The notes under the pieces were generated by a model. It searched no databases, was not told the DNA's origin, and worked only from the letters and a program-made list of their open reading frames with translations. A program made the translations under genes and the position numbers. Of a stretch of 64,000 bases of DNA, positions 1 to 64,000 are shown piece by piece. The stretch comes from Robiginitalea myxolifaciens (GTDB taxonomy: Bacteria > Bacteroidota > Bacteroidia > Flavobacteriales > Flavobacteriaceae). The stretch is from positions 523,240 through 587,239 of the forward strand of contig NZ_FOYQ01000001.1 in NCBI RefSeq assembly GCF_900115205.1. Reading direction: 5' to 3'. Positions within the stretch are counted from its first letter, which is position 1; each line of letters starts with the position of its first letter.

Positions 1-326
1 AAGCCGACATAACTAAAAACAAGCGTGGCATTCGGGTCGGTATTAATCGAATAATTTCCGTCGAAGTCTGTTTGAGTTCCCGTTGTAGTGCCTTTCACCA
101 AAACGTTAACTCCTGGGAGTGGTGCTCCATCTGCATCCAATACCGTTCCAGAAACTGCGTTCTGTAGTTCTTCTGACGCAGGGAGAGATTCGTTCATTGC
201 ATAAGCATAGTTACTTCCGCAAATCAGTAAAGCCATAATGGCAACCACAAAATTGCGCGGCAAACAAAACCTCCTTTTGGACATATCGAACAAGGCGAGT
301 ATTCCATTGGATTTTCTCATAATCAT
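1..326 (-). CDS. SusC/RagA-type TonB-dependent outer-membrane receptor, N-terminal fragment (truncated by window edge)
   Basis: Reading from an ATG at 326, the first 108 codons are open and run off the window edge. The product starts with a charged segment and a long hydrophobic stretch (FVVAIMALLICG) that looks like a signal peptide. It then enters a carboxypeptidase-regulatory-like beta-sandwich with the hallmarks VSGTVLDADGAPLPGVNV, VKGTTTGTQTDFDGNYS and LVFSYVGF. This domain is the N-terminal extension of SusC-family transporters, which import oligosaccharides or peptides across the outer membrane with a SusD lipoprotein. The barrel and plug domains lie outside the window, so the substrate cannot be inferred. 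A second in-frame ATG at 320 is an alternative start. The gene is divergent from the AraC regulator at 719, which may control it. Confidence 0.85.
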   Translation of the reverse strand, partial: MIMRKSNGILALFDMSKRRFCLPRNFVVAIMALLICGSNYAYAMNESLPASEELQNAVSGTVLDADGAPLPGVNVLVKGTTTGTQTDFDGNYSINTDPNATLVFSYVG

Positions 327-361
327 GTGCTGTTAGTTAATTGAATTAGGAATAATGTGTA

Positions 362-394
362 GGCATTTTTTGCCTGCAAAAACATAAAAATGCC
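362..394 (-). promoter_or_regulatory. 9-bp inverted repeat in presumed 5' untranslated region of susC-like gene
   Basis: GGCATTTTT at 362-370 and its exact complement AAAAATGCC at 386-394 enclose a 15-nt spacer. The element lies 36 to 68 nt upstream of the susC-like ATG, so it may fold in the leader RNA or act as an operator. No run of T follows that would make it a terminator. Confidence 0.4.
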
Positions 395-413
395 ATTTGA
401 CTACTAAAAGTAT

Positions 414-430
414 CTAAAGCAAAACTTTAG
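414..430. promoter_or_regulatory. Short perfect inverted repeat CTAAAG-N5-CTTTAG
   Basis: CTAAAG (414-419) and CTTTAG (425-430) flank CAAAA. It lies between the susC-like gene and the direct repeats at 442-471. It could be a protein-binding site near the susC promoter, but six-base arms in AT-rich DNA are weak evidence. Confidence 0.25.
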
Positions 431-441
431 TTTATATATTT

Positions 442-471
442 TTTTGTCATTTTATAGTACTATTTTGTCAT
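442..471 (-). promoter_or_regulatory. Pair of 9-bp direct repeats with 21-bp period, candidate AraC-type operator
   Basis: TTTTGTCAT occurs at 442-450 and again at 463-471, so equivalent bases are 21 bp apart, two turns of the helix on the same face. AraC-family activators typically bind direct-repeat half sites with this spacing, upstream of the promoter they activate. The pair lies 116 to 145 bp upstream of the susC-like start, and an AraC-type gene is the divergent neighbour. The link between repeats and that regulator is inference. Confidence 0.4.
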
Positions 472-633
472 CAAACGTTTGCGGAATGACTCGATTTAAT
501 CTTATCATTCTGTTTATCAAGTATTTATAATTTTAACCTTATTTTTCTTACATACTGAGAATTTGCCATTTTATCAATGTTTAGGTCCAATTATTGTCAA
601 GGTAGAAGCCAATTAATAATTTCTTTATTGAAT

Positions 634-647
634 TCTTATTAATAAGA
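634..647. promoter_or_regulatory. 14-bp perfect palindrome upstream of AraC-family gene
   Basis: TCTTATTAATAAGA is a perfect palindrome centred 78 bp upstream of the AraC-family start codon. It could be an operator for a dimeric regulator. AT-rich composition makes chance palindromes more likely, so this is tentative. Confidence 0.25.
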
Positions 648-718
648 TTGCGCTTCTCCAATTCCTAATTCTTGACAAATTACAACGCTTGCATTTTCAT
701 AAATCAATCGAATAGCCA

Positions 719-1594
719 ATGAGTCTACTTCAGACATACGAAAGAGAACTTACTCCCCTATCTCCCCAGGATTGCTTTTTAGTATTGAATCGAATCCGGG
801 ACAATCTCGATTACCCAATTCATTTTCACCCTGAACTTGAATTGAACTTTATTGCAAATGGCAAAGGAATACGCAGGACAGTTGGCCTGAGTTCCGAAGT
901 AATTGATGATTACGAATTGGTACTGTTAGGACCCAATGTTCATCATAACTGGGAAATGCACTATTGTGATCATAACATACACGAAATAACTATTCAATTT
1001 CACAACGATCTCTTAAGCAAAGGCCTTTTAAAGCGAAGTATGATGCAACCCTTAAGAGATATGTTTGCCCGATCTACAAGGGGTATTTTATTTGACAAGA
1101 AAGAAGTGATAAAAATCGCACCCCGGCTAATGAATTTATCTAAGCTGAATGGTTTCGAAGGCCTAATAGAATTATTCAAAATTCTTCACGATCTCTCCAA
1201 AACGAGCGGGCAGCGTATTCTCTCCCATGAAAAACTCGCTTCCGACGAATTTGGGAATAGCGATCAAACCCGGGAGTTCTATTTCTACATACAGGAAAAC
1301 TATCATAAAAAAATCAGCTTAAAAGAACTGGCCGATCAATTGAACATGAGTGCAGTATCGCTGAATAGATTTGTAAAGAAAACCACTCACACCACGTTCG
1401 TCAATTATTTAAATAAAGTTCGAATAGAGGAAGCCGGAAAAATGCTTATTCTGGAAGATTTCCCCATATCTGAGATCGCATATCGATGTGGATTCAACAA
1501 TATGTCCAACTTTAATAGAGTTTTCAAAAAACTAAAGCTTTCTACCCCACTGCACTACAGGAAACTAAACCGGTCAGATCAACGCATACACTAG
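719..1594 (+). CDS. AraC-family transcriptional regulator with N-terminal cupin-like sensor
   Basis: This 291-residue protein is of normal length for a two-domain AraC regulator. Residues about 30-110 form a cupin-like ligand domain, with HFHPELELNFIANGKG and VLLGPNVHHNWE as typical strands. Residues about 190-286 hold the two helix-turn-helix motifs. The first is around LKELADQLNMSAVSLNRFVKK (201-221), and the second around ISEIAYRCGFNNMSNFNRVFKK (250-271), ending in the usual FKK-hydrophobic-TPLHYRK signature. Regulators of this type with a cupin domain commonly sense sugars or related small molecules. The divergent SusC-like transporter gene suggests control of a glycan-uptake locus. The TAG stop directly abuts the stop codon of the convergent lipoprotein gene, leaving no intergenic terminator. 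Confidence 0.85.
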   Translation: MSLLQTYERELTPLSPQDCFLVLNRIRDNLDYPIHFHPELELNFIANGKGIRRTVGLSSEVIDDYELVLLGPNVHHNWEMHYCDHNIHEITIQFHNDLLSKGLLKRSMMQPLRDMFARSTRGILFDKKEVIKIAPRLMNLSKLNGFEGLIELFKILHDLSKTSGQRILSHEKLASDEFGNSDQTREFYFYIQENYHKKISLKELADQLNMSAVSLNRFVKKTTHTTFVNYLNKVRIEEAGKMLILEDFPISEIAYRCGFNNMSNFNRVFKKLKLSTPLHYRKLNRSDQRIH

Positions 1595-2191
1595 TTATTG
1601 TGTAACGCCCGCTGCAGCATTTTCATAGAATTCCATGGCCTGCATATAATTCTGAGCGCCTTGCATGCTTAGATCATTGATAAAGCCGTCGAGCTCCTGG
1701 TGGTTTCTTGCAACCCAGCGCACCAGGCTATCCCGGCGTGCCTCCCAGGTTTCCCAATCGGCCGAAGGGCATTCCCCGATGGCAATGTTGCGAATCTTCC
1801 CATCCTTGAAATAGATCCGACGCTCGCAACTGAGTGGATTATTCCGGAGGAATTCGTAACGCACCGATCGGGAAGCGACCATGGCGACAATTTCGTCGCC
1901 TTCCTCCTGCATCTCCAGGATTTCATAACCGGGTTGGAAAATCGAATCCCATCGAAAATGCTCGTAATAAACTTCCCCGTAAAAATCGGTGCTGAAATCC
2001 CCTTCGGAAATGGTCAGGGTGTCTGAAATAACTGCCCGGGCCCTATCAATACTTCCGATATTCAGGGCAGCGAAATATTCTTCAACTTGGGTTTTGTGGT
2101 CTGCTGTACCGGAACTACAGGCGAAAAGAAACCCCGTTATCAAAATCACCGTAAGCGACCAAATATTGAATCGTTTAGTTTTCAAGTACAC
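1595..2191 (-). CDS. Predicted lipoprotein with SnoaL/NTF2-like fold
   Basis: The 198-residue product begins with a charged N-terminus, a hydrophobic helix and a lipobox ending LFAC (Cys 25), so it is probably exported and lipidated. After the signal the sequence resembles NTF2-like small domains: an N-terminal helix with YFAALNIGSIDRARAVIS, then alternating strands ending in RRIYFKDGKIRNIAIGE. I cannot assign an enzymatic role. The start codon is GTG at 2191, preceded by AAAAGG, and overlaps the upstream serine hydrolase gene by 17 nt, so the two are probably co-transcribed and translationally coupled. Its stop codon touches the stop of the convergent AraC gene. Confidence 0.65.
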   Translation of the reverse strand: MYLKTKRFNIWSLTVILITGFLFACSSGTADHKTQVEEYFAALNIGSIDRARAVISDTLTISEGDFSTDFYGEVYYEHFRWDSIFQPGYEILEMQEEGDEIVAMVASRSVRYEFLRNNPLSCERRIYFKDGKIRNIAIGECPSADWETWEARRDSLVRWVARNHQELDGFINDLSMQGAQNYMQAMEFYENAAAGVTQ

Positions 2192-3491
2192 CTTTTAATT
2201 TAATCCCCTTCCATCCCATCATTACAAAGTATGCGCCGTCCTCGTCCTGCAGGAACTCAAAGCTCTCAGCAGCCTTGGGATCCTCAAAAAATACGCTGTC
2301 AGATTCGGCTTGCAGGATACCGATCGATTCCCCATCCTGGAATACCTCAAGACCGCCGGAGGCCGCCTTAAACTCCAGGGGAATATCCATATCGGCAAAG
2401 TAATAAGTTCCTTCGTATTGTTCCAATATTTCATCTGGCAAGGTAATCCCTGTCCTGTTGATTGCCTTGGGCACCTGATAGGGATCTCCATTCAACAGGG
2501 CAACCATATCTACAATGGTTCTCTGAAAGGGCATTTCGTCGTAGTTCGCGAGCAACACAAAATTAAAGTCGGCCGCTACATCGGTGTAGATCTGAGCGCG
2601 GATCCCATCAGAGCCCCCGTTCTTTTCAATAATCCCCGACTCATCCCGCAACAAGGAAACATAAGGCTCTTGTTTCACATGGTCCAGGAATAAATTGAGG
2701 TCATGTGCTGTGGAATAAATTCGGGATGTTCTGAGCTCTTCCGGCAGAATATTAGGCACCTGTACCAGGGAATCGGAAACCAGCTGATGATTCTTTGCCA
2801 ACCGGCGAAGATTATCTTGTTGGGTATAAAAATGAGATCCGGTATCTTCCATACCCAGTGGCTCAAATATTTCATTCTGTAAATACTGGGCAAAGGGCTT
2901 CCCAGAAATAGCTTCCAGCACGTAATAAACCATTTCATAACCGACATTAGAATACTGATAGTCTGTTCCCGGGGTAAATAAAAATTCCTGTTGCTGCGCC
3001 CAGAATACAATTTCCTCAGGAGTCATATCCAAGGCGTCGCCTTCATAGCCTTCAAAGTCGCGTGGGAGCCCGGAAACGTGATCGAGCAGCATTTCCAGGG
3101 TAATCTGATCGCCCATGGGGAAGTCCGGGAGAAATTCATCGAGGGTTTGTTTTCGGCTTGCCTTTTCTTCCAATTCCAATTTCACCAGAAGATAGCGGGC
3201 CATAAGCTTGGTTACGGAATGAATATCGAATTGGGATTCCGCAGTTACGTAAGTGGAACTACCCGGATCCTCATTCAGGTTATAGGCCTTGGCGAGGAGC
3301 AGCGAATCTCCCCGGGTAGCCAGGATAACCCCATTGAACTCATCCAGTTCCGTGAGGGCATTGAAATAAGTGTCGAGCTGGACAGCTAAGGTATCGGACT
3401 CATTTGCAGTGGCATCTGCGTTTTCTGGAGCATTCTGTTTGCAGGAAATTAGTAAAGTACAAACCAATAAAAGGGAAACAAACGACTTCAT
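2175..3491 (-). CDS. Class C beta-lactamase-like serine hydrolase, lipoprotein
   Basis: This 438-residue protein belongs to the beta-lactamase/transpeptidase-like (Pfam PF00144) superfamily. A lipoprotein signal ends at Cys 17 (LLISC). The active-site motifs are S92-V-T-K95 and Y180-S-N182. The C-terminal 100 residues, after about residue 340, form a separate domain, as often seen in flavobacterial members. Family members hydrolyse esters, peptides or cell-wall fragments, and few are true antibiotic resistance enzymes, so a resistance role should not be assumed. It is followed by the overlapping small lipoprotein gene at 1595. Confidence 0.85.
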   Translation of the reverse strand: MKSFVSLLLVCTLLISCKQNAPENADATANESDTLAVQLDTYFNALTELDEFNGVILATRGDSLLLAKAYNLNEDPGSSTYVTAESQFDIHSVTKLMARYLLVKLELEEKASRKQTLDEFLPDFPMGDQITLEMLLDHVSGLPRDFEGYEGDALDMTPEEIVFWAQQQEFLFTPGTDYQYSNVGYEMVYYVLEAISGKPFAQYLQNEIFEPLGMEDTGSHFYTQQDNLRRLAKNHQLVSDSLVQVPNILPEELRTSRIYSTAHDLNLFLDHVKQEPYVSLLRDESGIIEKNGGSDGIRAQIYTDVAADFNFVLLANYDEMPFQRTIVDMVALLNGDPYQVPKAINRTGITLPDEILEQYEGTYYFADMDIPLEFKAASGGLEVFQDGESIGILQAESDSVFFEDPKAAESFEFLQDEDGAYFVMMGWKGIKLKGVLEN

Positions 3492-3582
3492 AGACTTGAG
3501 TAGCGGATTAATTGCATGCCTACCGGGGATTGCATAGGCTATCCATAAGTAGTCGTACCCGGGAATTCGTTACAGGAGGAAG

Positions 3583-3813
3583 TTATGTTGGTAGTAACCC
3601 ATAAGTAATGAGCACATACATCAAAATGGCTGTGCCGGCGGTGCTCGCGAATATCGCACTCTGCCAGAAATATACCTTATTACCCCAGACACTGAGCCAA
3701 CGCTGACCAAAGGACTTTTGGACATAGCCACGCATGCCTACGTAGTATAACAGGTTAATAAGCAGGAAAATAGAAATCGCAATAACCAGTGTCCAGACGT
3801 TATCCATAGCCAA
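3583..3813 (-). CDS. Small membrane protein of unknown function, two transmembrane helices
   Basis: The 76-residue product has two clear hydrophobic segments, about residues 7-27 (WTLVIAISIFLLINLLYYVG) and 52-74, joined by a basic loop with QKSFGQRWLSVWGNKVYFW. The loop is predicted to face the cytoplasm by the positive-inside rule. I do not recognise a named family. It stands alone between a serine hydrolase gene and a VOC gene, all on the minus strand, with 69 to 91 bp gaps. The start at 3813 gives MAMDNVW, and the second Met is an equally possible start. Confidence 0.6.
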   Translation of the reverse strand: MAMDNVWTLVIAISIFLLINLLYYVGMRGYVQKSFGQRWLSVWGNKVYFWQSAIFASTAGTAILMYVLITYGLLPT

Positions 3814-3895
3814 AGGGTTTACTTAAGGCTTAAGATACGGAATTCTCGCTAAGCCCATGGATATTCAAAGCAGCCAGAAGAAAAGACAGGGCGGC

Positions 3896-4291
3896 CTAAA
3901 GGTATTCGATCAATTGAATATAATTCCCGCAGGTATCGTCGAAAACAGCAATTTTTACCGTACCCATTTCGGTTGGTTTTACGCTGAATGAAACACCCAG
4001 GGCAAGCAAACGATCGTACTCGGCTTGTACGTCGTCTACGTCGAACTGCGTATAGGGAAATCCGGCTTCGGTTAGGGCATCCTGAAATACCCTGGAGGGT
4101 TCAAAATGCAGAGGAGCGGGTTCCAAAACCAATTGCACCCCATCCTGGTCTTCCGGGGACACCACGGTTAACCAACGATCCGTCTCATTGACCGGGATAT
4201 CCAACTTCTTGATAAATCCGAGGATCTCGGTATAAAATGCTAATGCCTTGGCCTGATCCCGTACCGGGATGCTTATCGCAGTTACTCTCAT
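3896..4291 (-). CDS. VOC-family protein (glyoxalase/extradiol dioxygenase fold)
   Basis: The 131-residue length fits a single-domain VOC protein made of two beta-alpha-beta-beta-beta modules. The first module starts VTAISIPVRDQAKALAFYTEILGF, and the second covers roughly residues 75-131, ending KIAVFDDTCGNYIQLIEYL. The C-terminal Glu in IQLIE is at the usual metal-ligand position. Family members include glyoxalases, antibiotic-binding proteins and dioxygenases, and the substrate here cannot be told. It follows an AraC-like regulator gene by 48 bp and may be in the same transcript. Confidence 0.8.
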   Translation of the reverse strand: MRVTAISIPVRDQAKALAFYTEILGFIKKLDIPVNETDRWLTVVSPEDQDGVQLVLEPAPLHFEPSRVFQDALTEAGFPYTQFDVDDVQAEYDRLLALGVSFSVKPTEMGTVKIAVFDDTCGNYIQLIEYL

Positions 4292-4339
4292 GACTATCGG
4301 TTTGTTTACAGGGCTTAATTTCCGATAAATCAGATAAAC

Positions 4340-4726
4340 TTACTTGTCGAAAATTGCTCTTTTGCGAAATTCCCGGGGCGAAACCCCATTCCTGCTCTTG
4401 AAAAGCTTGCTGAACGAACTGGGGCTTTCAAAGCCCACTGCAAAGCAGGTTTCGGTTACCCCCATTCCCTCCCTGAGGTATTCCTTGGATTTATTCAGGC
4501 GGGTGGAAATCAGGTACTGCTTGGGGGTTTGCCCGTAATACTTCCGGAATAAGCGCAGCAGGTGATACTTGGATACAAAACGGTCCTTGGAGAGTGCTTC
4601 CAAATCCAGGTTTTCGGAAAAATTATGCTCGATTAAGTTGCGCACACGAATTACCGTTTCCAACTGCCCGGGGTTGGCGTTGATCTTTTTTTGGTACTTG
4701 GCGAGTTCGGTCAGGTAATTTTCCAC
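4340..4726 (-). CDS. Short AraC-family regulator (DNA-binding domain only)
   Basis: At 128 residues this is essentially an AraC DNA-binding domain with a 20-residue N-terminal lead and no ligand-binding domain. The two helix-turn-helix units are around LDLEALSKDRFVSKYHLLRLF and MGVTETCFAVGFESPSSFS, and the end SPREFRKR is characteristic. It lies 3 bp after the DinB gene and 48 bp before the VOC gene on the same strand, so it is part of a small operon with the serine hydrolase and DinB genes. With no sensor domain, it may respond through abundance or a partner, which is inference. Confidence 0.8.
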   Translation of the reverse strand: MENYLTELAKYQKKINANPGQLETVIRVRNLIEHNFSENLDLEALSKDRFVSKYHLLRLFRKYYGQTPKQYLISTRLNKSKEYLREGMGVTETCFAVGFESPSSFSKLFKSRNGVSPREFRKRAIFDK

Positions 4727-4729
4727 CTG

Positions 4730-5257
4730 CTATTCTGGTTTTCGAATTCCATAATCATGGGGCTTATCGACCATGCGTTTCCAGGTAGCCATCTGCCCGC
4801 AATGCCACATCGTGTGTTTGATATTCCAGTCAATGGCGTCGAATTTGGTTATGGCTACCGGATGTGGCATTTTGGTAGGCTCAACGGGCTTGTCCAGGTC
4901 CTCCTCGGTTAGCGAGGCAATGACCTCAAGGGATTTGTCCTCCATGAGCTTTAAGTCTTTCCGCAATTGATCCGGGCTAAACTTCCCTGCAACAGACTCT
5001 GGTCGGGTATCATAGCCGCTTAATTTGGTATAGGATCTGAGGTCAATAGTCTCCAGCAATTCCGGTAAGTGCCCCACTGTGGTCATGATGGTATGGTAGT
5101 AAATGCTAATGATCTGGTGGCCTAGTTGCCAGCTCAGGCTGGAATCCATTCCTGGGGCTATCGCATCCCATTTCTCCTCGGGAACCGTATCCTTGAGCTT
5201 ATGCACCCAGGAATAGGCTTGTTTGGTTTGTTTTAATAAAACTTCTATGGTCGTCAT
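4730..5257 (-). CDS. DinB-family putative metal-dependent protein
   Basis: The product (175 residues from the chosen start) is a four-helix-bundle DinB-like protein. The metal-binding histidines are visible as SWQLGHQII and the late IKHTMWHCGQMATWKRM, which match the family pattern of a His in helix 2 and H-x3-H at the end. DinB-like proteins include thiol-dependent S-transferases and damage-inducible proteins of unknown role. I chose the ATG at 5257 because it overlaps the stop of the upstream serine hydrolase as TAATG, typical of coupled translation. An in-frame ATG six codons upstream (5275) is possible. Confidence 0.75.
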   Translation of the reverse strand: MTTIEVLLKQTKQAYSWVHKLKDTVPEEKWDAIAPGMDSSLSWQLGHQIISIYYHTIMTTVGHLPELLETIDLRSYTKLSGYDTRPESVAGKFSPDQLRKDLKLMEDKSLEVIASLTEEDLDKPVEPTKMPHPVAITKFDAIDWNIKHTMWHCGQMATWKRMVDKPHDYGIRKPE

Positions 5258-6726
5258 TATTCCAGTTTTATCCACTCCGATTCTTCCCCTTGTTCGAGTA
5301 TACAGCTTGTAATAGCCTCAGTTTCGTTCGAAATGAATTCGATGGTGGCTTGTGGACGAACCCCGTCGAAGACAAATTTGGCGCGATCCAGGGGCGTCAG
5401 GGAGGAGCTCCATTTTCCCTTTTCCGCAACCTTTAATTTTCCCTTTTTCATGCTTACGATGATCTCCCGCCCCTTAAAACTAAAAGTACCTGTATACTTT
5501 TTGAGGTCCTCTGAAGAAAGGTTGAGATCAGTGTTGGCGGCGAGCGGTTCCATACCTGGCCACTGATATACAGCGGCAACGCTACGGATAATTTCCTCTA
5601 TGATTTCAGTGTTGGGTCCGTTGACCATGACCACAACTCCATTACCGCTTAGGGTTCCAAAATAGAATTTGCCGCGAAATCCTTCGTTCGATCCCGAATG
5701 CTGGGCATACGCTTCTCCAGGATTCTCCTCAATAAATACCCCCAAGGCAGAAAAAGCATCTTCCAGGGTTGGCTGAACCAATTCCGCGCTCGATTCTCCG
5801 GACAACACCTTTGCTCCCAAGCCTTTAAGGCTCGTTTGGACGTCAATAATCAAATTAGCCAGATCCGAAGGGGTAGTCCACAATCCGGCCGCTGCAGATT
5901 CCGGATAATAATGATACTTACTCCTTAAGGGCCTCGCCTTTTGATTATGCCCGTAAGCCATGTCTGGAGTATAGCGCTCCAGGGAAATAGAATAAAATGA
6001 ATGGTCCATTTTTAGGGGATCCAGGACAAGCTGCTGAACCAGCTCCTCGTAAGGCGTTTCAGAATTCTCCGTTAGGATGAGCTGGCTTATCGTAGTCCCT
6101 CCCCCGGAATATTTGAATGCTTCCCCCGGCGCCATGATGGTGCGTACCCGCTGCGAATTCGCAGGGCCTTCGCTGTTCAGGATTTCGATAAGGGTGGGCA
6201 GGTTATCCGAACTTTTATACCCCCCAAATCCGTGGGTAGACAATCCCGCTGTATGACTTAGGAGTTGCCTTACGGTTACCGGCAGGCCCTTGGTATATTC
6301 GAGCTGCCAGGAGGAAAGCAAAGTATTGATATCCACATCCAGGTCAATCCCGGAGGACTCCCGCCACTTTAACCAGGTAACCCCATTGACAAATTTGCTG
6401 ATGGAAGCTGCCTGAAAAACTGTCTCCGTAGTTACCTCCTGGCCGGACTCATTGTTGGTTTTTCCGTAGGCCTTGGCCCAGTCTATTTTAAAGTTGTGGA
6501 TTACCGCCAGGCTAAGCCCGGGGAGATTATGGGTTTTCATCCGCTCCTCGATATTCCAAAGCGGTCCCCCCGCTTCAGCGACTAAAGGACTCAGGCTGTT
6601 CTCGACCAAAGCAATACGCTCCTCGAGGGCCTCTGGGATAGCTTCGTTATTGGATTGGGCCTGAAGTTCAGCAAGGAAGCCGAAGGCGATGAGCAATAAG
6701 CCTGCGAGGCGTGTTTTTATATTCAT
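5257..6726 (-). CDS. Class C beta-lactamase-like serine hydrolase, secreted
   Basis: The 489-residue protein starts with a Sec signal ending near LQAQ. It carries the serine hydrolase motifs S108-I-S-K111 and Y206-S-G208, where the usual YxN is YSG, a variant known in this superfamily. A C-terminal domain (about residues 400-489) resembles the lipocalin-like tail found in related peptidases. It is the first gene of a minus-strand group with DinB, AraC and VOC genes, coupled to DinB through a TAATG overlap. Substrate unknown. It is a paralogue in function, not close in sequence, of the hydrolases at 2175 and 58265. Confidence 0.82.
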   Translation of the reverse strand: MNIKTRLAGLLLIAFGFLAELQAQSNNEAIPEALEERIALVENSLSPLVAEAGGPLWNIEERMKTHNLPGLSLAVIHNFKIDWAKAYGKTNNESGQEVTTETVFQAASISKFVNGVTWLKWRESSGIDLDVDINTLLSSWQLEYTKGLPVTVRQLLSHTAGLSTHGFGGYKSSDNLPTLIEILNSEGPANSQRVRTIMAPGEAFKYSGGGTTISQLILTENSETPYEELVQQLVLDPLKMDHSFYSISLERYTPDMAYGHNQKARPLRSKYHYYPESAAAGLWTTPSDLANLIIDVQTSLKGLGAKVLSGESSAELVQPTLEDAFSALGVFIEENPGEAYAQHSGSNEGFRGKFYFGTLSGNGVVVMVNGPNTEIIEEIIRSVAAVYQWPGMEPLAANTDLNLSSEDLKKYTGTFSFKGREIIVSMKKGKLKVAEKGKWSSSLTPLDRAKFVFDGVRPQATIEFISNETEAITSCILEQGEESEWIKLE

Positions 6727-6786
6727 AGAATTCTATTTGCGTCGCCTACAGCGACTTAAGGGCATGGCTTGGGGATGGCCACACAG

Positions 6787-7494
6787 CTAATATATTGTCT
6801 CGATATTCTCGATTTCCTGGTTTATAAAACCGATCAGCGTTTCGGCGTCAGCCTGGTTTTTTTTGTACCGTTTCATCTGGGCCTCGATTAGGCGCATTCT
6901 GTACTTTATGGAATTGCGTAGCCTGTTGAGATAATCACTATCCGTAATTTTTGCGTTTTCAAAGGGTAGGATTAAATTTCTGGTTACCTCTCGATTATTT
7001 TCCTGGATGGCCCCGTCAACCCCTATCCGTAACCGATCTGTATTCCTGTAATACTGCATTATATTTTCTACCAGGTTATTACTGCGTAAGAGCTCAATTT
7101 GACCGGAGGAAATGAGGTTGTCAATAACGGTTCGATTCGCGGTAAAGAGGAAGGTTTTCTTCAAAAATTGAAATCCGTTTAGCGGGTCGGTAATCGTGTC
7201 GAGTGTGGTGGTGAGGTTGTTTTCGATGTCCAGGAGGGAAGCCAAGTGCAGACTATCCTCCCGAATAACGGCCTCGAACAAATCGACATCCCTTCCCAGG
7301 TTGGTAGTAAGCCGTGTGAGATAAAGAATTTCTTTCTCCTCGTTTTGAAAACTGATGTTCCAGTTATTGATGGAGAGGGCTATCAGGATCCCGATGACCA
7401 CCAGGATTATTTCCCCGATAGCGTACTTAAAGTATTTTCCCATATTACCTTCGGCGAGCAGTTCTTGCCGGATTTTGCGAAAGAATTTAATCAT
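6787..7494 (-). CDS. DUF6090-family membrane protein
   Basis: The 235-residue product starts MIKFFRKIRQELLAEG and has one strong transmembrane helix at about residues 25-44 (YAIGEIILVVIGILIALSIN), followed by NNWN. This N-terminal signature is typical of the DUF6090 family, which is abundant and uncharacterised in Flavobacteriia. The rest is helical with probable coiled-coil character (YLTRLTTNLGRDVDLFEAVI) and lies on the outer side of the membrane by the topology expected. The gene overlaps the upstream methyltransferase by 8 nt, indicating co-transcription. Confidence 0.8.
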   Translation of the reverse strand: MIKFFRKIRQELLAEGNMGKYFKYAIGEIILVVIGILIALSINNWNISFQNEEKEILYLTRLTTNLGRDVDLFEAVIREDSLHLASLLDIENNLTTTLDTITDPLNGFQFLKKTFLFTANRTVIDNLISSGQIELLRSNNLVENIMQYYRNTDRLRIGVDGAIQENNREVTRNLILPFENAKITDSDYLNRLRNSIKYRMRLIEAQMKRYKKNQADAETLIGFINQEIENIETIY

Positions 7495-8077
7495 TAGTTG
7501 CGATTTTCACAGCAATAATTGCGCCAGTAGACCAATTCATTTTAGTCAGGGTTAAATCCCTGCGATTTTCCAGATAGGATATCAGGCTATCGACATTTTC
7601 CTGATGGCCCTCCGGCCAATTGGGTTGGGCAGTCATGTCATCAATAACATAAAACCCTCCAGGCTTGAGCAAGGCCAGCGCCTCCTCGATTTCCCCGTAT
7701 TTACCTGGCCAGGCATCGGCGAAAATCAAATCAAATTGGCTTCCCCTGTAATTCTTTAGCCAGGCCGCTCCGTCCTCACAAACAAGCTGAATACGCTCGT
7801 CCTGTCCGAAGTGCTCCAGGGCCAGGGCAATCAGCTTTTGGTCATTATCGATGGAGATTAGGCCCGATTGAGCATCCATACCGGCAATCATCCAGGCCAG
7901 GGAGAGCCCAATCCCTGTACCCAATTCAAGGAAAGCGCCTCCGGGTTTGGAAGCGATCAGGGTTTTGAGCAAGGTGCCGATATACAGGTCCGAGGGCATA
8001 TCGAATCCGATTTCTTCGCACTTGCTTTGGATGCGGGGATAGATCTCGGGAATATCCGAAATTCGGGTGTCCTTCAT
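7487..8077 (-). CDS. Class I SAM-dependent O-methyltransferase-like protein
   Basis: This 196-residue protein shows the SAM-binding glycine motif FLELGTGIGLSLAWM (about residues 49-63), the acidic motif after strand 2 (LISIDNDQKLI) and the motif IV region FDLIFADAWPGKY. It resembles catechol O-methyltransferase-like class I methyltransferases but is a little shorter than usual. The substrate is unknown. It is followed by an overlapping DUF6090 gene on the same strand. It lies 68 bp after the end of the S9 peptidase gene, also on the minus strand. Confidence 0.75.
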   Translation of the reverse strand: MKDTRISDIPEIYPRIQSKCEEIGFDMPSDLYIGTLLKTLIASKPGGAFLELGTGIGLSLAWMIAGMDAQSGLISIDNDQKLIALALEHFGQDERIQLVCEDGAAWLKNYRGSQFDLIFADAWPGKYGEIEEALALLKPGGFYVIDDMTAQPNWPEGHQENVDSLISYLENRRDLTLTKMNWSTGAIIAVKIATND

Positions 8078-8117
8078 GGGTGGCCTTTCTGCAGTCTAGG
8101 CTTAAAGATAATCGTAA

Positions 8118-8129
8118 TCCGTATACGGA
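8118..8129. repeat. 12-bp perfect palindrome TCCGTATACGGA
   Basis: The palindrome lies between the S9 peptidase stop and the methyltransferase start, 17 bp from the repeat copy at 8142. It has no T tract, so it is not an intrinsic terminator. It could be an operator for the methyltransferase or part of a recombination junction. Confidence 0.3.
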
Positions 8130-8141
8130 CGCGAGAATAGT

Positions 8142-8161
8142 AGGATTACTCGCTGGCGCTC
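8142..8161 (-). repeat. Copy A of a 20-bp repeat family flanking the S9 peptidase gene
   Basis: AGGATTACTCGCTGGCGCTC (plus strand) differs by one base from each of the copies at 10476 and 10519. This copy covers the last codons and stop of the peptidase gene, giving its ending SASE. The other two copies are upstream of the gene, between it and tRNA-Arg. Confidence 0.7.
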
Positions 8162-10326
8162 TTAAGTCTCACTACGGGTGCATCCAGGTGTCGGTCAAAG
8201 TACTCCATGATCTTACCAAACAGGTAGCGATCGTAATTCGGCTCACGGCTCCATCCATGGGTCGCACCCGGTGCAAAAGCGAAGTCAAAGTCCTTGCCCT
8301 GTTTAATAAGTTCCTCGGCCAATACAGCCGTAGTCTTGAATGGCACAACATGATCCTGGATCCCATGGACGAACAGTAGTTTATCCTCCAAATTCGCTGC
8401 ATAGTTGAGCGCTTTTCTTTCAAAGATCTCGGGATTCGTCTGTGGACTACGTACAATCGCAACGTCGTCCGTGCCAAAGAATACCGGATCCACAGCCGCA
8501 GCTGCAGCAACACCCACCTGGAATAAGCCAGGCTTCATCAACAGCGAATAAACGGAAAGAGTACCCCCGTAACTGCTGCCCCAGATGCCGATGCGATCAG
8601 GATCCACATAGGCCAGTGACTCCATGTAGGCAACGGCGCTGGCATAATCCTCAATGTCCTGGTCGGCGAAGCCCAGCAGGAACTCCTCACGAAATGCCCG
8701 GCCATAACCGTTGCTACCGCGTGAATCTACCTGCACGATAATATATCCCTTCTTGACCAACAGCTGTTGTACGAGGCTGTAATTGCCGGCCCAGCGGTTC
8801 CTAGCTGTATTCGAATACACGGGTCCAAACAACACCGGATACTTTTTGCCGGCCTGCATGTTAGCGGGTTTCAGAATTCGGGCATGCAGCGTATAATCAT
8901 CTACCAAACTAGGGAAAGTAACGTATTCCGCAGCCGTCCAGGTTCGCTCCGTGAAGGCAGGCAATGGCGACTGGGTAATTTGGGTAGCGCCACCGCCTTC
9001 GCTGCTTACCGCGTAAAGCTCAGGCGGTGCTATGTCGTTGCTATGCCTGAATGCCAAATGGCGGCCATCCGGTGAGGGGTAGCCCACGTTCTGGCCAGCA
9101 AGATTTGTCACCTGCTCGGGATCGCCGCCCGACAAATCCAGGCGATACAGGTGTTGTTCGTAAGGATTAACGCCATTACCAGCATAAAACAGCACATCAC
9201 CAGCAATAATCGGGGCGGACAGTACATCGTAGGATGGATCCGTCAGGAGCTGCGGGCCATCCTCAGGAGTTGCGACATCGATCGCGTAAAGGCCGTAGCG
9301 ATCACCCATATCGCTTAAGAAAATGACTTGCTGCCCATCCGGATGCCAGGCAGATCCAAATGATGTGTACATACGGCTCTCCCGAACACCGCGCCAAATC
9401 TCCTGTAATTGGCTTTCTCCGGCTGCCAGTACGAACAACTTTCGTTCAACAGCTGTGTCGGACGCGATATCGACCAGCAGATCACCACCCGGCGACCAGT
9501 TGAAGTCGATGACCTGGTTAGCGTGCGGGTCTGGCAAATCGAGGTAAATAATATTTCCGCTTTCTACATCGAGCACGCCAACCCTGCGAATTTCGTTGGG
9601 ATCGCCGGGGTAACCTCGGCGTACTTCATTGGGATCGGTTTCCTCAGCAAGGTAATTTGGGAACGGGACCTTTCGCATCTCGCGTCGGTCGACAAGGTGA
9701 AATGCGATTTTCTTGCCGTCAGGAGACCACTTGTACGTTGGCCCACTCCAAATTCCCGGGCCGATTTCACGTTCCGGTCGGCTGTAGCGCCCCTTGGGCA
9801 AGCTGGAGAGACTGGCTATGCCGATCTCAGTGAGCCGGCGATTCTGTTTGGAATGGAAGTCGGCAAGCCACAGGTCGCCGTTATTCACATACGCAGCTTG
9901 GTTACCGCCTGGTGCTATCGACAAGTATCGTGCACCTGCCTCGACGCGCATAAGCTGTTGGTCGACTTTTTGGCTGAGTGATGTCTGCCATAGGTTGTTA
10001 CCTCGAAGGCTTACGATAGTGTTCGGGTCAGCCCAGACAATATCGCGTACTGACGGGGATGTGGTATTGGAACTGAGGCGTACCTCCTTCCCATCGCTTG
10101 TGGATACCCAGAGGCCACGCCCAGGATTTCCCGGTTCACTCCAGGAAAAGGCGAAATGTTCACTGTTCGGGGCCCACACAGGTCTGGAGGGGGTTGTTCC
10201 TGTTAGTTTTGGCGTTGCGAACAGGTCGTCGAGAGTGAGCTCAGCTTCCTGTGCTGTGACTGTTGCGGACAACATCATCAGTAAGCCTGCCACCATCCAT
10301 GTTTGCCAAAAAGCTATTTGTTTCAT
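8146..10326 (-). CDS. S9-family prolyl oligopeptidase/dipeptidyl peptidase IV-like secreted peptidase
   Basis: From the ATG at 10326 the protein has 726 residues and a Sec signal ending near VTAQ. Residues about 30-450 are a DPP-IV-type beta-propeller with WSPDGKKIAF and similar repeats. The C-terminal alpha/beta-hydrolase domain has the catalytic Ser 585 in GSSYGG, Asp 658 in HGIQDHVVP and His 690 in GATHGWS. It probably acts in the periplasm, cutting dipeptides from proline-containing peptides. The frame is open to 10401, but only the Met at 10326 gives a proper signal peptide. The gene is bracketed by short repeats beside a tRNA gene, which may mark an insertion. It is not in an obvious operon. 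Confidence 0.9.
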   Translation of the reverse strand: MKQIAFWQTWMVAGLLMMLSATVTAQEAELTLDDLFATPKLTGTTPSRPVWAPNSEHFAFSWSEPGNPGRGLWVSTSDGKEVRLSSNTTSPSVRDIVWADPNTIVSLRGNNLWQTSLSQKVDQQLMRVEAGARYLSIAPGGNQAAYVNNGDLWLADFHSKQNRRLTEIGIASLSSLPKGRYSRPEREIGPGIWSGPTYKWSPDGKKIAFHLVDRREMRKVPFPNYLAEETDPNEVRRGYPGDPNEIRRVGVLDVESGNIIYLDLPDPHANQVIDFNWSPGGDLLVDIASDTAVERKLFVLAAGESQLQEIWRGVRESRMYTSFGSAWHPDGQQVIFLSDMGDRYGLYAIDVATPEDGPQLLTDPSYDVLSAPIIAGDVLFYAGNGVNPYEQHLYRLDLSGGDPEQVTNLAGQNVGYPSPDGRHLAFRHSNDIAPPELYAVSSEGGGATQITQSPLPAFTERTWTAAEYVTFPSLVDDYTLHARILKPANMQAGKKYPVLFGPVYSNTARNRWAGNYSLVQQLLVKKGYIIVQVDSRGSNGYGRAFREEFLLGFADQDIEDYASAVAYMESLAYVDPDRIGIWGSSYGGTLSVYSLLMKPGLFQVGVAAAAAVDPVFFGTDDVAIVRSPQTNPEIFERKALNYAANLEDKLLFVHGIQDHVVPFKTTAVLAEELIKQGKDFDFAFAPGATHGWSREPNYDRYLFGKIMEYFDRHLDAPVVRLKSASE

Positions 10327-10475
10327 GAGTTTGCTTCTATAAGTGTCAGGTAAATTAATGGTATACTGCTGAATTAGTGCTCTTGTCATTGGAGGGTGCA
10401 TTTTGCACTTTACCTAAGGGAGACAACAAGGTAAAAATACGAACACTAGTATTAAAGTATTTAGAAGGGCACTTG

Positions 10476-10495
10476 AGGATTACTCGCTGGGGCTC
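10476..10495 (-). repeat. Copy B of the 20-bp repeat family
   Basis: AGGATTACTCGCTGGGGCTC differs from copy A at one base. It is 150 bp upstream of the peptidase start and is followed by CGTGAG, which resembles the CGTGAT after copy C. Confidence 0.65.
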
Positions 10496-10518
10496 GTGAG
10501 CTGGGCAGAAGTAAAGTG

Positions 10519-10538
10519 AGGATTACTCGCTTGCGCTC
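10519..10538 (-). repeat. Copy C of the 20-bp repeat family
   Basis: AGGATTACTCGCTTGCGCTC differs from copy A at one base. Read on the minus strand it forms an imperfect hairpin with flanking GAGGAT and ATCCTC arms. It is 43 bp from copy B, so B and C form a loose tandem next to tRNA-Arg. Confidence 0.65.
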
Positions 10539-10654
10539 GTGATCCTCATTGCGCTCGCGACTGCAAATACGAAGCCTTGCAAAGCGCTATGCACTTTGCA
10601 GCCCTTTTTGCCCGTATGCTCAGGCCGAAGTAAACTTCGCCTGAACTTCCGAAC

Positions 10655-10685
10655 AAAAAGCCCTGCAATTTTCATTGCAGGGCTT
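10655..10685 (-). terminator. Rho-independent terminator of tRNA-Arg
   Basis: On the minus strand AAGCCCTGCAAT and ATTGCAGGGCTT form a perfect 12-bp stem with a GAAA tetraloop, followed by a run of T. It lies 12 bp after the 3' end of the tRNA. Confidence 0.9.
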
Positions 10686-10696
10686 CGTGCTTGATG

Positions 10697-10770
10697 TGAC
10701 CGCGGGAGGATTCGAACCCCCAACCCTCAGAGCCGAAATCTGATATTCTATCCAGTTGAACTACGCGGCC
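10697..10770 (-). tRNA. tRNA-Arg, anticodon UCG
   Basis: The 74-nt gene folds as a cloverleaf. The acceptor stem is GGCCGCG with CGCGGTC (one G-U pair) and discriminator A at 10697. The D-arm region reads GTTCAACTGGATAGAAT. The anticodon stem TCAGA/TCTGA encloses TTTCGGC, so the anticodon is TCG. The T-arm contains GGTTCGAATCC. CCA is not encoded and must be added after transcription. It is followed at once by a strong terminator and is 67 bp downstream of yqeY on the same strand. Confidence 0.95.
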
Positions 10771-10837
10771 TAAAAGCGGGCGCAATTTACACAAAAACTG
10801 CGGTTACGCCCGAAATATTTAAAATGATTTTTGAGGC

Positions 10838-11290
10838 TTAGGAACTCAGCTTGGCGCGGACGATTGCCGAGATGGTCTTCCCGTCGGCGGCCCCTGCCAG
10901 TTCCTTGGTAACAGCACCCATGACCTTCCCCATATCCTGCATCCCGGACGCCCCGAGATTATCGATGGTCATAACCACAACCTTCTCGATTTCTTCTTCG
11001 CTAAGCGGCTCGGGCAGAAAGCGTTCCAGCACTTCGATCTGGGCGCGTTCCGGCGCGGCCAGGTCTTCCCGGCCCTGCTCAGTAAAAATCGCTGCGCTGT
11101 CCTTGCGCTGCTTTACGAGTTTTTGAACCAGACTTATTTCATCTGCCTCGCTTAAGGTCTGCCCACCACCCTTGTCGGTTTTGGCCAGTAGGATAGCCGA
11201 TTTTACGGCACGCAGGGATTCCAGGGCTACCGTATCCTTGGCCTTCATGGCGGCCTTCATTTCTGTCATTACACGTTCTTCCAGTGTCAT
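10838..11290 (-). CDS. GatB/YqeY domain protein
   Basis: The 150-residue length and sequence match the YqeY family throughout. Typical blocks are LRAVKSAILLAKTDKGG, the Glu-rich QIEVLERFLPEPLSEEEIEK, and the C-terminal GKVMGAVTKELAGAADGKTIS. The domain is homologous to the C-terminal tRNA-binding part of GatB and probably has tRNA-related activity, but its physiological role is not settled. It is downstream of ftsZ, a position I associate with Bacteroidota genomes, but it has its own promoter and is separated from ftsZ by a terminator. Confidence 0.9.
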   Translation of the reverse strand: MTLEERVMTEMKAAMKAKDTVALESLRAVKSAILLAKTDKGGGQTLSEADEISLVQKLVKQRKDSAAIFTEQGREDLAAPERAQIEVLERFLPEPLSEEEIEKVVVMTIDNLGASGMQDMGKVMGAVTKELAGAADGKTISAIVRAKLSS

Positions 11291-11326
11291 AGGATGTGTC
11301 TTGAGAGGTTCTTTTTATTGAGGTTG

Positions 11327-11357
11327 CAAAGATAAGCATAATCAAGAGGCCTTGAAA
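11327..11357 (-). promoter_or_regulatory. Bacteroidota-type promoter of yqeY
   Basis: On the minus strand TATCTTTG (11334-11327) matches the TAnnTTTG -7 consensus exactly. TTTC (11357-11354) lies 19 bp upstream, one base from the TTTG -33 element. Transcription would start about 30 nt before the yqeY ATG. Confidence 0.65.
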
Positions 11358-11395
11358 GCGCGACAGTGAGGTCCGGGACAGCGAGGTTACCAAAC

Positions 11396-11427
11396 AAAAA
11401 CCCCCGGCTGGAACGGGCCGGGGGCTT
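11396..11427 (-). terminator. Intrinsic terminator at the end of the dcw operon (after ftsZ)
   Basis: On the minus strand AAGCCCCCGGC pairs with GCCGGGGGTTT (11 bp with one G-U pair) around an 8-nt loop and runs into TTTTTG. It lies 37 bp after the ftsZ stop and separates ftsZ from yqeY. Confidence 0.85.
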
Positions 11428-11463
11428 TGCAGAGGCTAACTCTCAAATAACTAATCTACTGCA

Positions 11464-13416
11464 TTAATCAACATTATCGTGCAGGAAGGAATTGTTGGAG
11501 CGCAGGCGCATTTCCTCGTTGCTGTCCTCGCTGAGGGAAGTGCGGCTAACCTGTGCGGCATTGTCATTGCGCTCATTCAGGTCCACACCCTGGCGCTTGT
11601 ACGCGGGCTCCTTCTCTATATCGTCTATACTATTGCGGTTGTGCTGGAACTTGTAGTTGAAATCCTTGAGTTTTGCACGACGCTCATCGGCGCGCTCCGC
11701 CAGGATTTCAGAAATGGGACGGTCTGTTGGATCCCCACCGGTGGCCACATCCGCAGCTTCTTCTTTTTTTGCGATTACCTTTTTCTCGAAAATGAGCTCA
11801 TCCTCCATGAGTTTGGGCTCGAATTCTTCGGCTTTGGATTTGGCCCCGGTCAGGCGTTGCTCCAGTTCCATATATTCTTCCAGGTCGTAACGGGTTTCCC
11901 CGTCCTTACGGTACTCGAGTACCGGAGTGACCTCAATATGTTCTTCGACAGGCAGATCCCGGAGGTCGTCGGCATCCAGGTCAAAGGTGACCACGTTGCT
12001 GGATTCCTCCTCAGGTTCGTTTTTATCGGCGTTCAGGGGCATATCAAAGAGCAGGCTCATTTGATCTTCCTCTTCTTGTTCTGACTTCACAACAATGGGG
12101 TCAATGACCTCGATATTGTGGATGAGTTCCCGGGAATCAATAATCACGAATTCCTCCTCAGCGGCCGGCTCAGCCACCACCTCTTCATAGAAGACGTTGA
12201 AGTTGCGGATATAATGGGTCGTCGGGATCAGCTCGTCGGTTTCCCCCAGGGGTTCCAGAGGCGTTACTTCAGGAGCAACATCCACTTCCATATCGTCCAT
12301 CTCGAGGGAGTGCACTACCCGGTCAGGGGTGCTCGTGGCGATGGGCCGGGATATAACCTCGCTCAGATCGTGCTGGGCCTTTTGTTCGTCTTCCAGGGTA
12401 TGGATGATCTTCTTGCTTTCGGTATTGACAATCTCATCCTGCTGGTCCAAATTAAAACCCGTGGCAATAACCGTTACGTGGATGGCTTCCCCGAGGTCTT
12501 CGTCTTCCCCGACTCCCATGATAATATTCGCGCCATGACCGGCCTGTGCCTGGATGTGGTCGTTGATCTCCCCGATCTCATCGATGGTGATCTCCTGGGA
12601 TCCGGAAACGATTAACAGGAGGACGTTCTGTGCTCCGGTGATTTTATTATCGTTCAGCAGTGGAGAATCCAGGGCCTTGACGATCGCTTCCTGCGCCCGG
12701 GTAGATCCGGTAGCGCTGGCGGAGCCCATAATAGCCGTGCCACTATTGGAAAGTACGGTCTTGGCATCCCGCAGGTCAATATTCTGGGTGTAGTGGTGGG
12801 TAATTACTTCTGCAATTCCGCGAGCTGCCGTGGAAAGGACTTCATCGGCCTTGGAGAAACCAGCCTTAAACCCGAGGTTTCCATAGACTTCCCGCAGTTT
12901 GTTGTTGTTGATTACAATAAGGGAATCGACATTGGCCCGCAGCTTTTCAATCCCCTTCTGTGCCTGAAGACAGCGCATCTTGCCTTCGAACTGAAAAGGA
13001 ATGGTTACGATACCCACGGTGAGGATGTCGAGTTCCCGGGCCTGCTTGGCAATAACCGGAGCGGCTCCGGTTCCCGTTCCCCCACCCATGCCGGCAGTAA
13101 TAAATACCATCTTGGTATTGGAGGAAAGCATCTGCTTGATATCCTCCATGCTCTCCAGGGCAGCCTGCTCCCCTACCTCGGGGTTGGCACCAGCCCCCAA
13201 ACCTTCAGTGAGCCCTACGCCCAGTTGAATTTTGTTGGGTACCGCACTGTTTTGCAGGGCCTGGGCATCTGTGTTGCAGATTACAAAATCCACACCGATG
13301 ATCCCCGCCTGGAACATGTGGTTGATTGCGTTGCTTCCGCCTCCGCCTACTCCGACAACCTTTATCACGTTGCTTTGATTCTTCGGAAGGTCGAAGGTGA
13401 TGTTCTCCATTTCCAT
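11464..13416 (-). CDS. ftsZ: Cell division GTPase FtsZ with long C-terminal extension
   Basis: The 650-residue protein has the tubulin-like GTPase core in residues about 15-325. Visible motifs are the nucleotide loop VVGVGGGGSNAI, the tubulin signature GGGTGTG (111-117) and the T7 loop N212-IDLRD217. It polymerises into the division ring at midcell. The remaining 320 residues are acidic, low in complexity and probably disordered, ending RLRSNNSFLHDNVD, which may serve as the conserved C-terminal peptide. Most bacterial FtsZ proteins have 350-400 residues, so this extension is large, though long forms are known in flavobacteria. It is the last gene of the dcw operon, 37 bp after ftsA. Confidence 0.97.
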   Translation of the reverse strand: MEMENITFDLPKNQSNVIKVVGVGGGGSNAINHMFQAGIIGVDFVICNTDAQALQNSAVPNKIQLGVGLTEGLGAGANPEVGEQAALESMEDIKQMLSSNTKMVFITAGMGGGTGTGAAPVIAKQARELDILTVGIVTIPFQFEGKMRCLQAQKGIEKLRANVDSLIVINNNKLREVYGNLGFKAGFSKADEVLSTAARGIAEVITHHYTQNIDLRDAKTVLSNSGTAIMGSASATGSTRAQEAIVKALDSPLLNDNKITGAQNVLLLIVSGSQEITIDEIGEINDHIQAQAGHGANIIMGVGEDEDLGEAIHVTVIATGFNLDQQDEIVNTESKKIIHTLEDEQKAQHDLSEVISRPIATSTPDRVVHSLEMDDMEVDVAPEVTPLEPLGETDELIPTTHYIRNFNVFYEEVVAEPAAEEEFVIIDSRELIHNIEVIDPIVVKSEQEEEDQMSLLFDMPLNADKNEPEEESSNVVTFDLDADDLRDLPVEEHIEVTPVLEYRKDGETRYDLEEYMELEQRLTGAKSKAEEFEPKLMEDELIFEKKVIAKKEEAADVATGGDPTDRPISEILAERADERRAKLKDFNYKFQHNRNSIDDIEKEPAYKRQGVDLNERNDNAAQVSRTSLSEDSNEEMRLRSNNSFLHDNVD

Positions 13417-13453
13417 AATAATGCGCTTTTAAGTTTATTTTTTATGATCGGGT

Positions 13454-14770
13454 TTATTCTGCGTTATCTAAAAACTCCTTGAGCTTGTCGGCCCATTTGT
13501 CAAAGACCGTGCGGCGCTCCAACTTGGTGCCTGCTGCCTGCTGTGCTCCTTCTCCCGCGGGTTCCAGAACCATTTCTTCCTCGGATTCCGTACCGGCAAA
13601 GTGGCGGTGTTGGTTTTCTACGGCGTTCATCAATAGCCCCACCGCAGTGGCATAGGTTGGGCTGGCGATATCCGTATCGGAGTCTCCGGCCAGGTGTTCG
13701 TTCGGATATCCGATGCGGGTATCCATCCCGGTGATGTACTCCACCAGTTGTTTCAAATGCTTGAGTTGGCTGCCACCTCCGGTAAGGACGATTCCGGCAA
13801 TTAGCTTTTTCTTCTGTTCCTCGTGCCCGTAATTCTTGATCTCCAGGTAAACCTGTTCAATGATTTCCACCACACGGGCATGGATGATCTTGGAGAGGTT
13901 CTTCAGGGTGATCTCCTTGGGCTCACGACCGCGAAGGCCGGGAATGCTCACAATTTCGTTGTCCTTGTTCTCCCCGGGCCAGGCACTTCCGAATTTGATT
14001 TTCAGGAGTTCGGCCTGCTTTTCAATGATGGAACAGCCTTCCTTGATGTCTTCGGTAACCACATTACCTCCGAAAGGAATCACCGCAGTGTGGCGGATAA
14101 TTCCATCCTTGAAGATGGCCAGGTCTGTAGTACCACCCCCGATATCGATAAGGGCCACTCCGGCTTCTTTTTCCTCCTGGCTCAAAACAGCATTAGCGGA
14201 AGCCAGTGGTTCAAGCGTTATATTCTGCAGGTCCAGACCAGCACTCTTAATGCAGCGTCCGATATTCTTTATTGAGGAGATTTGACCAACTACCACGTGG
14301 AAATTGGCTTCCAGACGGCCGCCGTACATTCCTTTTGGAGCCTTGATCTCGGCCTGCCCGTCTACCTTGTATTCCTGTGGGAGTACGTGGATGATTTCCT
14401 CTCCGGGAAGCATTACCAGTTTATAAACCTGGTTGCAGAGTTTATCCAAATCCCCATCGGAGATAACCTCTTCGGAATCCGGACGGGTAATGTAATCGCT
14501 GTGTTGTAGGGAACGGATGTGTTGCCCGGCAATACCCACGGTAACTTCCTCTATGGTCAGTCCGGAATTTGCCTGAGCCTGTTCCACAGCTTGTTGAATG
14601 GATTGAATGGTCTGGGTTATGTTGTTGACCACCCCGCGGTGAACCCCCAGGCTCTTGGATCGGCCAATGCCGACCACTTCAATCTTGCCGTACTCGTTTT
14701 CCCGCCCAATAATCGCTACGATTTTGGTCGTTCCAATGTCCAGTCCTACGGAATACTTTGCTGCTTCCAT
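13454..14770 (-). CDS. ftsA: Cell division protein FtsA
   Basis: The 438-residue protein has the actin-like fold with phosphate motif VGLDIGTTKIVAIIG at the N-terminus, the SHS2/1C domain (about 85-165), the second phosphate loop ALIDIGGGTTDLAIF and the adenosine motif IVLTGGGSQL. The C-terminus, about residues 400-438, ends FDKWADKLKEFLDN, an amphipathic helix suited to membrane binding. FtsA tethers FtsZ filaments to the inner membrane. It lies between ftsQ (6 bp gap) and ftsZ (37 bp gap). Confidence 0.96.
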   Translation of the reverse strand: MEAAKYSVGLDIGTTKIVAIIGRENEYGKIEVVGIGRSKSLGVHRGVVNNITQTIQSIQQAVEQAQANSGLTIEEVTVGIAGQHIRSLQHSDYITRPDSEEVISDGDLDKLCNQVYKLVMLPGEEIIHVLPQEYKVDGQAEIKAPKGMYGGRLEANFHVVVGQISSIKNIGRCIKSAGLDLQNITLEPLASANAVLSQEEKEAGVALIDIGGGTTDLAIFKDGIIRHTAVIPFGGNVVTEDIKEGCSIIEKQAELLKIKFGSAWPGENKDNEIVSIPGLRGREPKEITLKNLSKIIHARVVEIIEQVYLEIKNYGHEEQKKKLIAGIVLTGGGSQLKHLKQLVEYITGMDTRIGYPNEHLAGDSDTDIASPTYATAVGLLMNAVENQHRHFAGTESEEEMVLEPAGEGAQQAAGTKLERRTVFDKWADKLKEFLDNAE

Positions 14771-14776
14771 GTTTGT

Positions 14777-15496
14777 TTAAATTTTAGTGCACACTACCTG
14801 GTTGGAAAACGCAAGGTTTACCTCCCGGTACTGTGCCAGGGTTTGGTCTTGAGTAGCCTTCAGATAGAAGGCTTTAAAATTCTTGAACTTCCGATCCAGG
14901 TCGGTGCTGTCTCCCAGGCGAACCAGAAAATCCTCCATGCGAAACTTCAGCCGGTAATCCGCCTCATCCTCAATATGGATACCGATCACATTCTTGCTGA
15001 GAAAGGAATCCGCATTAATGTATTTCAGGATTTCGTAGACGTCCTCCAGGCTCTTGCCTGTAATCTTACCTGTAATGATGGGCACACGTGCTGAATGGTT
15101 TGGGGATAAGGGCATTTTTAATCCCTGGTCGTCCAGATAAAAGGACGTTGTTCCCGCCACGCGGCCGATGGGATGCCTCTGGATTATTTTCGCGTGCAAC
15201 GTGCCGTCGACAGCGAGAAAAACCTCGGCATTTTTCACCATGTCACAGGTCCTCAGGACCGATTCCATAGTGTTCAAAACTACCGCATCTTGTGGGACGT
15301 TACGGAGGCTCCCATAATTTTGTATTAACAATTTATTAACCATCCCTTCGGTCAGATAGAGTTGGTCTTCCCCTACAAATTCCACCTGTATGCCGGTGAT
15401 CTCACGCCGTTCAGCGCGCCGATCCGAAAAGGCGTAAAGCCCTGTTATACAGATTATTAATCCTGTTATCTTAAGAGTGTTCCACGGTATTCTCAT
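14777..15496 (-). CDS. ftsQ: Cell division protein FtsQ
   Basis: This 239-residue bitopic protein has a short cytoplasmic N-terminus and one transmembrane helix (about 8-24, ITGLIICITGLYAF). A POTRA-like domain follows (EFVGEDQLYLTEGMVNKLL), then the FtsQ/DivIB beta domain. Its position between murC and ftsA supports the call, because sequence conservation of FtsQ is low. It acts in the divisome as a link to FtsL and FtsB. The start overlaps the 3' end of murC by 26 nt. Confidence 0.88.
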   Translation of the reverse strand: MRIPWNTLKITGLIICITGLYAFSDRRAERREITGIQVEFVGEDQLYLTEGMVNKLLIQNYGSLRNVPQDAVVLNTMESVLRTCDMVKNAEVFLAVDGTLHAKIIQRHPIGRVAGTTSFYLDDQGLKMPLSPNHSARVPIITGKITGKSLEDVYEILKYINADSFLSKNVIGIHIEDEADYRLKFRMEDFLVRLGDSTDLDRKFKNFKAFYLKATQDQTLAQYREVNLAFSNQVVCTKI

Positions 15497-16841
15497 CGCT
15501 CAGTGCATTTTTTATTCTCGTGACTTCCAGGCCGATATCCCCTGCGCCCAGCGTTAGGAGGATGTCGGGTAAATTCCGCCCCAATTCGGGCAGTATTTCA
15601 TCTTTGGTAATTAGTCTTTTGTGGGGGTTTGTAATCTGTTCGAGCAGCCAGGAGGAATCGATTCCGGGCAGGGGTTCTTCCCGTGCCGGATAGATCTCCA
15701 AAAGCCAGATTTTATCGAATCGGGAAAGGCTCTTGGCAAAGGCCGCTCCGAAATCCCGGGTCCTGCTGAACAGATGGGGTTGAAAAATGGCAAGCACTTC
15801 TTTTCCGGGGTGCATTTCCCGCACGGCTTCATACACCGCATCGATCTCCGCCGGGTGATGGGCGTAGTCATCGATAAAGAGCAGGTTGCCGGTTTTAATT
15901 TGATATGAAAATCGCCTTTCGACGCCGCGAAACGACGCCAGGGCCTTCACCAAGCGGTCAGGCCGGGAACCGGCCTGTAACGCCATGGTAAAAGCAGCTA
16001 ATCCATTGAGTAAATTGTGCCGTCCGGGCTTTGAAAAACTCACGGACGAATAGGAGGCATCGGGGGTACGGATATCGAAGCGATACTGTCCGGACTCAGT
16101 CCTCAAGTTTTCGATACAATAGGCGGCATCGTCTTCTATCCCATAGGTAATGCCTTCCAGCGGAAGTCCATTGCGTACCACAAGGCTACCTTCGGGCCGC
16201 ACCTTTCCCGCAAACTCCTCAAAAGAAGCTACCAGGGACTGGTGGTCTCCATAGATGTCCAGGTGATCGGCATCCATAGAAGTCACGCAGGCAATCTCGG
16301 GTTCGAGCCATAAAAAGGATCGGTCGTATTCATCGGCTTCAACGACCGAGAATTCCGAGCCGCTGAAATAAAAGTTGGAATTAAAGTCTTCAGAAACCCC
16401 GCCCAGGAATGCCATAAAATCCATCCCTGCTTCCCGCATTAAATGCGCCAGGATGCAAGAGGTAGTTGTTTTGCCGTGGGTTCCGGCCACAGCCAGACAC
16501 CGGGTGACCGAGCTGATCATCCCCAAAACCTGGGAGCGTTTAGCCACTTCAAAGCCCGCCTCCCGAAAATAGATGAGCTGGGCATGAGAGGCAGGTACCG
16601 CTGGGGTATAGACCACTAGGGTGTTCTGCGGTTCACGGTAGGCCTCGGGGATGGCCTCAATATTCGTTTCAAAATTAACTACGGCACCTTCCGACTGTAA
16701 TTTACCCACAAGCGGGGTGGCCGTCTTATCATAACCGGCTACCGTTTTACCGCTGCGCATGAAATATCGCGCCAGGGCAGACATACCAATCCCACCAATA
16801 CCGATGAAATATACACGGGCTATGTCTTTAGGTTGCATCAT
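15471..16841 (-). CDS. murC: UDP-N-acetylmuramate--L-alanine ligase MurC
   Basis: The 456-residue protein has the MurC N-terminal dinucleotide-like domain ([17 protein letters not shown]), the ATP-binding loop [10 protein letters not shown] (about 117-126), the catalytic region [12 protein letters not shown] and a C-terminal ligase domain with [10 protein letters not shown]. It adds L-Ala to UDP-MurNAc in the cytoplasm, the first peptide step of peptidoglycan synthesis. It overlaps murG by 4 nt and ftsQ by 26 nt, which indicates tight coupling. Confidence 0.97.
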
Positions 16842-17932
16842 CCGGTTTGTAATATTTTTTCCAATTCGTCTACAATGGTTGCCGTGGCCTTTGGTTTTGC
16901 CAGGACCTTCATTTGCCTACCCATGCGTTGTTGCCTGGCGTTGTCCGAAACCAGCCCGGTAAAAACAGCCTCAAAGTTCTCCTCCAGTTCACCCTCCCGC
17001 AGCATGATCGCAGCGTCCTTGCTCACCAGTGCCTCGGCATTCTTGGTCTGATGGTCTTCGGCCACATTGGGGGAAGGGATAAATAGCACCGGCTTGCCGA
17101 TAAGGCAGAGTTCGGAAACTGAACCGGCGCCAGCCCGGGAAATTATCAGGTCGGCTGCCGCGTAGGCCTGTTCCATTTCGGCGATAAAAGGAGCTACCCG
17201 GACGGTATTGGAGTCGTGTTTTTGGTACTCCTGGTAATATCCTTTACCGCATTGCCAAAGCAGTTGCACCTGCTGTGACTCAAAAAATTCGAGACGGGAA
17301 GCAATCAATTGGTTGATGCGTCTTGCCCCCAGGCTTCCCCCGATAATCAAGAGGGTAGTCGCCTCCGGGTCCAGGCCAAAATGCTTTCGGGCTTCTGCAG
17401 AATCCGGAAGCGCAGCACTAAGGGTTCCGCGCACGGGATTTCCACTGAATTGAATGCGATCGGATGGAAAAAAGCGCTCCATTCCTTCGTACGCCACAAA
17501 AATCCGTTCTGCACCCTTAGCCAGCCATTTATTCGTGATTCCGGCAAAAGAATTTTGCTCCTGCAGCACATAGGGAATCTTCATGCTTCCTGCCATACGC
17601 AGGGTCGGCCCACTGGCAAAGCCCCCGGTCCCTACTACGAGGTCGGGTTTGAATTCCTTGATGATGGCTCGAGCCTGGTACATACTTTTTATCAGTTTCA
17701 GTGGAAACATCAAATTTTTCCAACTGAGTTTGCGGGCCAGCCCGCTTATCCAGAGGCCGCGAATCTCGTAGCCTGCCTGGGGTACTTTTTCCATTTCCAT
17801 CCGGTCCTGTGCCCCTACAAAGAGGAACTGAGCATCCGGATGCCTCCTTTTTAATTCATCGGCGATTGCAACCGCCGGATATATATGGCCTCCGGTACCT
17901 CCCCCGGAGAGCAAAATCCTATAATTGCCCAC
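16838..17932 (-). CDS. murG: UDP-GlcNAc--lipid I N-acetylglucosaminyltransferase MurG
   Basis: The 364-residue GT28 enzyme starts [21 protein letters not shown], the G-loop that binds the lipid and phosphate. It also has the second G-loop [12 protein letters not shown] and the donor-binding [17 protein letters not shown]. It converts lipid I to lipid II at the inner face of the cytoplasmic membrane. It overlaps ftsW by 14 nt and murC by 4 nt. Confidence 0.97.
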
Positions 17933-19115
17933 TTAGTATCTCTAAGGGGTTTTCTTCATCGATTCGTTCCCCATCGCTTTCCACCAGGGGTTTTCGACTG
18001 GCGCTGAGCACAATTCCGATCGCCAGGCAAGTCATCCATATCGAAGTTCCCCCGCTACTGATCAGCGGCAGGGTTTGGCCCGTTACCGGAAATAGTTCCA
18101 CCGCCACAGCCATATTAATCAGTGCCTGGAATACGATGGGCAGGCCCACGCCTACCACAAGGAGTTTTCCAAAAATGGTGGGGTTTGCATTGGCTACCAC
18201 CACAATCCGGAAGAGCAACAACATGTAGAAAAACATGAGGCTGAGGCCTCCAACCATCCCGTATTCCTCAATGATGATGGCATAGATAAAATCGGAGCTA
18301 CTCTGCGGCAGGAAATTTTTCATCACGCTTTTGCCGGCACCGTTGCCCAACAGACCACCGCTTGCAATGGCGATCTTCGCTTTTTCGATCTGATAGTCTC
18401 CTTCGGTGTCGCCTCCATCCCAGAAGTTTTCCACCCGGCTGATCCAGGTATCCACCCGATTGGGAAACAATCCGGGAGCCGCTTTAGCGAGTAAGACAAA
18501 CAGGGTCAGGAATACCACGCCAGCCCCGATGATCCCCATCAAATACTTCATGGGGTAGCCCCCCAGGAAACAGAGCACCAGAACCATGGCAAAAAGAATG
18601 GCCGCCGTGGAAAAGTTGGCGGGCAGGATCAGCATGATCACTATAAATACCGGAAGCCAGAGCGGCAGGAGGCTCTGGGTAAATTTTATTTCCTGCTCCC
18701 TTATTTTGGTTAGGTAACGAGCCACATAAATCATGAGCACTACCGCAGCCAGGTTGGAAGTCTGAAAGGTAAAGCCCACCAGGGGCAATTGAATCCAGCG
18801 GCTGGCATTGGCCCCTTCGATGGTATTTCCCTGGGCAAGGGTATAGATAAGCAGGAGGATGGTAACCGGAAGGGCAATCAGGGACAGCCCTTTGAAGAAA
18901 TGCGTGGGGATTCTGTGGATGCCATAGATGATCCCGAAACCGAGCAGTAAGAGTAAGGCATGCTTGAATAAGTGCCCCATGGTGGTACCGTTGCCCACCA
19001 CATAAACCAGGTTGCTACTGGCGCTATACACAGGCAAAAAAGAGAACAGGGCCAACAAGGCGGTAACCGCCCAAATGGCTTTATCTCCTTCCAGATGCCT
19101 GAATATATTCCGCAT
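17919..19115 (-). CDS. ftsW: SEDS peptidoglycan polymerase FtsW
   Basis: The 398-residue protein has about ten hydrophobic helices. It shows the SEDS features [19 protein letters not shown] near the start, [20 protein letters not shown] in the large loop, and the late [23 protein letters not shown] proteins polymerise glycan strands, and FtsW does so at the septum with the class B PBP FtsI encoded upstream in this cluster. It lies between murD (1 bp gap) and murG (14 nt overlap). Confidence 0.95.
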
Positions 19116-19116
19116 T

Positions 19117-20538
19117 TCAGAGTTCTTTTACGGCCTGCTTAAACTGATCGCCGCGATCCTCGTAATTTTTAAATAAATCAAAACTGGCGCAGGCCGGGGA
19201 AAGCAATACGGTATCCCCGCGTTCTGCAATCTTGTAAGCGACCTTAACCGCCTCACTCATGGCATAAGTCTCCACCATTAAATCCACTGCCCGGCCAAAG
19301 GCCTCGATAATTGGGGAGTTATCGACCCCAAGGCAGATGATAGCCTTTACTTTCTCCCGAACCAGTGGCATCAGGGGCAGGTAATCATTCCCTTTGTCCA
19401 CACCGCCCACGATCCATACCGTAGGGGTAGTCATACTTTCCAGGGCATAGTAGGTTGCATTCACGTTGGTTGCCTTGGAATCATTGATGTAATTGACATG
19501 TTGGATACGCAAAACCTGCTCCAGGCGGTGAGCCGCTCCCTGGAAATTGGCAACACTGGCACGGATACTCTCCTTGCGGATCCCCAGCAATCGCGCTACG
19601 GTTGCCGCAGCCATTGTGTTTTTGATGTTGTGCCTGCCCTGCAGGGCCAAGTTGTCCGTTGTCATGGTCAATTCCGATTTATCGGTTCGAATATTAATTT
19701 CATTGCCGCGCAAAAACGCGCCTGTTTCTTTTTCTGTTGTTTCAGATGTACCCCCTGCTTCTTCCCAACTACAGGGCCAGAGCCTTGCAGCGGTTCCTGC
19801 TTTTGGAATCTCCTCACCGAGTACCGGATCGTCCCGGTCATAGATCAAGTGGTCAGCTTCCTCCTGGTTCTCCGTTATCCGCAACTTGGAAGCGATGTAC
19901 AATTCCATTTTGTACGCATAGCGATCCAGGTGATCCGGGGTGATGTTGGTGATGATGGCCAGTTTCGGGTGGAAGGCCATAATGCCATCCAACTGGAAAC
20001 TGCTTACCTCCAGCACATACACCTCGTGGGTTTCACGCGCCAGCATGCCGGCAAAACTGTCGCCGATATTGCCTGCCAGACCGGAATCCATCCCGCCTTC
20101 CTTCAGGAGATGGTGGGTGAGCATAGCGGTGGTCGTCTTCCCATTACTACCGGTTATCGCAACTATGGGCGCCTGGCAGTACCAGGATCCGAACTCGATT
20201 TCCGAGATCACCGGAATTCCCTTTTCCCGTAAGGCTACCACCAGGGGAACCGTATCGGGAATGCCCGGGCTCTTGATACAGAAATCGCAGGTAAGGATTC
20301 GCTCCTCGCTGTGCCCCCCTTCTTCCCAGGGTACTTCAATCTGATTCAGAACGTCTTTATATCGGGCTGCGATTTGTCCTTTGTCCGAGACCAGGATCTC
20401 AAAGCCCTTTTGCTTTGCCAGTTCAGCCGCTCCCACTCCGCTTTCGCCGGATCCCAGGATGGCGACAAAACCGCCTTTTTTCAGTTTTTCAACCTGCGCT
20501 TTTACCGCAGTCTTCTCCGCCTTCCCCTCAGAGCTCAT
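19117..20538 (-). CDS. murD: UDP-N-acetylmuramoylalanine--D-glutamate ligase MurD
   Basis: The 473-residue protein has an N-terminal substrate domain (FVAILGSGESGVGAAELAKQ), the ATP loop ITGSNGKTTTAML, ITNITPDHLDRY and the C-terminal INDSKATNVNATYYAL. It adds D-Glu to UDP-MurNAc-L-Ala in the cytoplasm. The N-terminus has about 25 extra charged residues (SSEGKAEKTAVKAQVEKLKK). The Met chosen is two bases after the mraY stop, so the start fits the operon spacing. Confidence 0.96.
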   Translation of the reverse strand: MSSEGKAEKTAVKAQVEKLKKGGFVAILGSGESGVGAAELAKQKGFEILVSDKGQIAARYKDVLNQIEVPWEEGGHSEERILTCDFCIKSPGIPDTVPLVVALREKGIPVISEIEFGSWYCQAPIVAITGSNGKTTTAMLTHHLLKEGGMDSGLAGNIGDSFAGMLARETHEVYVLEVSSFQLDGIMAFHPKLAIITNITPDHLDRYAYKMELYIASKLRITENQEEADHLIYDRDDPVLGEEIPKAGTAARLWPCSWEEAGGTSETTEKETGAFLRGNEINIRTDKSELTMTTDNLALQGRHNIKNTMAAATVARLLGIRKESIRASVANFQGAAHRLEQVLRIQHVNYINDSKATNVNATYYALESMTTPTVWIVGGVDKGNDYLPLMPLVREKVKAIICLGVDNSPIIEAFGRAVDLMVETYAMSEAVKVAYKIAERGDTVLLSPACASFDLFKNYEDRGDQFKQAVKEL

Positions 20539-20540
20539 GG

Positions 20541-21761
20541 TTAGCGAACCTTGAGGGTAACAATGGTCACGATTGCCAGTAAAATCCCGATAATCCAGAA
20601 TCGCGTTACGATTTTACTTTCGTGATACCCTTTCTTTTGATAGTGGTGGTGCAGGGGCGACATCAAAAAAATGCGCCGGCCTTCCCCGTATTTTCTCCGG
20701 GTGTATTTAAAGTAGCTCACCTGCATCATCACCGATAAGGACTCGGCAAAGAAGATTCCACACAAGAGTGGAATCAGTAATTCCTTGCGCACGATCAAGG
20801 CGATCACTGCGATTACCCCACCTATAGTAAGACTACCTGTATCGCCCATAAAAACCTGTGCGGGATAGGCGTTATACCAGAGGAATCCCACCAGCGCACC
20901 TACGAAGGCGGCGATAAATACCAGCAGTTCCCCCGCCCTTGGGATATAAAAGATGTCGAGGTAATCGGAGAATATGATATTACCACTTACCCAGGCGAAA
21001 ATGCCAAGGGTTAGTACAATGATAGCCGAGGTCCCGGCTGCCAGGCCATCGATACCATCGGTTAGGTTGGCGCCATTGGAAACGGCAGTTACGATAAAGA
21101 TGACGATGGGGATAAAGATGAGCCAGGCATATTTTTCTGCGTTGGGGCCTATCCAGCTAATCCATTCGCTATAATCGAGTTCGTTATTCTTGAAAAATGG
21201 GACGTTGGTCTTCAACGCTTTTACCTCTTTGCCTTCTACCTGTTCTACCTGGTAGTCCGCCGTAATCCGGGAGGTGTTGCGCTCCTTCATGGTAACTTCC
21301 GGGTGGAAGTACAGGATGGCACCGACCATAAGACCGAGCACCACCTGGCCCATAACCTTAAATCGACCCTTGAGGCCCTGTTTGTTCTTTCTGAAAATTT
21401 TGATGTAATCGTCGATAAAGCCGATGACCCCCATCCAGACTGTGGTAACGATCAGCAAAATCACGTAGATATTATCGAGGCGGGCAAACAACAAGGTGGG
21501 GATCAGGGTAGAGAGAATAATGATTATCCCTCCCATGGTTGGGGTTCCGGCCTTTTGCTCCTCCCCTTCCAGGCCCAGTTCGCGAATTGTCTCCCCGATC
21601 TGGCGCCGACGTAAAAATCGAATGATGCGCTTTCCATAGACGGTAGCCAATACCAGGGAAAGCAATACAGCCAGGGCCGCTCGGAACGTCAGAAATCGGA
21701 AGAGCGTAGCCCCGGGGAGCTGGTATTGTTGTTCCAGAAATTCGAATAGATAGTACAACAT
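20541..21761 (-). CDS. mraY: Phospho-N-acetylmuramoyl-pentapeptide transferase MraY
   Basis: This 406-residue polytopic enzyme has about ten transmembrane segments. The signatures are [13 protein letters not shown] near residue 70, GFIDDYIKI with the catalytic aspartates, [11 protein letters not shown] and the late [14 protein letters not shown]. It links phospho-MurNAc-pentapeptide to undecaprenyl phosphate to make lipid I. A 60-residue loop before LDYSEW is longer than in Escherichia coli, which I associate with Bacteroidota homologues. It starts 2 bp after the murE stop. Confidence 0.97.
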
Positions 21762-21763
21762 AG

Positions 21764-23227
21764 CTAACTCGTGGCTTCTTGTAGTACGGACTTGACAATA
21801 CCGTAATCGTCAAAATCCCTTCGTTTTCCTTTGATTTCCTGATAGGTCTCATGCCCTTTCCCGGCGATGAGGATGATATCCCCGCTTTGTGCGAGTTTAC
21901 ATGCCGTGCGGATGGCCTGCAGCCGGTCTGTCACGGTAAGTACTTTTCGTGTATTCTGGGCTTCCACCCCTGCCTCCATTTCCCGGATTATTGCTTCCGG
22001 GGGCTCTGACCTGGGGTTGTCAGAAGTAAAAATGGCTGTTTGGCTCATCTCTGAAGCGATATGACCCATAACCGGACGCTTAGACTTGTCACGATCACCA
22101 CCACACCCCACTACGGTGATGACGTTTTCATTTCCAGTCCTCAATGCATTGATAGTTACCAACACATTTTTTAACGCGTCCGGAGTATGGGCATAATCGA
22201 CAATAGCCGTTATACGCTGCTTCGAGACAAAATATTGAAACCGCCCATCGACGGTATGCAGCCCGCTGAGTAACTTCAGGATTTCCAGCGGTTCAAGACC
22301 CAGAATATGGGCCGTGGCGTAAATCGCCAAGATATTGTAGGCGTTGAAAGCGCCTATCAGTTTGGTCCAGACTTCCTGTTCCTGGATCTTGAGCAATTGC
22401 CCATCGAGCTGTTGCTCCAGGATTTGAGCCCGGTAATCGGCGTAGGTTTTCAAGGCATAGGAATACTTGCGAGCGCCCGTATTCTGTATCATGTACAAGC
22501 CGTTCTTGTCGTCCGCATTGGTCAGGGCAAAAGATCCCTCGGGCAGGCCATCGAACAACCTTTTCTTGGTATCCCGATACGCGGCGAACGTTTTGTGGTA
22601 ATCCAGGTGGTCGTGGCTGAGATTCGTAAAGATCGCGCCCTCAAAATGCAGTCCACCCATCCGTTGCTGGGCAATACCATGGGAGCTGACCTCCATAAAA
22701 CAGAACTCGACGCCGGCCTCACTCATCTTGTCCAGATACGAATTGATGGTGATTGCATCCGGGGTGGTATGGGTGGTGGGATACACCGCCTCCCCGATCT
22801 TTATGGATATGGTAGAAATAAGTCCGGTTTTGAAACCAGCTTTCTGAAATAACTCAAACAAGAGGCTGGTGACGGTAGTTTTGCCGTTGGTACCGGTAAC
22901 CCCAATCAACTTCAGGTTCCGAGAGGGATTGCCATAGAATATCGATGCCATGATCGCCAGGGCGTACTGGGAATCGGCTACCTCCACATAGGTAATTCCC
23001 TCTTGCAACGATTCCGGCAGGGTTTCACAGATCACGGCAACCGCTCCTGAGGCAATACTCTTTTCGATGAAAGCGTGCCCATCGGCAGCTACGCCGCGAA
23101 TGGCAACAAAGGCACTGCCCTTGCTGACTTCCCGGGAATCAAAACACAGTTTTTCAATTCCGATAGCGGTACTTCCGCTTACCGCCTGCAGGGGCACCCC
23201 GTATAATAGATCCTTGAGTACCTTCAT
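21764..23227 (-). CDS. murE: UDP-MurNAc-tripeptide synthetase MurE, meso-diaminopimelate type
   Basis: The 487-residue ligase has the ATP loop TGTNGKTT (111-118) and the motif D403-N-P-R406, which selects meso-diaminopimelate over lysine. It also has HDHLDYH and GKGHETYQ near the C-terminus. It adds the third peptide residue in the cytoplasm and implies an A1-gamma type cell wall. The gene overlaps ftsI by 4 nt. No murF follows it in this cluster. Confidence 0.97.
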
Positions 23228-25230
23228 GAGAGCTCCAGGATTACACGTTTGACCTGACTAATGTCCGTTCCCTTGGAAACGGATTGTCTTTTAACCTTGC
23301 CATTACCCCGAACTTCCACTTCCAGACCGAGATTTTCGAGCAGGGACACAGCGTCCATTCCGGACATGCCCCGCAGATCAGGCAGCGTCTGCATTTTCTC
23401 CTGCGCCAGGGAATAATAACCCTCATAGGCTTCATCCAGGTCGGGTTTCTCCAGGGTGAATTCAGGCAAGTGAGATTCGATTGGCCGGTTGGCGAGGATC
23501 TTTTGCGCTACGGATTGAAAAACCGGTCCGCTTACATCCGCCCCGTAATACCCGACACTCTTATCCGGTTCGTGGACCACCACAATACAGGAATACAAGG
23601 GCTCCTCAGCAGGGAAATAACCTGCAAAAGTGGAGATATATGCCAGTTTCTCAGGGTCCTTCCCGACGTAGTTCTTTTGAGCTGTACCGGTTTTACCCGC
23701 AAGGGAAAGGAAAGGCGTATCGAGCTTATGCCCGGTACCATGTTTTTCTGAAACCACTTTCCGTAGCAGCTCCTGTACCTTACCCACGGTCTCTGGAGAA
23801 CAGATTTGCGGATGCAGGACTTCCTTATCGAATTTTTCCACGGTGCGATCCCATTCCCGCACTTCCCGGATTAATCGCGGACGCAGCAATTCCCCACCGT
23901 TGGCAATCGCGTTATAGAAAGCCAGTGTTTGCAGCGGTGTCATGGATACTTCATACCCATGGGACATCCAGGCCAGGGATATTCCAGACCAGCCCTTATC
24001 GCCGGGATTCCGGATTACGGGTACCCCCTCCCCTTTGATAGGCATGCCCAGGGGCTCATGAAGCCGCATTTCCATAAGGCGGTTGACAAAGTTCTGGGGT
24101 TTTTCCTTGTAGCCGTTGTGGATGATCTTGGCAAAAGCGGTATTGGAACTTACCTCGAAGGCCTTGCTGACCGTGATCTCTCCATATCCGCCGTGCTTGG
24201 AGTCGCGCACCACCCGATCGTAGAGACGCCAGTATCCGCGTTCGGTGTCGATTACGGTGCTGGTATCGACCACCCCATCTTCCAGGGCAGCCACCAGGGA
24301 CATCAATTTAAAGGTAGACCCGGGCTCATGGGATTCCCCGATTGCGTAGTTCAGGCGCTCGTAGTAGGTGCCTTCTTCGGTACGTCCCAGATTGCTAATG
24401 GCCTTGATCGCTCCGGTTGCGGTCTCCATGACGATTACCGTACCGTGCTCCGCCTTGTAATGCTCCAGTTGGCGCAATAAGGCATGGTGTGCAATGTCCT
24501 GAATATTAATATCTATGGTGGAAACGACGTCGTATCCGTCCTTGGGCTCAATAATGTTATCCAGGCCAATTGGCTTCCATTGGCCTTTGGCAATTTTTTG
24601 TTTCAGGCGCTTGCCTTCCTTACCCCGAAGGTAGTCCCCGAAAGCGCCTTCCAGGCCCACCCGGGTTACATAGCCATTATCGTCATAGCGCTCATAGCCG
24701 ACACTGCGCTCCGCAATTTTTCCAAGGGGATGTTCGCGAACGGTACGTTGTTCGATAATAAGCCCTCCTTTGTAGGGACCTAATTCAAATAATGGAAACT
24801 CCCGAACCGCCAGAAAGTCCGAATAATCCAGATCCCGGGCAATTAGCGCATAGCGATTCTTGTTGGTACGCGCCTTCTTCAAAAGCTTTTCGTAATAATC
24901 GGCAGGCTTGCCGAATTGTGCGGCCAAGGCTTTGGCCAGGGGCTGTACTGTGGCGCGAAAGGTCTCCTCCTTTACTGTTACTGCATCGAATCGAATGGTA
25001 TACTTAGAAACCGAGGTTGCCAACAAACTTCCATCATCGGAATAGAGGTTGCCGCGATTCGGGGCTATGGTAAAGAGTTTCTCAGTGCGCTGCATCGCCA
25101 GGTCGCGATATTTTTCCCCCTGGGCAGCCTGCAGGTTGACCAGTTTAAATACCACAGCTCCCGCGAAGAGGAATAAACCTCCGGCAACGAGATATAAGCG
25201 ACGTAATATGTGGGATGGGGTGACGGCCAC
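23224..25230 (-). CDS. ftsI: Class B penicillin-binding protein FtsI (PBP3-like) with C-terminal PASTA domain
   Basis: The 668-residue protein has one N-terminal transmembrane helix (about 10-30), a pedestal domain (about 50-230) and a transpeptidase domain. The active site is S305-TFK308, S361-SN363 and K513-TG515. Residues 613-668 form one PASTA domain (LPDLRGMSGMDAVSLLENLG). It cross-links septal peptidoglycan in the periplasm together with FtsW. PASTA domains in class B PBPs are common in Gram-positives and occur in Bacteroidota too. It lies 3 bp after the ftsL-like gene. Confidence 0.96.
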   Translation of the reverse strand: MAVTPSHILRRLYLVAGGLFLFAGAVVFKLVNLQAAQGEKYRDLAMQRTEKLFTIAPNRGNLYSDDGSLLATSVSKYTIRFDAVTVKEETFRATVQPLAKALAAQFGKPADYYEKLLKKARTNKNRYALIARDLDYSDFLAVREFPLFELGPYKGGLIIEQRTVREHPLGKIAERSVGYERYDDNGYVTRVGLEGAFGDYLRGKEGKRLKQKIAKGQWKPIGLDNIIEPKDGYDVVSTIDINIQDIAHHALLRQLEHYKAEHGTVIVMETATGAIKAISNLGRTEEGTYYERLNYAIGESHEPGSTFKLMSLVAALEDGVVDTSTVIDTERGYWRLYDRVVRDSKHGGYGEITVSKAFEVSSNTAFAKIIHNGYKEKPQNFVNRLMEMRLHEPLGMPIKGEGVPVIRNPGDKGWSGISLAWMSHGYEVSMTPLQTLAFYNAIANGGELLRPRLIREVREWDRTVEKFDKEVLHPQICSPETVGKVQELLRKVVSEKHGTGHKLDTPFLSLAGKTGTAQKNYVGKDPEKLAYISTFAGYFPAEEPLYSCIVVVHEPDKSVGYYGADVSGPVFQSVAQKILANRPIESHLPEFTLEKPDLDEAYEGYYSLAQEKMQTLPDLRGMSGMDAVSLLENLGLEVEVRGNGKVKRQSVSKGTDISQVKRVILELS

Positions 25231-25233
25231 GAA

Positions 25234-25551
25234 TTACTCTTCCTTTTGAACTATTATTTTAACCGGCGGTGTTTCGGCAGGCTCCAGGCCGGCCTGGGCT
25301 ACGCTTGCGCGTATGGCCGATTCCAGTTTGAGGCGCTGGGCTTCCGCCCGAACCTCAACAAACTCACTGCGCAGTTCTTTTACTTCTTCACTGAGCGCTG
25401 CAATGTTGTGCACTTTGCGGTCAGCAGCATGAGAACTGGCAATCATTACCGTTGCCAGGGCGGAAGCAAAAACAATAAAGGTCCAGTTCTTGGGGGCGTC
25501 ACCGCTCACCAAAAACGTTCCTTTCAATAATGCTACTACCCTTTTCTTCAT
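25234..25551 (-). CDS. ftsL: FtsL-like cell division protein
   Basis: The 105-residue protein has a 24-residue cytoplasmic part, one transmembrane helix (about 25-45, TFIVFASALATVMIASSHAAD) and a coiled-coil segment (ALSEEVKELRSEFVEVRAEAQRL). This architecture and its place between rsmH and ftsI identify it as FtsL, a bitopic divisome protein that partners FtsQ, FtsB and FtsI. Sequence similarity in this family is low, so position carries most weight. It starts 4 bp after rsmH. Confidence 0.8.
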   Translation of the reverse strand: MKKRVVALLKGTFLVSGDAPKNWTFIVFASALATVMIASSHAADRKVHNIAALSEEVKELRSEFVEVRAEAQRLKLESAIRASVAQAGLEPAETPPVKIIVQKEE

Positions 25552-25555
25552 AATT

Positions 25556-26473
25556 TTAATTTTTCAGTGCTACGCGTTCTGCAATCCTGAGCTTGGCGCT
25601 TCGGGATCTTGGATTTCGTTCCAGTTCTTCTGACCCTGGTACAATCAGGCCACCTACCTTTCGGAAAGGAGCCAGTGGATTTCCGTAAAAATCCTTGTCG
25701 ACTTCCCCCTGAAATTTTCCGGTACGGATAAACCGTTTTACCAACCGGTCCTCCAGGGAATGGTAACTGATCAAACTCAGGCGCCCTCCCGGGCGGATCA
25801 GGGGCTCGCATTGCAGGAGGAATTCTTTAAGCGCCTCCAACTCAGCATTGACCTCGATGCGAATGGCCTGGTAAACCTGGGCCAGCATCTTGTTTTCCTT
25901 CCGGCGTTCCAGATGTGGTTTCAGCACCTCATTGAGTTGCCCCGTGGTAACGATGGGTTGCTTTTCCCTTTCCTGCACAATGGATCGGGCCATTGGAGCC
26001 GCCTTGCGGAGTTCCCCGTATGTGCCTAGCAACTCCCGCAGGGCCTCAAAGGGGTAGGTGTTTACCACTTCTTTGGCTGTAAGGGTTGCCCCCTGGTCCA
26101 TTCGCATGTCCAGCTTCGCATCCATCCGCAGGGAAAATCCGCGTTCTGCCTGGTTAAACTGGTGGGAACTCACTCCGAAATCCCCCAGGATACCGTCGAC
26201 TTGCACTATGCCATAGAACTTTAAATACTGCTTTATATACCGGAAGTTTGCCGCGACCAACGTAAACCGCTCGTCTTCCGGAACATTGACCCCGGCATCG
26301 CCGTCCTGGTCAAAGGCTATCAATTTTCCATCCGGGCCCAAACGCTTTAGAATCTCCCGGCTATGCCCGCCCCCTCCAAAGGTGACGTCTACATAGGTAC
26401 CCGACGGATCGGGGTTGAGACCGTCTACTGCTTCCTGCAGCAGAACCGGATCATGATAGGTCATCCCCGTCAT
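25556..26473 (-). CDS. rsmH: 16S rRNA (cytosine(1402)-N4)-methyltransferase RsmH
   Basis: The 305-residue enzyme has the SAM motif YVDVTFGGGGHSREIL, the substrate region GILGDFGVSSHQ with R-GFS, and the C-terminal LISYHSLEDRLVKRF, all diagnostic of RsmH (MraW). It methylates C1402 of 16S rRNA in the ribosomal P site. The start overlaps the end of mraZ by 23 nt. A Met three codons later (26464) is another possible start and would reduce the overlap to 14 nt. Confidence 0.96.
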   Translation of the reverse strand: MTGMTYHDPVLLQEAVDGLNPDPSGTYVDVTFGGGGHSREILKRLGPDGKLIAFDQDGDAGVNVPEDERFTLVAANFRYIKQYLKFYGIVQVDGILGDFGVSSHQFNQAERGFSLRMDAKLDMRMDQGATLTAKEVVNTYPFEALRELLGTYGELRKAAPMARSIVQEREKQPIVTTGQLNEVLKPHLERRKENKMLAQVYQAIRIEVNAELEALKEFLLQCEPLIRPGGRLSLISYHSLEDRLVKRFIRTGKFQGEVDKDFYGNPLAPFRKVGGLIVPGSEELERNPRSRSAKLRIAERVALKN

Positions 26474-26915
26474 CTCCCATTACTTCTTCTGCCAGATCGG
26501 CAAAATCCGCAGCGGTTTCTTCCAGGACTTCCTCATAGCGATCCTTATCCCAGATCTCTACAATATTTATCGCCGAACTCAGTACCACCTCCTTCTCGAT
26601 GCCGGCAACCGACATCAAATTTTTAGGAATGAGCAAACGCCCGGTGGCATCGATCTCGACTAGCTTGACACCGGCGGTAAAGCGCCGGATAAAATCGTTG
26701 TTCTTTTTGCGGAATCTGTTCTTGCGGTTCATCTGCTGCATCAGCTGATTCCATTCTGCCATGGGGTAGAGTTCCAGGCAATTGCGAAAGACCGACCGCT
26801 TGATCACAAATCCCTCATTGAGGATCGGCACCATCTGATTTTTCAAGGCCACAGGGATCATGATACGCCCCTTGGCATCGGCCTTACAATCATATGTTCC
26901 GATGAAACTGGTCAC
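26451..26915 (-). CDS. mraZ: Transcriptional regulator MraZ
   Basis: The 154-residue protein has two SpoVT/AbrB-like half domains, beginning IGTYDCKADAKGRIMIP and VKLVEIDATGRLLIPKNL. MraZ forms rings and binds direct repeats in its own promoter, repressing the dcw operon in Escherichia coli. As first gene of the cluster it probably autoregulates it here, and three matching repeats are visible upstream (26961-26990). It overlaps rsmH by 23 nt. Confidence 0.95.
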   Translation of the reverse strand: MTSFIGTYDCKADAKGRIMIPVALKNQMVPILNEGFVIKRSVFRNCLELYPMAEWNQLMQQMNRKNRFRKKNNDFIRRFTAGVKLVEIDATGRLLIPKNLMSVAGIEKEVVLSSAINIVEIWDKDRYEEVLEETAADFADLAEEVMGDDGDDLS

Positions 26916-26946
26916 TTAAAAACTGGTCGGTTTTGTTAATAAAACT

Positions 26947-26954
26947 CAAATATA
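26947..26954 (-). promoter_or_regulatory. -7 element of the mraZ/dcw promoter
   Basis: TATATTTG on the minus strand is an exact match to TAnnTTTG. A start of transcription near 26940 would give a leader of about 25 nt. The expected -33 position falls inside the MraZ boxes and has no TTTG. Confidence 0.65.
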
Positions 26955-26960
26955 TAGAAT

Positions 26961-26990
26961 TTATTACCACATAATACCACTAATTACCAC
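26961..26990 (-). promoter_or_regulatory. MraZ operator: three GTGG repeats at exact 10-bp period
   Basis: On the minus strand GTGG occurs at 26990, 26980 and 26970, each followed by an AT-only six-base spacer (TAATTA, TATTAT, TAATAA). MraZ of Escherichia coli is known to bind repeats of the TGGGN-N5 kind with the same 10-bp period. The boxes overlap the -33 region of the promoter at 26947, so binding should block polymerase. Confidence 0.75.
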
Positions 26991-27131
26991 ATTATTTCCA
27001 ATTTTAGCGTTTAAACCGATCGTTATGAGCTAAAACTGCTGTAAACAGGGGATTTCTTAAGTGGGAGAAATCGAGTCAGAACAGGGGAAGCAGGGACCCT
27101 GGCGCCCCCCGGGCACAATCCTTCAAAAGCC

Positions 27132-27161
27132 CTTGTAGTTAGGGGGAAATGGCTATATTTG
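27132..27161 (+). promoter_or_regulatory. Promoter of the alpha/beta hydrolase gene
   Basis: TATATTTG at 27154-27161 matches TAnnTTTG exactly, and CTTG at 27132-27135 lies 18 bp upstream. The box overlaps an in-frame ATG at 27149, which argues that translation begins at the next Met, 27188. Confidence 0.6.
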
Positions 27162-27187
27162 CGAACTCAAAGCAGCTGCATCCGCGT

Positions 27188-27952
27188 ATGGAACAGGACA
27201 TCATCACGGAGGGAAAATACCGCTACATCGAAAAGGGGGAGGGAACCCCAATGATTATACTGCATGGTCTGATGGGCGGGCTCAGTAACTTCCAAGGGGT
27301 GAGCGATTACTTTCCCGAGAAAGGCTACAAGGTGTTGATACCCGAGCTGCCGATCTACGATATGCCACTGATCAAAACCAACGTCAAGAACTTTGCGAAT
27401 TTCCTGGAGAAATTCATTGAATTCAAAGGGCTTAAAGACGTGATCCTGCTGGGGAATTCCCTCGGCGGGCATATTGGGCTGTTACATACCAAAATGTATC
27501 CTGAAATGGTCCGGGCTCTGGTGATTACCGGAAGCTCTGGCCTGTACGAAAGCGCCATGGGCGATGGTTACCCCAAACGCGGGGATTACGAGTTTATCAA
27601 GAAAAAGGCCGAAGATGTCTTCTACGATCCCAAGGTGGCGACCAAAGAGATCGTCGATGAAGTCTTTGCTACGGTCAACGACCGGATGAAGTTGGTTAAA
27701 ACACTGGCGATTGCCAAAAGCGCCATCCGCCACAATATGTCCAAGGATCTTCCGAAAATGAAGACGCCTACCTGCATAATCTGGGGGGAAAACGATACCG
27801 TGACGCCTCCGAAAGTGGCCAAAGAATTCCACCAGTTGCTCCCGGATTCTGATCTGTTCTGGATTCCGGAATGTGGGCACGCGCCCATGATGGAGCATCC
27901 CAATGACTTCAATCGTATCCTGGAGGCCTGGCTTCAGGAGCGAAATTTCTAG
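27188..27952 (+). CDS. Alpha/beta-fold hydrolase
   Basis: From the ATG at 27188 the protein has 254 residues. It has the oxyanion region MIILHGLMGGLSNF, the nucleophile elbow LLGNSLGGHIGL with Ser, the acid in WGENDTVTPP and the His in PECGHAPMMEHP. This is a standard single-domain hydrolase of the MhpC/BphD kind, probably an esterase or C-C hydrolase, with unknown substrate. An upstream in-frame ATG at 27149 lies inside the promoter -7 region and I reject it as the start. The gene is divergent from mraZ and 46 bp before engB. Confidence 0.85.
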   Translation: MEQDIITEGKYRYIEKGEGTPMIILHGLMGGLSNFQGVSDYFPEKGYKVLIPELPIYDMPLIKTNVKNFANFLEKFIEFKGLKDVILLGNSLGGHIGLLHTKMYPEMVRALVITGSSGLYESAMGDGYPKRGDYEFIKKKAEDVFYDPKVATKEIVDEVFATVNDRMKLVKTLAIAKSAIRHNMSKDLPKMKTPTCIIWGENDTVTPPKVAKEFHQLLPDSDLFWIPECGHAPMMEHPNDFNRILEAWLQERNF

Positions 27953-27998
27953 ACGATAAGGTCTTAGACTCACGCGCCCATTTTAGAACGTTGTTACC

Positions 27999-28610
27999 AT
28001 GATCAGGAAAGCCGAATTTGTCATCAGCAACACCGCTGTGGACCGGTGCCCCAAGGAACCGCTGCCCGAATATGCCTTTATTGGTCGTTCCAATGTGGGG
28101 AAGTCATCCCTGATCAATAGCCTTACCGGTCAGCGTCACCTGGCAAAGACTTCGGGACGGCCGGGAAAGACCCAGCTTATCAATCACTTTCGAATCGACG
28201 ACAACTGGTTCCTGGTAGATTTACCCGGCTATGGCTATGCCCGCACATCCAAAAAAGACAAGGCGGCCTTTCAAAAGCTGATCCGCGCCTATTTCACCCA
28301 GCGCAAGCAACTCCTGGCCGCGTTTGTCTTGATCGACATTCGTCATGAGCCCCAGCCCATAGATCTGGAATTCATGGAGTGGCTGCACGACCATCAGATT
28401 CCCTTTGCCCTGATATTTACCAAAGCCGATAAACTCAAACCAGGTGCCCGCACCCGCGCAACGGAAGCCTACTTTAAAGCTATGGCCGAGGTAGGTTGGG
28501 TAGAAGCTCCCCCACATTTTGTCACCTCTTCCTCCAAGAATTTCGGACAGGAAGAACTACTCAATTATATCGAAGGGATAAATGCCGATTTCCGGGCTGG
28601 TCAGGCCTGA
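27999..28610 (+). CDS. engB: Ribosome biogenesis GTPase EngB (YihA/YsxC)
   Basis: The 203-residue GTPase has G1 FIGRSNVGKSSLIN, G2 around TSGRPGKTQ, G3 VDLPGYGYA, G4 FTKADKL and G5 TSSSK. It is needed for late assembly of the 50S subunit. The length is typical. It probably shares a transcript with the preceding hydrolase, although the spacing of 46 bp allows its own promoter. Confidence 0.96.
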   Translation: MIRKAEFVISNTAVDRCPKEPLPEYAFIGRSNVGKSSLINSLTGQRHLAKTSGRPGKTQLINHFRIDDNWFLVDLPGYGYARTSKKDKAAFQKLIRAYFTQRKQLLAAFVLIDIRHEPQPIDLEFMEWLHDHQIPFALIFTKADKLKPGARTRATEAYFKAMAEVGWVEAPPHFVTSSSKNFGQEELLNYIEGINADFRAGQA

Positions 28611-28696
28611 GGTTTACCCCTGTTTCCTTTAACCTTTTCTTAGCGTAAGGTTCTTGTTTTCGGGCGTAAATTTAGGCCACCAAAACACGCATACCT

Positions 28697-29410
28697 ATGA
28701 AAACGGAATACCATCCTGCCGACAGTCGCGGCCATGCCAGTCATGGTTGGCTGGAGAGCTACCACAGCTTCAGCTTCGCCAGTTACTATAACCCAAATCG
28801 CATGCAATTCGGAAAGCTCCGTGTGCTCAACGATGATCGGGTAGCCCCCGGCCAGGGATTTGGCACCCATCCCCACCGAAATATGGAAATCATATCCATC
28901 CCTCTGGAGGGAGACCTGGAGCACAAGGACAGCATGGGCAATGTATCGGTAATCCGCCAGGGCGATGTACAGGTCATGAGTGCCGGCACCGGGGTTAGCC
29001 ACAGCGAATACAATAAGAACTCCGATGCCGAAGTCAAATTCCTGCAGATCTGGATTCTACCCGATACCCTCAATGCAGAACCGCGCTACGACCAGATAAG
29101 TCTGGAGGTCGAAAACCTCAAGAATACCTTGTATCCTGTACTGGGGCCAAAGGGAAAACACGACGGGCTCTGGATTCATCAGGACGCCTGGTTCCATATG
29201 GGGCACTTTTATGCGGGTACCCAGGTTACCCATAACCTTCAGAATCCGGAGCATGGCCTTTACCTGTTCCTATTGGAAGGTTCGGTAAATGCGGGTGGAG
29301 TTGCCATGCACCGCCGGGACGGTCTGGCCATACGGGATACCGGGGAGGTAGCTTTAAATTTTACTGCGGATTCTCAAATCCTCTTGATGGAGGTACCCAT
29401 GGCTTCCTGA
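28697..29410 (+). CDS. Pirin-family bicupin protein
   Basis: The 237-residue protein carries the pirin signature: SRGHASHGWLESYHSFSFA near the start, then FGTHPHRNMEIISIPLEGDLEH with the metal ligands His-x-His and Glu, and VMSAGTGVSHSEYN. Pirins are iron-binding cupins and some are quercetin dioxygenases. The physiological role here is unknown. It stands alone between engB and the phosphorylase-like gene, all on the plus strand. Confidence 0.9.
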   Translation: MKTEYHPADSRGHASHGWLESYHSFSFASYYNPNRMQFGKLRVLNDDRVAPGQGFGTHPHRNMEIISIPLEGDLEHKDSMGNVSVIRQGDVQVMSAGTGVSHSEYNKNSDAEVKFLQIWILPDTLNAEPRYDQISLEVENLKNTLYPVLGPKGKHDGLWIHQDAWFHMGHFYAGTQVTHNLQNPEHGLYLFLLEGSVNAGGVAMHRRDGLAIRDTGEVALNFTADSQILLMEVPMAS

Positions 29411-29484
29411 TCGAAGCAAGGGGTAAATTGCTGCAGGCTTTTATTTTTTAAGTACATTCACGGTTTTGAAGAAAATCAGCCGAA

Positions 29485-31137
29485 ATGTCTGCATCCCATA
29501 CCCCCTATGCCCAATGGCATCACCCCTACACCCCAGCCAAAGCTTTTAAGAAACGCGCCGCGTACTTCAGTATGGAGTTCGCCGTGGACCAGGGGCTAAA
29601 AATCTATAGTGGCGGCCTGGGTTTTCTGGCGGGTTCCCACCTGAAATCCGCCTTTGACCTCAAACAGAACATGATCGGCATTGGTATGTTGTGGTCGTAC
29701 GGATATTACAACCAAAACCGCCATGAAGATGGCAGCATGCGTGCCGAATTCATTGCAAAACATTATTCCTTCCTCCAGGACACGGGAATTCAGGTTCAGG
29801 TCACCATTAACGACAATCCGAATGTACATGTCCGGGCTTATGTCCTCAGTCCTGAGATATTCGGGACCGTTCCCCTTTACCTCCTCAGCACAGATGTACC
29901 TGAGAATGACCACCTCTCCCGCACCATTACCGCCAGGCTGTACGATGCGAACGACGACACCCGAATCTCTCAAAATATCGTCCTGGGAATTGGCGGGGCA
30001 AAAGTGGTGGAAGCCCTCGGAGGAGCCGATATCTACCATCTCAATGAAGGGCACGCCCTGCCTGCATTCTACTACCTGCGGGACCGCGGTATTGGGGAAA
30101 ACCAGCGGGTATTTACCACCCATACACCGGAAGCAGGGGGAAATGTCGTCAGAAATGGTTACATGCTCAACCAACGCGGCTTCTTTGGCCGGGTACTGCG
30201 GCCGGATGAGCTGCAGGAAGAACTCGTCGGGGATCAATTGAATTTTACGGAAGCAGCACTACGGCTTTCCCGCAAGGCGAACGCGGTGTCCAAATTACAT
30301 GCGGAAGTTGCACGGGGCATGTGGCAACCCTTTGGGCAGAACCATAAAATTATACCCATTACCAATGCGCAGCATGCACCGAGTTGGACAGATAGCATTC
30401 TGAGATCGGCATTCGAAAAGAAAAATACCGCGCGTTTCAGAAAGCGAAAAAAAGAACTTAAAGCCACCCTGTTCCGGGAAGTCCTGGACCAATGCGGAAA
30501 AGTCTTTGATCCCGATGTAATTACCATAGTGTGGGCGCGGCGTTTTGCTGCCTACAAACGGGCCGACCTGCTGCTTCGGGATTGGGAAGCCTTTGAGGCC
30601 TTGCTATCTAACACGGAACATCCCGTACAGATTATCTGGGCCGGAAAACCCTATCCCTTCGATTATGAAGCGATTAATGTGTTTAACCGCCTGATCCAGA
30701 CCAGCATTTCCCGACCGAACCTCGCGGTCCTGACCGGCTATGAGCTGGGCCTGTCCAAATTGCTTAAGGACGGTTCAGACATCTGGCTCAACACACCGCG
30801 AATTACCCGCGAAGCTTCCGGCACCAGTGGTATGACCGCAGCAATGAATGGCTCAGTAAATCTGTCGGTTAATGATGGTTGGATTCCGGAATTCGGCAAG
30901 GATGGTGAAAATGCTTTTGTGCTCCCCGAAGCCGACTACATGACGCCCCATTCTGTTCAGGACGACTTTGATTGTGCCAACCTCTACAAGAGCCTGACCA
31001 CTCAGGTATTACCCAGCTATTACGATTCCCCCCAGCAATGGGACGACATCGTATTCCAGGCAATGCAAGAGGTGGTCCCGGAATTTTCAAGCCATCGGAT
31101 GGCTACGGCCTACTACGAGGAATTGTACCGGGAATAG
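29485..31137 (+). CDS. Alpha-glucan phosphorylase-like protein (GT35) lacking the PLP lysine
   Basis: The 550-residue protein belongs to the short alpha-glucan phosphorylase type. It starts with RAAYFSMEFAVDQGLKIYSGGLGFLAGS and has YHLNEGHALPAF, the TTHTPEAGGN block and IVWARRFAAYKRADLL. The C-terminal motif reads REASGTSGM-T-AAMNG. In phosphorylases the residue after GM is the lysine that forms the Schiff base with pyridoxal phosphate; here it is Thr 451. Without PLP the normal phosphorolysis mechanism should not work, so the activity may differ from glycogen breakdown. No glycogen genes are adjacent. Confidence 0.85.
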   Translation: MSASHTPYAQWHHPYTPAKAFKKRAAYFSMEFAVDQGLKIYSGGLGFLAGSHLKSAFDLKQNMIGIGMLWSYGYYNQNRHEDGSMRAEFIAKHYSFLQDTGIQVQVTINDNPNVHVRAYVLSPEIFGTVPLYLLSTDVPENDHLSRTITARLYDANDDTRISQNIVLGIGGAKVVEALGGADIYHLNEGHALPAFYYLRDRGIGENQRVFTTHTPEAGGNVVRNGYMLNQRGFFGRVLRPDELQEELVGDQLNFTEAALRLSRKANAVSKLHAEVARGMWQPFGQNHKIIPITNAQHAPSWTDSILRSAFEKKNTARFRKRKKELKATLFREVLDQCGKVFDPDVITIVWARRFAAYKRADLLLRDWEAFEALLSNTEHPVQIIWAGKPYPFDYEAINVFNRLIQTSISRPNLAVLTGYELGLSKLLKDGSDIWLNTPRITREASGTSGMTAAMNGSVNLSVNDGWIPEFGKDGENAFVLPEADYMTPHSVQDDFDCANLYKSLTTQVLPSYYDSPQQWDDIVFQAMQEVVPEFSSHRMATAYYEELYRE

Positions 31138-31182
31138 CAGTAAAAAATACAAGCAAGTCCCGACAGGTATTGAGATTGCGGG

Positions 31183-31527
31183 TTATTGCTTTGCTGCGTC
31201 CGCATCGATTACTTCCTTAAAGTAATCGCAAAAATCGCGGAATGCGCCGGTAAGTACTTCGTCCTGGGTGGCGCGCAGGTAGGTATCGGAAAGGGCTACC
31301 AGACTCTGATGGAAGAAAATTTTCATATCGTCCAGCGGCATATCCTTAGTCCACAAGTCTATTTTCAGGGATTCCCGCGCTTTGCTGTCCCAAACGGATA
31401 ACAACATGGCCTTAGCTTCAGCGGATTCTATGCCCCCATCTTCAGCTGACCATTGTAATTTTTCGGGCACCCGGTTTTCATCGAGGCTAACCTGCAAGCG
31501 AATTTCCGAAGTATGTAATTTGGACAT
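31183..31527 (-). CDS. gldC: Gliding motility protein GldC
   Basis: The 114-residue soluble protein matches GldC along its length, with HTSEIRLQVSLDENRVPEKLQWSAEDGG and a C-terminal VLTGAFRDFCDYFKEVIDAD. GldC supports gliding motility in flavobacteria but is not absolutely required. The gene is 4 bp after gldB on the minus strand, the arrangement known from Flavobacterium johnsoniae. Confidence 0.93.
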   Translation of the reverse strand: MSKLHTSEIRLQVSLDENRVPEKLQWSAEDGGIESAEAKAMLLSVWDSKARESLKIDLWTKDMPLDDMKIFFHQSLVALSDTYLRATQDEVLTGAFRDFCDYFKEVIDADAAKQ

Positions 31528-31531
31528 GTGA

Positions 31532-32545
31532 TTATTTTGGTGGTTTGTACTTGGAGGCCCTGAGGATTTCCTCCCCGCTCATTTGTAACAGTTCTTCAGG
31601 GCTTAAGGAACCGTCCTCCATCAGGGCGCGGACGATTTGCCAGCCCATATAGCGACCAATGCGTCCGGGGGATTCATTATCGAGGACCAAGCGGAATTTA
31701 CTGAAAGGCGCCGGATCCAAAAACCGGGCATTCAGGGTGGCATCCGTGTCATAGAGCAATTCCTGCTCAATAAAATAGCGCCAGATTTGCCCTTCGTTCT
31801 CCCGGGTCCATTGCAATTCCTCCTGGGTGTACTGGATTTTGATGGCGTCCTCTTCCTGCGGCATTAGCAGGTCTTTGAGGTAGAGTATCTTTCCGTGATA
31901 CACCATGCGGTCCAGGAAACTGCGCTCACGGGAAGGCGTAACCAAACGTCTGGCGAGGGCTGTACCCACATCCGAAACCAGGTAAGCAGGGTCGAGGCTG
32001 TTGGCCTGATAGCGATCGATTCCGGCATAAAATTCGTGATCCCGCCCGAGATAACTGTCCAAACCAATGAGCAACAGGCTATCGGTTAGGATTATCCGGT
32101 TATCCATGTCTACCCGGGTAGTCAGGGTTATCACCTTTTCAGGTAAGGGGAGATACGGAAAATAGTATCGGGCGTGTTTAAAGAGCAATTCCAACTCGGC
32201 CTGATATCCGTCAAAATTGGGATAAACCCGCGCCACCTCGTTGCGCAAGTCTACCTCCAGGGTATCGGCCTGCTTGGCCAACCAGACACTATCTGGCACC
32301 CCGGCAGGGAAAAGAAATGGAAACCGACCTTTGAGCCCGTCCAGGCCATCTACCGGCATTGCGTCGAATTCCCGATCAAATCGCTGTACCTCCAGGGAAA
32401 TGGGAACGGCGAGAATCTCCTGCTGAACTGCTGCATCCGATTCCCCACACCGGGTCAAACCAAGTAGCGTGATAGCGCAGAAAAGCCCTAGAGCAAGGCG
32501 CCTTAAACGGCGTAAAATCCTGGTTTTAGATTTCGGGTTCAGCAT
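31532..32545 (-). CDS. gldB: Gliding motility lipoprotein GldB
   Basis: From the ATG at 32545 the protein has 337 residues. The N-terminus is basic, then hydrophobic (LALGLFCAITLLGL), then TRCGES with a probable lipidation Cys 33. The Arg just before the Cys is unusual for a lipobox. The mature part matches GldB, with VQRFDREFDAM and LDSYLGRDHEFY. GldB is required for gliding and is linked to stability of the SprB/type IX secretion machinery. A longer frame to 32602 overlaps the divergent nadE and the promoter box at 32561, so I reject it. Confidence 0.93.
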   Translation of the reverse strand: MLNPKSKTRILRRLRRLALGLFCAITLLGLTRCGESDAAVQQEILAVPISLEVQRFDREFDAMPVDGLDGLKGRFPFLFPAGVPDSVWLAKQADTLEVDLRNEVARVYPNFDGYQAELELLFKHARYYFPYLPLPEKVITLTTRVDMDNRIILTDSLLLIGLDSYLGRDHEFYAGIDRYQANSLDPAYLVSDVGTALARRLVTPSRERSFLDRMVYHGKILYLKDLLMPQEEDAIKIQYTQEELQWTRENEGQIWRYFIEQELLYDTDATLNARFLDPAPFSKFRLVLDNESPGRIGRYMGWQIVRALMEDGSLSPEELLQMSGEEILRASKYKPPK

Positions 32546-32560
32546 CGTATTTTTACGCTT

Positions 32561-32568
32561 CAAAGGTA
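32561..32568 (-). promoter_or_regulatory. -7 element of the gldB-gldC promoter
   Basis: TACCTTTG on the minus strand matches TAnnTTTG exactly, 16 bp upstream of the gldB ATG. The -33 position (19 bp upstream) reads TTTA, close to TTTG. The divergent nadE start is only 29 bp away, so the two promoters overlap. Confidence 0.6.
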
Positions 32569-32596
32569 ACGGATTTCCAACAAAATTAAAGGCCGC

Positions 32597-33394
32597 ATGC
32601 AAACTGAAAAAATCATTGATTATATCGTAAACTGGTTACGGGACTACGCCCAGAATGCCGGCATGAAGGGTTTTGTAGTTGGGGTTTCGGGAGGAATTGA
32701 TTCGGCCCTCACCTCTACCCTATGCGCCAGGACCGGCCTGGAAGTCCTTTGCCTGGAGATGCCTATCCACCAGGCCAAATCCCAGGTTAGCCGTGCGGCC
32801 AACCACATTGCCTGGCTCAAGGATCACTTTCCAAACGTGCGTTCGGAATGGATCAACCTCACCCCGGTTTTCGATAGCCTGATCAGTGTGATGCCTGCCG
32901 TGGACAATGAAGAAAAACGGCATATGTCCCTGGCCAATACGCGGGCGCGCCTGCGGATGACCTCCCTGTATTATTTCGCCGCCCTGGAAAAATACCTGGT
33001 GGCCGGTACCGGAAACAAGGTAGAGGATTTCGGCGTCGGTTTCTACACCAAGTACGGTGATGGTGGCGTGGATTTAAGCCCCATTGCCGATCTGTTGAAG
33101 ACCGAGGTCTATGCCCTTGCCGCCCAATTGGGAATTAATCGGGAAATACAGGTAGCGCCGCCAACCGATGGACTCTGGGGAGACAACCGCACTGACGAGG
33201 AGCAGATCGGGGCCAGCTACCCGGAACTCGAATGGGCTATGGCAATGGCCGATGCCGGGAAATCTGCAGACGACTTTGAGGGGCGTCAAAAAGAGGTTTT
33301 TGAGATCTACATGCGGTATAATACCGTTAATCGACATAAAATGCTTCCTATCCCCGTTTGTGAGATACCACAATCCCTGAAAGAAACCTCTTAA
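32597..33394 (+). CDS. nadE: NH3-dependent NAD+ synthetase NadE
   Basis: The 265-residue single-domain enzyme has the PP-loop VVGVSGGIDSALTS (residues 28-41), the AMP and deamido-NAD contacts AGTGNKVEDFGVGFYTKYGDGGVDL and PTDGLWGDNRTDE. It lacks a glutaminase domain, so it uses free ammonia. It completes NAD synthesis from nicotinate adenine dinucleotide. It is divergent from gldB, an arrangement common in flavobacteria. Confidence 0.95.
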   Translation: MQTEKIIDYIVNWLRDYAQNAGMKGFVVGVSGGIDSALTSTLCARTGLEVLCLEMPIHQAKSQVSRAANHIAWLKDHFPNVRSEWINLTPVFDSLISVMPAVDNEEKRHMSLANTRARLRMTSLYYFAALEKYLVAGTGNKVEDFGVGFYTKYGDGGVDLSPIADLLKTEVYALAAQLGINREIQVAPPTDGLWGDNRTDEEQIGASYPELEWAMAMADAGKSADDFEGRQKEVFEIYMRYNTVNRHKMLPIPVCEIPQSLKETS

Positions 33395-33498
33395 CTAGGA
33401 ATCAGTACATTAGCACGATTTTTTGGGCCAATCTCGAGCGGGGTCAGAAATTTTTTAACACCTTTGTGAAGCATTCATGGAATTTTAGCCTTACATTA

Positions 33499-33520
33499 CA
33501 TGTCAGTTTTTGATGACATG
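33499..33520. promoter_or_regulatory. 7-bp inverted repeat upstream of response regulator, candidate autoregulatory site
   Basis: CATGTCA (33499-33505) and TGACATG (33514-33520) are exact inverted arms around an 8-nt spacer, 28 to 49 bp before the regulator ATG. NarL-type regulators bind inverted 7-mers, so this may be its own operator. No T tract follows, so it is not a terminator. Confidence 0.35.
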
Positions 33521-33547
33521 CTGGCGAGAAAATAAACCCCCTATCCA

Positions 33548-34177
33548 ATGATCAACGTAGTAATAGCGGACAGCCACCCAATTGTTCGCCTCGGCGTCAA
33601 AAAAGTACTGGAACAACACGGAGATTTGGAATTCCTCGGTGAAGCCGATTCCACCTCCAGTCTTTTCCAATTATTACAACAAAAAACACCAGACGTTTTG
33701 CTTCTGGAGATGGATATTCCTGAAATAAATGGAATAGCCGCCCTGCGCAAAATGAAGCAGGATTTCCCTTCTGTAAAGGTCCTTATCTATAGTGGTCAAT
33801 CCGAAGATGTGTATGCCTTGAGTACCATCCGTGCAGGAGCCAGCGGGTATCTTTCGAAAACGGCCAGCGCAACTTCCCTTGCAGATGCCGTATCCAAAGT
33901 TGCCCAGGGAGGAATGTTCATTACCAATGAACTTGCACAACGTCTCGCCTTTGATGAAGGCACTAAGAAACCACGTCGCTTCTTCAGGAAACTCTCTACC
34001 CGCGAGGTAGAAGTATTAAAAATGCTCGCTAACGGGAAACGCAACAAGGAAGTGGCCGAAGGACTCAACCTCAATGAGAAAACGGTGAGTACCTACAAAG
34101 CACGCCTGATGAAAAAACTGAATGTCGATAACATGGTCGACTTGCTGCAACAGGCAAAAGCGCTGGAATTATACTAA
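33548..34177 (+). CDS. NarL/LuxR-type response regulator with atypical receiver domain
   Basis: The 209-residue protein has a receiver domain (1-120) and a LuxR helix-turn-helix domain (about 145-205, LSTREVEVLKMLANGKRNKE and VSTYKARLMKKLNV). At the phospho-acceptor position, four residues before Pro 58 in LLEMDIPEING, the residue is Glu 54 instead of Asp. The first acidic pocket reads ADSHP, with Ser 9 replacing the second Asp. The switch Ser and Lys (YSG, YLSK) are kept. Glu can mimic phospho-Asp, so the protein may be active without a kinase. No histidine kinase is adjacent. It is followed by a terminator. Confidence 0.88.
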   Translation: MINVVIADSHPIVRLGVKKVLEQHGDLEFLGEADSTSSLFQLLQQKTPDVLLLEMDIPEINGIAALRKMKQDFPSVKVLIYSGQSEDVYALSTIRAGASGYLSKTASATSLADAVSKVAQGGMFITNELAQRLAFDEGTKKPRRFFRKLSTREVEVLKMLANGKRNKEVAEGLNLNEKTVSTYKARLMKKLNVDNMVDLLQQAKALELY

Positions 34178-34204
34178 CGATTTGGTTCAGCTTACTAATA
34201 GACA

Positions 34205-34231
34205 ACGGGATCCTTTGGGTCCCGTTTTTTA
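34205..34231 (+). terminator. Intrinsic terminator after the response regulator gene
   Basis: ACGGGATCC pairs with GGGTCCCGT around TTT (9 bp with one U-G pair on the plus strand) and leads into TTTTTA. On the minus strand the wobble becomes an A-C mismatch, so it favours plus-strand termination. Its T run overlaps the stop codon of the convergent dnaG. Confidence 0.8.
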
Positions 34232-36214
34232 TTGAAATTCCTTGATTACCAAATCGTTGTATTGTGCCAGGCGGGTTTTCAATCCAATGTAATCCTTTAC
34301 CTGTATCAAATCTTCTACCTCCAAAGCGGGTTGCTCTTCCTCACCTTTCTGGGTCATTTCACTAATCAGGTCATGAATCAGCTGCATGCGCATACTCAGT
34401 ACGGTCTGGGTCAGGCGTAATTCAATATCCGCCTCTTTGGGTTTTACATAAATATCTTTGCGTTCCCAGCCGTGTAACTCGTGGAGTGTTTCCTGCATGA
34501 TCAAATCGGATACCAGGGCACCCTGTTCTTCGTCAAGTCCTTTTATCCAGGAATCCACCCGGAAGGCCTCATTGTTTACGAGTTCCCGAATCAACTCCGC
34601 ATAAAGATTGCGGAACTTGGGGTTCGAAAATTCGATTTCGTCTTCCTGGAGGTCCAGGAATATTTTTTCACTTACCGTGCGTTGCTCTTCCCGAGGCATT
34701 AGTTCCAATTCGCCTTCAGAATTTTCCGTTTGCACGTATTCGGTAAACTGGACCTTTTCACTTCCGTATTGCAATAGAATTTTCAGGATCTCGCGCTCGT
34801 GCACATCGTGAACGCTAACCTTGTCGGCCTGGGCCGTGCGCATAACTTCCATCGGCGGCTGAGGTGCAGGCTTTCGCGCCGCCTCCTGCTGTTGCTTGCG
34901 ACCCATTTGGGCCAGGGTATTAAAGAGCACGTCTTCGCTGATATTCATTAGAGAGGCACACTCCTGAATATAGACTTCCCGCTTAATCCTGTCGGGAATC
35001 CGGCTTATGCTGCTGACAATATCCCGGATGGTTTCGGCCCGTTTAATGGGATCATTGGCTGCCTCACGGGTCAAAAGCGTTGTTTTGAACTGGATAAAAT
35101 CCTGGGCATTTTCCGCCAGGTATGCCTCTATGCCTTCCCGGGTATTCTTGCGGGCAAAACTATCGGGGTCCTCCCCTTCAGGAAAACTGCAAACCCGGAC
35201 ATTCATCCCCTCTTCCAGAATTAAATCAATTCCGCGAAGCGATGCCCTCAGGCCCGCGGCATCCCCATCAAATAGCACGACGATATTGCTCGTAAGTCTG
35301 CGGATGAGCCGTATCTGTTCCGGGGTTAGCGCCGTTCCACTGGAAGCTACTACATTTTCGATTCCGCTCTGATGCATCTGGATTACATCCGTGTACCCTT
35401 CGACCAGGTAGCAAACATCTTCCTTCGCGATTGCCTTTTTGGCGAGGTAGATCCCGTAGAGCACCTTACTCTTGTGATAGATATCGCTTTCGGGGGAGTT
35501 CAGGTATTTGGCAACCTTCTTATCCGAACTCAAGGTCCTGCCCCCAAAACCAAGGATGCGCCCACTCAACGAACGTATGGGAAACATAACTCTACCCTTG
35601 AAACGATCGAATTTTCGTGTTTCCCCGCCTGGTTCCCGAGGATCCTTGACAATGGTGAGCCCCGTCTTTTCCAGAAATTCCAACTGATAGCCTTCCTCGA
35701 GGGCGGCATTCGTGAGGGCATCCCAGGAATCCGGGTTGTACCCCAGCGCAAAGGTCCTTATCGTCTGATCCGAAAACCCGCGTTCCTTAAAATAACTCAG
35801 GCCAATGGCCTTCCCCTGTTCCGATTCCCACAGGGTCTTTTCGTAATAGCTGCTGGCAAATTCGGTTACCAGCATCATACTTTCCCTTTCGCTGGCTTTT
35901 TCCTTTTCCTGGTCGGTTTGCTGGGTTTCCTCGATTTCGATCTGGTATTTCTTGGCCAGATAGCGAATCGCTTCGGGATAGGTAAAGTGCTCGTGTTCCA
36001 TTAAAAAGGCCACTACATTCCCGCCTTTGCCACTACTGAAGTCTTTCCAGATCTGCTTAACGGGGGAAACCATAAAGCTGGGGGTGCGCTCATCGGTAAA
36101 AGGGCTTAACCCCTTGAAGTTGGAGCCCGACTTTTTGAGATTCACGAAATCACCGATCACCTCCTCCACCCGGGCGGTTTCGTAAACGCGATCAATGGTA
36201 CTTCTCGAAATCAT
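34229..36214 (-). CDS. dnaG: DNA primase DnaG with degenerate zinc-binding domain
   Basis: From the ATG at 36214 the protein has 661 residues. The Toprim core is intact (LVEGYTDVIQMH, VVLFDGDAAGLRAS), as are the RNA-polymerase domain blocks RGFSDQTIRTFALGY and MFPIRSLSGRILGFGGR. The N-terminal CHC2 domain keeps its fold (GLSPFTDERTPSFMVSP, WKDFSSGKGGNVVAFLMEHE). However, the zinc ligands Cys-x2-His and Cys-x2-Cys are replaced by Ser 37, Thr 40, Asp 58 and Ser 61. The enzyme makes primers for replication. The zinc domain normally contributes to template recognition, so this primase must work without the metal. A Met four codons upstream (36226) lies in a promoter box and is less likely as start. 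Confidence 0.93.
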   Translation of the reverse strand: MISRSTIDRVYETARVEEVIGDFVNLKKSGSNFKGLSPFTDERTPSFMVSPVKQIWKDFSSGKGGNVVAFLMEHEHFTYPEAIRYLAKKYQIEIEETQQTDQEKEKASERESMMLVTEFASSYYEKTLWESEQGKAIGLSYFKERGFSDQTIRTFALGYNPDSWDALTNAALEEGYQLEFLEKTGLTIVKDPREPGGETRKFDRFKGRVMFPIRSLSGRILGFGGRTLSSDKKVAKYLNSPESDIYHKSKVLYGIYLAKKAIAKEDVCYLVEGYTDVIQMHQSGIENVVASSGTALTPEQIRLIRRLTSNIVVLFDGDAAGLRASLRGIDLILEEGMNVRVCSFPEGEDPDSFARKNTREGIEAYLAENAQDFIQFKTTLLTREAANDPIKRAETIRDIVSSISRIPDRIKREVYIQECASLMNISEDVLFNTLAQMGRKQQQEAARKPAPQPPMEVMRTAQADKVSVHDVHEREILKILLQYGSEKVQFTEYVQTENSEGELELMPREEQRTVSEKIFLDLQEDEIEFSNPKFRNLYAELIRELVNNEAFRVDSWIKGLDEEQGALVSDLIMQETLHELHGWERKDIYVKPKEADIELRLTQTVLSMRMQLIHDLISEMTQKGEEEQPALEVEDLIQVKDYIGLKTRLAQYNDLVIKEFQ

Positions 36215-36223
36215 GGCGGGGTA

Positions 36224-36231
36224 CAAATGTA
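36224..36231 (-). promoter_or_regulatory. Candidate -7 element of dnaG
   Basis: TACATTTG on the minus strand matches TAnnTTTG exactly. It overlaps the upstream in-frame ATG at 36226, which favours the ATG at 36214. The resulting leader would be very short, and no TTTG occurs at the expected -33 spacing, so the call is tentative. Confidence 0.4.
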
Positions 36232-36269
36232 GCCCCTAAAAATAGCAAATCGGGTTGGGTTGGAAAAGC

Positions 36270-36300
36270 AAAAAGACGCCTGGAATACAGACGCCTTTTT
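36270..36300 (-). terminator. Strand-specific intrinsic terminator after outer-membrane protein gene
   Basis: On the minus strand AAAAAGGCGTCTG pairs with CAGGCGTCTTTTT as an unbroken 13-bp stem with two G-U pairs and a 5-nt loop. On the plus strand both wobbles become A-C mismatches. It ends transcription coming from the gene at 36341. Confidence 0.75.
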
Positions 36301-36340
36301 CAAAGTGGAGTGATGCTCCGCTAATAGATGAAGCTAACTC

Positions 36341-37402
36341 TTATAAGTCAAATCGCAGTCCCAGGGAGATATTGCGCTGTTCTACAGCGGCATCCTGGAA
36401 TATCGGATTCAGGTCGTATTTAACGTAAAGCAGAACTCCCTCTACTCCGGCGTAGGCACTCAACCCATAGATAAAATCACTGGTGTTGTACCTTCCTTTG
36501 AGTTTGTCCTTTCGGTTATCCCCGTTCTCGCTGTATTTGAGTTTTTGACGGGATCCCAAATTAATACCTGCATACCCACCAAACCCGATACGGAATTGAT
36601 TGTGCAGGGAGTAACGCACGCGATCCTCATACTCTTTGAACTTTGATGGCCCAAATTCGAAATGCAGGGGGAAAACCAGGTTATCCATGCGGAATTTCGA
36701 TTTATCCAGATCAAATTCGAATTCTTCGAGGCGGGTTTCCCCGTTGTCCCGGACAAAGTATTGGTTGTTCTCTGGCTTGAGTCCATTGAACTGGAAAGAA
36801 AATCCATAGTTTATCCGCATGAAATTGGAGTTCTTGAAAACACGGGTTCTCCACCCATAACCAATTTCAAAGAAACGGCTGCCTCCAAGGCGATATGGGG
36901 AATCCTCCAGGTTCTCACCATCGATGATGGCGTTGTTCAGACCAAAGGCAAAAACCAGGTCGGAATAGGTTCGGCGGTCGTACTTGAAATCGCGGTCGCT
37001 TTTCCAGTGTACCCAGGATCCTTCTCCGAAACCGAAATCGACTTCAATGTATTCCACATTATCCTCTTCTTCCGGATCTTCGGCTACCTCTCCGGCATTT
37101 CTTTCGAGCAGCGCGATCTCGCGATCGATCATCTGTCGGCGATCTTCAATGTTCAGTGCGCGCTTCTCAGCAGCTTCCTGCTTGAGTCGCTGCGCTTCTT
37201 CCGAATTAATTTCCCCGGCCTCGAGGCGTTTCTCGATATCCAGGATTTCCATTTTCAGGGCTTCTTTCTCCGAGATCTCAACTTGTTCCCGAGCTTCTCG
37301 CAGTTGCTCGATTCGATCGGAATAATCTCCTTCCTGCGCCAGGACCGAACTTGCGATGAGGCAACATATAAAGACGATAGTAGTGCGTAAAATGTGATTC
37401 AT
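36341..37402 (-). CDS. Predicted outer-membrane beta-barrel protein with periplasmic coiled coil
   Basis: The 353-residue protein has a Sec signal (about 1-22, ending VLAQ). A heptad-rich charged coiled coil follows (about 28-105, with RIEQLREAREQVEISEKEAL), then an acidic linker DPEEEDNVEYIEVDFGFG. The C-terminal 220 residues are rich in alternating aromatic strands and end ISLGLRFDL, a terminal Phe-x-Leu pattern typical of outer-membrane barrels. I do not recognise a named family. It lies 86 bp downstream of the anti-sigma gene and may be a target of that sigma factor. It ends with a clear terminator. Confidence 0.6.
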   Translation of the reverse strand: MNHILRTTIVFICCLIASSVLAQEGDYSDRIEQLREAREQVEISEKEALKMEILDIEKRLEAGEINSEEAQRLKQEAAEKRALNIEDRRQMIDREIALLERNAGEVAEDPEEEDNVEYIEVDFGFGEGSWVHWKSDRDFKYDRRTYSDLVFAFGLNNAIIDGENLEDSPYRLGGSRFFEIGYGWRTRVFKNSNFMRINYGFSFQFNGLKPENNQYFVRDNGETRLEEFEFDLDKSKFRMDNLVFPLHFEFGPSKFKEYEDRVRYSLHNQFRIGFGGYAGINLGSRQKLKYSENGDNRKDKLKGRYNTSDFIYGLSAYAGVEGVLLYVKYDLNPIFQDAAVEQRNISLGLRFDL

Positions 37403-37421
37403 GATGTAGTGATTTGATGAG

Positions 37422-37470
37422 TGATGAATAAACTAGGCTTGATGATTAAATTTTGATTGATGAATAAACT
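37422..37470. repeat. 13-bp direct repeat upstream of the outer-membrane protein gene
   Basis: TGATGAATAAACT occurs at 37422-37434 and 37458-37470, 36 bp apart. Further TGATGA and ATTGATT words occur between and around them. It may be a regulator site or a duplicated leader segment. Confidence 0.45.
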
Positions 37471-37488
37471 TCTGTTGGATTATGCGGT

Positions 37489-38244
37489 TTATTGATTGCG
37501 TTGTGCCATCGCCAGGCGCACTTTGGTAAACCGACTTTTTAACTGATCAAACAATTCTTCGCGAAAACTGCGATCGAGTTCCACCTCAACCTCGCTGAGC
37601 AAGGCCGTGGCATCGACGGTTCCTGTATTACTAATTTTCGGGGCACCCGCCAGGGCAACTTCAGCCTCGCGCAACAGGGAATCGATGGTAGCATCGCTAA
37701 TCTGCTCGCCATCCGACTCCAGTACAGCCAACCGTGTTAGCAGGCTGTCGATCTCCCGATCAATACGCTGATTCATCAGGATACTGTCCGATTCTATGTT
37801 GGAGTTTTCGGATTCCATAGCGAGGACTTCCTCCTTGATTGGCTCAGGCTTGATCCCGCCGTAAAGAATTTCTTCACGCTTCTTTTCTACTTCCGGGGCG
37901 ATATCCTCCTGGATATCCTGCTCGTCAGGTAAGACCGACTCCCCTTCGTTTTCCGAACGCTCCGGTTGTTGCTTATCTTCTTCTGATACTTTTTCAGTTT
38001 CCGGGCTAACCACTACCTCCTGGGTTGGCGGTAATTCTGCCCCCTGAAAAAGAACAGTCCGAAGTGCCAGGAAGAGGACCACGGCTGCAGCCACCGCATA
38101 CATCCAGGGCTTGATTATGGCTTGCTTGCGCTTTGGCTCAGGCCCCAGTTGGGAGGCAATACGATCCCAGCTATCTGCGGCTGGCGTGATCTTGCGGTCG
38201 CGAAGTTTCTCGCGAAGGTTCTTTTCAAATTCAACGGGTGCCAT
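37489..38244 (-). CDS. Membrane-anchored protein, probable anti-sigma factor
   Basis: From the ATG at 38244 the protein has 251 residues. A cytoplasmic N-terminus (EFEKNLREKLRDRKITPAADSWDRIASQLG) precedes one transmembrane helix (about residues 47-64, WMYAVAAAVVLFLALRTVLF). An acidic, Glu-rich, probably unstructured periplasmic part (about 70-200) and a helical end follow. The gene overlaps the ECF sigma gene by 14 nt. Flavobacterial ECF operons often have this layout, with the N-terminal part binding the sigma factor. The longer open frame to 38385 lies within the sigma gene and is not the real start. The anti-sigma role is inferred from context. Confidence 0.6.
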   Translation of the reverse strand: MAPVEFEKNLREKLRDRKITPAADSWDRIASQLGPEPKRKQAIIKPWMYAVAAAVVLFLALRTVLFQGAELPPTQEVVVSPETEKVSEEDKQQPERSENEGESVLPDEQDIQEDIAPEVEKKREEILYGGIKPEPIKEEVLAMESENSNIESDSILMNQRIDREIDSLLTRLAVLESDGEQISDATIDSLLREAEVALAGAPKISNTGTVDATALLSEVEVELDRSFREELFDQLKSRFTKVRLAMAQRNQ

Positions 38245-38791
38245 AATGTAAATTTTTGTTTTTGGCCAGGTACTCCTGCAATAATTTTCGTGCCTTGTAC
38301 AACTGCGATTTTGAAGTACTCTCACTGATATCGAGCATGTCTGCAATCTCGCTGTGCTTGTAACCCTCAACCGCATAGAGCACAAAAACGGTTCGGTAGC
38401 CTTCCGGAAGGGAATCGATCATTTTTTCGATCTCTTCGACTTCGAGGAAGTCAGAGGACTGCCATTGGATCGTTACGGGTTCGGGAATTTCTTCCTCGAA
38501 AACGACAAATTGCTTTTTGCGTAAAAAGTCAATGGCTTGTCGTACCATGATCCGGCGAACCCAACCTTCAAAACTCCCTTCGAAGCGATAGGATTCCAGG
38601 CGTTGGAAAACCTTCACAAAACCTTCGATCATTACGTCTTCGGCGTAGTGCAGATCGGGTATGTACCGCCTGCAGACCGCCAGCATGGTGGGAGCCATAC
38701 TCTCGTACAAGGCGTGCTGGGCTTCCCGGTTACCGGAGCGAGCCTTTTCCACCAGGCTTCGTTCATTGCGAAAGAGCGAAATAATCTTCAC
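38231..38791 (-). CDS. RNA polymerase ECF-type sigma-70 factor
   Basis: The 186-residue protein has sigma region 2 (about 20-95: YESMAPTMLAVCRRYIPDLHYAEDVMIEGFVKV and FEGWVRRIMVRQAIDFLRKK) and region 4 (about 125-180: LPEGYRTVFVLYAVEGYKHSEIADMLDISESTSKSQLYKARK). It has no region 1 or 3, as expected for an ECF factor. It probably directs transcription in response to an envelope signal relayed by the overlapping downstream gene. A GGCAACC-N16-CGTCTA element lies upstream and suggests autoregulation. Confidence 0.93.
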   Translation of the reverse strand: MKIISLFRNERSLVEKARSGNREAQHALYESMAPTMLAVCRRYIPDLHYAEDVMIEGFVKVFQRLESYRFEGSFEGWVRRIMVRQAIDFLRKKQFVVFEEEIPEPVTIQWQSSDFLEVEEIEKMIDSLPEGYRTVFVLYAVEGYKHSEIADMLDISESTSKSQLYKARKLLQEYLAKNKNLHYGTR

Positions 38792-38814
38792 GGTTCTCGT
38801 TGGTTTCTATTGGA

Positions 38815-38843
38815 TAGACGGGGCGGTTTTAAAAAAGGTTGCC
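38815..38843 (-). promoter_or_regulatory. Candidate ECF-type promoter of the sigma factor operon
   Basis: On the minus strand GGCAACC (38843-38837) is followed after 16 bp by CGTCTA (38820-38815). An AAC-containing -35 and a CGTC -10 at this spacing are typical of ECF promoters, and the site is 24 bp before the sigma factor ATG. Autoregulation is inferred. Confidence 0.6.
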
Positions 38844-38953
38844 TTAGGGTGAAAAAAATTTAAAATTTTTGAATGGGCTGTTGCCGCTTGTCGATTGCAG
38901 GGGGAAGGATTATCTTGAATTAAGGGGCGAGGGGGACATCCCCAAAATGGAAA

Positions 38954-39931
38954 TTACTGTTTCCGATCCACCACATAATTCACCATCAACTCAAGGGCCT
39001 GCCGGTATTCATTGTTTTCGAATTCTTCGAGCATCTCAAGGGCACTGGCTTTGTACTCCTGCATTTTGGCCTCTGCATATTCCAAACCTCCGGAGTCTTT
39101 TACAAATGCAATTACTTCCTTGACTCGCTTGCGATTTTTATTGTGATTCTTAACAGAATTAATCAACCACTTGCGATCCTTGGGATTGGCCTGGTTCAGG
39201 GCATAGATCAGGGGCAGCGTCATTTTCTGCTCCTTGATATCAATACCAGTAGGTTTCCCGATCCGGTCTTCCCCGTAATCGAATAAATCGTCTTTGATCT
39301 GAAAAGCCATTCCGCAGCGTTCCCCAAAGGTCCTGAAGTACTCTACCCACTTGGAATCCGGTTTTACGGAGGCAGCCCCTAGACTGCAACAGGCAGCAAT
39401 CAGGGTTGCGGTTTTCTGGCGGATAATTTCATAATACACCTCCTCGGTAATGTCCAGGCGACGCGCTTTTTCGATCTGCAGTAATTCCCCTTCACTAATC
39501 TCCCGCATGGCTACCGAAATTATTTTCAGAAGGTCAAAATCGTCGTGATCTACCGAAAGGAGCATCCCCCGGGCTAGCAGGAAATCACCGACCAGGACGG
39601 CAATTTTATTTTTCCAGAGGGCATTGATCGAAAAGAATCCCCTGCGCTTGTAGCTTTCGTCTACCACATCGTCATGTACAAGACTGGCAGTATGGATCAG
39701 CTCGATAACCGACGCCCCCCGATAGGTACGATCATTGACTTCACCCGCGTTTAGGAGTTTGGCGGTCAGCAGGACAAACATGGGTCGCATCTGCTTCCCC
39801 TTGCGATTTACAATATAGTAGGTGATCCGGTTGAGGAGAGGGACCTGGGAAGACATCGACTGGTGGAACTTCTTTTCGAAGAGTTCCATTTCGGCCTCAA
39901 TGGGTTCCCGGATTTGCGCGCTGATCTTCAA
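38954..39931 (-). CDS. Polyprenyl diphosphate synthase (IspB-type trans-isoprenyl synthase)
   Basis: The 325-residue enzyme has the first Asp-rich motif as LVHDDVVDES (near residue 89), the second as FQIKDDLFDYGED, and GKQMRPMFVLLTAKLL and GKPTGIDIKEQKMTLPLIYAL. These fit long-chain trans-prenyl synthases that build the side chain of respiratory quinones, menaquinone in this phylum. Chain length cannot be read reliably. It is 102 bp downstream of rlmN on the same strand. Confidence 0.92.
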   Translation of the reverse strand: MKISAQIREPIEAEMELFEKKFHQSMSSQVPLLNRITYYIVNRKGKQMRPMFVLLTAKLLNAGEVNDRTYRGASVIELIHTASLVHDDVVDESYKRRGFFSINALWKNKIAVLVGDFLLARGMLLSVDHDDFDLLKIISVAMREISEGELLQIEKARRLDITEEVYYEIIRQKTATLIAACCSLGAASVKPDSKWVEYFRTFGERCGMAFQIKDDLFDYGEDRIGKPTGIDIKEQKMTLPLIYALNQANPKDRKWLINSVKNHNKNRKRVKEVIAFVKDSGGLEYAEAKMQEYKASALEMLEEFENNEYRQALELMVNYVVDRKQ

Positions 39932-40033
39932 GAATTGCGAATTTGGAAGGCCTGCTTTTTGGCCGTATAAAAGTACGGAAAATACAGGGATAAGCCCTTA
40001 GGGAACGGATTTCAAATTCCCACCGAAAGCAGA

Positions 40034-41092
40034 TCAGGAATCCTTGGGTACCGACTTATTTGCCAACTGTCCGCAGGCCGCATCGATATCCTTACCCCGG
40101 GAGCGTCTGACGGTCACCGTAATTCCCACATCCTCCAGGGCCGTAATGTACATTTGTAGCGCTTTTTCAGAAGCCTGTTGGAAGGCCCCTCCGTCAATAG
40201 GATTGTATTCAATAAGGTTCACCTTACAGGGGGCAGCCCGGCAAAAATCCAGTAAAGCCTGCACATCTTCCGGGGTATCGTTAATCCCTTTCCAGACAAT
40301 GTATTCATAGGTGACCCGGCTTTTGGTTTTCTCATACCAGTAAGCGACCGCCTCTTTTAATTGATCGAGTCCCATCCGGGCATTGAATGGCATGATATCC
40401 GTCCTCACGGCATCCCTTGCGGCATGTAGCGACACAGCCAATCCAAAGCGGGGCTGCTCATCGGCCATTTTTTTCATGATTTTGGGCACCCCGGAAGTAG
40501 ACACCGTTATGCGGCGCGGAGCCATATTCAGACCATCTTCCGCCGTGATGCGCTCAATGGCCTTCATGACATTGTTGTAATTCATAAGCGGCTCCCCCAT
40601 CCCCATAAATACGATATTGGAGAGCGGTCGTCCAAAGTAATGGCGGCTTTGCTGGTCAATTACAAAAACCTGGTCGTAAATCTCATCGGGATTCAGGTTG
40701 CGCATTCGCTTCAGGCTGGCTGTTGCACAGAACCGGCAATCCAGGCTGCAACCCACCTGGCTGGAGACGCAGGCGGTTGTTCGGTTTTCAGTGGGAATCA
40801 GTACAGACTCCACCAGCAAACCATCGTGGAGTTGCACGGCGTTTTTTATGGTTCCATCCGCACTGCGCTGCATCTGGTCCACGGCAACCTTGTGAATGGC
40901 AAATTCCCTGGAGAGCTCTTCCCGCAATTCAAGGGGAAGGTTGGTCATGTCCTCAAATCCGCCTTTACCCTTGGTCCACAGCCACTGGTAAACCTGGTCG
41001 CCACGGAAAGCCGGGCGGCCCTGCTCTTTAAAAAATGTACGGAGTTCCTCCCGGCTCAAGGCACGTATATCCTTTTTGACGGGCTGGCTCAT
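40034..41092 (-). CDS. rlmN: Dual-specificity 23S rRNA/tRNA adenine-C2 methyltransferase RlmN
   Basis: The 352-residue radical SAM enzyme has the iron-sulfur motif C115-SLD-C119-RF-C122. The C-terminal Cys 340 in DAACGQLA receives or resolves the methyl group. Other signatures are FMGMGEPLMNYNNV and SLHAARD. It methylates A2503 of 23S rRNA and A37 of some tRNAs. The gene is 3 bp after queA, so both RNA-modifying enzymes share a transcript. Confidence 0.96.
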   Translation of the reverse strand: MSQPVKKDIRALSREELRTFFKEQGRPAFRGDQVYQWLWTKGKGGFEDMTNLPLELREELSREFAIHKVAVDQMQRSADGTIKNAVQLHDGLLVESVLIPTENRTTACVSSQVGCSLDCRFCATASLKRMRNLNPDEIYDQVFVIDQQSRHYFGRPLSNIVFMGMGEPLMNYNNVMKAIERITAEDGLNMAPRRITVSTSGVPKIMKKMADEQPRFGLAVSLHAARDAVRTDIMPFNARMGLDQLKEAVAYWYEKTKSRVTYEYIVWKGINDTPEDVQALLDFCRAAPCKVNLIEYNPIDGGAFQQASEKALQMYITALEDVGITVTVRRSRGKDIDAACGQLANKSVPKDS

Positions 41093-41095
41093 GGC

Positions 41096-42145
41096 TTAGA
41101 GAATTAGCATCGCGTCTCCGTAGGAGTAGAAGCGATACTGTTCCAGGATAGCCTCCTTGTAGGCGCGCTTCATCAGGTCGTGGCCCATAAAGGCACTAAC
41201 CATCATTAACAGGGTAGACTTAGGCAGGTGGAAGTTGGTCACCATGCTGGTCGCAATGCTGAAATCGTACGGAGGGAAAATGAATTTATTGGTCCATCCT
41301 TCATGAGTATTCAGCGTGTGCTCAGAGGACACAGCGCTTTCCAGGCCGCGCATTACGGTTGTTCCGATAGCACAGACCTTACGCTTGTTCTTTTTGGCCC
41401 GGTTCACGATTTCCGTAGCCCGCTCATCGATGATCAGCTCCTCGCTGTCCATCTTGTGCTTGCTCAGGTCCTCCACCTCAACAGGGCTGAAGGTCCCAAG
41501 CCCCACGTGCAGGGTAAGTTCTGCAAAATCTATTCCCTTGATTTCAAGGCGCTTGAGCAGGTGCTTGGAAAAGTGGAGTCCGGCAGTTGGTGCAGCTACG
41601 GCACCTTCGTGCTTGGCGTAAATGGTCTGGTAGCGGCTTTCGTCCTCTGGTTCCGGCTCCCGCTTGATGTACTTGGGTAGCGGGGTTTGTCCGAGTTCCC
41701 GCAGCTTGCGGCGGAAATCGGTATACGATCCATCGTAGAGGAAGCGAAGGGTTCGCCCTCGGGAAGTGGTATTATCAATGACTTCGGCAACGAGGGTTTC
41801 ATCCTCTCCGAAATACAATTTATTTCCAATCCGGATTTTCCGGGCTGGATCTACTAAAACGTCCCAGAGACGTTGTTCTTCATTGAGTTCACGCAGCAGG
41901 AATACTTCGATGCGTGCCCCGGTTTTTTCCTTGTTTCCGAACAAACGGGCTGGAAAAACCTTGGTATTGTTGAGCACCATTACATCCCCCTCGTCAAAAT
42001 AATCGATCATATCCTTGAACATCTTGTGCTCAATTTTACCGGTATCCCGGTGGATGACCATGAGTTTGGATTCGTCCCGGTTTTCGGCGGGATATTCGGC
42101 GAGAAGTTCTTTAGGTAATTCGAAGTTAAAATGCGATAGTTTCAT
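41096..42145 (-). CDS. queA: S-adenosylmethionine:tRNA ribosyltransferase-isomerase QueA
   Basis: The 349-residue protein matches QueA along its length: [21 protein letters not shown] near the start, then [12 protein letters not shown], the central [10 protein letters not shown] and the late [19 protein letters not shown]. It builds epoxyqueuosine at the wobble position of tRNAs with GUN anticodons. It is the first gene of the queA-rlmN pair and has a clear promoter. Confidence 0.97.
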
Positions 42146-42178
42146 ATAAAGTGCTGGGCGTTTTCAGTTCGGCGGCAG

Positions 42179-42211
42179 CAAATATACGATCTGCGAACAG
42201 GGGATGTCAAG
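42179..42211 (-). promoter_or_regulatory. Promoter of queA-rlmN
   Basis: On the minus strand TATATTTG (42186-42179) is an exact TAnnTTTG match, and CTTG (42211-42208) lies 21 bp upstream. The start of transcription would be about 27 nt before the queA ATG. Confidence 0.65.
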
Positions 42212-42273
42212 TAAAGTGCAAGTTAATTGCAGTAAAGTGCTCGCTCGGCTTATTAGAAACTGAACGCTCGGCT
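42210..42273. repeat. Two short direct-repeat pairs upstream of the queA promoter
   Basis: AGTAAAGTGC occurs at 42210-42219 and 42231-42240 (21-bp period), and CGCTCGGCT at 42242-42250 and 42265-42273 (23-bp period). They fill the space between the aroA stop and the queA promoter and could be regulator sites or decayed duplications. Confidence 0.45.
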
Positions 42274-42293
42274 ATTGGAAAATGGAGTTTAAG

Positions 42294-43532
42294 TTATTCG
42301 GAAACCTCCTCGCTTGTGAAACCCAGGACCTCCAGGTCCTTCCAGAAGTCCGGATAGGATTTGGACACTACCCCGGCATCTTCGAAACTCAGGGGGGCTA
42401 CCATGGCTAGCGGAGCAAAGGCCATAGCCATCCGGTGATCGTTATAGGTAGCAATACGCTTATCGGAAAGCATCTGATGTTCGGGTTTCAGATAGAGGGA
42501 GCGATCGGTAACCCGAATGCTTCCTCCTAATTTGGTAATCTCATTATACAGCGCCTGAAGGCGATCGGTCTCCTTGATTTTCAGGGTGTGCAACCCGGTG
42601 AGGTCACATCCGATCCCCAGACCAAAACAACAGGCGACCAGCGTCTGGGCCAAATCGGGGGTCTGAATCAGGTTGTGTTTTATTTTAGGTGGAAGCGGTT
42701 CATCTCCTTTGCTTAGGGTAATCCGATCGGCTTCGAAGGAGGTATGCACCCCTAGGGGTTTAAAAAGGTCTACAAGGGCGCTGTCGCCCTGCAGGGAATC
42801 CTCCCTATAGAAACGCAGTGTAATACGGGTGCCCGGTTCGCTCAGGGCCACAATACTGTAATAGTAAGATGCCGAGCTCCAGTCCGATTCTACGGTGATT
42901 TGCCGCTCGCCGCTTATGCTTTGCGCCGGAGCAATCGAAATTTGGTTCCCTGTAAAAGAATTCTGTATGCCCAGGCGCTTGAGCAGGCCCAGGGTCATAT
43001 GGATATAGGGCATGGAAGTGATGTTCCCCTCCAGGGTCAATTCCAGACCTTCCGGGAGGCTGGGGCCAATCAAGATCAGTGCCGAGATATACTGGCTGCT
43101 GACCGACGCGGGCATGGTAACCCGCGGGCCTTTAAGGTGCTGTCCCTTAATGCGTAAGGGAGGGCAACCTTTCTTGCCTTCATAGGTGATTTCTGCACCG
43201 AGATCCTTTAAGGCATCCACAAGAATTTCAAGCGGCCGCTGTCGCATGCGCTCTGAGCCGGTCAGCACCACTTCCCTTCCTGCCCGACTGGCAAAATAGG
43301 CCGTTAAAAAACGCATGGCCGTACCCGCATGGTGGATATCTACGAGTGCCCCATCTGAAGCTAAACCCTGCTGCATTACCTGGGCGTCGTCGGAATTCGA
43401 AATATTGTCGATTTCCAACTCGGGAAACAAGGCTTGCAGCAGCAAAAGACGGTTGGTTTCACTCTTGGATCCGGTAACGGTCAATTCCGCGTTGAGCCTT
43501 TTATTTGAAGGGCCTGAAAGCTTGAGATTCAC
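42294..43532 (-). CDS. aroA: 3-phosphoshikimate 1-carboxyvinyltransferase (EPSP synthase)
   Basis: The 412-residue enzyme has the two-domain EPSP synthase fold. Recognisable parts are LTVTGSKSETNRLLLLQAL with the phosphate-binding Lys, DIHHAGTAMRFLTAYFA, PASVSSQYISALILIGPSL and the late KIKETDRLQALYNEITKLGG with TYNDHRMAMAFAPLA. It makes EPSP in the shikimate pathway. The usual LGNAGTAMR loop is IHHAGTAMR here, so the glyphosate-site Gly is replaced, which may alter inhibitor sensitivity. It lies 36 bp after the MazG-like gene. Confidence 0.94.
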   Translation of the reverse strand: MNLKLSGPSNKRLNAELTVTGSKSETNRLLLLQALFPELEIDNISNSDDAQVMQQGLASDGALVDIHHAGTAMRFLTAYFASRAGREVVLTGSERMRQRPLEILVDALKDLGAEITYEGKKGCPPLRIKGQHLKGPRVTMPASVSSQYISALILIGPSLPEGLELTLEGNITSMPYIHMTLGLLKRLGIQNSFTGNQISIAPAQSISGERQITVESDWSSASYYYSIVALSEPGTRITLRFYREDSLQGDSALVDLFKPLGVHTSFEADRITLSKGDEPLPPKIKHNLIQTPDLAQTLVACCFGLGIGCDLTGLHTLKIKETDRLQALYNEITKLGGSIRVTDRSLYLKPEHQMLSDKRIATYNDHRMAMAFAPLAMVAPLSFEDAGVVSKSYPDFWKDLEVLGFTSEEVSE

Positions 43533-43568
43533 AGGAAGATGCTTAAAAGGAAAAAGCCCAAATATAAT

Positions 43569-43895
43569 CTATTTGAGCTTCTTGTTTTGTTGGTGCCGAT
43601 CCTTGTCGCGGCGGGTTTTTAACTCCAGTTTCCGGTCAAAAGCAGCTTCCAGGTCAATACCGGTCTGATTGGCCAGGCAAAGCACGACAAACACGACATC
43701 GGCGAGTTCCTCTCCCAGGTCTTTATCCTTGTCCGATTCCTTTTCGCTTTGTTCGCCATAACGGCGTGCGATTATCCGCGCTACCTCCCCGACCTCCTCG
43801 GTAAGCTGCGCCATATTGGTCAGCTCGTTAAAGTATCGGACGCCATGGGCTTTTATCCAATCATCTACCGCCTGTTGTGCTCCCTTGAGATCCAT
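43569..43895 (-). CDS. MazG-like nucleotide pyrophosphohydrolase
   Basis: The 108-residue protein has the all-alpha NTP pyrophosphatase motifs LTEEVGEVARII (Glu-Glu-x2-Glu) and GEELADVVFVVLCLAN (Glu-x2-Asp), which bind magnesium. It probably hydrolyses non-canonical or excess nucleoside triphosphates. The end is strongly basic (RRDKDRHQQNKKLK). The start overlaps the end of the DUF3857 gene at 43861 by 35 nt. Confidence 0.88.
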   Translation of the reverse strand: MDLKGAQQAVDDWIKAHGVRYFNELTNMAQLTEEVGEVARIIARRYGEQSEKESDKDKDLGEELADVVFVVLCLANQTGIDLEAAFDRKLELKTRRDKDRHQQNKKLK

Positions 43896-45852
43896 TGGCT
43901 GTGGTTTTTGTCAAAACTACTTGTTCCGACTCTTTTTCCACAATCTGACGGAAGAATTCTTTCATAATCCCGTATTGCTCTGCTGGAATACTGGCCTGAT
44001 CCAGGCTAATAGAGACATTCAGACTTACTGCCGCCCCGCGTTGCCTGGCGACAAATTTGAAACTTCCCATATTGTTGGGAAGTCCCATACTCACAGATTC
44101 GGGGAGTTGTGCCACCTGATAGCCTTCAGGAATCTGGACATTGACAATAAAGCTGTCCTGCCATGGAAATCCAAAATCCATGGGATACTCCCGCTTATCG
44201 GATTTCAGGGGATTCTCATCCTGGGCCAGAAAAAATAAAGGGCTGAACAGGATTTTATCGCCAACGACCTGGCTTACATCCTCGGCATAGACTGTAAAAC
44301 TTTCCTCCAGTGGTTTTTCGGTTTCCGCGGCGCCACCCAGCGTGAAGTCCGATATTTCAATATCCCCGTATGCTGCTTCCATCTCGGTGAGGAAATCCTC
44401 CTCAGTACCTTCGTGATAGTCCGAGCGCTCAATCATGGCGTAATGATTGGTAAGTCTTCGTTTTACCTGACCTTCCAGGACGCCATCCTCCGACATACTC
44501 ACGTTCATCATAATCATCTCCACAGCCTTTTCTGTGGGGTTTAAGCCAATGATTTCGGTAGCGCTTTTCTCCGTAAACTTATGCCCCAGCCAATTCAAAG
44601 CCCGAACAGGCAATACACCTACTCCGGAATACTTGTCACTGGCATCCAGCAAATAGGTCTGCCCGCCGATCTCGGCAGCAGCGATTACATAATTAAAACC
44701 TTGCAAGGTGGGAAACAGGGGAATCCCATTATCCCGGGTACTCAATAATACCGGTTGGGTAGGAATTCCGGCGTGGCGCAGCATTGCAATCATCATCAGG
44801 TTGATATCCCCGACATTTCCCTCGCCATCCTTGTACGCTTGCTTTACCCCCTCACTGGCTCCATATCCCCGGGATTCATTCCAACGCACCTTCTTTTTAA
44901 CGAAGGCAAGGATACGTTCCGCGCGCTGCATGGCCGATTCAGCTCCCGCCAACTCGGCGTCCAGCTCGTCTTCAAAATAATTTTTCTTGTCGAGCTCGCT
45001 CCCAAAAGAGCTGCTTTTATAAATGGCATCGGTTACATCTTCCCAGGATTTGGCAAAGCTCTCGTACTCCCTGCCAGGAATTTCCAGGGAAACAATTTCG
45101 ACTTTGACCGCATCGCGATAGTTATCCATATTCGTGACAAAGGGCTCCTTTTTCAAGGGCTGAATATTGGTCAGGTCGTAGATGATCTTGGTTTCATCCA
45201 ACCCCAGGGTATTGTTGAAAGTCGTTTCTGTCTTGGGGGGATAATAGCCCGTGCCCTTGGTGCGGATCCGATACTTGAAATACTCAATGATCCTCAGGCT
45301 GGAATGCAATTGCCGGGTCGGGATGTCCTGTTGAAATACAAACTCATCAATGCTGGAAAAGAACGGAGAAGTAATCTTGTAGGTAAGGTCTATTACCGTT
45401 CCTTCCTTTACGTCGGGGAAGCTGATCTTGACCTCATCCAGGTAATCGTTGTAATCCGTTTCAAAGATCTGATCCTTTTCGAGCTTGGTCTTTTCAACAC
45501 CTTTAGCCCCCAGATTAAAGGCAAATCCCTTTACATTCCCGAGCATTTCCTTGGTGCTCCCCGATTTGTAGAGGCGAATGGTCCGCGTAGCGTATTCCAA
45601 CCCAGCCTTGTCATAAATTTTAATGCGTTCGTGGATCTGGGTGATCAGACTCAGCCCGCTTCCCTGATAATAATTTATATAGGAATTCCGGGAGCGATAC
45701 AGAAATTCCGCCGAAGCGTTCGGGGCAATTTCACTGGCCGTGGCTTCTAATTCTGCCTTATCTACCTTCCCAAATTTTATTTCTTGGGCAGTAAGCGGCA
45801 ACACAGCTGCCAGCATTAATACGGAGATTGCTTTCTTAATCGGTTTTTTCAT
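43861..45852 (-). CDS. DUF3857/transglutaminase-like secreted protein lacking the catalytic cysteine
   Basis: The 663-residue protein has a Sec signal (about 1-22, ending LTAQ), a DUF3857 domain (about 50-250) and a transglutaminase-like core (about 305-400). At the site where the paralogue at 45849 has FGDCKG, this one has GNVGDI, so Val 347 replaces the nucleophilic Cys. A C-terminal domain of about 200 residues follows. It is probably a periplasmic, non-catalytic protein. The gene overlaps its paralogue by 4 nt (ATGA), and the two probably work together. Function unknown. Confidence 0.8.
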   Translation of the reverse strand: MKKPIKKAISVLMLAAVLPLTAQEIKFGKVDKAELEATASEIAPNASAEFLYRSRNSYINYYQGSGLSLITQIHERIKIYDKAGLEYATRTIRLYKSGSTKEMLGNVKGFAFNLGAKGVEKTKLEKDQIFETDYNDYLDEVKISFPDVKEGTVIDLTYKITSPFFSSIDEFVFQQDIPTRQLHSSLRIIEYFKYRIRTKGTGYYPPKTETTFNNTLGLDETKIIYDLTNIQPLKKEPFVTNMDNYRDAVKVEIVSLEIPGREYESFAKSWEDVTDAIYKSSSFGSELDKKNYFEDELDAELAGAESAMQRAERILAFVKKKVRWNESRGYGASEGVKQAYKDGEGNVGDINLMMIAMLRHAGIPTQPVLLSTRDNGIPLFPTLQGFNYVIAAAEIGGQTYLLDASDKYSGVGVLPVRALNWLGHKFTEKSATEIIGLNPTEKAVEMIMMNVSMSEDGVLEGQVKRRLTNHYAMIERSDYHEGTEEDFLTEMEAAYGDIEISDFTLGGAAETEKPLEESFTVYAEDVSQVVGDKILFSPLFFLAQDENPLKSDKREYPMDFGFPWQDSFIVNVQIPEGYQVAQLPESVSMGLPNNMGSFKFVARQRGAAVSLNVSISLDQASIPAEQYGIMKEFFRQIVEKESEQVVLTKTTANGSQGSTTGGR

Positions 45853-47780
45853 TTGGGTTGTAATAAAAGGTTGATGTTTTCGGCCCGAGCCACTTCCCTA
45901 CGGAAGTTTCGATAATCGGAATACCTGTTTTTGGCATACTGCCCCGGAGCGAGTTCCAGACTGCGCTGGTAACCAATTTCTCGTTCTGAGATTCGGATGA
46001 TCTCCATTTGATATTTCCCGAAATCGCTGTCAATAGTAACGGGTTCCGGGATTTCCGGAAGTACGTAACCCTCCGGGAGTTCTATAACGAATTCGGCCTT
46101 GTGCAAATACCCGCGGGGCACTTCAAAAGGCAATTGACGATTTCGGTACCGATTGGGCACACTTAGGTGCCGGTCTACGGTATTGGGTTTAAAGAAAAGG
46201 TCATTACCCGCCTGGGACAAATAATCCAGCACAGCCACCTCCATCTTTTCCCCAAAACGAACAGAATCCTTTTGGTTGTACCAGGCGACCTCGGAAATCT
46301 TGATGCCATTGAGGTAATCCCAGTAATTTTTGTAATAAGTGTCCCGCCGTTCTTCCGAAAAGTCCCGCATCGACAGACGTTGATCGTATTCCACGCCTTC
46401 GCTCAGGATTCCTACCTCCCCTTTTAGGGAACCATCAGTAGCCAGGGCAAGTTTGGCCTTAACAAGGCGTAGATTCTCGGCTCCGTTGTAGGCCGGAGTA
46501 TGTTTGAGGTATCCACCCTTGGGATCGAGGACCAACACCTTGCGGTCGTCCGTAAAATCCCCCAGGAAATTAAAGGGCATGGTTTGGCTGGTACACTCCA
46601 GCCATATCTCATCCTGCTCCAGGGGTACATTGAGAATCACATGATTTCCCTGCATGGAGGCAAAGTCGGCTTCCATATCGCGCTTTTCCGCACCGGCCCA
46701 TACCACGCAGTAATTCGAGGGAATGCCCTGGGAATTCAGCAGTGCCTTGGTATAGTTCGTAAGTCCTTTACAATCGCCGAATTTATCTTTATCGACATCT
46801 GCTGCACTTATGGGCATCCAACCTCCGATACCCAACTGAACGCTGATGTAGCGGGTGTTGTCCTGTACATACTGGTAGATGCGCTTAACCTTCTCCCTCG
46901 GGTCGGTGATCCCTTCCAGCATTTGACTCACTTCAGCCACGGTTTCCGGGGGAAGCTGATCGCGGTTTTCAATCAGGTTGTGATACTGCCAGCGTCCCAT
47001 TGAAGTCCAGTCTGTTGCCGAACCATCCACACCCTCCAGATGAAATTCATTGAGGGATACCAGGAGTTGAGGCGCAAAGGCCCGATATACAGGGCTCATC
47101 TCCTCTGCTTCAAAGGGAGGGATATTTTTCAGCCGATACTGCAATAGCCGTCCTGAACTGTTATTTTCGATGGCAAAGCCTTCAAAATTTTTCTCCTTGA
47201 TCCGGAAGGGAATCTGCCCGTCGATTTCAAGTTCAAAGCTGCTGTTTACCAAACCGACCCCGTAGCCCGATAAAGGTGACCAGGCTGGTATGAATGCGGT
47301 ATTGCTGGTATTGAACTCATAGCTAAACACCACCGTATAAGGATATCTCGGAGCAGTGTAGCTAAAATACTTAAGCCGGGTATCGGTAATAACACTGAAG
47401 CCGTCCACGGCAGCCTGATCGATGAAATCCCGGGATTTAATTTTTTCGATAAGGGATCCGTTTCCATCGTAAATCTCGGCCTGTAGGTTGCTGAGGGATC
47501 TCGAGTCGTCGTAGAAGGCAACCCGCTCCACATCGTATTCCCCCTGTTCATTAAAAACTGTAACGGCTTTAAAGAAGGAGCCTTCTGCCCGATCAGGGCT
47601 GAGGATTTTCATTTGATGCCGCTCTTTGAGAATCACCGCGTCGGCTCCGGAAACCAGGCTATCGGGTAACTGGCTGGCCTGATACAGGTTTCCCTGGCTG
47701 AAACCTGCCCAGGGCAGGAGCAGTAAAAGGAATAATAATCGGGGGGTCAAAATTTGGGTTGGGTTAGGCTGCAAAAACAT
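45849..47780 (-). CDS. DUF3857/transglutaminase-like secreted protein
   Basis: The 643-residue protein has a hydrophobic signal (about 12-28, ending GFSQG), a DUF3857 domain (about 50-250) and a transglutaminase-like core. The core has Cys 337 in FGDCKGLTNYTKALL and the His in GNHVILNV, so the catalytic pair appears intact. The preceding WMPISAADVDKDKFGDCKG is typical of the family. The substrate is unknown, and such proteins occur widely in Bacteroidota. It is the first of two overlapping paralogues. Confidence 0.82.
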   Translation of the reverse strand: MFLQPNPTQILTPRLLFLLLLLPWAGFSQGNLYQASQLPDSLVSGADAVILKERHQMKILSPDRAEGSFFKAVTVFNEQGEYDVERVAFYDDSRSLSNLQAEIYDGNGSLIEKIKSRDFIDQAAVDGFSVITDTRLKYFSYTAPRYPYTVVFSYEFNTSNTAFIPAWSPLSGYGVGLVNSSFELEIDGQIPFRIKEKNFEGFAIENNSSGRLLQYRLKNIPPFEAEEMSPVYRAFAPQLLVSLNEFHLEGVDGSATDWTSMGRWQYHNLIENRDQLPPETVAEVSQMLEGITDPREKVKRIYQYVQDNTRYISVQLGIGGWMPISAADVDKDKFGDCKGLTNYTKALLNSQGIPSNYCVVWAGAEKRDMEADFASMQGNHVILNVPLEQDEIWLECTSQTMPFNFLGDFTDDRKVLVLDPKGGYLKHTPAYNGAENLRLVKAKLALATDGSLKGEVGILSEGVEYDQRLSMRDFSEERRDTYYKNYWDYLNGIKISEVAWYNQKDSVRFGEKMEVAVLDYLSQAGNDLFFKPNTVDRHLSVPNRYRNRQLPFEVPRGYLHKAEFVIELPEGYVLPEIPEPVTIDSDFGKYQMEIIRISEREIGYQRSLELAPGQYAKNRYSDYRNFRREVARAENINLLLQPK

Positions 47781-47883
47781 TCGGTTAGACGGCCTGGCGG
47801 CCTGAAATACTAACGTAAATATGCTATTTTTCTTACAATCTCCGAGCGATTATCGATCAAATCAAAGAATTGTCCGTAAAGTG

Positions 47884-48336
47884 CTATTCGCGGTTTCGGC
47901 TGTCGATCCAAATGGTCACCGGCCCATCGTTGGTAAGACTTACTTTCATGTCGGCACCAAAGGCTCCGGTGCCGACTGGTTTCCCGATCAGGGCTTCCAT
48001 ATCGGAAACAAAGGCTTCGTATTGGGGTATGGCTTCCTCGGGACCGGCAGCTTTGATATAGGAAGGACGGTTGCCTTTCTTCGTTGCGGCCAGGAGGGTA
48101 AACTGGCTTACCACAATGAGGTCCCCTCCGGTATCGAGCAGCGAATGATTCATAACCCCATCCGGATCATTGAAAATTCTTAGGTTAGCCACTTTACGGG
48201 CCAGCCACTCCCGGTCCGCTGCAGTGTCCCCTTCAGCAACACCCAACAATACGAGTAATCCGGGACCTATGGCGCTTACCGTTGTTCCCTCAATGACCAC
48301 ACTGGCCTGGCTTACCCGCTGAATTAGTGCTCTCAT
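47884..48336 (-). CDS. dtd: D-aminoacyl-tRNA deacylase Dtd
   Basis: The 150-residue protein starts MRALIQRVSQASV, as usual for Dtd, and has the active-site SQFTL motif in VVSQFTLLA and the cis-Gly-Pro motif in TNDGPVTIWIDS. It removes D-amino acids (and glycine) mischarged on tRNA. The gene lies 30 bp after rsgA on the same strand. Confidence 0.96.
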   Translation of the reverse strand: MRALIQRVSQASVVIEGTTVSAIGPGLLVLLGVAEGDTAADREWLARKVANLRIFNDPDGVMNHSLLDTGGDLIVVSQFTLLAATKKGNRPSYIKAAGPEEAIPQYEAFVSDMEALIGKPVGTGAFGADMKVSLTNDGPVTIWIDSRNRE

Positions 48337-48366
48337 TTGTTTGCCTTTCCTGTACTTCCAGATTAA

Positions 48367-49317
48367 TCAGGTCTCCTGGAAGGGATCCTGGCGATAGGTA
48401 TCGTCTTCTTCAGTTATAATCTGCACATAGGACCGATACCGGCTCATAGCCAATTCCCCGGATTCCAAGGCTTCCTTGACGGCGCACTTGGGCTCGTCCA
48501 GGTGAAGGCAATTGTTAAACTTGCACTCCCCCTTGAGGGCGAAGATTTCCGGAAAGTAATCTCCGATTTCCTCCACCTCCATATCCACTAGCCCGAAACC
48601 TTTAATTCCCGGGGTATCGATAATGCGTCCCCCGAAGCTCAAATCATACATCTGGGCGAAGGTGGTGGTGTGCTGTCCCTGGCGATGTGTTTCGGATATT
48701 TCAGAGGTTTTCAAATCCAACTCCGGGGCCAGGCGATTGATCAGGGTAGACTTCCCTACACCGGAGTGCCCGGCAAACATGGATGTCTGATCTACCATCA
48801 TGGCTTTGACCCGGTCTACGTGCTTCCCGGATTTAGCCGAAATCGCAAGGCAGTCATAGCCGATTTCCCGGTAGAGTCCCATCAGATAGGCAATTTCGTC
48901 CTTGTCTTCCTCGCTGGCGACATCGGTTTTATTAAATAGCAGGGTACAGGGAATTTCATAAGCCTCGGCAGTGGCCAGAAAACGATCGATAAAAATCGTG
49001 TAAGTCTTGGGATTATCCAGGGTTATCAGTAAAAATACCCGGTCAATATTAGCCGCGATAATATGCGTCTGGGCAGAGAGTTTAACTGATTTACGGATAA
49101 TATAATTCTGCCGTTCCAGGATTTCATCAATATGGCCAACGGTTTCATCGCCCAGGGTTTCCAAGCGGAAGCGCACCTGGTCGCCAACAGCTATCGGATT
49201 GGTGCTTTTAATACCTTCTATTCGGAAACGCCCTTTAATCCTGCAATCGTAGAATTGGCCATCTTCGGCTTTCACCTGATACCAGCTTCCTGTCGATTTA
49301 TAAACTATTCCCTGCAT
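48367..49317 (-). CDS. rsgA: Ribosome small-subunit GTPase RsgA
   Basis: From the ATG at 49317 the protein has 316 residues and starts MQGIVYKSTGSWYQVKAEDG, an OB fold. The GTPase motifs are in circularly permuted order: G4 FNKTD, then G1 GHSGVGKSTLIN, then G3 DTPG. The zinc site CKFNNCLHLDEPKC is complete. It checks late 30S assembly. Ten upstream codons in the same frame lack the family pattern and are left out. Confidence 0.96.
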   Translation of the reverse strand: MQGIVYKSTGSWYQVKAEDGQFYDCRIKGRFRIEGIKSTNPIAVGDQVRFRLETLGDETVGHIDEILERQNYIIRKSVKLSAQTHIIAANIDRVFLLITLDNPKTYTIFIDRFLATAEAYEIPCTLLFNKTDVASEEDKDEIAYLMGLYREIGYDCLAISAKSGKHVDRVKAMMVDQTSMFAGHSGVGKSTLINRLAPELDLKTSEISETHRQGQHTTTFAQMYDLSFGGRIIDTPGIKGFGLVDMEVEEIGDYFPEIFALKGECKFNNCLHLDEPKCAVKEALESGELAMSRYRSYVQIITEEDDTYRQDPFQET

Positions 49318-49401
49318 TTGATACGTTGCGGCTTCGCAAAATAACAATTAATGGTTAACGTTGTAGTCGTAAAATAACCAACATTATCAAACCCAGAAAT
49401 T

Positions 49402-49842
49402 ATGAGAAGTTTACTTGTACTTGCCCTGATCTTAACACTATCGGTCGCTGACCTGAGCGCGCAAACCTACAAAGTCATAACTAGTGTGGAATCTATCGTA
49501 CCCAATGGTTTGGGGCGTTCGCGAATTGTCAATGCCCTGGAGGATAAAGACTATAAAGAATTCACATCTGTCCAGACTGAAGATGATAAAACCCGGAATA
49601 AATCTGATAGAAGTGAAATCCGAGTAAAGAATTTTGAAGAAACTAAACTTCTGAACTTCTATAATATTGGTGGAATCCGCTTTCAGAATATCGCCGCCAA
49701 CGATGCCCTGATCTCTTCTATGATTAATACTATGATCTCTGAAGGCTGGGAACTTGTATTTGTGACCAGCGCTGTTGAAAGTGAAGGCGGTAAAGGAGAT
49801 GGACAGGGAATCTTCATTACCCGCTACATCTTCAGAAAATAA
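49402..49842 (+). CDS. Secreted protein of unknown function
   Basis: The 146-residue protein has a clear Sec signal (MRSLLVLALILTLSVADLSA) and a mature part of about 125 residues. Its end ISEGWELVFVTSAVESE followed by IFITRYIFRK resembles small DUF4177-like domains, in which a strand follows a helix with a GWE motif. I do not recognise a specific family. It stands alone and is divergent from rsgA, with its own strong terminator. Confidence 0.7.
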   Translation: MRSLLVLALILTLSVADLSAQTYKVITSVESIVPNGLGRSRIVNALEDKDYKEFTSVQTEDDKTRNKSDRSEIRVKNFEETKLLNFYNIGGIRFQNIAANDALISSMINTMISEGWELVFVTSAVESEGGKGDGQGIFITRYIFRK

Positions 49843-49879
49843 CAATCGCGGTAGCGCAAAACAAGCACTGCGAAACAAA

Positions 49880-49915
49880 AAACCCGGAGCCTTGCCGCTC
49901 CGGGTTTCTTTTTTT
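49880..49915 (+). terminator. Intrinsic terminator after the secreted protein gene
   Basis: AAACCCGGAGC and GCTCCGGGTTT form an 11-bp stem around CTTGCC, followed by TCTTTTTTT. A run of A on the other side lets it also serve the convergent GIN-domain gene. Confidence 0.9.
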
Positions 49916-49928
49916 GGGGTAAAACAGC

Positions 49929-50606
49929 TTAGTCCCTAATATAGATACGACCCCCAAAAATCTGATCTTTCCGCACTTCTTCTGGATTGCCGTAAACATA
50001 GACATCCCCTCCGGCGCGAATTTCAATATCGACCGCCTGGGCCGCGAATAATTCCGCCTCTCCCCCGGCAGAAATCCGGATGTTGCTGTATTCAGTATGC
50101 AGTTCCCGGCCTTCAAAGATGCCACCTGTATTGATCCGTATTACCTGGTTGTTGGCCATGCCGGAAGCCTTTACGATTCCACCCGTTACCGCACGAATAT
50201 CGGCATCTTCCACTTCAAGGCCCACACGGATCTCCGCGCCTTCCTGCGCCCGAAGCTCGATACGCTCCTGGCTTATGGTGGAATTAGAAACAATCCGCGC
50301 ACCTTCATTGGCATCGATGACATCCAGATCGGTATAATAGACTTCGATAAAGGTATCTTCCCCGGTGAACTTCTTCTCCAGTTCCATACGCAATTTCAGG
50401 ACCCCATCTGCGTTGGTAAACTTGATATCATAGACATTTTCGCCTTTGATCAGGATCCGGTTTTCATCGGACTGGATCAGGTTTACTTCGATCAGGTCAA
50501 AAACCTTGATTTCGTGAAATTCGCCAACCTCACGGTCTATGGTGCGTTGTGCAAAGCCGGTAGTGGTAGCCAGGAGGAGGACGATGAAGGTTTGTAGTAT
50601 TCTCAT
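49929..50606 (-). CDS. GIN-domain (DUF2807) secreted protein
   Basis: From the ATG at 50606 the protein has 225 residues, with a Sec signal ending TTGFAQ. The mature part is a right-handed beta-solenoid typical of DUF2807: it opens with GEFHEIKVFDLIEVNLIQSD and repeats short strands such as VIDANEGARIVSNSTI and IRISAGGEAELFAAQAVDIEIRAGG. It is probably periplasmic or surface-exposed. Function unknown. A longer frame to 50660 would precede the signal peptide and is rejected. It lies 63 bp after the aromatic operon. Confidence 0.8.
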   Translation of the reverse strand: MRILQTFIVLLLATTTGFAQRTIDREVGEFHEIKVFDLIEVNLIQSDENRILIKGENVYDIKFTNADGVLKLRMELEKKFTGEDTFIEVYYTDLDVIDANEGARIVSNSTISQERIELRAQEGAEIRVGLEVEDADIRAVTGGIVKASGMANNQVIRINTGGIFEGRELHTEYSNIRISAGGEAELFAAQAVDIEIRAGGDVYVYGNPEEVRKDQIFGGRIYIRD

Positions 50607-50669
50607 GATGTTGGATTTATTACATTTTTCATTTTCGATCTCCTTAAAGACTACCCACAACTCCTATTG

Positions 50670-51758
50670 TTACACCTGGGCGTTGATAATTTTCTCCTGG
50701 TGGTTGATAGACTCCTGGTGGATAGCTTTGAACATCCTGAGGACAAATTCCTCGCTCAGGCCATGGGCCTCCCCTTCCAGGATCATACTTCCCAGTATGG
50801 CATTCCACCGACCAGTCTGAAGCACCGCCACGTTACGGGACTTCTTTAATTCCCCGATGGCATCGGATACCTTCATTCTTTTGCCCAGTAAATCGATCAG
50901 TTGGTTGTCCAGAACGTCGATCTGGGCCCGTAGGTTGCTGATGGCGCTGTTGTATTCGGCCTCCTGATCGGTCTCCTTTCGAATCCGCAGGTCGTCCATG
51001 ATCTGAACCAGACGGTCCGGGGTTACCTGTTGAGCGGCATCGCTCCAGGCATTATCGGGATCCCAGTGGGTTTCGATCATGAGTCCGTCAAAATTCAGGT
51101 CAAGAGCGGTCTGGCTTACGTCGAAAATGAGGTCGCGACGACCACTGATATGCGAGGGATCGTTGATCAACGGCAGGTCTGGAAAACGTGTCTGCAATTC
51201 AATGGCCAGCTGCCATTCCGGAATATTCCGGTACTTGGTCTTCTGATAGGTGGAAAATCCGCGGTGGATTACCCCCAGGTTAGGGATATCTGCTTTATAC
51301 AGACGCTCCACGGCCCCAAGCCATAGCGAAAGATCGGGATTGACCGGGTTCTTGATCAGTACAATTTTATCCGTTCCCTGCAGGGCATCGGCGATTTCCT
51401 GAACGATAAAAGGGCTAACGGTAGATCGGGCTCCGATCCAAAGCAAGTCTACATCGTGCTCCAGGGCCAGGTCTACATGGGCTTTGTTGGCGACCTCGGT
51501 CGCGGTTTTAAGTCCTGTTTCCTCCTTGACCTTCTGCAGCCATTTCAGTCCGATGGCACCAACCCCTTCAAAATTGCCCGGGCGGGTACGTGGCTTCCAG
51601 ATCCCGGCCCGATAGTAATTTACATCGGTATCTTTGAGCTGGTGTGCAATCTTCAACACCTGCTCTTCGGTTTCTGCGCTGCAGGGCCCGGCGATAACCA
51701 GGGGGTGCGGTAGGTTCATATCATCCAGCCAACGGCGGAGTTCTTTTGAATTTTCCAT
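50670..51758 (-). CDS. Bifunctional DAHP synthase / chorismate mutase (type II)
   Basis: The 362-residue protein fuses a DAHP synthase of the KDOPS-like type (residues about 1-260: PHPLVIAGPCSAETEEQVL, YRAGIWKPRTRPGNFEG, PLINDPSHISGRRDLI) to a chorismate mutase domain (about 270-360: ISNLRAQIDVLDNQLIDLLGKRMKVSDAIG). It catalyses both the first step of the shikimate pathway and chorismate to prephenate. Fusion often allows feedback inhibition by prephenate or chorismate. It is the last gene of the aromatic operon, 5 bp after tyrA. Confidence 0.95.
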   Translation of the reverse strand: MENSKELRRWLDDMNLPHPLVIAGPCSAETEEQVLKIAHQLKDTDVNYYRAGIWKPRTRPGNFEGVGAIGLKWLQKVKEETGLKTATEVANKAHVDLALEHDVDLLWIGARSTVSPFIVQEIADALQGTDKIVLIKNPVNPDLSLWLGAVERLYKADIPNLGVIHRGFSTYQKTKYRNIPEWQLAIELQTRFPDLPLINDPSHISGRRDLIFDVSQTALDLNFDGLMIETHWDPDNAWSDAAQQVTPDRLVQIMDDLRIRKETDQEAEYNSAISNLRAQIDVLDNQLIDLLGKRMKVSDAIGELKKSRNVAVLQTGRWNAILGSMILEGEAHGLSEEFVLRMFKAIHQESINHQEKIINAQV

Positions 51759-51763
51759 AGTAT

Positions 51764-52627
51764 TTATTCCTGTTTCTGCTGTGGTATTCCTTTTAAAATA
51801 TCTTTTATACGGTTGGTATTATCCATTTGACGGTAGAGATCCTCATAGCGGTTTTCACGCAACTGATCACTAAATTCCTGTAAGTTCGCGATGTACTCAT
51901 CGAGCGTTTCCAGGACGTTTTCCCGGTTTTGCTCAAAAATCGGGGTCCACATGGCCGGGGAACTTTTTGCCAGGCGTACGGTACTTTCAAAACCACTGCC
52001 TGCCATATCAAAGATGTCCCGTTCGTTCTGTTCTTTTTCGATCACTGTTTTCCCCAACATAAAGGAGGAAATATGCGAGAGATGGCTTACATAGGCGATG
52101 TGCCTATCGTGGGCCTCCGGGCTCATATAACGGATGCGCATCCCCAGGTGCCGAAAGAGTTCCAGGGCGCGCTCCTGAATGCGAAAAGCCGTTTGTTCCA
52201 CCTCGCAAATTATATTGACCTTCCCCTGAAACAACCCGCTGATCGCTGCATCAGGACCGGTGAACTCGGTTCCTGCAATCGGGTGGCAGGCCAGGAAATT
52301 GCGGCGCTTTTCATGCCCGCTTACCGCCTGGCATATCGGTGCCTTCGTAGATCCCGCGTCGATGACCAGGGTCTCTTCCCCAACTTTCGCAAGTAAACCG
52401 GGTAATTCGCGTACCACGTGATCTACTGGAATACTGACAATTACCAGGTCGGCAGTGGCCAAATCAGCCGGCTCGGCCGGGGCATCGATCAGGCCCAGGC
52501 TAAGGGCCTGGTCCAGGTGATCCGGGTTCTTATCCATACCCAGAACGGATGGTCTCTCCGGTAATCCGCGCAAATCACGAACCAGAGAACCCCCGATCAA
52601 CCCAATGCCAATGACAACTATCTTCAT
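51764..52627 (-). CDS. tyrA: Prephenate dehydrogenase
   Basis: The 287-residue protein starts MKIVVIGIGLIGGSLVRDLRG, an NAD(P)-binding Rossmann motif, and has ACHPIAGTEFTGPD and the prephenate-binding region HDRHIAYVSHLSHISSFML with the catalytic His. It converts prephenate to 4-hydroxyphenylpyruvate for tyrosine. There is no ACT domain, so feedback control may be at transcription level. It overlaps the aminotransferase gene by 4 nt (ATGA). Confidence 0.94.
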   Translation of the reverse strand: MKIVVIGIGLIGGSLVRDLRGLPERPSVLGMDKNPDHLDQALSLGLIDAPAEPADLATADLVIVSIPVDHVVRELPGLLAKVGEETLVIDAGSTKAPICQAVSGHEKRRNFLACHPIAGTEFTGPDAAISGLFQGKVNIICEVEQTAFRIQERALELFRHLGMRIRYMSPEAHDRHIAYVSHLSHISSFMLGKTVIEKEQNERDIFDMAGSGFESTVRLAKSSPAMWTPIFEQNRENVLETLDEYIANLQEFSDQLRENRYEDLYRQMDNTNRIKDILKGIPQQKQE

Positions 52628-53808
52628 GCTTTTTCAATGCTTTTTGAGAACGGCAGGTCCGAACCAACTCGTCGGAGTGCCTCCCGGATTTTTTCCTCGG
52701 GTACGCAGAGTGAAAACCGGATATACCCTTCGCCCTGATGGCCGAAAATGGTTCCCGGAGCCACAAACATATCGTATTGCTCCAGCAGTAAATCGATACT
52801 GGTTTCAGAATCCGGGCTCCCTTCGGGCAATCGTGCCCAAACGAACAGGCCTGTAGTATCTGCCTCATAGGTACACCCCAGAGCTGTTGCCAATTCCTGA
52901 ACAGCACGGCGTCGCAGTCGATAAATTTCGTCTTGTGATTCATACCAGGAGGCATCGCAGCGCAAGGCGGCAATAGCCCCTTGCTGGACCCCGTAAAACA
53001 TACCGGAATCCATATTGCTCTTAACCTTGAGCACACTTTTCAGTAAGTGACCTTCCCCCACAAGCATTCCCACGCGCCATCCGGCCATGTTAAAGGTTTT
53101 GCTCAGGGAGTTCAGCTCCAGGGCTACCCCGGCCGCGCCAGGCACGGATAAAATGCTCAGGGGTTCTCCTCCCAGGATAAAACTATATGGGTTATCGTTG
53201 ATCAACAATATGTTGTGCTCCCGGGCAAATGCGATGAGGCGCGTAAACTTTTCGCGGTTGGCGCTTGCCCCGGTAGGCATGTGCGGATAACTAACCCACA
53301 TCAATTTCACCTTGCTGAGATCTTCCTTCCCGAGCGCTTCCAGATCCGGGAACCAATCCATTTCTGCGGAGAGGATGTACTTACGCGGAACCCCACCGCT
53401 GAGGGCGGTAACCGAACTGTACGTCGGGTAGCCGGGATCCGGAATCAGGGCTTCATCCCCCGGGTTCAAAAAGGCCATACTTATGTGCATGATTCCTTCC
53501 TTGGACCCCATAAGCGGCAGGACTTCAGTACCCGGATCTAACTTGGTCCCGTAATGCGAGGCGTAAAATTCGGTGATGCTCTGGCGCAGTTCAGGTAAGC
53601 CCTGATAGCTCTGGTATTGATGGGCTCCGGGATGCTCCAGCCCATCCTTCAGGGCATCGGTAACCCCTTTAGGGGGTGCCAGGTCAGGACTCCCAATACC
53701 CAGGTTTATTACGGGCCTCCCATTGGCAACACGCTCCCGAACTTCTTTGAGTTTGCGGGAGAAATAGTATTCCTTAACGGTATCGAGACGTTTGGCTTCC
53801 GCTATCAT
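52624..53808 (-). CDS. Pyridoxal-phosphate-dependent class I/II aminotransferase
   Basis: The 394-residue fold-type I aminotransferase has LGIGSPDLAPPKGV near the start, the substrate region YPTYSSVTALSGG, the PLP Lys in LNSLSKTFNMAGWRVG and the late RFSLCVPEEKI. Its place between pheA and tyrA, overlapping both by 4 nt, indicates that it makes phenylalanine and tyrosine from phenylpyruvate and hydroxyphenylpyruvate. LL-diaminopimelate aminotransferases look similar, so sequence alone would not decide the substrate. Confidence 0.88.
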   Translation of the reverse strand: MIAEAKRLDTVKEYYFSRKLKEVRERVANGRPVINLGIGSPDLAPPKGVTDALKDGLEHPGAHQYQSYQGLPELRQSITEFYASHYGTKLDPGTEVLPLMGSKEGIMHISMAFLNPGDEALIPDPGYPTYSSVTALSGGVPRKYILSAEMDWFPDLEALGKEDLSKVKLMWVSYPHMPTGASANREKFTRLIAFAREHNILLINDNPYSFILGGEPLSILSVPGAAGVALELNSLSKTFNMAGWRVGMLVGEGHLLKSVLKVKSNMDSGMFYGVQQGAIAALRCDASWYESQDEIYRLRRRAVQELATALGCTYEADTTGLFVWARLPEGSPDSETSIDLLLEQYDMFVAPGTIFGHQGEGYIRFSLCVPEEKIREALRRVGSDLPFSKSIEKA

Positions 53809-54635
53809 TTTCTCGCGTTTTTATATTCCCCGAGGACTTGAAAATCCTCGCTCATTATTTCCAGCAGCGACTTGGCTTTGGCAAAATGGGCATACTCCTC
53901 AAAGGTGATGTCCACAAAAAATGCATATTTCCAGGGCGTCTCGATTACGGGTAACGACTGGATCTTGGTCAGGTTCAGGTTGCAATCGCTCATAACATTG
54001 AGGACGGTCGCCAGGCTCCCCCGCTTGTGATCGGTTAAAAACCGGATGGAAGCCTTGTCGATTTCCTCCTGCGGCAACACCTTGTTTTCCCGTTTGAGAA
54101 TTACAAAGCGAGTTGCATTGTTTTTGATGGTCTGAATCTCTGAGGATAGGATCTCTAACCCGTAGAGTTCAGCGGCCCGTACTGGGGCAATCGCAGCGAT
54201 CCCCTGCAAATTTTGTTGTTGTATCCTGCGAGCGGTTTCAGCCGTATCCACATCTTCCACCATTTTGAGCCCCTTTTGTTTTTTAAGGTATTCCCGACAC
54301 TGCAACAGGGCCATGGGGTGGCTGTGTACTTCCCGTATGGCCTCGAGTTGCTGCCCGGGTAGGGCCATCAGGTGGTGGTGGACATTGAGGTAGTACTCCC
54401 CGATGATATGCAGACTGTTGTCGTGAATCAGCGCATAATTCGGAATAATTGAGCCCGCAATGGAATTCTCAATAGCCATGATCCCCTGACCGGCTTCCCC
54501 CTCGAGCAGGCTATCGACCAGTTCGTGAAAGGAGAGGCAGGGATGAAGGGCAACTTCCTTTCCGTAAAAAGCCTCCGCAACCATGTGGTGATTGGACCCC
54601 GGAATTCCCTGTATGGCTATTTTTTGTGTTTCCAC
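53805..54635 (-). CDS. pheA: Prephenate dehydratase with ACT domain
   Basis: The 276-residue protein (from GTG at 54635) has the dehydratase domain (about 1-180, with IAIQGIPGSNHH, GIMAIENSIAGSI and NNATRFVILKREN) and an ACT domain (about 195-270, GSLATVLNVMSDCNLNLTKIQSLP with a C-terminal ITFEEY). It makes phenylpyruvate from prephenate, and the ACT domain senses phenylalanine. I chose the GTG because homologues begin with a short basic run before IAIQG. Codons upstream reach into the terminator hairpin of the leader. It is the first structural gene after an attenuator. Confidence 0.93.
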   Translation of the reverse strand: METQKIAIQGIPGSNHHMVAEAFYGKEVALHPCLSFHELVDSLLEGEAGQGIMAIENSIAGSIIPNYALIHDNSLHIIGEYYLNVHHHLMALPGQQLEAIREVHSHPMALLQCREYLKKQKGLKMVEDVDTAETARRIQQQNLQGIAAIAPVRAAELYGLEILSSEIQTIKNNATRFVILKRENKVLPQEEIDKASIRFLTDHKRGSLATVLNVMSDCNLNLTKIQSLPVIETPWKYAFFVDITFEEYAHFAKAKSLLEIMSEDFQVLGEYKNARK

Positions 54636-54684
54636 CTTATTTGCACTTTCGTCTTTTACCAGGAATTCGATTCCCGGCCCCGAC

Positions 54685-54714
54685 AAAAAAAAAGTCCCGT
54701 TTCAAAAACGGGAC
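54685..54714 (-). terminator. Attenuator terminator in the leader of the aromatic amino-acid operon
   Basis: On the minus strand GTCCCGTTT and AAACGGGAC form a perfect 9-bp stem with a 3-nt loop (54714-54694), followed at once by nine T (54693-54685). It lies between the leader ORF stop (54738) and pheA (54635), so transcripts that end here never reach the structural genes. Its 5' arm can instead pair with the end of the leader ORF. Confidence 0.92.
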
Positions 54715-54752
54715 CTTGTTATATCGTTGTAGTATATCTAAAACGGTCCCGT
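54708..54752 (-). promoter_or_regulatory. Antiterminator pairing of the aromatic operon leader
   Basis: ACGGGACC in the leader ORF (54752-54745, codons 20-22) is exactly complementary over 8 nt to GGTCCCGT (54715-54708), the 5' arm of the terminator. Pairing of these two blocks the terminator. A ribosome that reaches the leader stop covers the first segment and lets the terminator form. The mechanism is inferred from sequence. Confidence 0.8.
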
Positions 54753-54809
54753 ACCTCTCCCAAAAAAGAAGTAGAAATAAAATCCGTTCCAGAAATACGT
54801 ACGTGTCAT
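54738..54809 (-). CDS. Aromatic-rich leader peptide of the pheA operon (attenuation)
   Basis: An ATG at 54809 opens a 23-codon frame that ends at TAG (54740-54738). The peptide begins MTRTYFWNG and continues FYFYFFFGRG, ending TGPF. It has Phe at 6, 10, 12, 14, 15, 16 and 23, Tyr at 5, 11 and 13 and Trp at 7, so 11 of 23 residues are aromatic. An A-rich stretch (AACTTAAAGAAA) precedes the ATG. The composition, position and following hairpins fit a regulatory peptide whose translation senses charged tRNA-Phe and possibly tRNA-Tyr and tRNA-Trp. It is too short to be a protein with its own function. Nothing in the sequence shows translation directly, but all parts agree. Confidence 0.88.
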   Translation of the reverse strand: MTRTYFWNGFYFYFFFGRGTGPF

Positions 54810-55025
54810 TTTCTTTAAGTTTGGGGCTAATGTAGCCAATAATTTTTAAAAGCCGGAGGACGTCTATTTTTTTTGAGAAAAAAATATAAATGCCTGTTTG
54901 TGTTGCATTTCATAAAGCGATTTGGCCGCTTTGGTGTAAAATCCTCAGCGATCGGAAAGATGAGATCCTGGAATGGAGTTGGCCATGAAATGCTGTAAAT
55001 CCCTATTTTTACCTAAAATTTTGCC

Positions 55026-55937
55026 ATGTCCATCTCGGTTTCCGGAATCACCAAAAACTTTGGAGCGCAACGCGCCCTGGACTCCGTCAGTTTTGATATA
55101 ACCAAAGGAGAAGTGGTTGGTTTTCTGGGGCCCAACGGGGCCGGTAAATCCACCCTGATGAAAATCCTGACCTCCTACTACACCCCGGACGCCGGCTCCG
55201 CAAGTGTTGGGGGGTTCGGCCTGGAAGAGGCCCCGGCTAAAGTCCGCGCCATCCTGGGCTACCTTCCGGAACACAATCCGCTATATCTGGAGCTGTATGT
55301 ACGTGAATATCTGGGGTTTTGTGCCAGCCTTCACGGTGTGGGGCGTGACCGGGTGGAGGCCGTAGTTGCCCAAACGGGCTTGGGCCCGGAAGCGCATAAA
55401 AAAATAGGACAACTCTCCAAGGGGTACCGGCAACGGGTTGGTCTTGCAGCCGCATTGGTGCACGATCCTCAGGTATTGATCCTGGACGAACCCACCACGG
55501 GTCTGGATCCCAACCAACTCGTTGAGATTCGCAAACTTATCCGGGAGATCAGCAGTGAGAAAACGATCCTGCTCTCTACCCATATTATGAAAGAGGTCGA
55601 AGCCGTTTGCGATCGCGTCCTGATCATCGATAAGGGGAAACTGGTTGCGGATGCACGTATGAAAGACCTGCGCAAGAACCAGCAACAGGTCATCGAAGTA
55701 GAATTTGATTACCGGGTCGAAGAGGTACTCCTCAACAAGCTAAAATCCGTAAGCCAGGTCAAAAATACCGGGGGCTTTGTCTATGAGCTTACCTTTGACA
55801 CCCAGGAGGATATGCGGCCAGCAGTCTTCGATTTTGCCCACGATAATTCGCTGAAAACCCTGCAGCTCAACCACAAGACGCGTAACCTGGAAGCCTTGTT
55901 CACCGAGCTCACAACAAGCACCTCAACGGCCGACTAG
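55026..55937 (+). CDS. gldA: Gliding motility ABC transporter ATP-binding protein GldA
   Basis: The 303-residue protein has Walker A GPNGAGKST (35-43), the signature LSKGYRQRVGLAAALVHDP, Walker B LILDEPTTGLDP and the His switch LLSTHIMKEV. After the ATPase core a C-terminal extension of about 80 residues follows. Its first 120 residues (FLGPNGAGKSTLMKILTSYYTPDAGSASVGG, YLPEHNPLYLELYVREYLGF) match GldA, which works with GldF and GldG in gliding. The partner genes are not in the window. GldA is sometimes found away from gldFG. It is divergent from the pheA leader. Confidence 0.85.
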   Translation: MSISVSGITKNFGAQRALDSVSFDITKGEVVGFLGPNGAGKSTLMKILTSYYTPDAGSASVGGFGLEEAPAKVRAILGYLPEHNPLYLELYVREYLGFCASLHGVGRDRVEAVVAQTGLGPEAHKKIGQLSKGYRQRVGLAAALVHDPQVLILDEPTTGLDPNQLVEIRKLIREISSEKTILLSTHIMKEVEAVCDRVLIIDKGKLVADARMKDLRKNQQQVIEVEFDYRVEEVLLNKLKSVSQVKNTGGFVYELTFDTQEDMRPAVFDFAHDNSLKTLQLNHKTRNLEALFTELTTSTSTAD

Positions 55938-55976
55938 CCCCGAGGTAGTTCCGAAAAGTCTATCCCACAAAAATCG

Positions 55977-56687
55977 TCAATCCACCAGCTGAAAATCGAT
56001 GGTGGAAACCACGCGAACCGTTTTGATATGGGGCGTATTCGCATCGAGGTTGCTGATGGAAAACAACCCTTGCCGGGCCACGCGGATATCCCCTACTTCA
56101 GAGTTGGAATCCCGGGCGAATTTATCGGCTACCGCCCTGGCGTTTACCGTGGCTTCTTCGATCATTTCCGGTTTGAGCTCATTCAACCCGGTGAAGGAGT
56201 ACTCCACAGGTTGCCATTCATTCTTTGACCCAAAGAGGATTCCCTTGTCGAGTAAGTCCAGTGACTGGGTCAGGGATCGCTGCAATTTGGGGATATCGGA
56301 GGTGCGAACGGTAAGGTCAGATTTGGCCAAGTAGCGGAAGGCGCTGTACTGCGCATTGGTATTGTAGATGTTGGCCCTTGCATCGGTAATATTCACCATT
56401 CCCCTGCTTATTTCCTCTGCAGAAAATCCCTGGTCCATAAAGAATTGATAGACGGTTTCGTTCTGCTTTTCCAATTCCCGTTTTACTTCTTGCAAGTCAT
56501 TGCCGGTGAGGGTGATGTTAATAGGCCAGACCGCAAGATCGGCAGGGACCTCCCGTTCGGACAGGCCCTTTACAGTAACAAATCGATCGAATTGCTTGCC
56601 TTTCAAAAAAGTTTGCCCTACGAAAAAACCAGCAATACAAAGGCCCGCAGCGAGGACGAGGGCAGGAATCAGATAATTGGATTTCAT
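55977..56687 (-). CDS. SIMPL-domain (DUF541) membrane-anchored protein
   Basis: The 236-residue protein has an uncleaved or cleavable N-terminal hydrophobic helix (about 5-28, LIPALVLAAGLCIAGFFVG) and a SIMPL domain with FVTVKGLSEREVPADLAVWPI near the start and RVVSTIDFQLVD at the end. SIMPL proteins are secreted or anchored and form oligomeric structures in some species. Function unknown. A second SIMPL gene is at 57546, and the two are only distantly similar. Confidence 0.85.
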   Translation of the reverse strand: MKSNYLIPALVLAAGLCIAGFFVGQTFLKGKQFDRFVTVKGLSEREVPADLAVWPINITLTGNDLQEVKRELEKQNETVYQFFMDQGFSAEEISRGMVNITDARANIYNTNAQYSAFRYLAKSDLTVRTSDIPKLQRSLTQSLDLLDKGILFGSKNEWQPVEYSFTGLNELKPEMIEEATVNARAVADKFARDSNSEVGDIRVARQGLFSISNLDANTPHIKTVRVVSTIDFQLVD

Positions 56688-56772
56688 GGAAATAGTGTTT
56701 TAAAAATTAATAGTTAACAACGGACGCTATTTATTTACGGAGGGCGGCACCCCCATGGGTTTCGGGAAATCC

Positions 56773-57540
56773 CTAAATGTTTGCCAATTCCGGGTAGTCT
56801 ACGGGTTCGTTGATTTCAGGAACGTTTCCAGCGTACTCCTTCCCCCGCAAACGGCCTACCGGGTAGGAATCCAACTCGGCAACCGGATAGGGCTGAATCA
56901 GGTTTTCGAGGGATTTTTGATCTAGGGGTTCCCCTATGGGTTTCAACCAATTATCGGCTAAGGCATCGGGAAGAATCAAAGGCATTCGGGGACCCTTGAG
57001 TTTGGGGTTGTTGTGAATACGAGCCATCAGGGAGTTTCCTACCGTGGTCACGATGGTAAAGGTCGTCAGGTTTTCCCCAGTTTCCGGATTACGCCAATCA
57101 CTGTATAAGCCGGCAAGGATCATGGGCTCCCCATCTTTCCGGTAGATGTAAAAGGGGTAGGTTTTTCCCTGGTGATGGTGGTGTTCATAGAAGCCATCGA
57201 TATAGATCAGGCAGCGGTGTTGCTTTGCCGCAGTCCGGAAGGAGGGTTTTTCAAAAATGGTTTCCCCCCGGGCGTTCAGGGTCTGATTCCAGAGTTTTTT
57301 CTGGCCGGCAACATCCTTTACCCAAAAGGGTACCAGACCCCAGGTCGCTACATCCGGGAATTCCGGACTCTCATCCGTGAAGATCAATAACCGGGGGTGG
57401 TTGAAGCCCGAGGCATGATGGATAGGTAAATCGGTGAAGGGAAGTAGCTTTTCCCGAATTTCCTCCGCCGCCTGCTCATCGCCGGAGCGCAGTGCCCTTT
57501 TTAACTGGGCTTCGAGGCTTGTTTTGATATCATAGCACAT
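56773..57540 (-). CDS. SRAP-family protein (YedK/HMCES-like) abasic-site protease homologue
   Basis: The 255-residue protein starts MCYD, so after Met removal Cys 2 is the N-terminal catalytic residue. The motifs NARGETIFEKPSF and CLIYIDGFYEHHHH carry the Asn and Glu of the active site, and MARIHNNPKLKGPRMPLIL the conserved His and Arg. SRAP proteins crosslink to abasic sites in single-stranded DNA. The sequence after Cys 2 differs from the usual CGRF, which is also seen in other Bacteroidota. It is 5 bp after the SIMPL gene at 57546 and ends that run. Confidence 0.92.
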   Translation of the reverse strand: MCYDIKTSLEAQLKRALRSGDEQAAEEIREKLLPFTDLPIHHASGFNHPRLLIFTDESPEFPDVATWGLVPFWVKDVAGQKKLWNQTLNARGETIFEKPSFRTAAKQHRCLIYIDGFYEHHHHQGKTYPFYIYRKDGEPMILAGLYSDWRNPETGENLTTFTIVTTVGNSLMARIHNNPKLKGPRMPLILPDALADNWLKPIGEPLDQKSLENLIQPYPVAELDSYPVGRLRGKEYAGNVPEINEPVDYPELANI

Positions 57541-57545
57541 AAGGC

Positions 57546-58262
57546 CTACTCAATTGCAAACTTCACCTGAACCTGAGCTTCCATACGAATGCGTTGAAAA
57601 TCGGAATCGATTCCTGCAAAGGCCATTTCCGTATCCTGGGCGGCCATGGTTCGGATACTGTATTCCGGTTGCGCCTGGCTCCTCACATAGAAGCCACCAT
57701 CGCTGATATGAATGGCCCGACCCAACTGCTGATCCAGGGTTTCTACCATGATCTTTGCCTTGGTACGCGCTTTTTCAACGGCCATCTTTTTAAGGGCCAG
57801 TTCCAGACCTTCTTCATCGGAGTATTCGGTTCGGGAAAGAGACACATTCGCGATGCCCAGCTTCTCCAGTTCACCCACTACCTGCCCAACGTCCCGTGCA
57901 GTGTAGAGCAAGAGCTCATACGACTTGTCCTTGAGCACTTCCTTACCCCTCAGGAAGTACTTCATAAAATCACTGGAGATATCGGAGACCGCCAGTTGCT
58001 TTTTGAGGTCGATTCCCAAAAGCTCCAGCGCATTGGCCATACGTTCCTCCAATTCTTCGACGGATATACGACCCTTGGTATCGCTCTCCTGCAATACAAT
58101 CTGTAAATAGATGCGATCCGGCACGACCAGGGTATCTACTTTTGCGGAAGTTTCCAGATAAGGCATATCCAGGAAGTTTTTCTGCTGGCCGATTGCACTG
58201 GCGGAAATCAGGAGGAAAAGTGCGGGTAGAACAACTTTTTTCATCTTTGGGCTTTTACCCAA
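57546..58262 (-). CDS. SIMPL-domain (DUF541) secreted protein
   Basis: The 238-residue protein has a Sec signal (about 8-25, VVLPALFLLISASAIGQ) and a SIMPL domain with VVPDRIYLQIVLQESDTKG and the C-terminal IRMEAQVQVKFAIE. It is probably periplasmic. It begins 2 bp after the serine hydrolase gene and lies 5 bp before the SRAP gene, so it is part of the same transcript. The first codons (MGKSPKMKK) include a second Met that may be the true start. Confidence 0.82.
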   Translation of the reverse strand: MGKSPKMKKVVLPALFLLISASAIGQQKNFLDMPYLETSAKVDTLVVPDRIYLQIVLQESDTKGRISVEELEERMANALELLGIDLKKQLAVSDISSDFMKYFLRGKEVLKDKSYELLLYTARDVGQVVGELEKLGIANVSLSRTEYSDEEGLELALKKMAVEKARTKAKIMVETLDQQLGRAIHISDGGFYVRSQAQPEYSIRTMAAQDTEMAFAGIDSDFQRIRMEAQVQVKFAIE

Positions 58263-58264
58263 AG

Positions 58265-59356
58265 TTACGCTTTCAAAAGTAAGTCGTCAAGCAGGGTTTC
58301 GAGTTGTGGATGTAATTCGGAAACCGAACAATTCACGAGTATCGCAACGGTCTGTTCCTGCTCGGGATACACCCGAAAAATACTGTAGGCGCCCACGCTG
58401 TTTCCCGTATGTCCATAATACGGCCGGCCTGCGGGATCCTGGCTTACCTCCCAGCCCAGACCATACCAGGTCGATTGCCCATCGATCTCCACAGCGGTGA
58501 TAAACTCATTTAGAATGTCCTGGCTGACCAGGTTTCCGCGAAGCAGCGCCTGGCCAAAATTCAGTAAGTCGGGTACGGTGGAAATAAATCCTCCCCCGGC
58601 GAGTTTGTAGCGATTGTCGACCGGAACCGCAGGGCGAAATCCCCGGGATCTTTTGGTGTAAGGTAGGGCCTGGGATTCGGCCGGCATGCCAGGATCTTCT
58701 GCAATCGTTTGGGTCATGCCCAAAGGGGTAAATACCAATTCGCGGGCCAGGGTTTCAAAGGGTATACCGGTGGCGCGTTCCATGGCAAGGGCCAGGAGCA
58801 CAAAATCAAAACTGTTGTATTGATAACCGGTCCCGGGGAGAAACAAAAGTGGATCTTCCTTAAAGACTTCCAAGGAATCCAGCATGGTGTAGGGGCGATT
58901 CAGTGCAAATTCTTTACCGCGATAGGTGCGCAATCCCGCAGTATGGGCAGCCAACTGCCCCAGGGTAATTCCGGGATGCGGGTACTCGGGAACATACTGT
59001 TCCAGGGGGCTATCCAAGGCAATTCGTCCGTCTTCCACCAGTCTGGCCAGCACCGTAGCTGTAATGGGTTTGGAAACGCTGGCTATGCGAAATAGTGTCC
59101 GGTTCGGATCGATCGATTTGCCCTGCTCAAGGTTGGCCGAGCCCGCTGCATGCAGGTGCATAGGTCCCCTCGGGCCGGAACTCCCGATAGCGATGCCCGG
59201 AACCTTTTTGGACGCTACAAGATCGTTAAGTTTCTGTGCCAAAGCATCAAGACCGGCTTCGCTTGTGCTTTCGTTCGAATGTTCAATATCGCTGACCCCA
59301 TCAGGTTTGAAAACCTCCAGGACGCTCCTTAGAAATTTTTCCCAGAATCGCTTCAC
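58265..59356 (-). CDS. Class C beta-lactamase-like serine hydrolase
   Basis: The 363-residue protein has S93-V-S-K96 in FRIASVSKPITA, Y180-N-S182 in GYQYNSFDFV and a His-x-Gly motif in YYGHTGNSVG, so all three active-site elements of the superfamily are present, the second as YNS rather than YxN. No signal peptide is apparent. It starts with a basic helix (MKRFWEKFLRSVLEVF), so it may stay inside the cell or associate with the membrane. It overlaps the upstream GIN-domain gene by 4 nt and is coupled to the SIMPL gene downstream. Confidence 0.8.
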   Translation of the reverse strand: MKRFWEKFLRSVLEVFKPDGVSDIEHSNESTSEAGLDALAQKLNDLVASKKVPGIAIGSSGPRGPMHLHAAGSANLEQGKSIDPNRTLFRIASVSKPITATVLARLVEDGRIALDSPLEQYVPEYPHPGITLGQLAAHTAGLRTYRGKEFALNRPYTMLDSLEVFKEDPLLFLPGTGYQYNSFDFVLLALAMERATGIPFETLARELVFTPLGMTQTIAEDPGMPAESQALPYTKRSRGFRPAVPVDNRYKLAGGGFISTVPDLLNFGQALLRGNLVSQDILNEFITAVEIDGQSTWYGLGWEVSQDPAGRPYYGHTGNSVGAYSIFRVYPEQEQTVAILVNCSVSELHPQLETLLDDLLLKA

Positions 59357-60114
59357 GGCACCTCAAATAATAACCGTCCCCGAAACTGTTCCTCTACGGC
59401 AATTTCTTCGGGTCGGAAAAAGCTTCTAACGTCCCCGTAACCCCGGATTATCCCTTCAATACGCTGCCTTGGATTAACCAGCATATCATTACTGCCCCGG
59501 TGATTAATGCGGACCGTGGTGGCCTGTAAGTCCCGGGCATCGATCCGGGAATCCCCGGCTGCCACGGTAAGGTCAGCGAGGTCCGCTTCCCCCCGTAATT
59601 TCACACTGGCAATCCCATTGACCACCACGCGAACGGTTTGGCAATCGAGCTCCAGATCAAAAGTACCATCAGTAGTAACGGTTTCCGGGTTATTAAAACT
59701 TTCCGATATCAATCTGAGGTTGTTAAAACCCAGGATGCCGGCACTGGTAATGGGCCAACCCGTACTGCTGCGAATTTCCCGTAGATCCGGAGTGGTTACC
59801 CGGATAACCGTTTCCCCATAGTCCCGAAACAAGTTGCAGTTGTTTTCGTCCCTGAGGATCAACACCCCATCCTGGACCCGGGCGCTTACCTCAGGGCGGA
59901 GGTTCTTTCCGGTTTCAATAACCACGCGTTGCTCTGGCCCCTGGGCAACGACCAGCTGAATGTTTTCAAAAACAGTAATAGCATCAAAAGCAGGGACTTC
60001 AACGCTTTCGCTGATACGATCTCCCGCAGCCTGAAAGCAATCCGGCGCGTTCTCCTCACAGGAATTCAGCAGCGCAAAGCTGGCGATGAGGACGATATGC
60101 AAGACTCGTTTCAT
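59353..60114 (-). CDS. Head GIN-domain (DUF2807) lipoprotein
   Basis: The 253-residue protein has a lipoprotein signal ending LLNSC (Cys 19) and a DUF2807 beta-solenoid, opening SVEVPAFDAITVFENIQLVVAQGPEQ and continuing in short hydrophobic strands. It has the same fold as the protein at 49929, but the two are only weakly similar. It is probably surface-exposed or periplasmic. It overlaps the pagL-like gene and the serine hydrolase gene by 4 nt each. Confidence 0.82.
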   Translation of the reverse strand: MKRVLHIVLIASFALLNSCEENAPDCFQAAGDRISESVEVPAFDAITVFENIQLVVAQGPEQRVVIETGKNLRPEVSARVQDGVLILRDENNCNLFRDYGETVIRVTTPDLREIRSSTGWPITSAGILGFNNLRLISESFNNPETVTTDGTFDLELDCQTVRVVVNGIASVKLRGEADLADLTVAAGDSRIDARDLQATTVRINHRGSNDMLVNPRQRIEGIIRGYGDVRSFFRPEEIAVEEQFRGRLLFEVP

Positions 60115-61223
60115 AAGCGTATCCCAATTCCTAATTCAACAGCTTCTGCCTTGGCCCCGTGCGACTTTAAGCTCAACCCGGCAAAGAGCTTCTGGCCAAA
60201 ATACCTCTTGATCCCTACCCGGTTGTACGTCCTCCCTTCGAAATCGAAAGGATAATATACATAGTAGCCGAATTGAGTCACAATCCCCAATTTCCCCATA
60301 GCCAGCTCATGACCCAGGAAGAGGCCAACCCGTTTGAAATCCGTGTCGGGATCCACATCGAGCTCGGGGAAGGAGGTAGCCTGGAACTGGATCAGTTCTT
60401 TGAGGAAATTGGAGGCAAAAAAGTCGGCACCCAGTTGCAGGGTACTTTTCCTCCCAATGCGCATTCCCCCATAGGCGGAGGCGATATAAAAGGGAAACTG
60501 CCCCGATCCGATCACATCGCTCTCGTTAATCCCGGTGCGAAAGACCAGGTTGAACATATATTTATCGGGCAGGGGATTGTAGGGTTGCTCCTGGTACTCC
60601 GGCTTTTCCTCCTGACCTAAATCGTAGCGAAGTCCAAGGCTGAAAGCGAACGTATTGGTAGAGGTATTGGGCGCCTTCACATTGGCGTTGGAATAGTGGA
60701 TCAGCGAAATCCCGGCCTGCATCCCCAGTTTTCCCCATATACGATCCTTGGCATATTGGGCCATGAGGTAGGTGGAACTCAAAAGTCTGCTGCCATAGGC
60801 ATTGTTTCGGAAATTGGTTTCCCGATCATACGGATTGGTCGCATACGCAATACCCTGTCCGATGCGCAACTGAAACTGACGTTGGAAGAAGTAAAAATTA
60901 TAATGCGCATAAAGGCTGATTAATTCCCCCAGCACCGGGTTGCCCATATCCTGATAGACCAGGGAAAGCCCCTTGTCCGGATATCCAAAATCGGATTGCC
61001 AGGCCTCCTCCCCATAAGTCCGGGTATTCCAGCCGAGGATAAATCCACGCGGATGATTCGTGATCAGATGGCTGATATCGGTATTGTGTAATATTACCGA
61101 TCCATAAAACGGTGTGAAATCGAGGAAACTGTCGCGACCCTGTGGATCACTCCCCGGGAGTTCCTGCGACAGCAAAAACCCCGGAACCAAACAAAGCAAC
61201 CCTAGCCAGATTCCGCGCATCAT
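60111..61223 (-). CDS. PagL-type acyloxyacyl hydrolase (lipid A 3-O-deacylase family), outer membrane
   Basis: From the Met at 61223 the product has 370 residues with a signal peptide ending FLLSQ. The sequence is a series of amphipathic strands ending ELGIGIRL, as for an outer-membrane barrel. The motif SLIHYSNANV supplies the His-x-Ser pair of PagL, whose active site is in the barrel. PagL removes a 3-O-acyl chain from lipid A. The protein is longer than PagL of Pseudomonas (about 150 residues), because an additional N-terminal part and several loops are present. It follows metF by 10 bp. The upstream frame to 61253 overlaps metF and is rejected. Confidence 0.8.
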   Translation of the reverse strand: MMRGIWLGLLCLVPGFLLSQELPGSDPQGRDSFLDFTPFYGSVILHNTDISHLITNHPRGFILGWNTRTYGEEAWQSDFGYPDKGLSLVYQDMGNPVLGELISLYAHYNFYFFQRQFQLRIGQGIAYATNPYDRETNFRNNAYGSRLLSSTYLMAQYAKDRIWGKLGMQAGISLIHYSNANVKAPNTSTNTFAFSLGLRYDLGQEEKPEYQEQPYNPLPDKYMFNLVFRTGINESDVIGSGQFPFYIASAYGGMRIGRKSTLQLGADFFASNFLKELIQFQATSFPELDVDPDTDFKRVGLFLGHELAMGKLGIVTQFGYYVYYPFDFEGRTYNRVGIKRYFGQKLFAGLSLKSHGAKAEAVELGIGIRL

Positions 61224-61233
61224 GGCGGCAAAG

Positions 61234-62184
61234 TTAGAAAACTGCCTCGGCAATCGCCTTTATATTATCCGATTTCCCCATGGAATAATAATGCAGTACG
61301 GGTACCCCGGCCTCCTTCAGTTCCCGGGACTGGGCAATAGACCATTCGATACCTACTTCCCGGACCTGTTGGTTATCCTTGCAGGCAACTACGGCCTCGA
61401 TTAGTGCTTCCGGTAAATCCGTACGGAATACCTGAGGGAGTAATTGCAGGTGGCGTTTTACCGCAATGGGCTTGATTCCTGGAATAATCGGAACGGTGAT
61501 CCCCATTTCCCGGGCCTGTGCCACAAAATCAAAATAGCGCTGGTTGTCAAAAAACATTTGGGTCACGATATAGTCTGCCCCGAGGTCTACTTTGTGCTTC
61601 AACCATTTTAGATCGGTTTTCAGGGAGGGGGCTTCGAGGTGCTTCTCGGGATAACCCGCAACCCCGATACAAAATTTAGAGGCGGCATCCGTTTCCACCA
61701 CTTCGTGCAGGTAGCAACCATCGTTGAGCTTTACGATCTGCTCCACCAGGTCTGAGGCATAGGTATGCCCACCCTGGGTGGGTTCAAAATAGGATTGTCC
61801 TTTCATGGCATCTCCACGTAGCGCCATAACATTATCGATCCCCAGGTATTGACAATCGACCAGGAGGTACTCCGTCTCTTCTCGGGTGAAACCGCCGCAA
61901 AGTACATGGGGTACGGTATCGACATTGTACTTGTGCTTGATCGCCGCGCAAATGCCCAGGGTCCCCGGACGCATGCGCGTTACCTTTTTGTCGTAGAGTC
62001 CGTCGCGATCGATGTAGACGTATTCCTCCCGAGACGTGGTAACGTCGATAAATGGGGGTGCAAACTCCATAAGCGGATCGATATTCCGGTAGAGTTCTTC
62101 AATGTTCTTTCCCTTTACAGGAGGAATAACCTCAAAGGAAAAAAGGGTGCCATCGGACTTGGCGATATGTTCTGTTACTTTCAT
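61234..62184 (-). CDS. metF: Methylenetetrahydrofolate reductase MetF
   Basis: From the ATG at 62184 the 316-residue TIM-barrel enzyme starts [22 protein letters not shown]. It has [32 protein letters not shown] and the FAD-binding region [17 protein letters not shown]. It reduces 5,10-methylene-THF to 5-methyl-THF, the methyl donor for MetH. The start overlaps the metH stop as ATGA, so the two are translationally coupled. The frame is open for nine more codons but that would overlap metH further. Confidence 0.95.
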
Positions 62185-64000
62185 TGTTCTGCCAGATTTG
62201 GACGCAGCCATTTTTCGGCCACCTCCCGGGGAATTTCTTTACGCTGGGCGAAGTCGGTTACCTGATCAGGAAGGATCTTGCCCAAACCAAAATAACGGGC
62301 CTCTTCGTGGGCAAAATAGTAACCGCTCACACTGGCGGCCGGCCACATGGCCAGGCTCTCTGTCAGGCGGACACCTATCCGCTTCTCAACCTCCAGTAAT
62401 TCCCATATTGTTTCCTTCTCCAGGTGGTCGGGACATGCCGGATAACCCGGGGCTGGTCGGATCCCGCGATAGGCTTCCCGGATCAGGGCATCGTTGTCAA
62501 AGGTCTCGTTTGGAGCATACCCCCAGTGACGTACCCGTACTTCACGATGCAGGTATTCCGCAAAAGCTTCTGCCAGGCGGTCGGCCAGCGCCTTTACCAT
62601 AATGCTGTTATAATCGTCCCCGGCCTGCTCATAGGCCAGGGCTAACGCTTCGCATCCGAGGCCCGCTGTTACGCAAAAACAGCCAACATAGTCCTGCACC
62701 CCAGCTTCCGGTGGCGCGATATAGTCGGCTAATGCGCGATGTGGAACCCCTTGCTTTTTATGAGCTTGTTGTCGAAGCGTACGGAATACGAAGTCTTCTC
62801 CTTCCGGGGTTTGCAAGGCAATGTCATCGGCTCCCTGGCGTACTGCAGGAAACAAACCAAAAACTGCCTTGGCTTGCAATTGTCCTTCCCGGATTAGCTT
62901 CTTGAGTAATTTGCGGGCATCCTCATACAACTGGGTGGCTTGCTGCCCCACCACCTTGTCCTTGAGGATATCCGGAAACCTGCCATGCAGATCCCAAGTC
63001 CTGAAAAAAGGCGTCCAGTCGATATAGGGTTCCAGCGTTCGGAGGTTCATCGCTTCAATGGTATTGACGCCCAAGGTCCTGGGAATTGTAATCCCGTCTG
63101 GGGTAAACTCCAGCTTCAGGGCGTTGGCTCTGGCTTCCTCCAGGCTGTTGTACTGCTTCTCCTTACCGCGGGATAGAAATTTTTCACGGAAACTCTCATA
63201 ATCGAGCTTGATCCCTGCCTTGTAATCCTGGCTTCTTTCTTTCTGCAGCAGATCTCCTACCACGGTAACCGCGCGACTCGCATCATTGACATGAACCACT
63301 GCTGCACTGTATGCCGGGTCGATCTTTACCGCGGTATGTGCCCGGCTGGTAGTTGCCCCACCGATAAGCAGAGGCACCCGGAAGTTTTCCCGCTCCATTT
63401 CCCGGGCCAGGTATACCATCTCATCCAGGGAAGGGGTTATGAGTCCGCTAAGGCCAATAATATCGACCTCCTCTTCCCGGGCAACCTGAAGGATCCGCTC
63501 CGGGGGAACCATCACCCCCAAATCGATGATCTCATAATTGTTGCAGGCCAGGACCACGCTTACGATATTTTTACCGATATCGTGGACATCTCCTTTGACG
63601 GTAGCCATCAGGATACGTCCTGCCGATTGGCGGGATCCCTTGTCTTTCTCGGCTTCGATATACGGGGTGAGATAGGCCACTGCTTTTTTCATGACCCGGG
63701 CCGATTTTACCACCTGGGGTAAAAACATTTTCCCGGATCCGAACAGGTCTCCCACCACATTCATCCCGGTCATCAGCGGGCCTTCAATTACCTCAATGGG
63801 AGCGGCACTCGCAAGCCGCGCCTCCTCCACATCTTCCTCGATATATTGATCAATGCCTTTGACCAGCGCGCGGGTTATCCGATCCTGCAGGGGTTCCTCC
63901 CGCCAGCTCAGGTCGGTACTGCGTTCCTTTTCCCGGCCTTCCACGGTTTCTGCAAAAGCGAGCAAGCGCTCCGTGGCATCTTCCCTGCGATCGAGCAAGA
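62181..64000 (-). CDS. metH: Cobalamin-dependent methionine synthase MetH, C-terminal part (5' end outside window)
   Basis: The visible 606 codons encode the B12-binding part: a cap domain (about 1-100 of the visible part), the cobalamin motif [32 protein letters not shown] with the DxHxxG His, and [19 protein letters not shown]. The C-terminal activation domain has [15 protein letters not shown] and [17 protein letters not shown]. Homocysteine and folate domains should lie upstream; in Bacteroidota metH is often split into two genes. The gene runs off the window at 64000. It overlaps metF by 4 nt. Confidence 0.95.

Follow-up and report, generated by a model that had tools for sequence, protein, structure and literature searches.

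A putative leader-peptide attenuator with phenylalanine and tyrosine codons before the pheA operon of Robiginitalea myxolifaciens and its relatives in the Flavobacteriaceae

In E. coli and other gammaproteobacteria, pheA is preceded by the pheA (pheL) attenuator, which consists of a Phe-rich leader, a terminator and a competing anti-terminator. The element described here lies in the window, by which we mean the whole stretch of 64,000 nucleotides of Robiginitalea myxolifaciens DNA that was analysed, and resembles the pheL attenuator in having a Phe-rich leader and a terminator with an anti-terminator before pheA. It departs from pheL in its mixed Phe/Tyr control codons, in an operon which adds tyrA, an aminotransferase and a DAHP synthase, in the A-rich stretch before the ATG and in the position of the anti-terminator arm within the last leader codons. 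On the window the Rfam model Phe_leader (RF01859) scored 23.6 bits against a gathering threshold of 55, and Trp_leader (RF00513) scored 24.1 bits against 41. Classical trp attenuators, for example those of Actinobacteria as presented in the relevant part of PMC1262725, share with our element the regulatory codons and an anti-terminator and terminator with common complementary segments, but the classical trp leaders use Trp codons, unlike the Phe/Tyr leader of the window. According to the part of PMC2965389 that deals with this point, in 2010 no such leaders were known outside Proteobacteria and Actinobacteria before the Firmicutes case which that paper itself describes.

Among the closest known cases is Flavobacterium psychrophilum, in which strong signs of leader-peptide attenuation in front of amino-acid operons were reported in 2021, and whose pheA and hisG 5' elements are conserved in other Flavobacteriaceae genera and have no Rfam hits (PMC9723704, section on these elements). 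Its pheA element shares family and gene with ours, and the section in question gives no anatomy, codons or co-variation for the pheA element nor names it as a leader-peptide case (PMC9723704). The statement of the earlier note on this DNA, that no description in flavobacteria was known, has thus been overtaken, as that section flags both the attenuation clues and the conserved pheA element. In Bacteroides thetaiotaomicron, of the same phylum as the window, leader-like sORFs occur in long 5' UTRs, the example given in the part of PMC7366714 concerned preceding a hypothetical protein, with no aromatic operon named there. In Acholeplasma, uORFC-13-1 stands before the aromatic-pathway gene aroF as a U-run uORF with at least one Phe codon and an adjoining intrinsic terminator; phylum and gene differ from those of the window, and the two are likened by the description in the pertinent part of PMC8632094 and not by sequence. 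The kind of mechanism is therefore classical, and the family element has already been flagged in one flavobacterium. The texts consulted give neither the layout of the element nor its codon rule, its co-variation or its spread as set out below; Lopatovskaya et al. 2010 and Vitreschak et al. 2004 may cover Bacteroidetes.

The genes downstream of the element are the following.

53805..54635, minus strand: pheA, prephenate dehydratase (Pfam PF00800), with a probable GTG start placed by comparison with relatives
52624..53808, minus strand: class I/II aminotransferase (Pfam PF00155), in conserved order
51764..52627, minus strand: tyrA, prephenate dehydrogenase (Pfam PF02153, PF20463), in conserved order
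50670..51758, minus strand: DAHP synthase fused to chorismate mutase (Pfam PF00793, PF01817), in conserved order

The Pfam assignments fit Phe/Tyr biosynthesis, and the order of the four genes is kept in 69/69 full-length related loci. A program-made list of open reading frames puts the pheA start at TTG 54686; GTG 54635 is the likelier translation start judging from sequence, since the PheA proteins of relatives begin near MKPxRIAI. Downstream of the aromatic operon lie rsgA and a D-Tyr-tRNA deacylase gene (window 47884-49347); at least 51 of 80 loci have rsgA after the operon on the same strand, and at least 14 of 80 have the deacylase gene, both counts being lower bounds with flanks of at most 5 kb.

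Between these genes and their predicted promoter we recognized the following parts, here in the order of transcription.

54827..54834, minus strand: TACATTAG, predicted promoter -7-like element, 5/6 against TAnnTTTG, 17 nt before the leader ATG
54738..54809, minus strand: leader peptide ORF, MTRTYFWNGFYFYFFFGRGTGPF and stop, from translation, kept in genus and family
54784..54802, minus strand: arm 1 of a predicted protector (1:2) stem, from folding, a swap control and, for its inner part, RNAalifold
54762..54782, minus strand: codons 10-16, reading F Y F Y F F F, as putative control codons, from position-specific Phe/Tyr conservation and the ribosome-position model
54747..54777, minus strand: inner hairpin spanning the Phe run as well as arm 2, predicted without a ribosome (minimum free energy)
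54745..54752, minus strand: arm 2, anti-terminator 5' arm ACGGGACC, from sequence and co-variation with arm 3
54729..54746, minus strand: predicted pairing partner of arm 1 on its 3' side, made up of the last codons, the stop and the bases after it, from folding, RNAalifold and swaps
54706..54717, minus strand: arm 3, terminator 5' arm AAGGTCCCGTTT, from sequence, folding and family comparison
54691..54702, minus strand: arm 4, terminator 3' arm AAACGGGACTTT, from sequence, folding and family comparison
54685..54693, minus strand: terminator T-run of nine T, overlapping the end of arm 4, from sequence

The leader ORF has 23 codons (54809-54738, minus strand), among them 7 Phe, 3 Tyr and 1 Trp, just as had been claimed, and ends in the stop codon TAG (54740-54738, minus strand); it is thus a short leader with clustered codons for the end products of the operon, Phe and Tyr, and an intrinsic terminator stands between it and pheA. 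The terminator stem comprises 12 bp including one G-U pair, has the loop TTG, starts 20 nt past the leader stop and is predicted at -14.8 kcal/mol. The hairpin with its nine T was correctly noticed in the earlier note, but the perfect 9 bp described there are the core of this longer stem, and the core lies 23 nt from the stop. The 8-nt ACGGGACC in the last leader codons (54752-54745) is, as had also been seen, the exact complement of GGTCCCGT in the terminator 5' arm, and the duplex of arms 2 and 3 is predicted at -16.4 kcal/mol. Judging from the sequence and the model below, this anti-terminator would be mutually exclusive with the terminator and would be freed by a stalled ribosome. Folding of the intervals 54825-54680, 54772-54680 and 54740-54680 gave z values of -5.2, -3.21 and -4.35, and 0/200 shuffles folded as well for each of the three. 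Over the leader region no Rfam family reached its gathering score; among the eight sub-threshold matches (E up to 5) there was a PyrR site (22.6 bits against a gathering score of 54) and neither a T-box nor a metabolite riboswitch. A covariance model built from an alignment of related loci (A3, see below) scored 111 bits at pheA and at most 32.7 bits at eight other places of the same genome; seven of these eight were inspected by script and no leader was found in any.

We take TAnnTTTG to be the -7 promoter consensus of Bacteroidota. Within 55 nt of the leader ATG, its best match was 6/6 in 24 and 5/6 in 98 of 124 one-per-genus loci, against 1 and 59, respectively, in control windows, and the median distance to the ATG was 17 nt. 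An A occupies position -3 of the leader start in 98/124 loci, and the part of PMC6847099 on initiation describes an A at -3 as a positive initiation determinant in Flavobacterium johnsoniae and Bacteroidota mRNAs as being without Shine-Dalgarno sequences.

PheA was found in 130 of 149 genomes of a family sample with one genome per genus. We examined 207 pheA upstream regions, namely the best 80 of 538 confirmed relatives and 127 one-per-genus loci, which include one duplicate pair and two regions (L045, L066) that end at contig ends. A strict detector, which requires a short ORF with at least 7 aromatic codons (at least 25%) and a hairpin with T-run within 60 nt past its stop, was positive in 202/207 of these regions, against 3/1938 control windows elsewhere in the same loci and 1/207 reverse complements. 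Leader and terminator were present in 124/127 one-per-genus loci of the first set, and in 125/130 when three later regions are included, so that the search upstream of pheA in other Flavobacteriaceae which the earlier note had proposed has returned the aromatic ORF and hairpin in nearly every sampled genus with PheA. In the stretch examined, three upstream regions (L179, L208, L272) have neither such a leader nor a matching terminator. In L146 a typical AAAAGTCTCGAT hairpin lies about 500 nt upstream of pheA behind inserted-looking repeated segments, and its leader could therefore lie beyond the 600 nt covered; in L271 the leader start is truncated at a contig end, so that the locus fails the detector, with leader and terminator visible by eye.

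Outside the family, pheA loci were taken from 17 of 24 genomes of the same class, 0 of 2 of the same order and 20 of 127 others with a PheA match. Among these loci the script found both parts in 12/17 of the same class and in 4/20 of the more distant ones in the phylum. By eye, leader and terminator can both be seen in L223, where the T-run is short; L232 has just an aromatic ORF. The script matches in L222 and L254 were discounted, as their ORFs are not rich in aromatic codons and their hairpins are 409 and 288 nt away from the gene. The four of the 20 loci from outside the class that have an aromatic leader with terminator upstream of pheA (L237-L240) encode a PheA more like that of the window (43-45%) than is usual at such a distance; gene and leader were possibly transferred together.

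Co-variation between terminator and anti-terminator, another check suggested beforehand, was observed between genera, where arms 2, 3 and 4 change together (for example CGGGAC/GTCCCG, CGAGAC/GTCTCG and CCGGGTT/AACCCGG). The 6-nt core of arm 3 is fully paired by the end of its own leader in 93/124 loci, as compared with 27.8% for swapped leaders from loci with other cores, 435/6200 shuffled leaders and 63/1233 other upstream windows; the fully paired partner is missing in 31/124 loci, partly from a crude choice of core. Shuffling the leader of each single locus is a less sharp test, in which at most 1/100 shuffles were as good in only 96/202 loci. The leader C-termini are unrelated across genera (GTGLL, NETLYV, KYRVVM, DRIGSVV), and in some loci (L118, L120) arm 2 extends through and past the stop codon, so that what is kept is the RNA match and not the peptide. 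RNAalifold on alignment A3 found two-sided changes in 7/9 predicted pairs of the terminator; A3 holds 74 of 96 candidate sequences and describes the close clade, because near-duplicates and the most divergent leaders were dropped from it.

The earlier note had taken the design, with one competing segment only, to be simpler than the classical one. In the window, a 1:2 protector stem between codons 3-9 and the stop region also folds (predicted duplex -19.5 kcal/mol), so that the design is no simpler than the classical, and the simpler reading was rejected for the window on this fold, with support from the swaps and in part from RNAalifold. In the fold without a ribosome, the 1:2 stem and the inner hairpin together engage arm 2, the inner hairpin pairing 54777-54765 with 54760-54752 and 54750-54747, for which RNAalifold shows a related shorter helix. 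The gapped duplex energy of the 1:2 stem was better for a locus's own partner than for the mean swapped one in 76/93 close and 84/97 other loci, and the whole stem ranked at or below 0.05 in 24/93 and 26/97, respectively. The ungapped swap test was weak, the own partner falling in the top 5% in 11/105 close and 11/97 other loci for the outer part and in 4/105 and 6/97 for the inner part. Against swaps, the outer part gave p 1.7e-6 in the close clade and p 0.52 in other genera, values which are optimistic because related sequences are not independent. Of the upstream pairs in the RNAalifold structure of the close clade only 2/16 had two-sided changes, and the model placed the state without a ribosome lower than the stalled state by more than 0.1 in only 77/124 loci. 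These results suggest that the 1:2 protector stem is likely to be present in this genus; it is supported in the close clade, and its support in other genera is mixed.

To relate these structures to ribosome position, we used a model in which the transcript is folded up to the terminator loop with the ribosome masked, and which gives the equilibrium of an intermediate, not kinetics; its values are expected pairs/6 in a survey of 124 loci, where they can exceed 1, and pairs/8 in the edge scan of the window. With the ribosome edge at +15, the anti-terminator of the window was predicted with the A-site up to codon 15 and none from codon 17, and the last A-site codon with an anti-terminator value of at least 0.5 shifted from 17 to 14 for edges of +11 to +18, which agrees with the stalling at about codons 10-14 envisaged before. 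P(2:3) was predicted to be 0.38 when no ribosome is present and 0.82-0.99 when one stands at codons 10-15. In the survey, a ribosome placed in the aromatic run left arm 3 more sequestered, by more than 0.1, than one at the stop codon did in 122/124 loci, and the sequestration of arm 3 was at least 0.5 in the run and below 0.2 at the stop in 111/124; the stalled and stop states differed by at most 0.1 in 2/124.

The codons themselves also vary with position relative to arm 2, as seen in a profile of 120 of the 124 loci, four with a duplex score below 13 having been dropped. Of the 480 codons at -8 to -5, 475 were aromatic, namely 326 for Phe, 144 for Tyr and 5 for Trp, and the remaining 5 were not, with TTT 200, TTC 126, TAT 97 and TAC 47 as the Phe and Tyr codons used, while aromatic codons made up 0-2% at -3 to +1. 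The use of all Phe and Tyr synonyms, and the near-absence of aromatics at -3 to +1, point to selection on the decoded amino acid and on its distance from the arm. Combined together, co-variation, codon placement and the ribosome-position model support the leader-peptide attenuation by competition of terminator and anti-terminator which had been proposed from the window alone, and we consider the element, on its sequence and modelled folding, to be very probably a ribosome-mediated transcription attenuator.

In the mechanism that we propose, the leader would be translated while being transcribed. If Phe or Tyr were short, the ribosome would stall in codons about 10-15 and disrupt the protector stem, arm 2 (54752-54745) would be freed and, while arm 4 is still to be synthesized, would pair with arm 3 (54717-54706), and this pairing would let the polymerase read into pheA, the aminotransferase, tyrA and the DAHP synthase. 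If both amino acids were plentiful, the ribosome at the stop codon would mask arm 2, arms 3 and 4 would form the terminator, and transcription would end at about 54685. With no ribosome, arm 2 would be partly held in the 1:2 stem and inner hairpin, favouring termination in this species. Translation, stalling, termination and the amino-acid response in the cell are what we infer.

Two accounts would dispense with stalling at uncharged tRNA. TnaC and SecM are the models of arrest-peptide stalling, in which case the nascent leader would stall the ribosome by binding free Phe or Tyr or by its own sequence, and the strong conservation of the leader peptide within the genus and close clade would fit such a peptide. 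Between genera, however, the C-termini are unrelated and all that persists is Phe and Tyr codons, one interchanging with the other, at a fixed distance from an RNA arm, which makes an arrest peptide most improbable. Equally hard to credit is a plain intergenic terminator, or an RNA switch controlled by a ligand or protein, with the aromatic ORF incidental to U-rich sequence: terminators are common and the leader is U-rich, but codons that differ from a Phe codon by one base and encode a non-aromatic residue (Leu, Ile, Val, Ser, Cys) amount to one ATT at -8 to -5 (1/480), the anti-terminator sits inside the ORF, and no Rfam family reached its gathering score, the eight weaker matches including neither a T-box nor a metabolite riboswitch.

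Which amino acids the proposed attenuator senses is a separate matter, and here we favour, as the probable reading, Phe plus Tyr. Were Phe sensed alone, with Tyr codons as tolerated neighbours (UUY to UAY) of no regulatory role, the excess of Phe over Tyr in codons -8 to -5 and the Phe frequency of 0.81-0.83 at -6 and -5 would be readily explained; Tyr, however, is the commonest residue at -8 (0.57) and reaches 0.30 at -7, and the operon makes Tyr too, so that we hold sensing of Phe alone to be unlikely, though of some weight. Joint sensing of Phe, Tyr and Trp, which had been raised for the window, has lost ground and seems to us rather improbable. In its favour, both the window and many close relatives have Trp at codon 7, Trp has a frequency of 0.28 at -10 and 0.18 at -14, the model permits anti-termination with the A-site at codon 7, and DAHP synthase feeds Trp as well; against it, Trp accounts for 5/480 of the best-placed codons and is variable elsewhere, position 7 being Tyr in two (G001, G005) of eight leaders of the genus, a set of eight to which the window's own belongs, and a leader with Trp-Trp-Trp of its own precedes a trpE-type gene in the same genome.

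This Trp leader, MRNNMVHNWWWSLKSENS and stop, has three consecutive Trp codons, lies at nt 1316-1372 of locus L266 upstream of a PF04715 gene (G000:C3:389270) and has a terminator hairpin 32 nt past its stop. A His leader, MKTTHTHHHLISHAQAR and stop, is found in the same genome upstream of hisG (G000:C2:208304; L265, nt 1212-1265), with a terminator hairpin 29 nt later and a promoter-like element TATTTTTG upstream. By the same simple criteria no leader was found in this genome at ilvD or at a second trpE-like gene. Neither was there any at one of the two homoserine dehydrogenase loci, whereas the other had matches only inside the matched stretch or beyond it.

The analysis provides a full, testable anatomy for an element that had previously been flagged in just one flavobacterium, and shows that the leader accompanies the Phe/Tyr operon across the family and possibly across the class. 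As no Rfam family covers the element at a curated score, it is a candidate for a new Rfam leader family. Since attenuators need a ribosome close behind the polymerase, they are indirect evidence of transcription-translation coupling in Bacteroidota, and we infer such coupling for this phylum with its mRNAs lacking Shine-Dalgarno sequences. That in much of the class around the Flavobacteriaceae the joint operon is under the control of an ancient Phe and Tyr attenuator, its arms rewritten often and its codon distance fixed, is a proposition on which our confidence is evenly divided. If it is true, then, together with the His and Trp leaders, it would mean that ribosome and RNA polymerase stay closely coupled in a phylum that lacks Shine-Dalgarno initiation.
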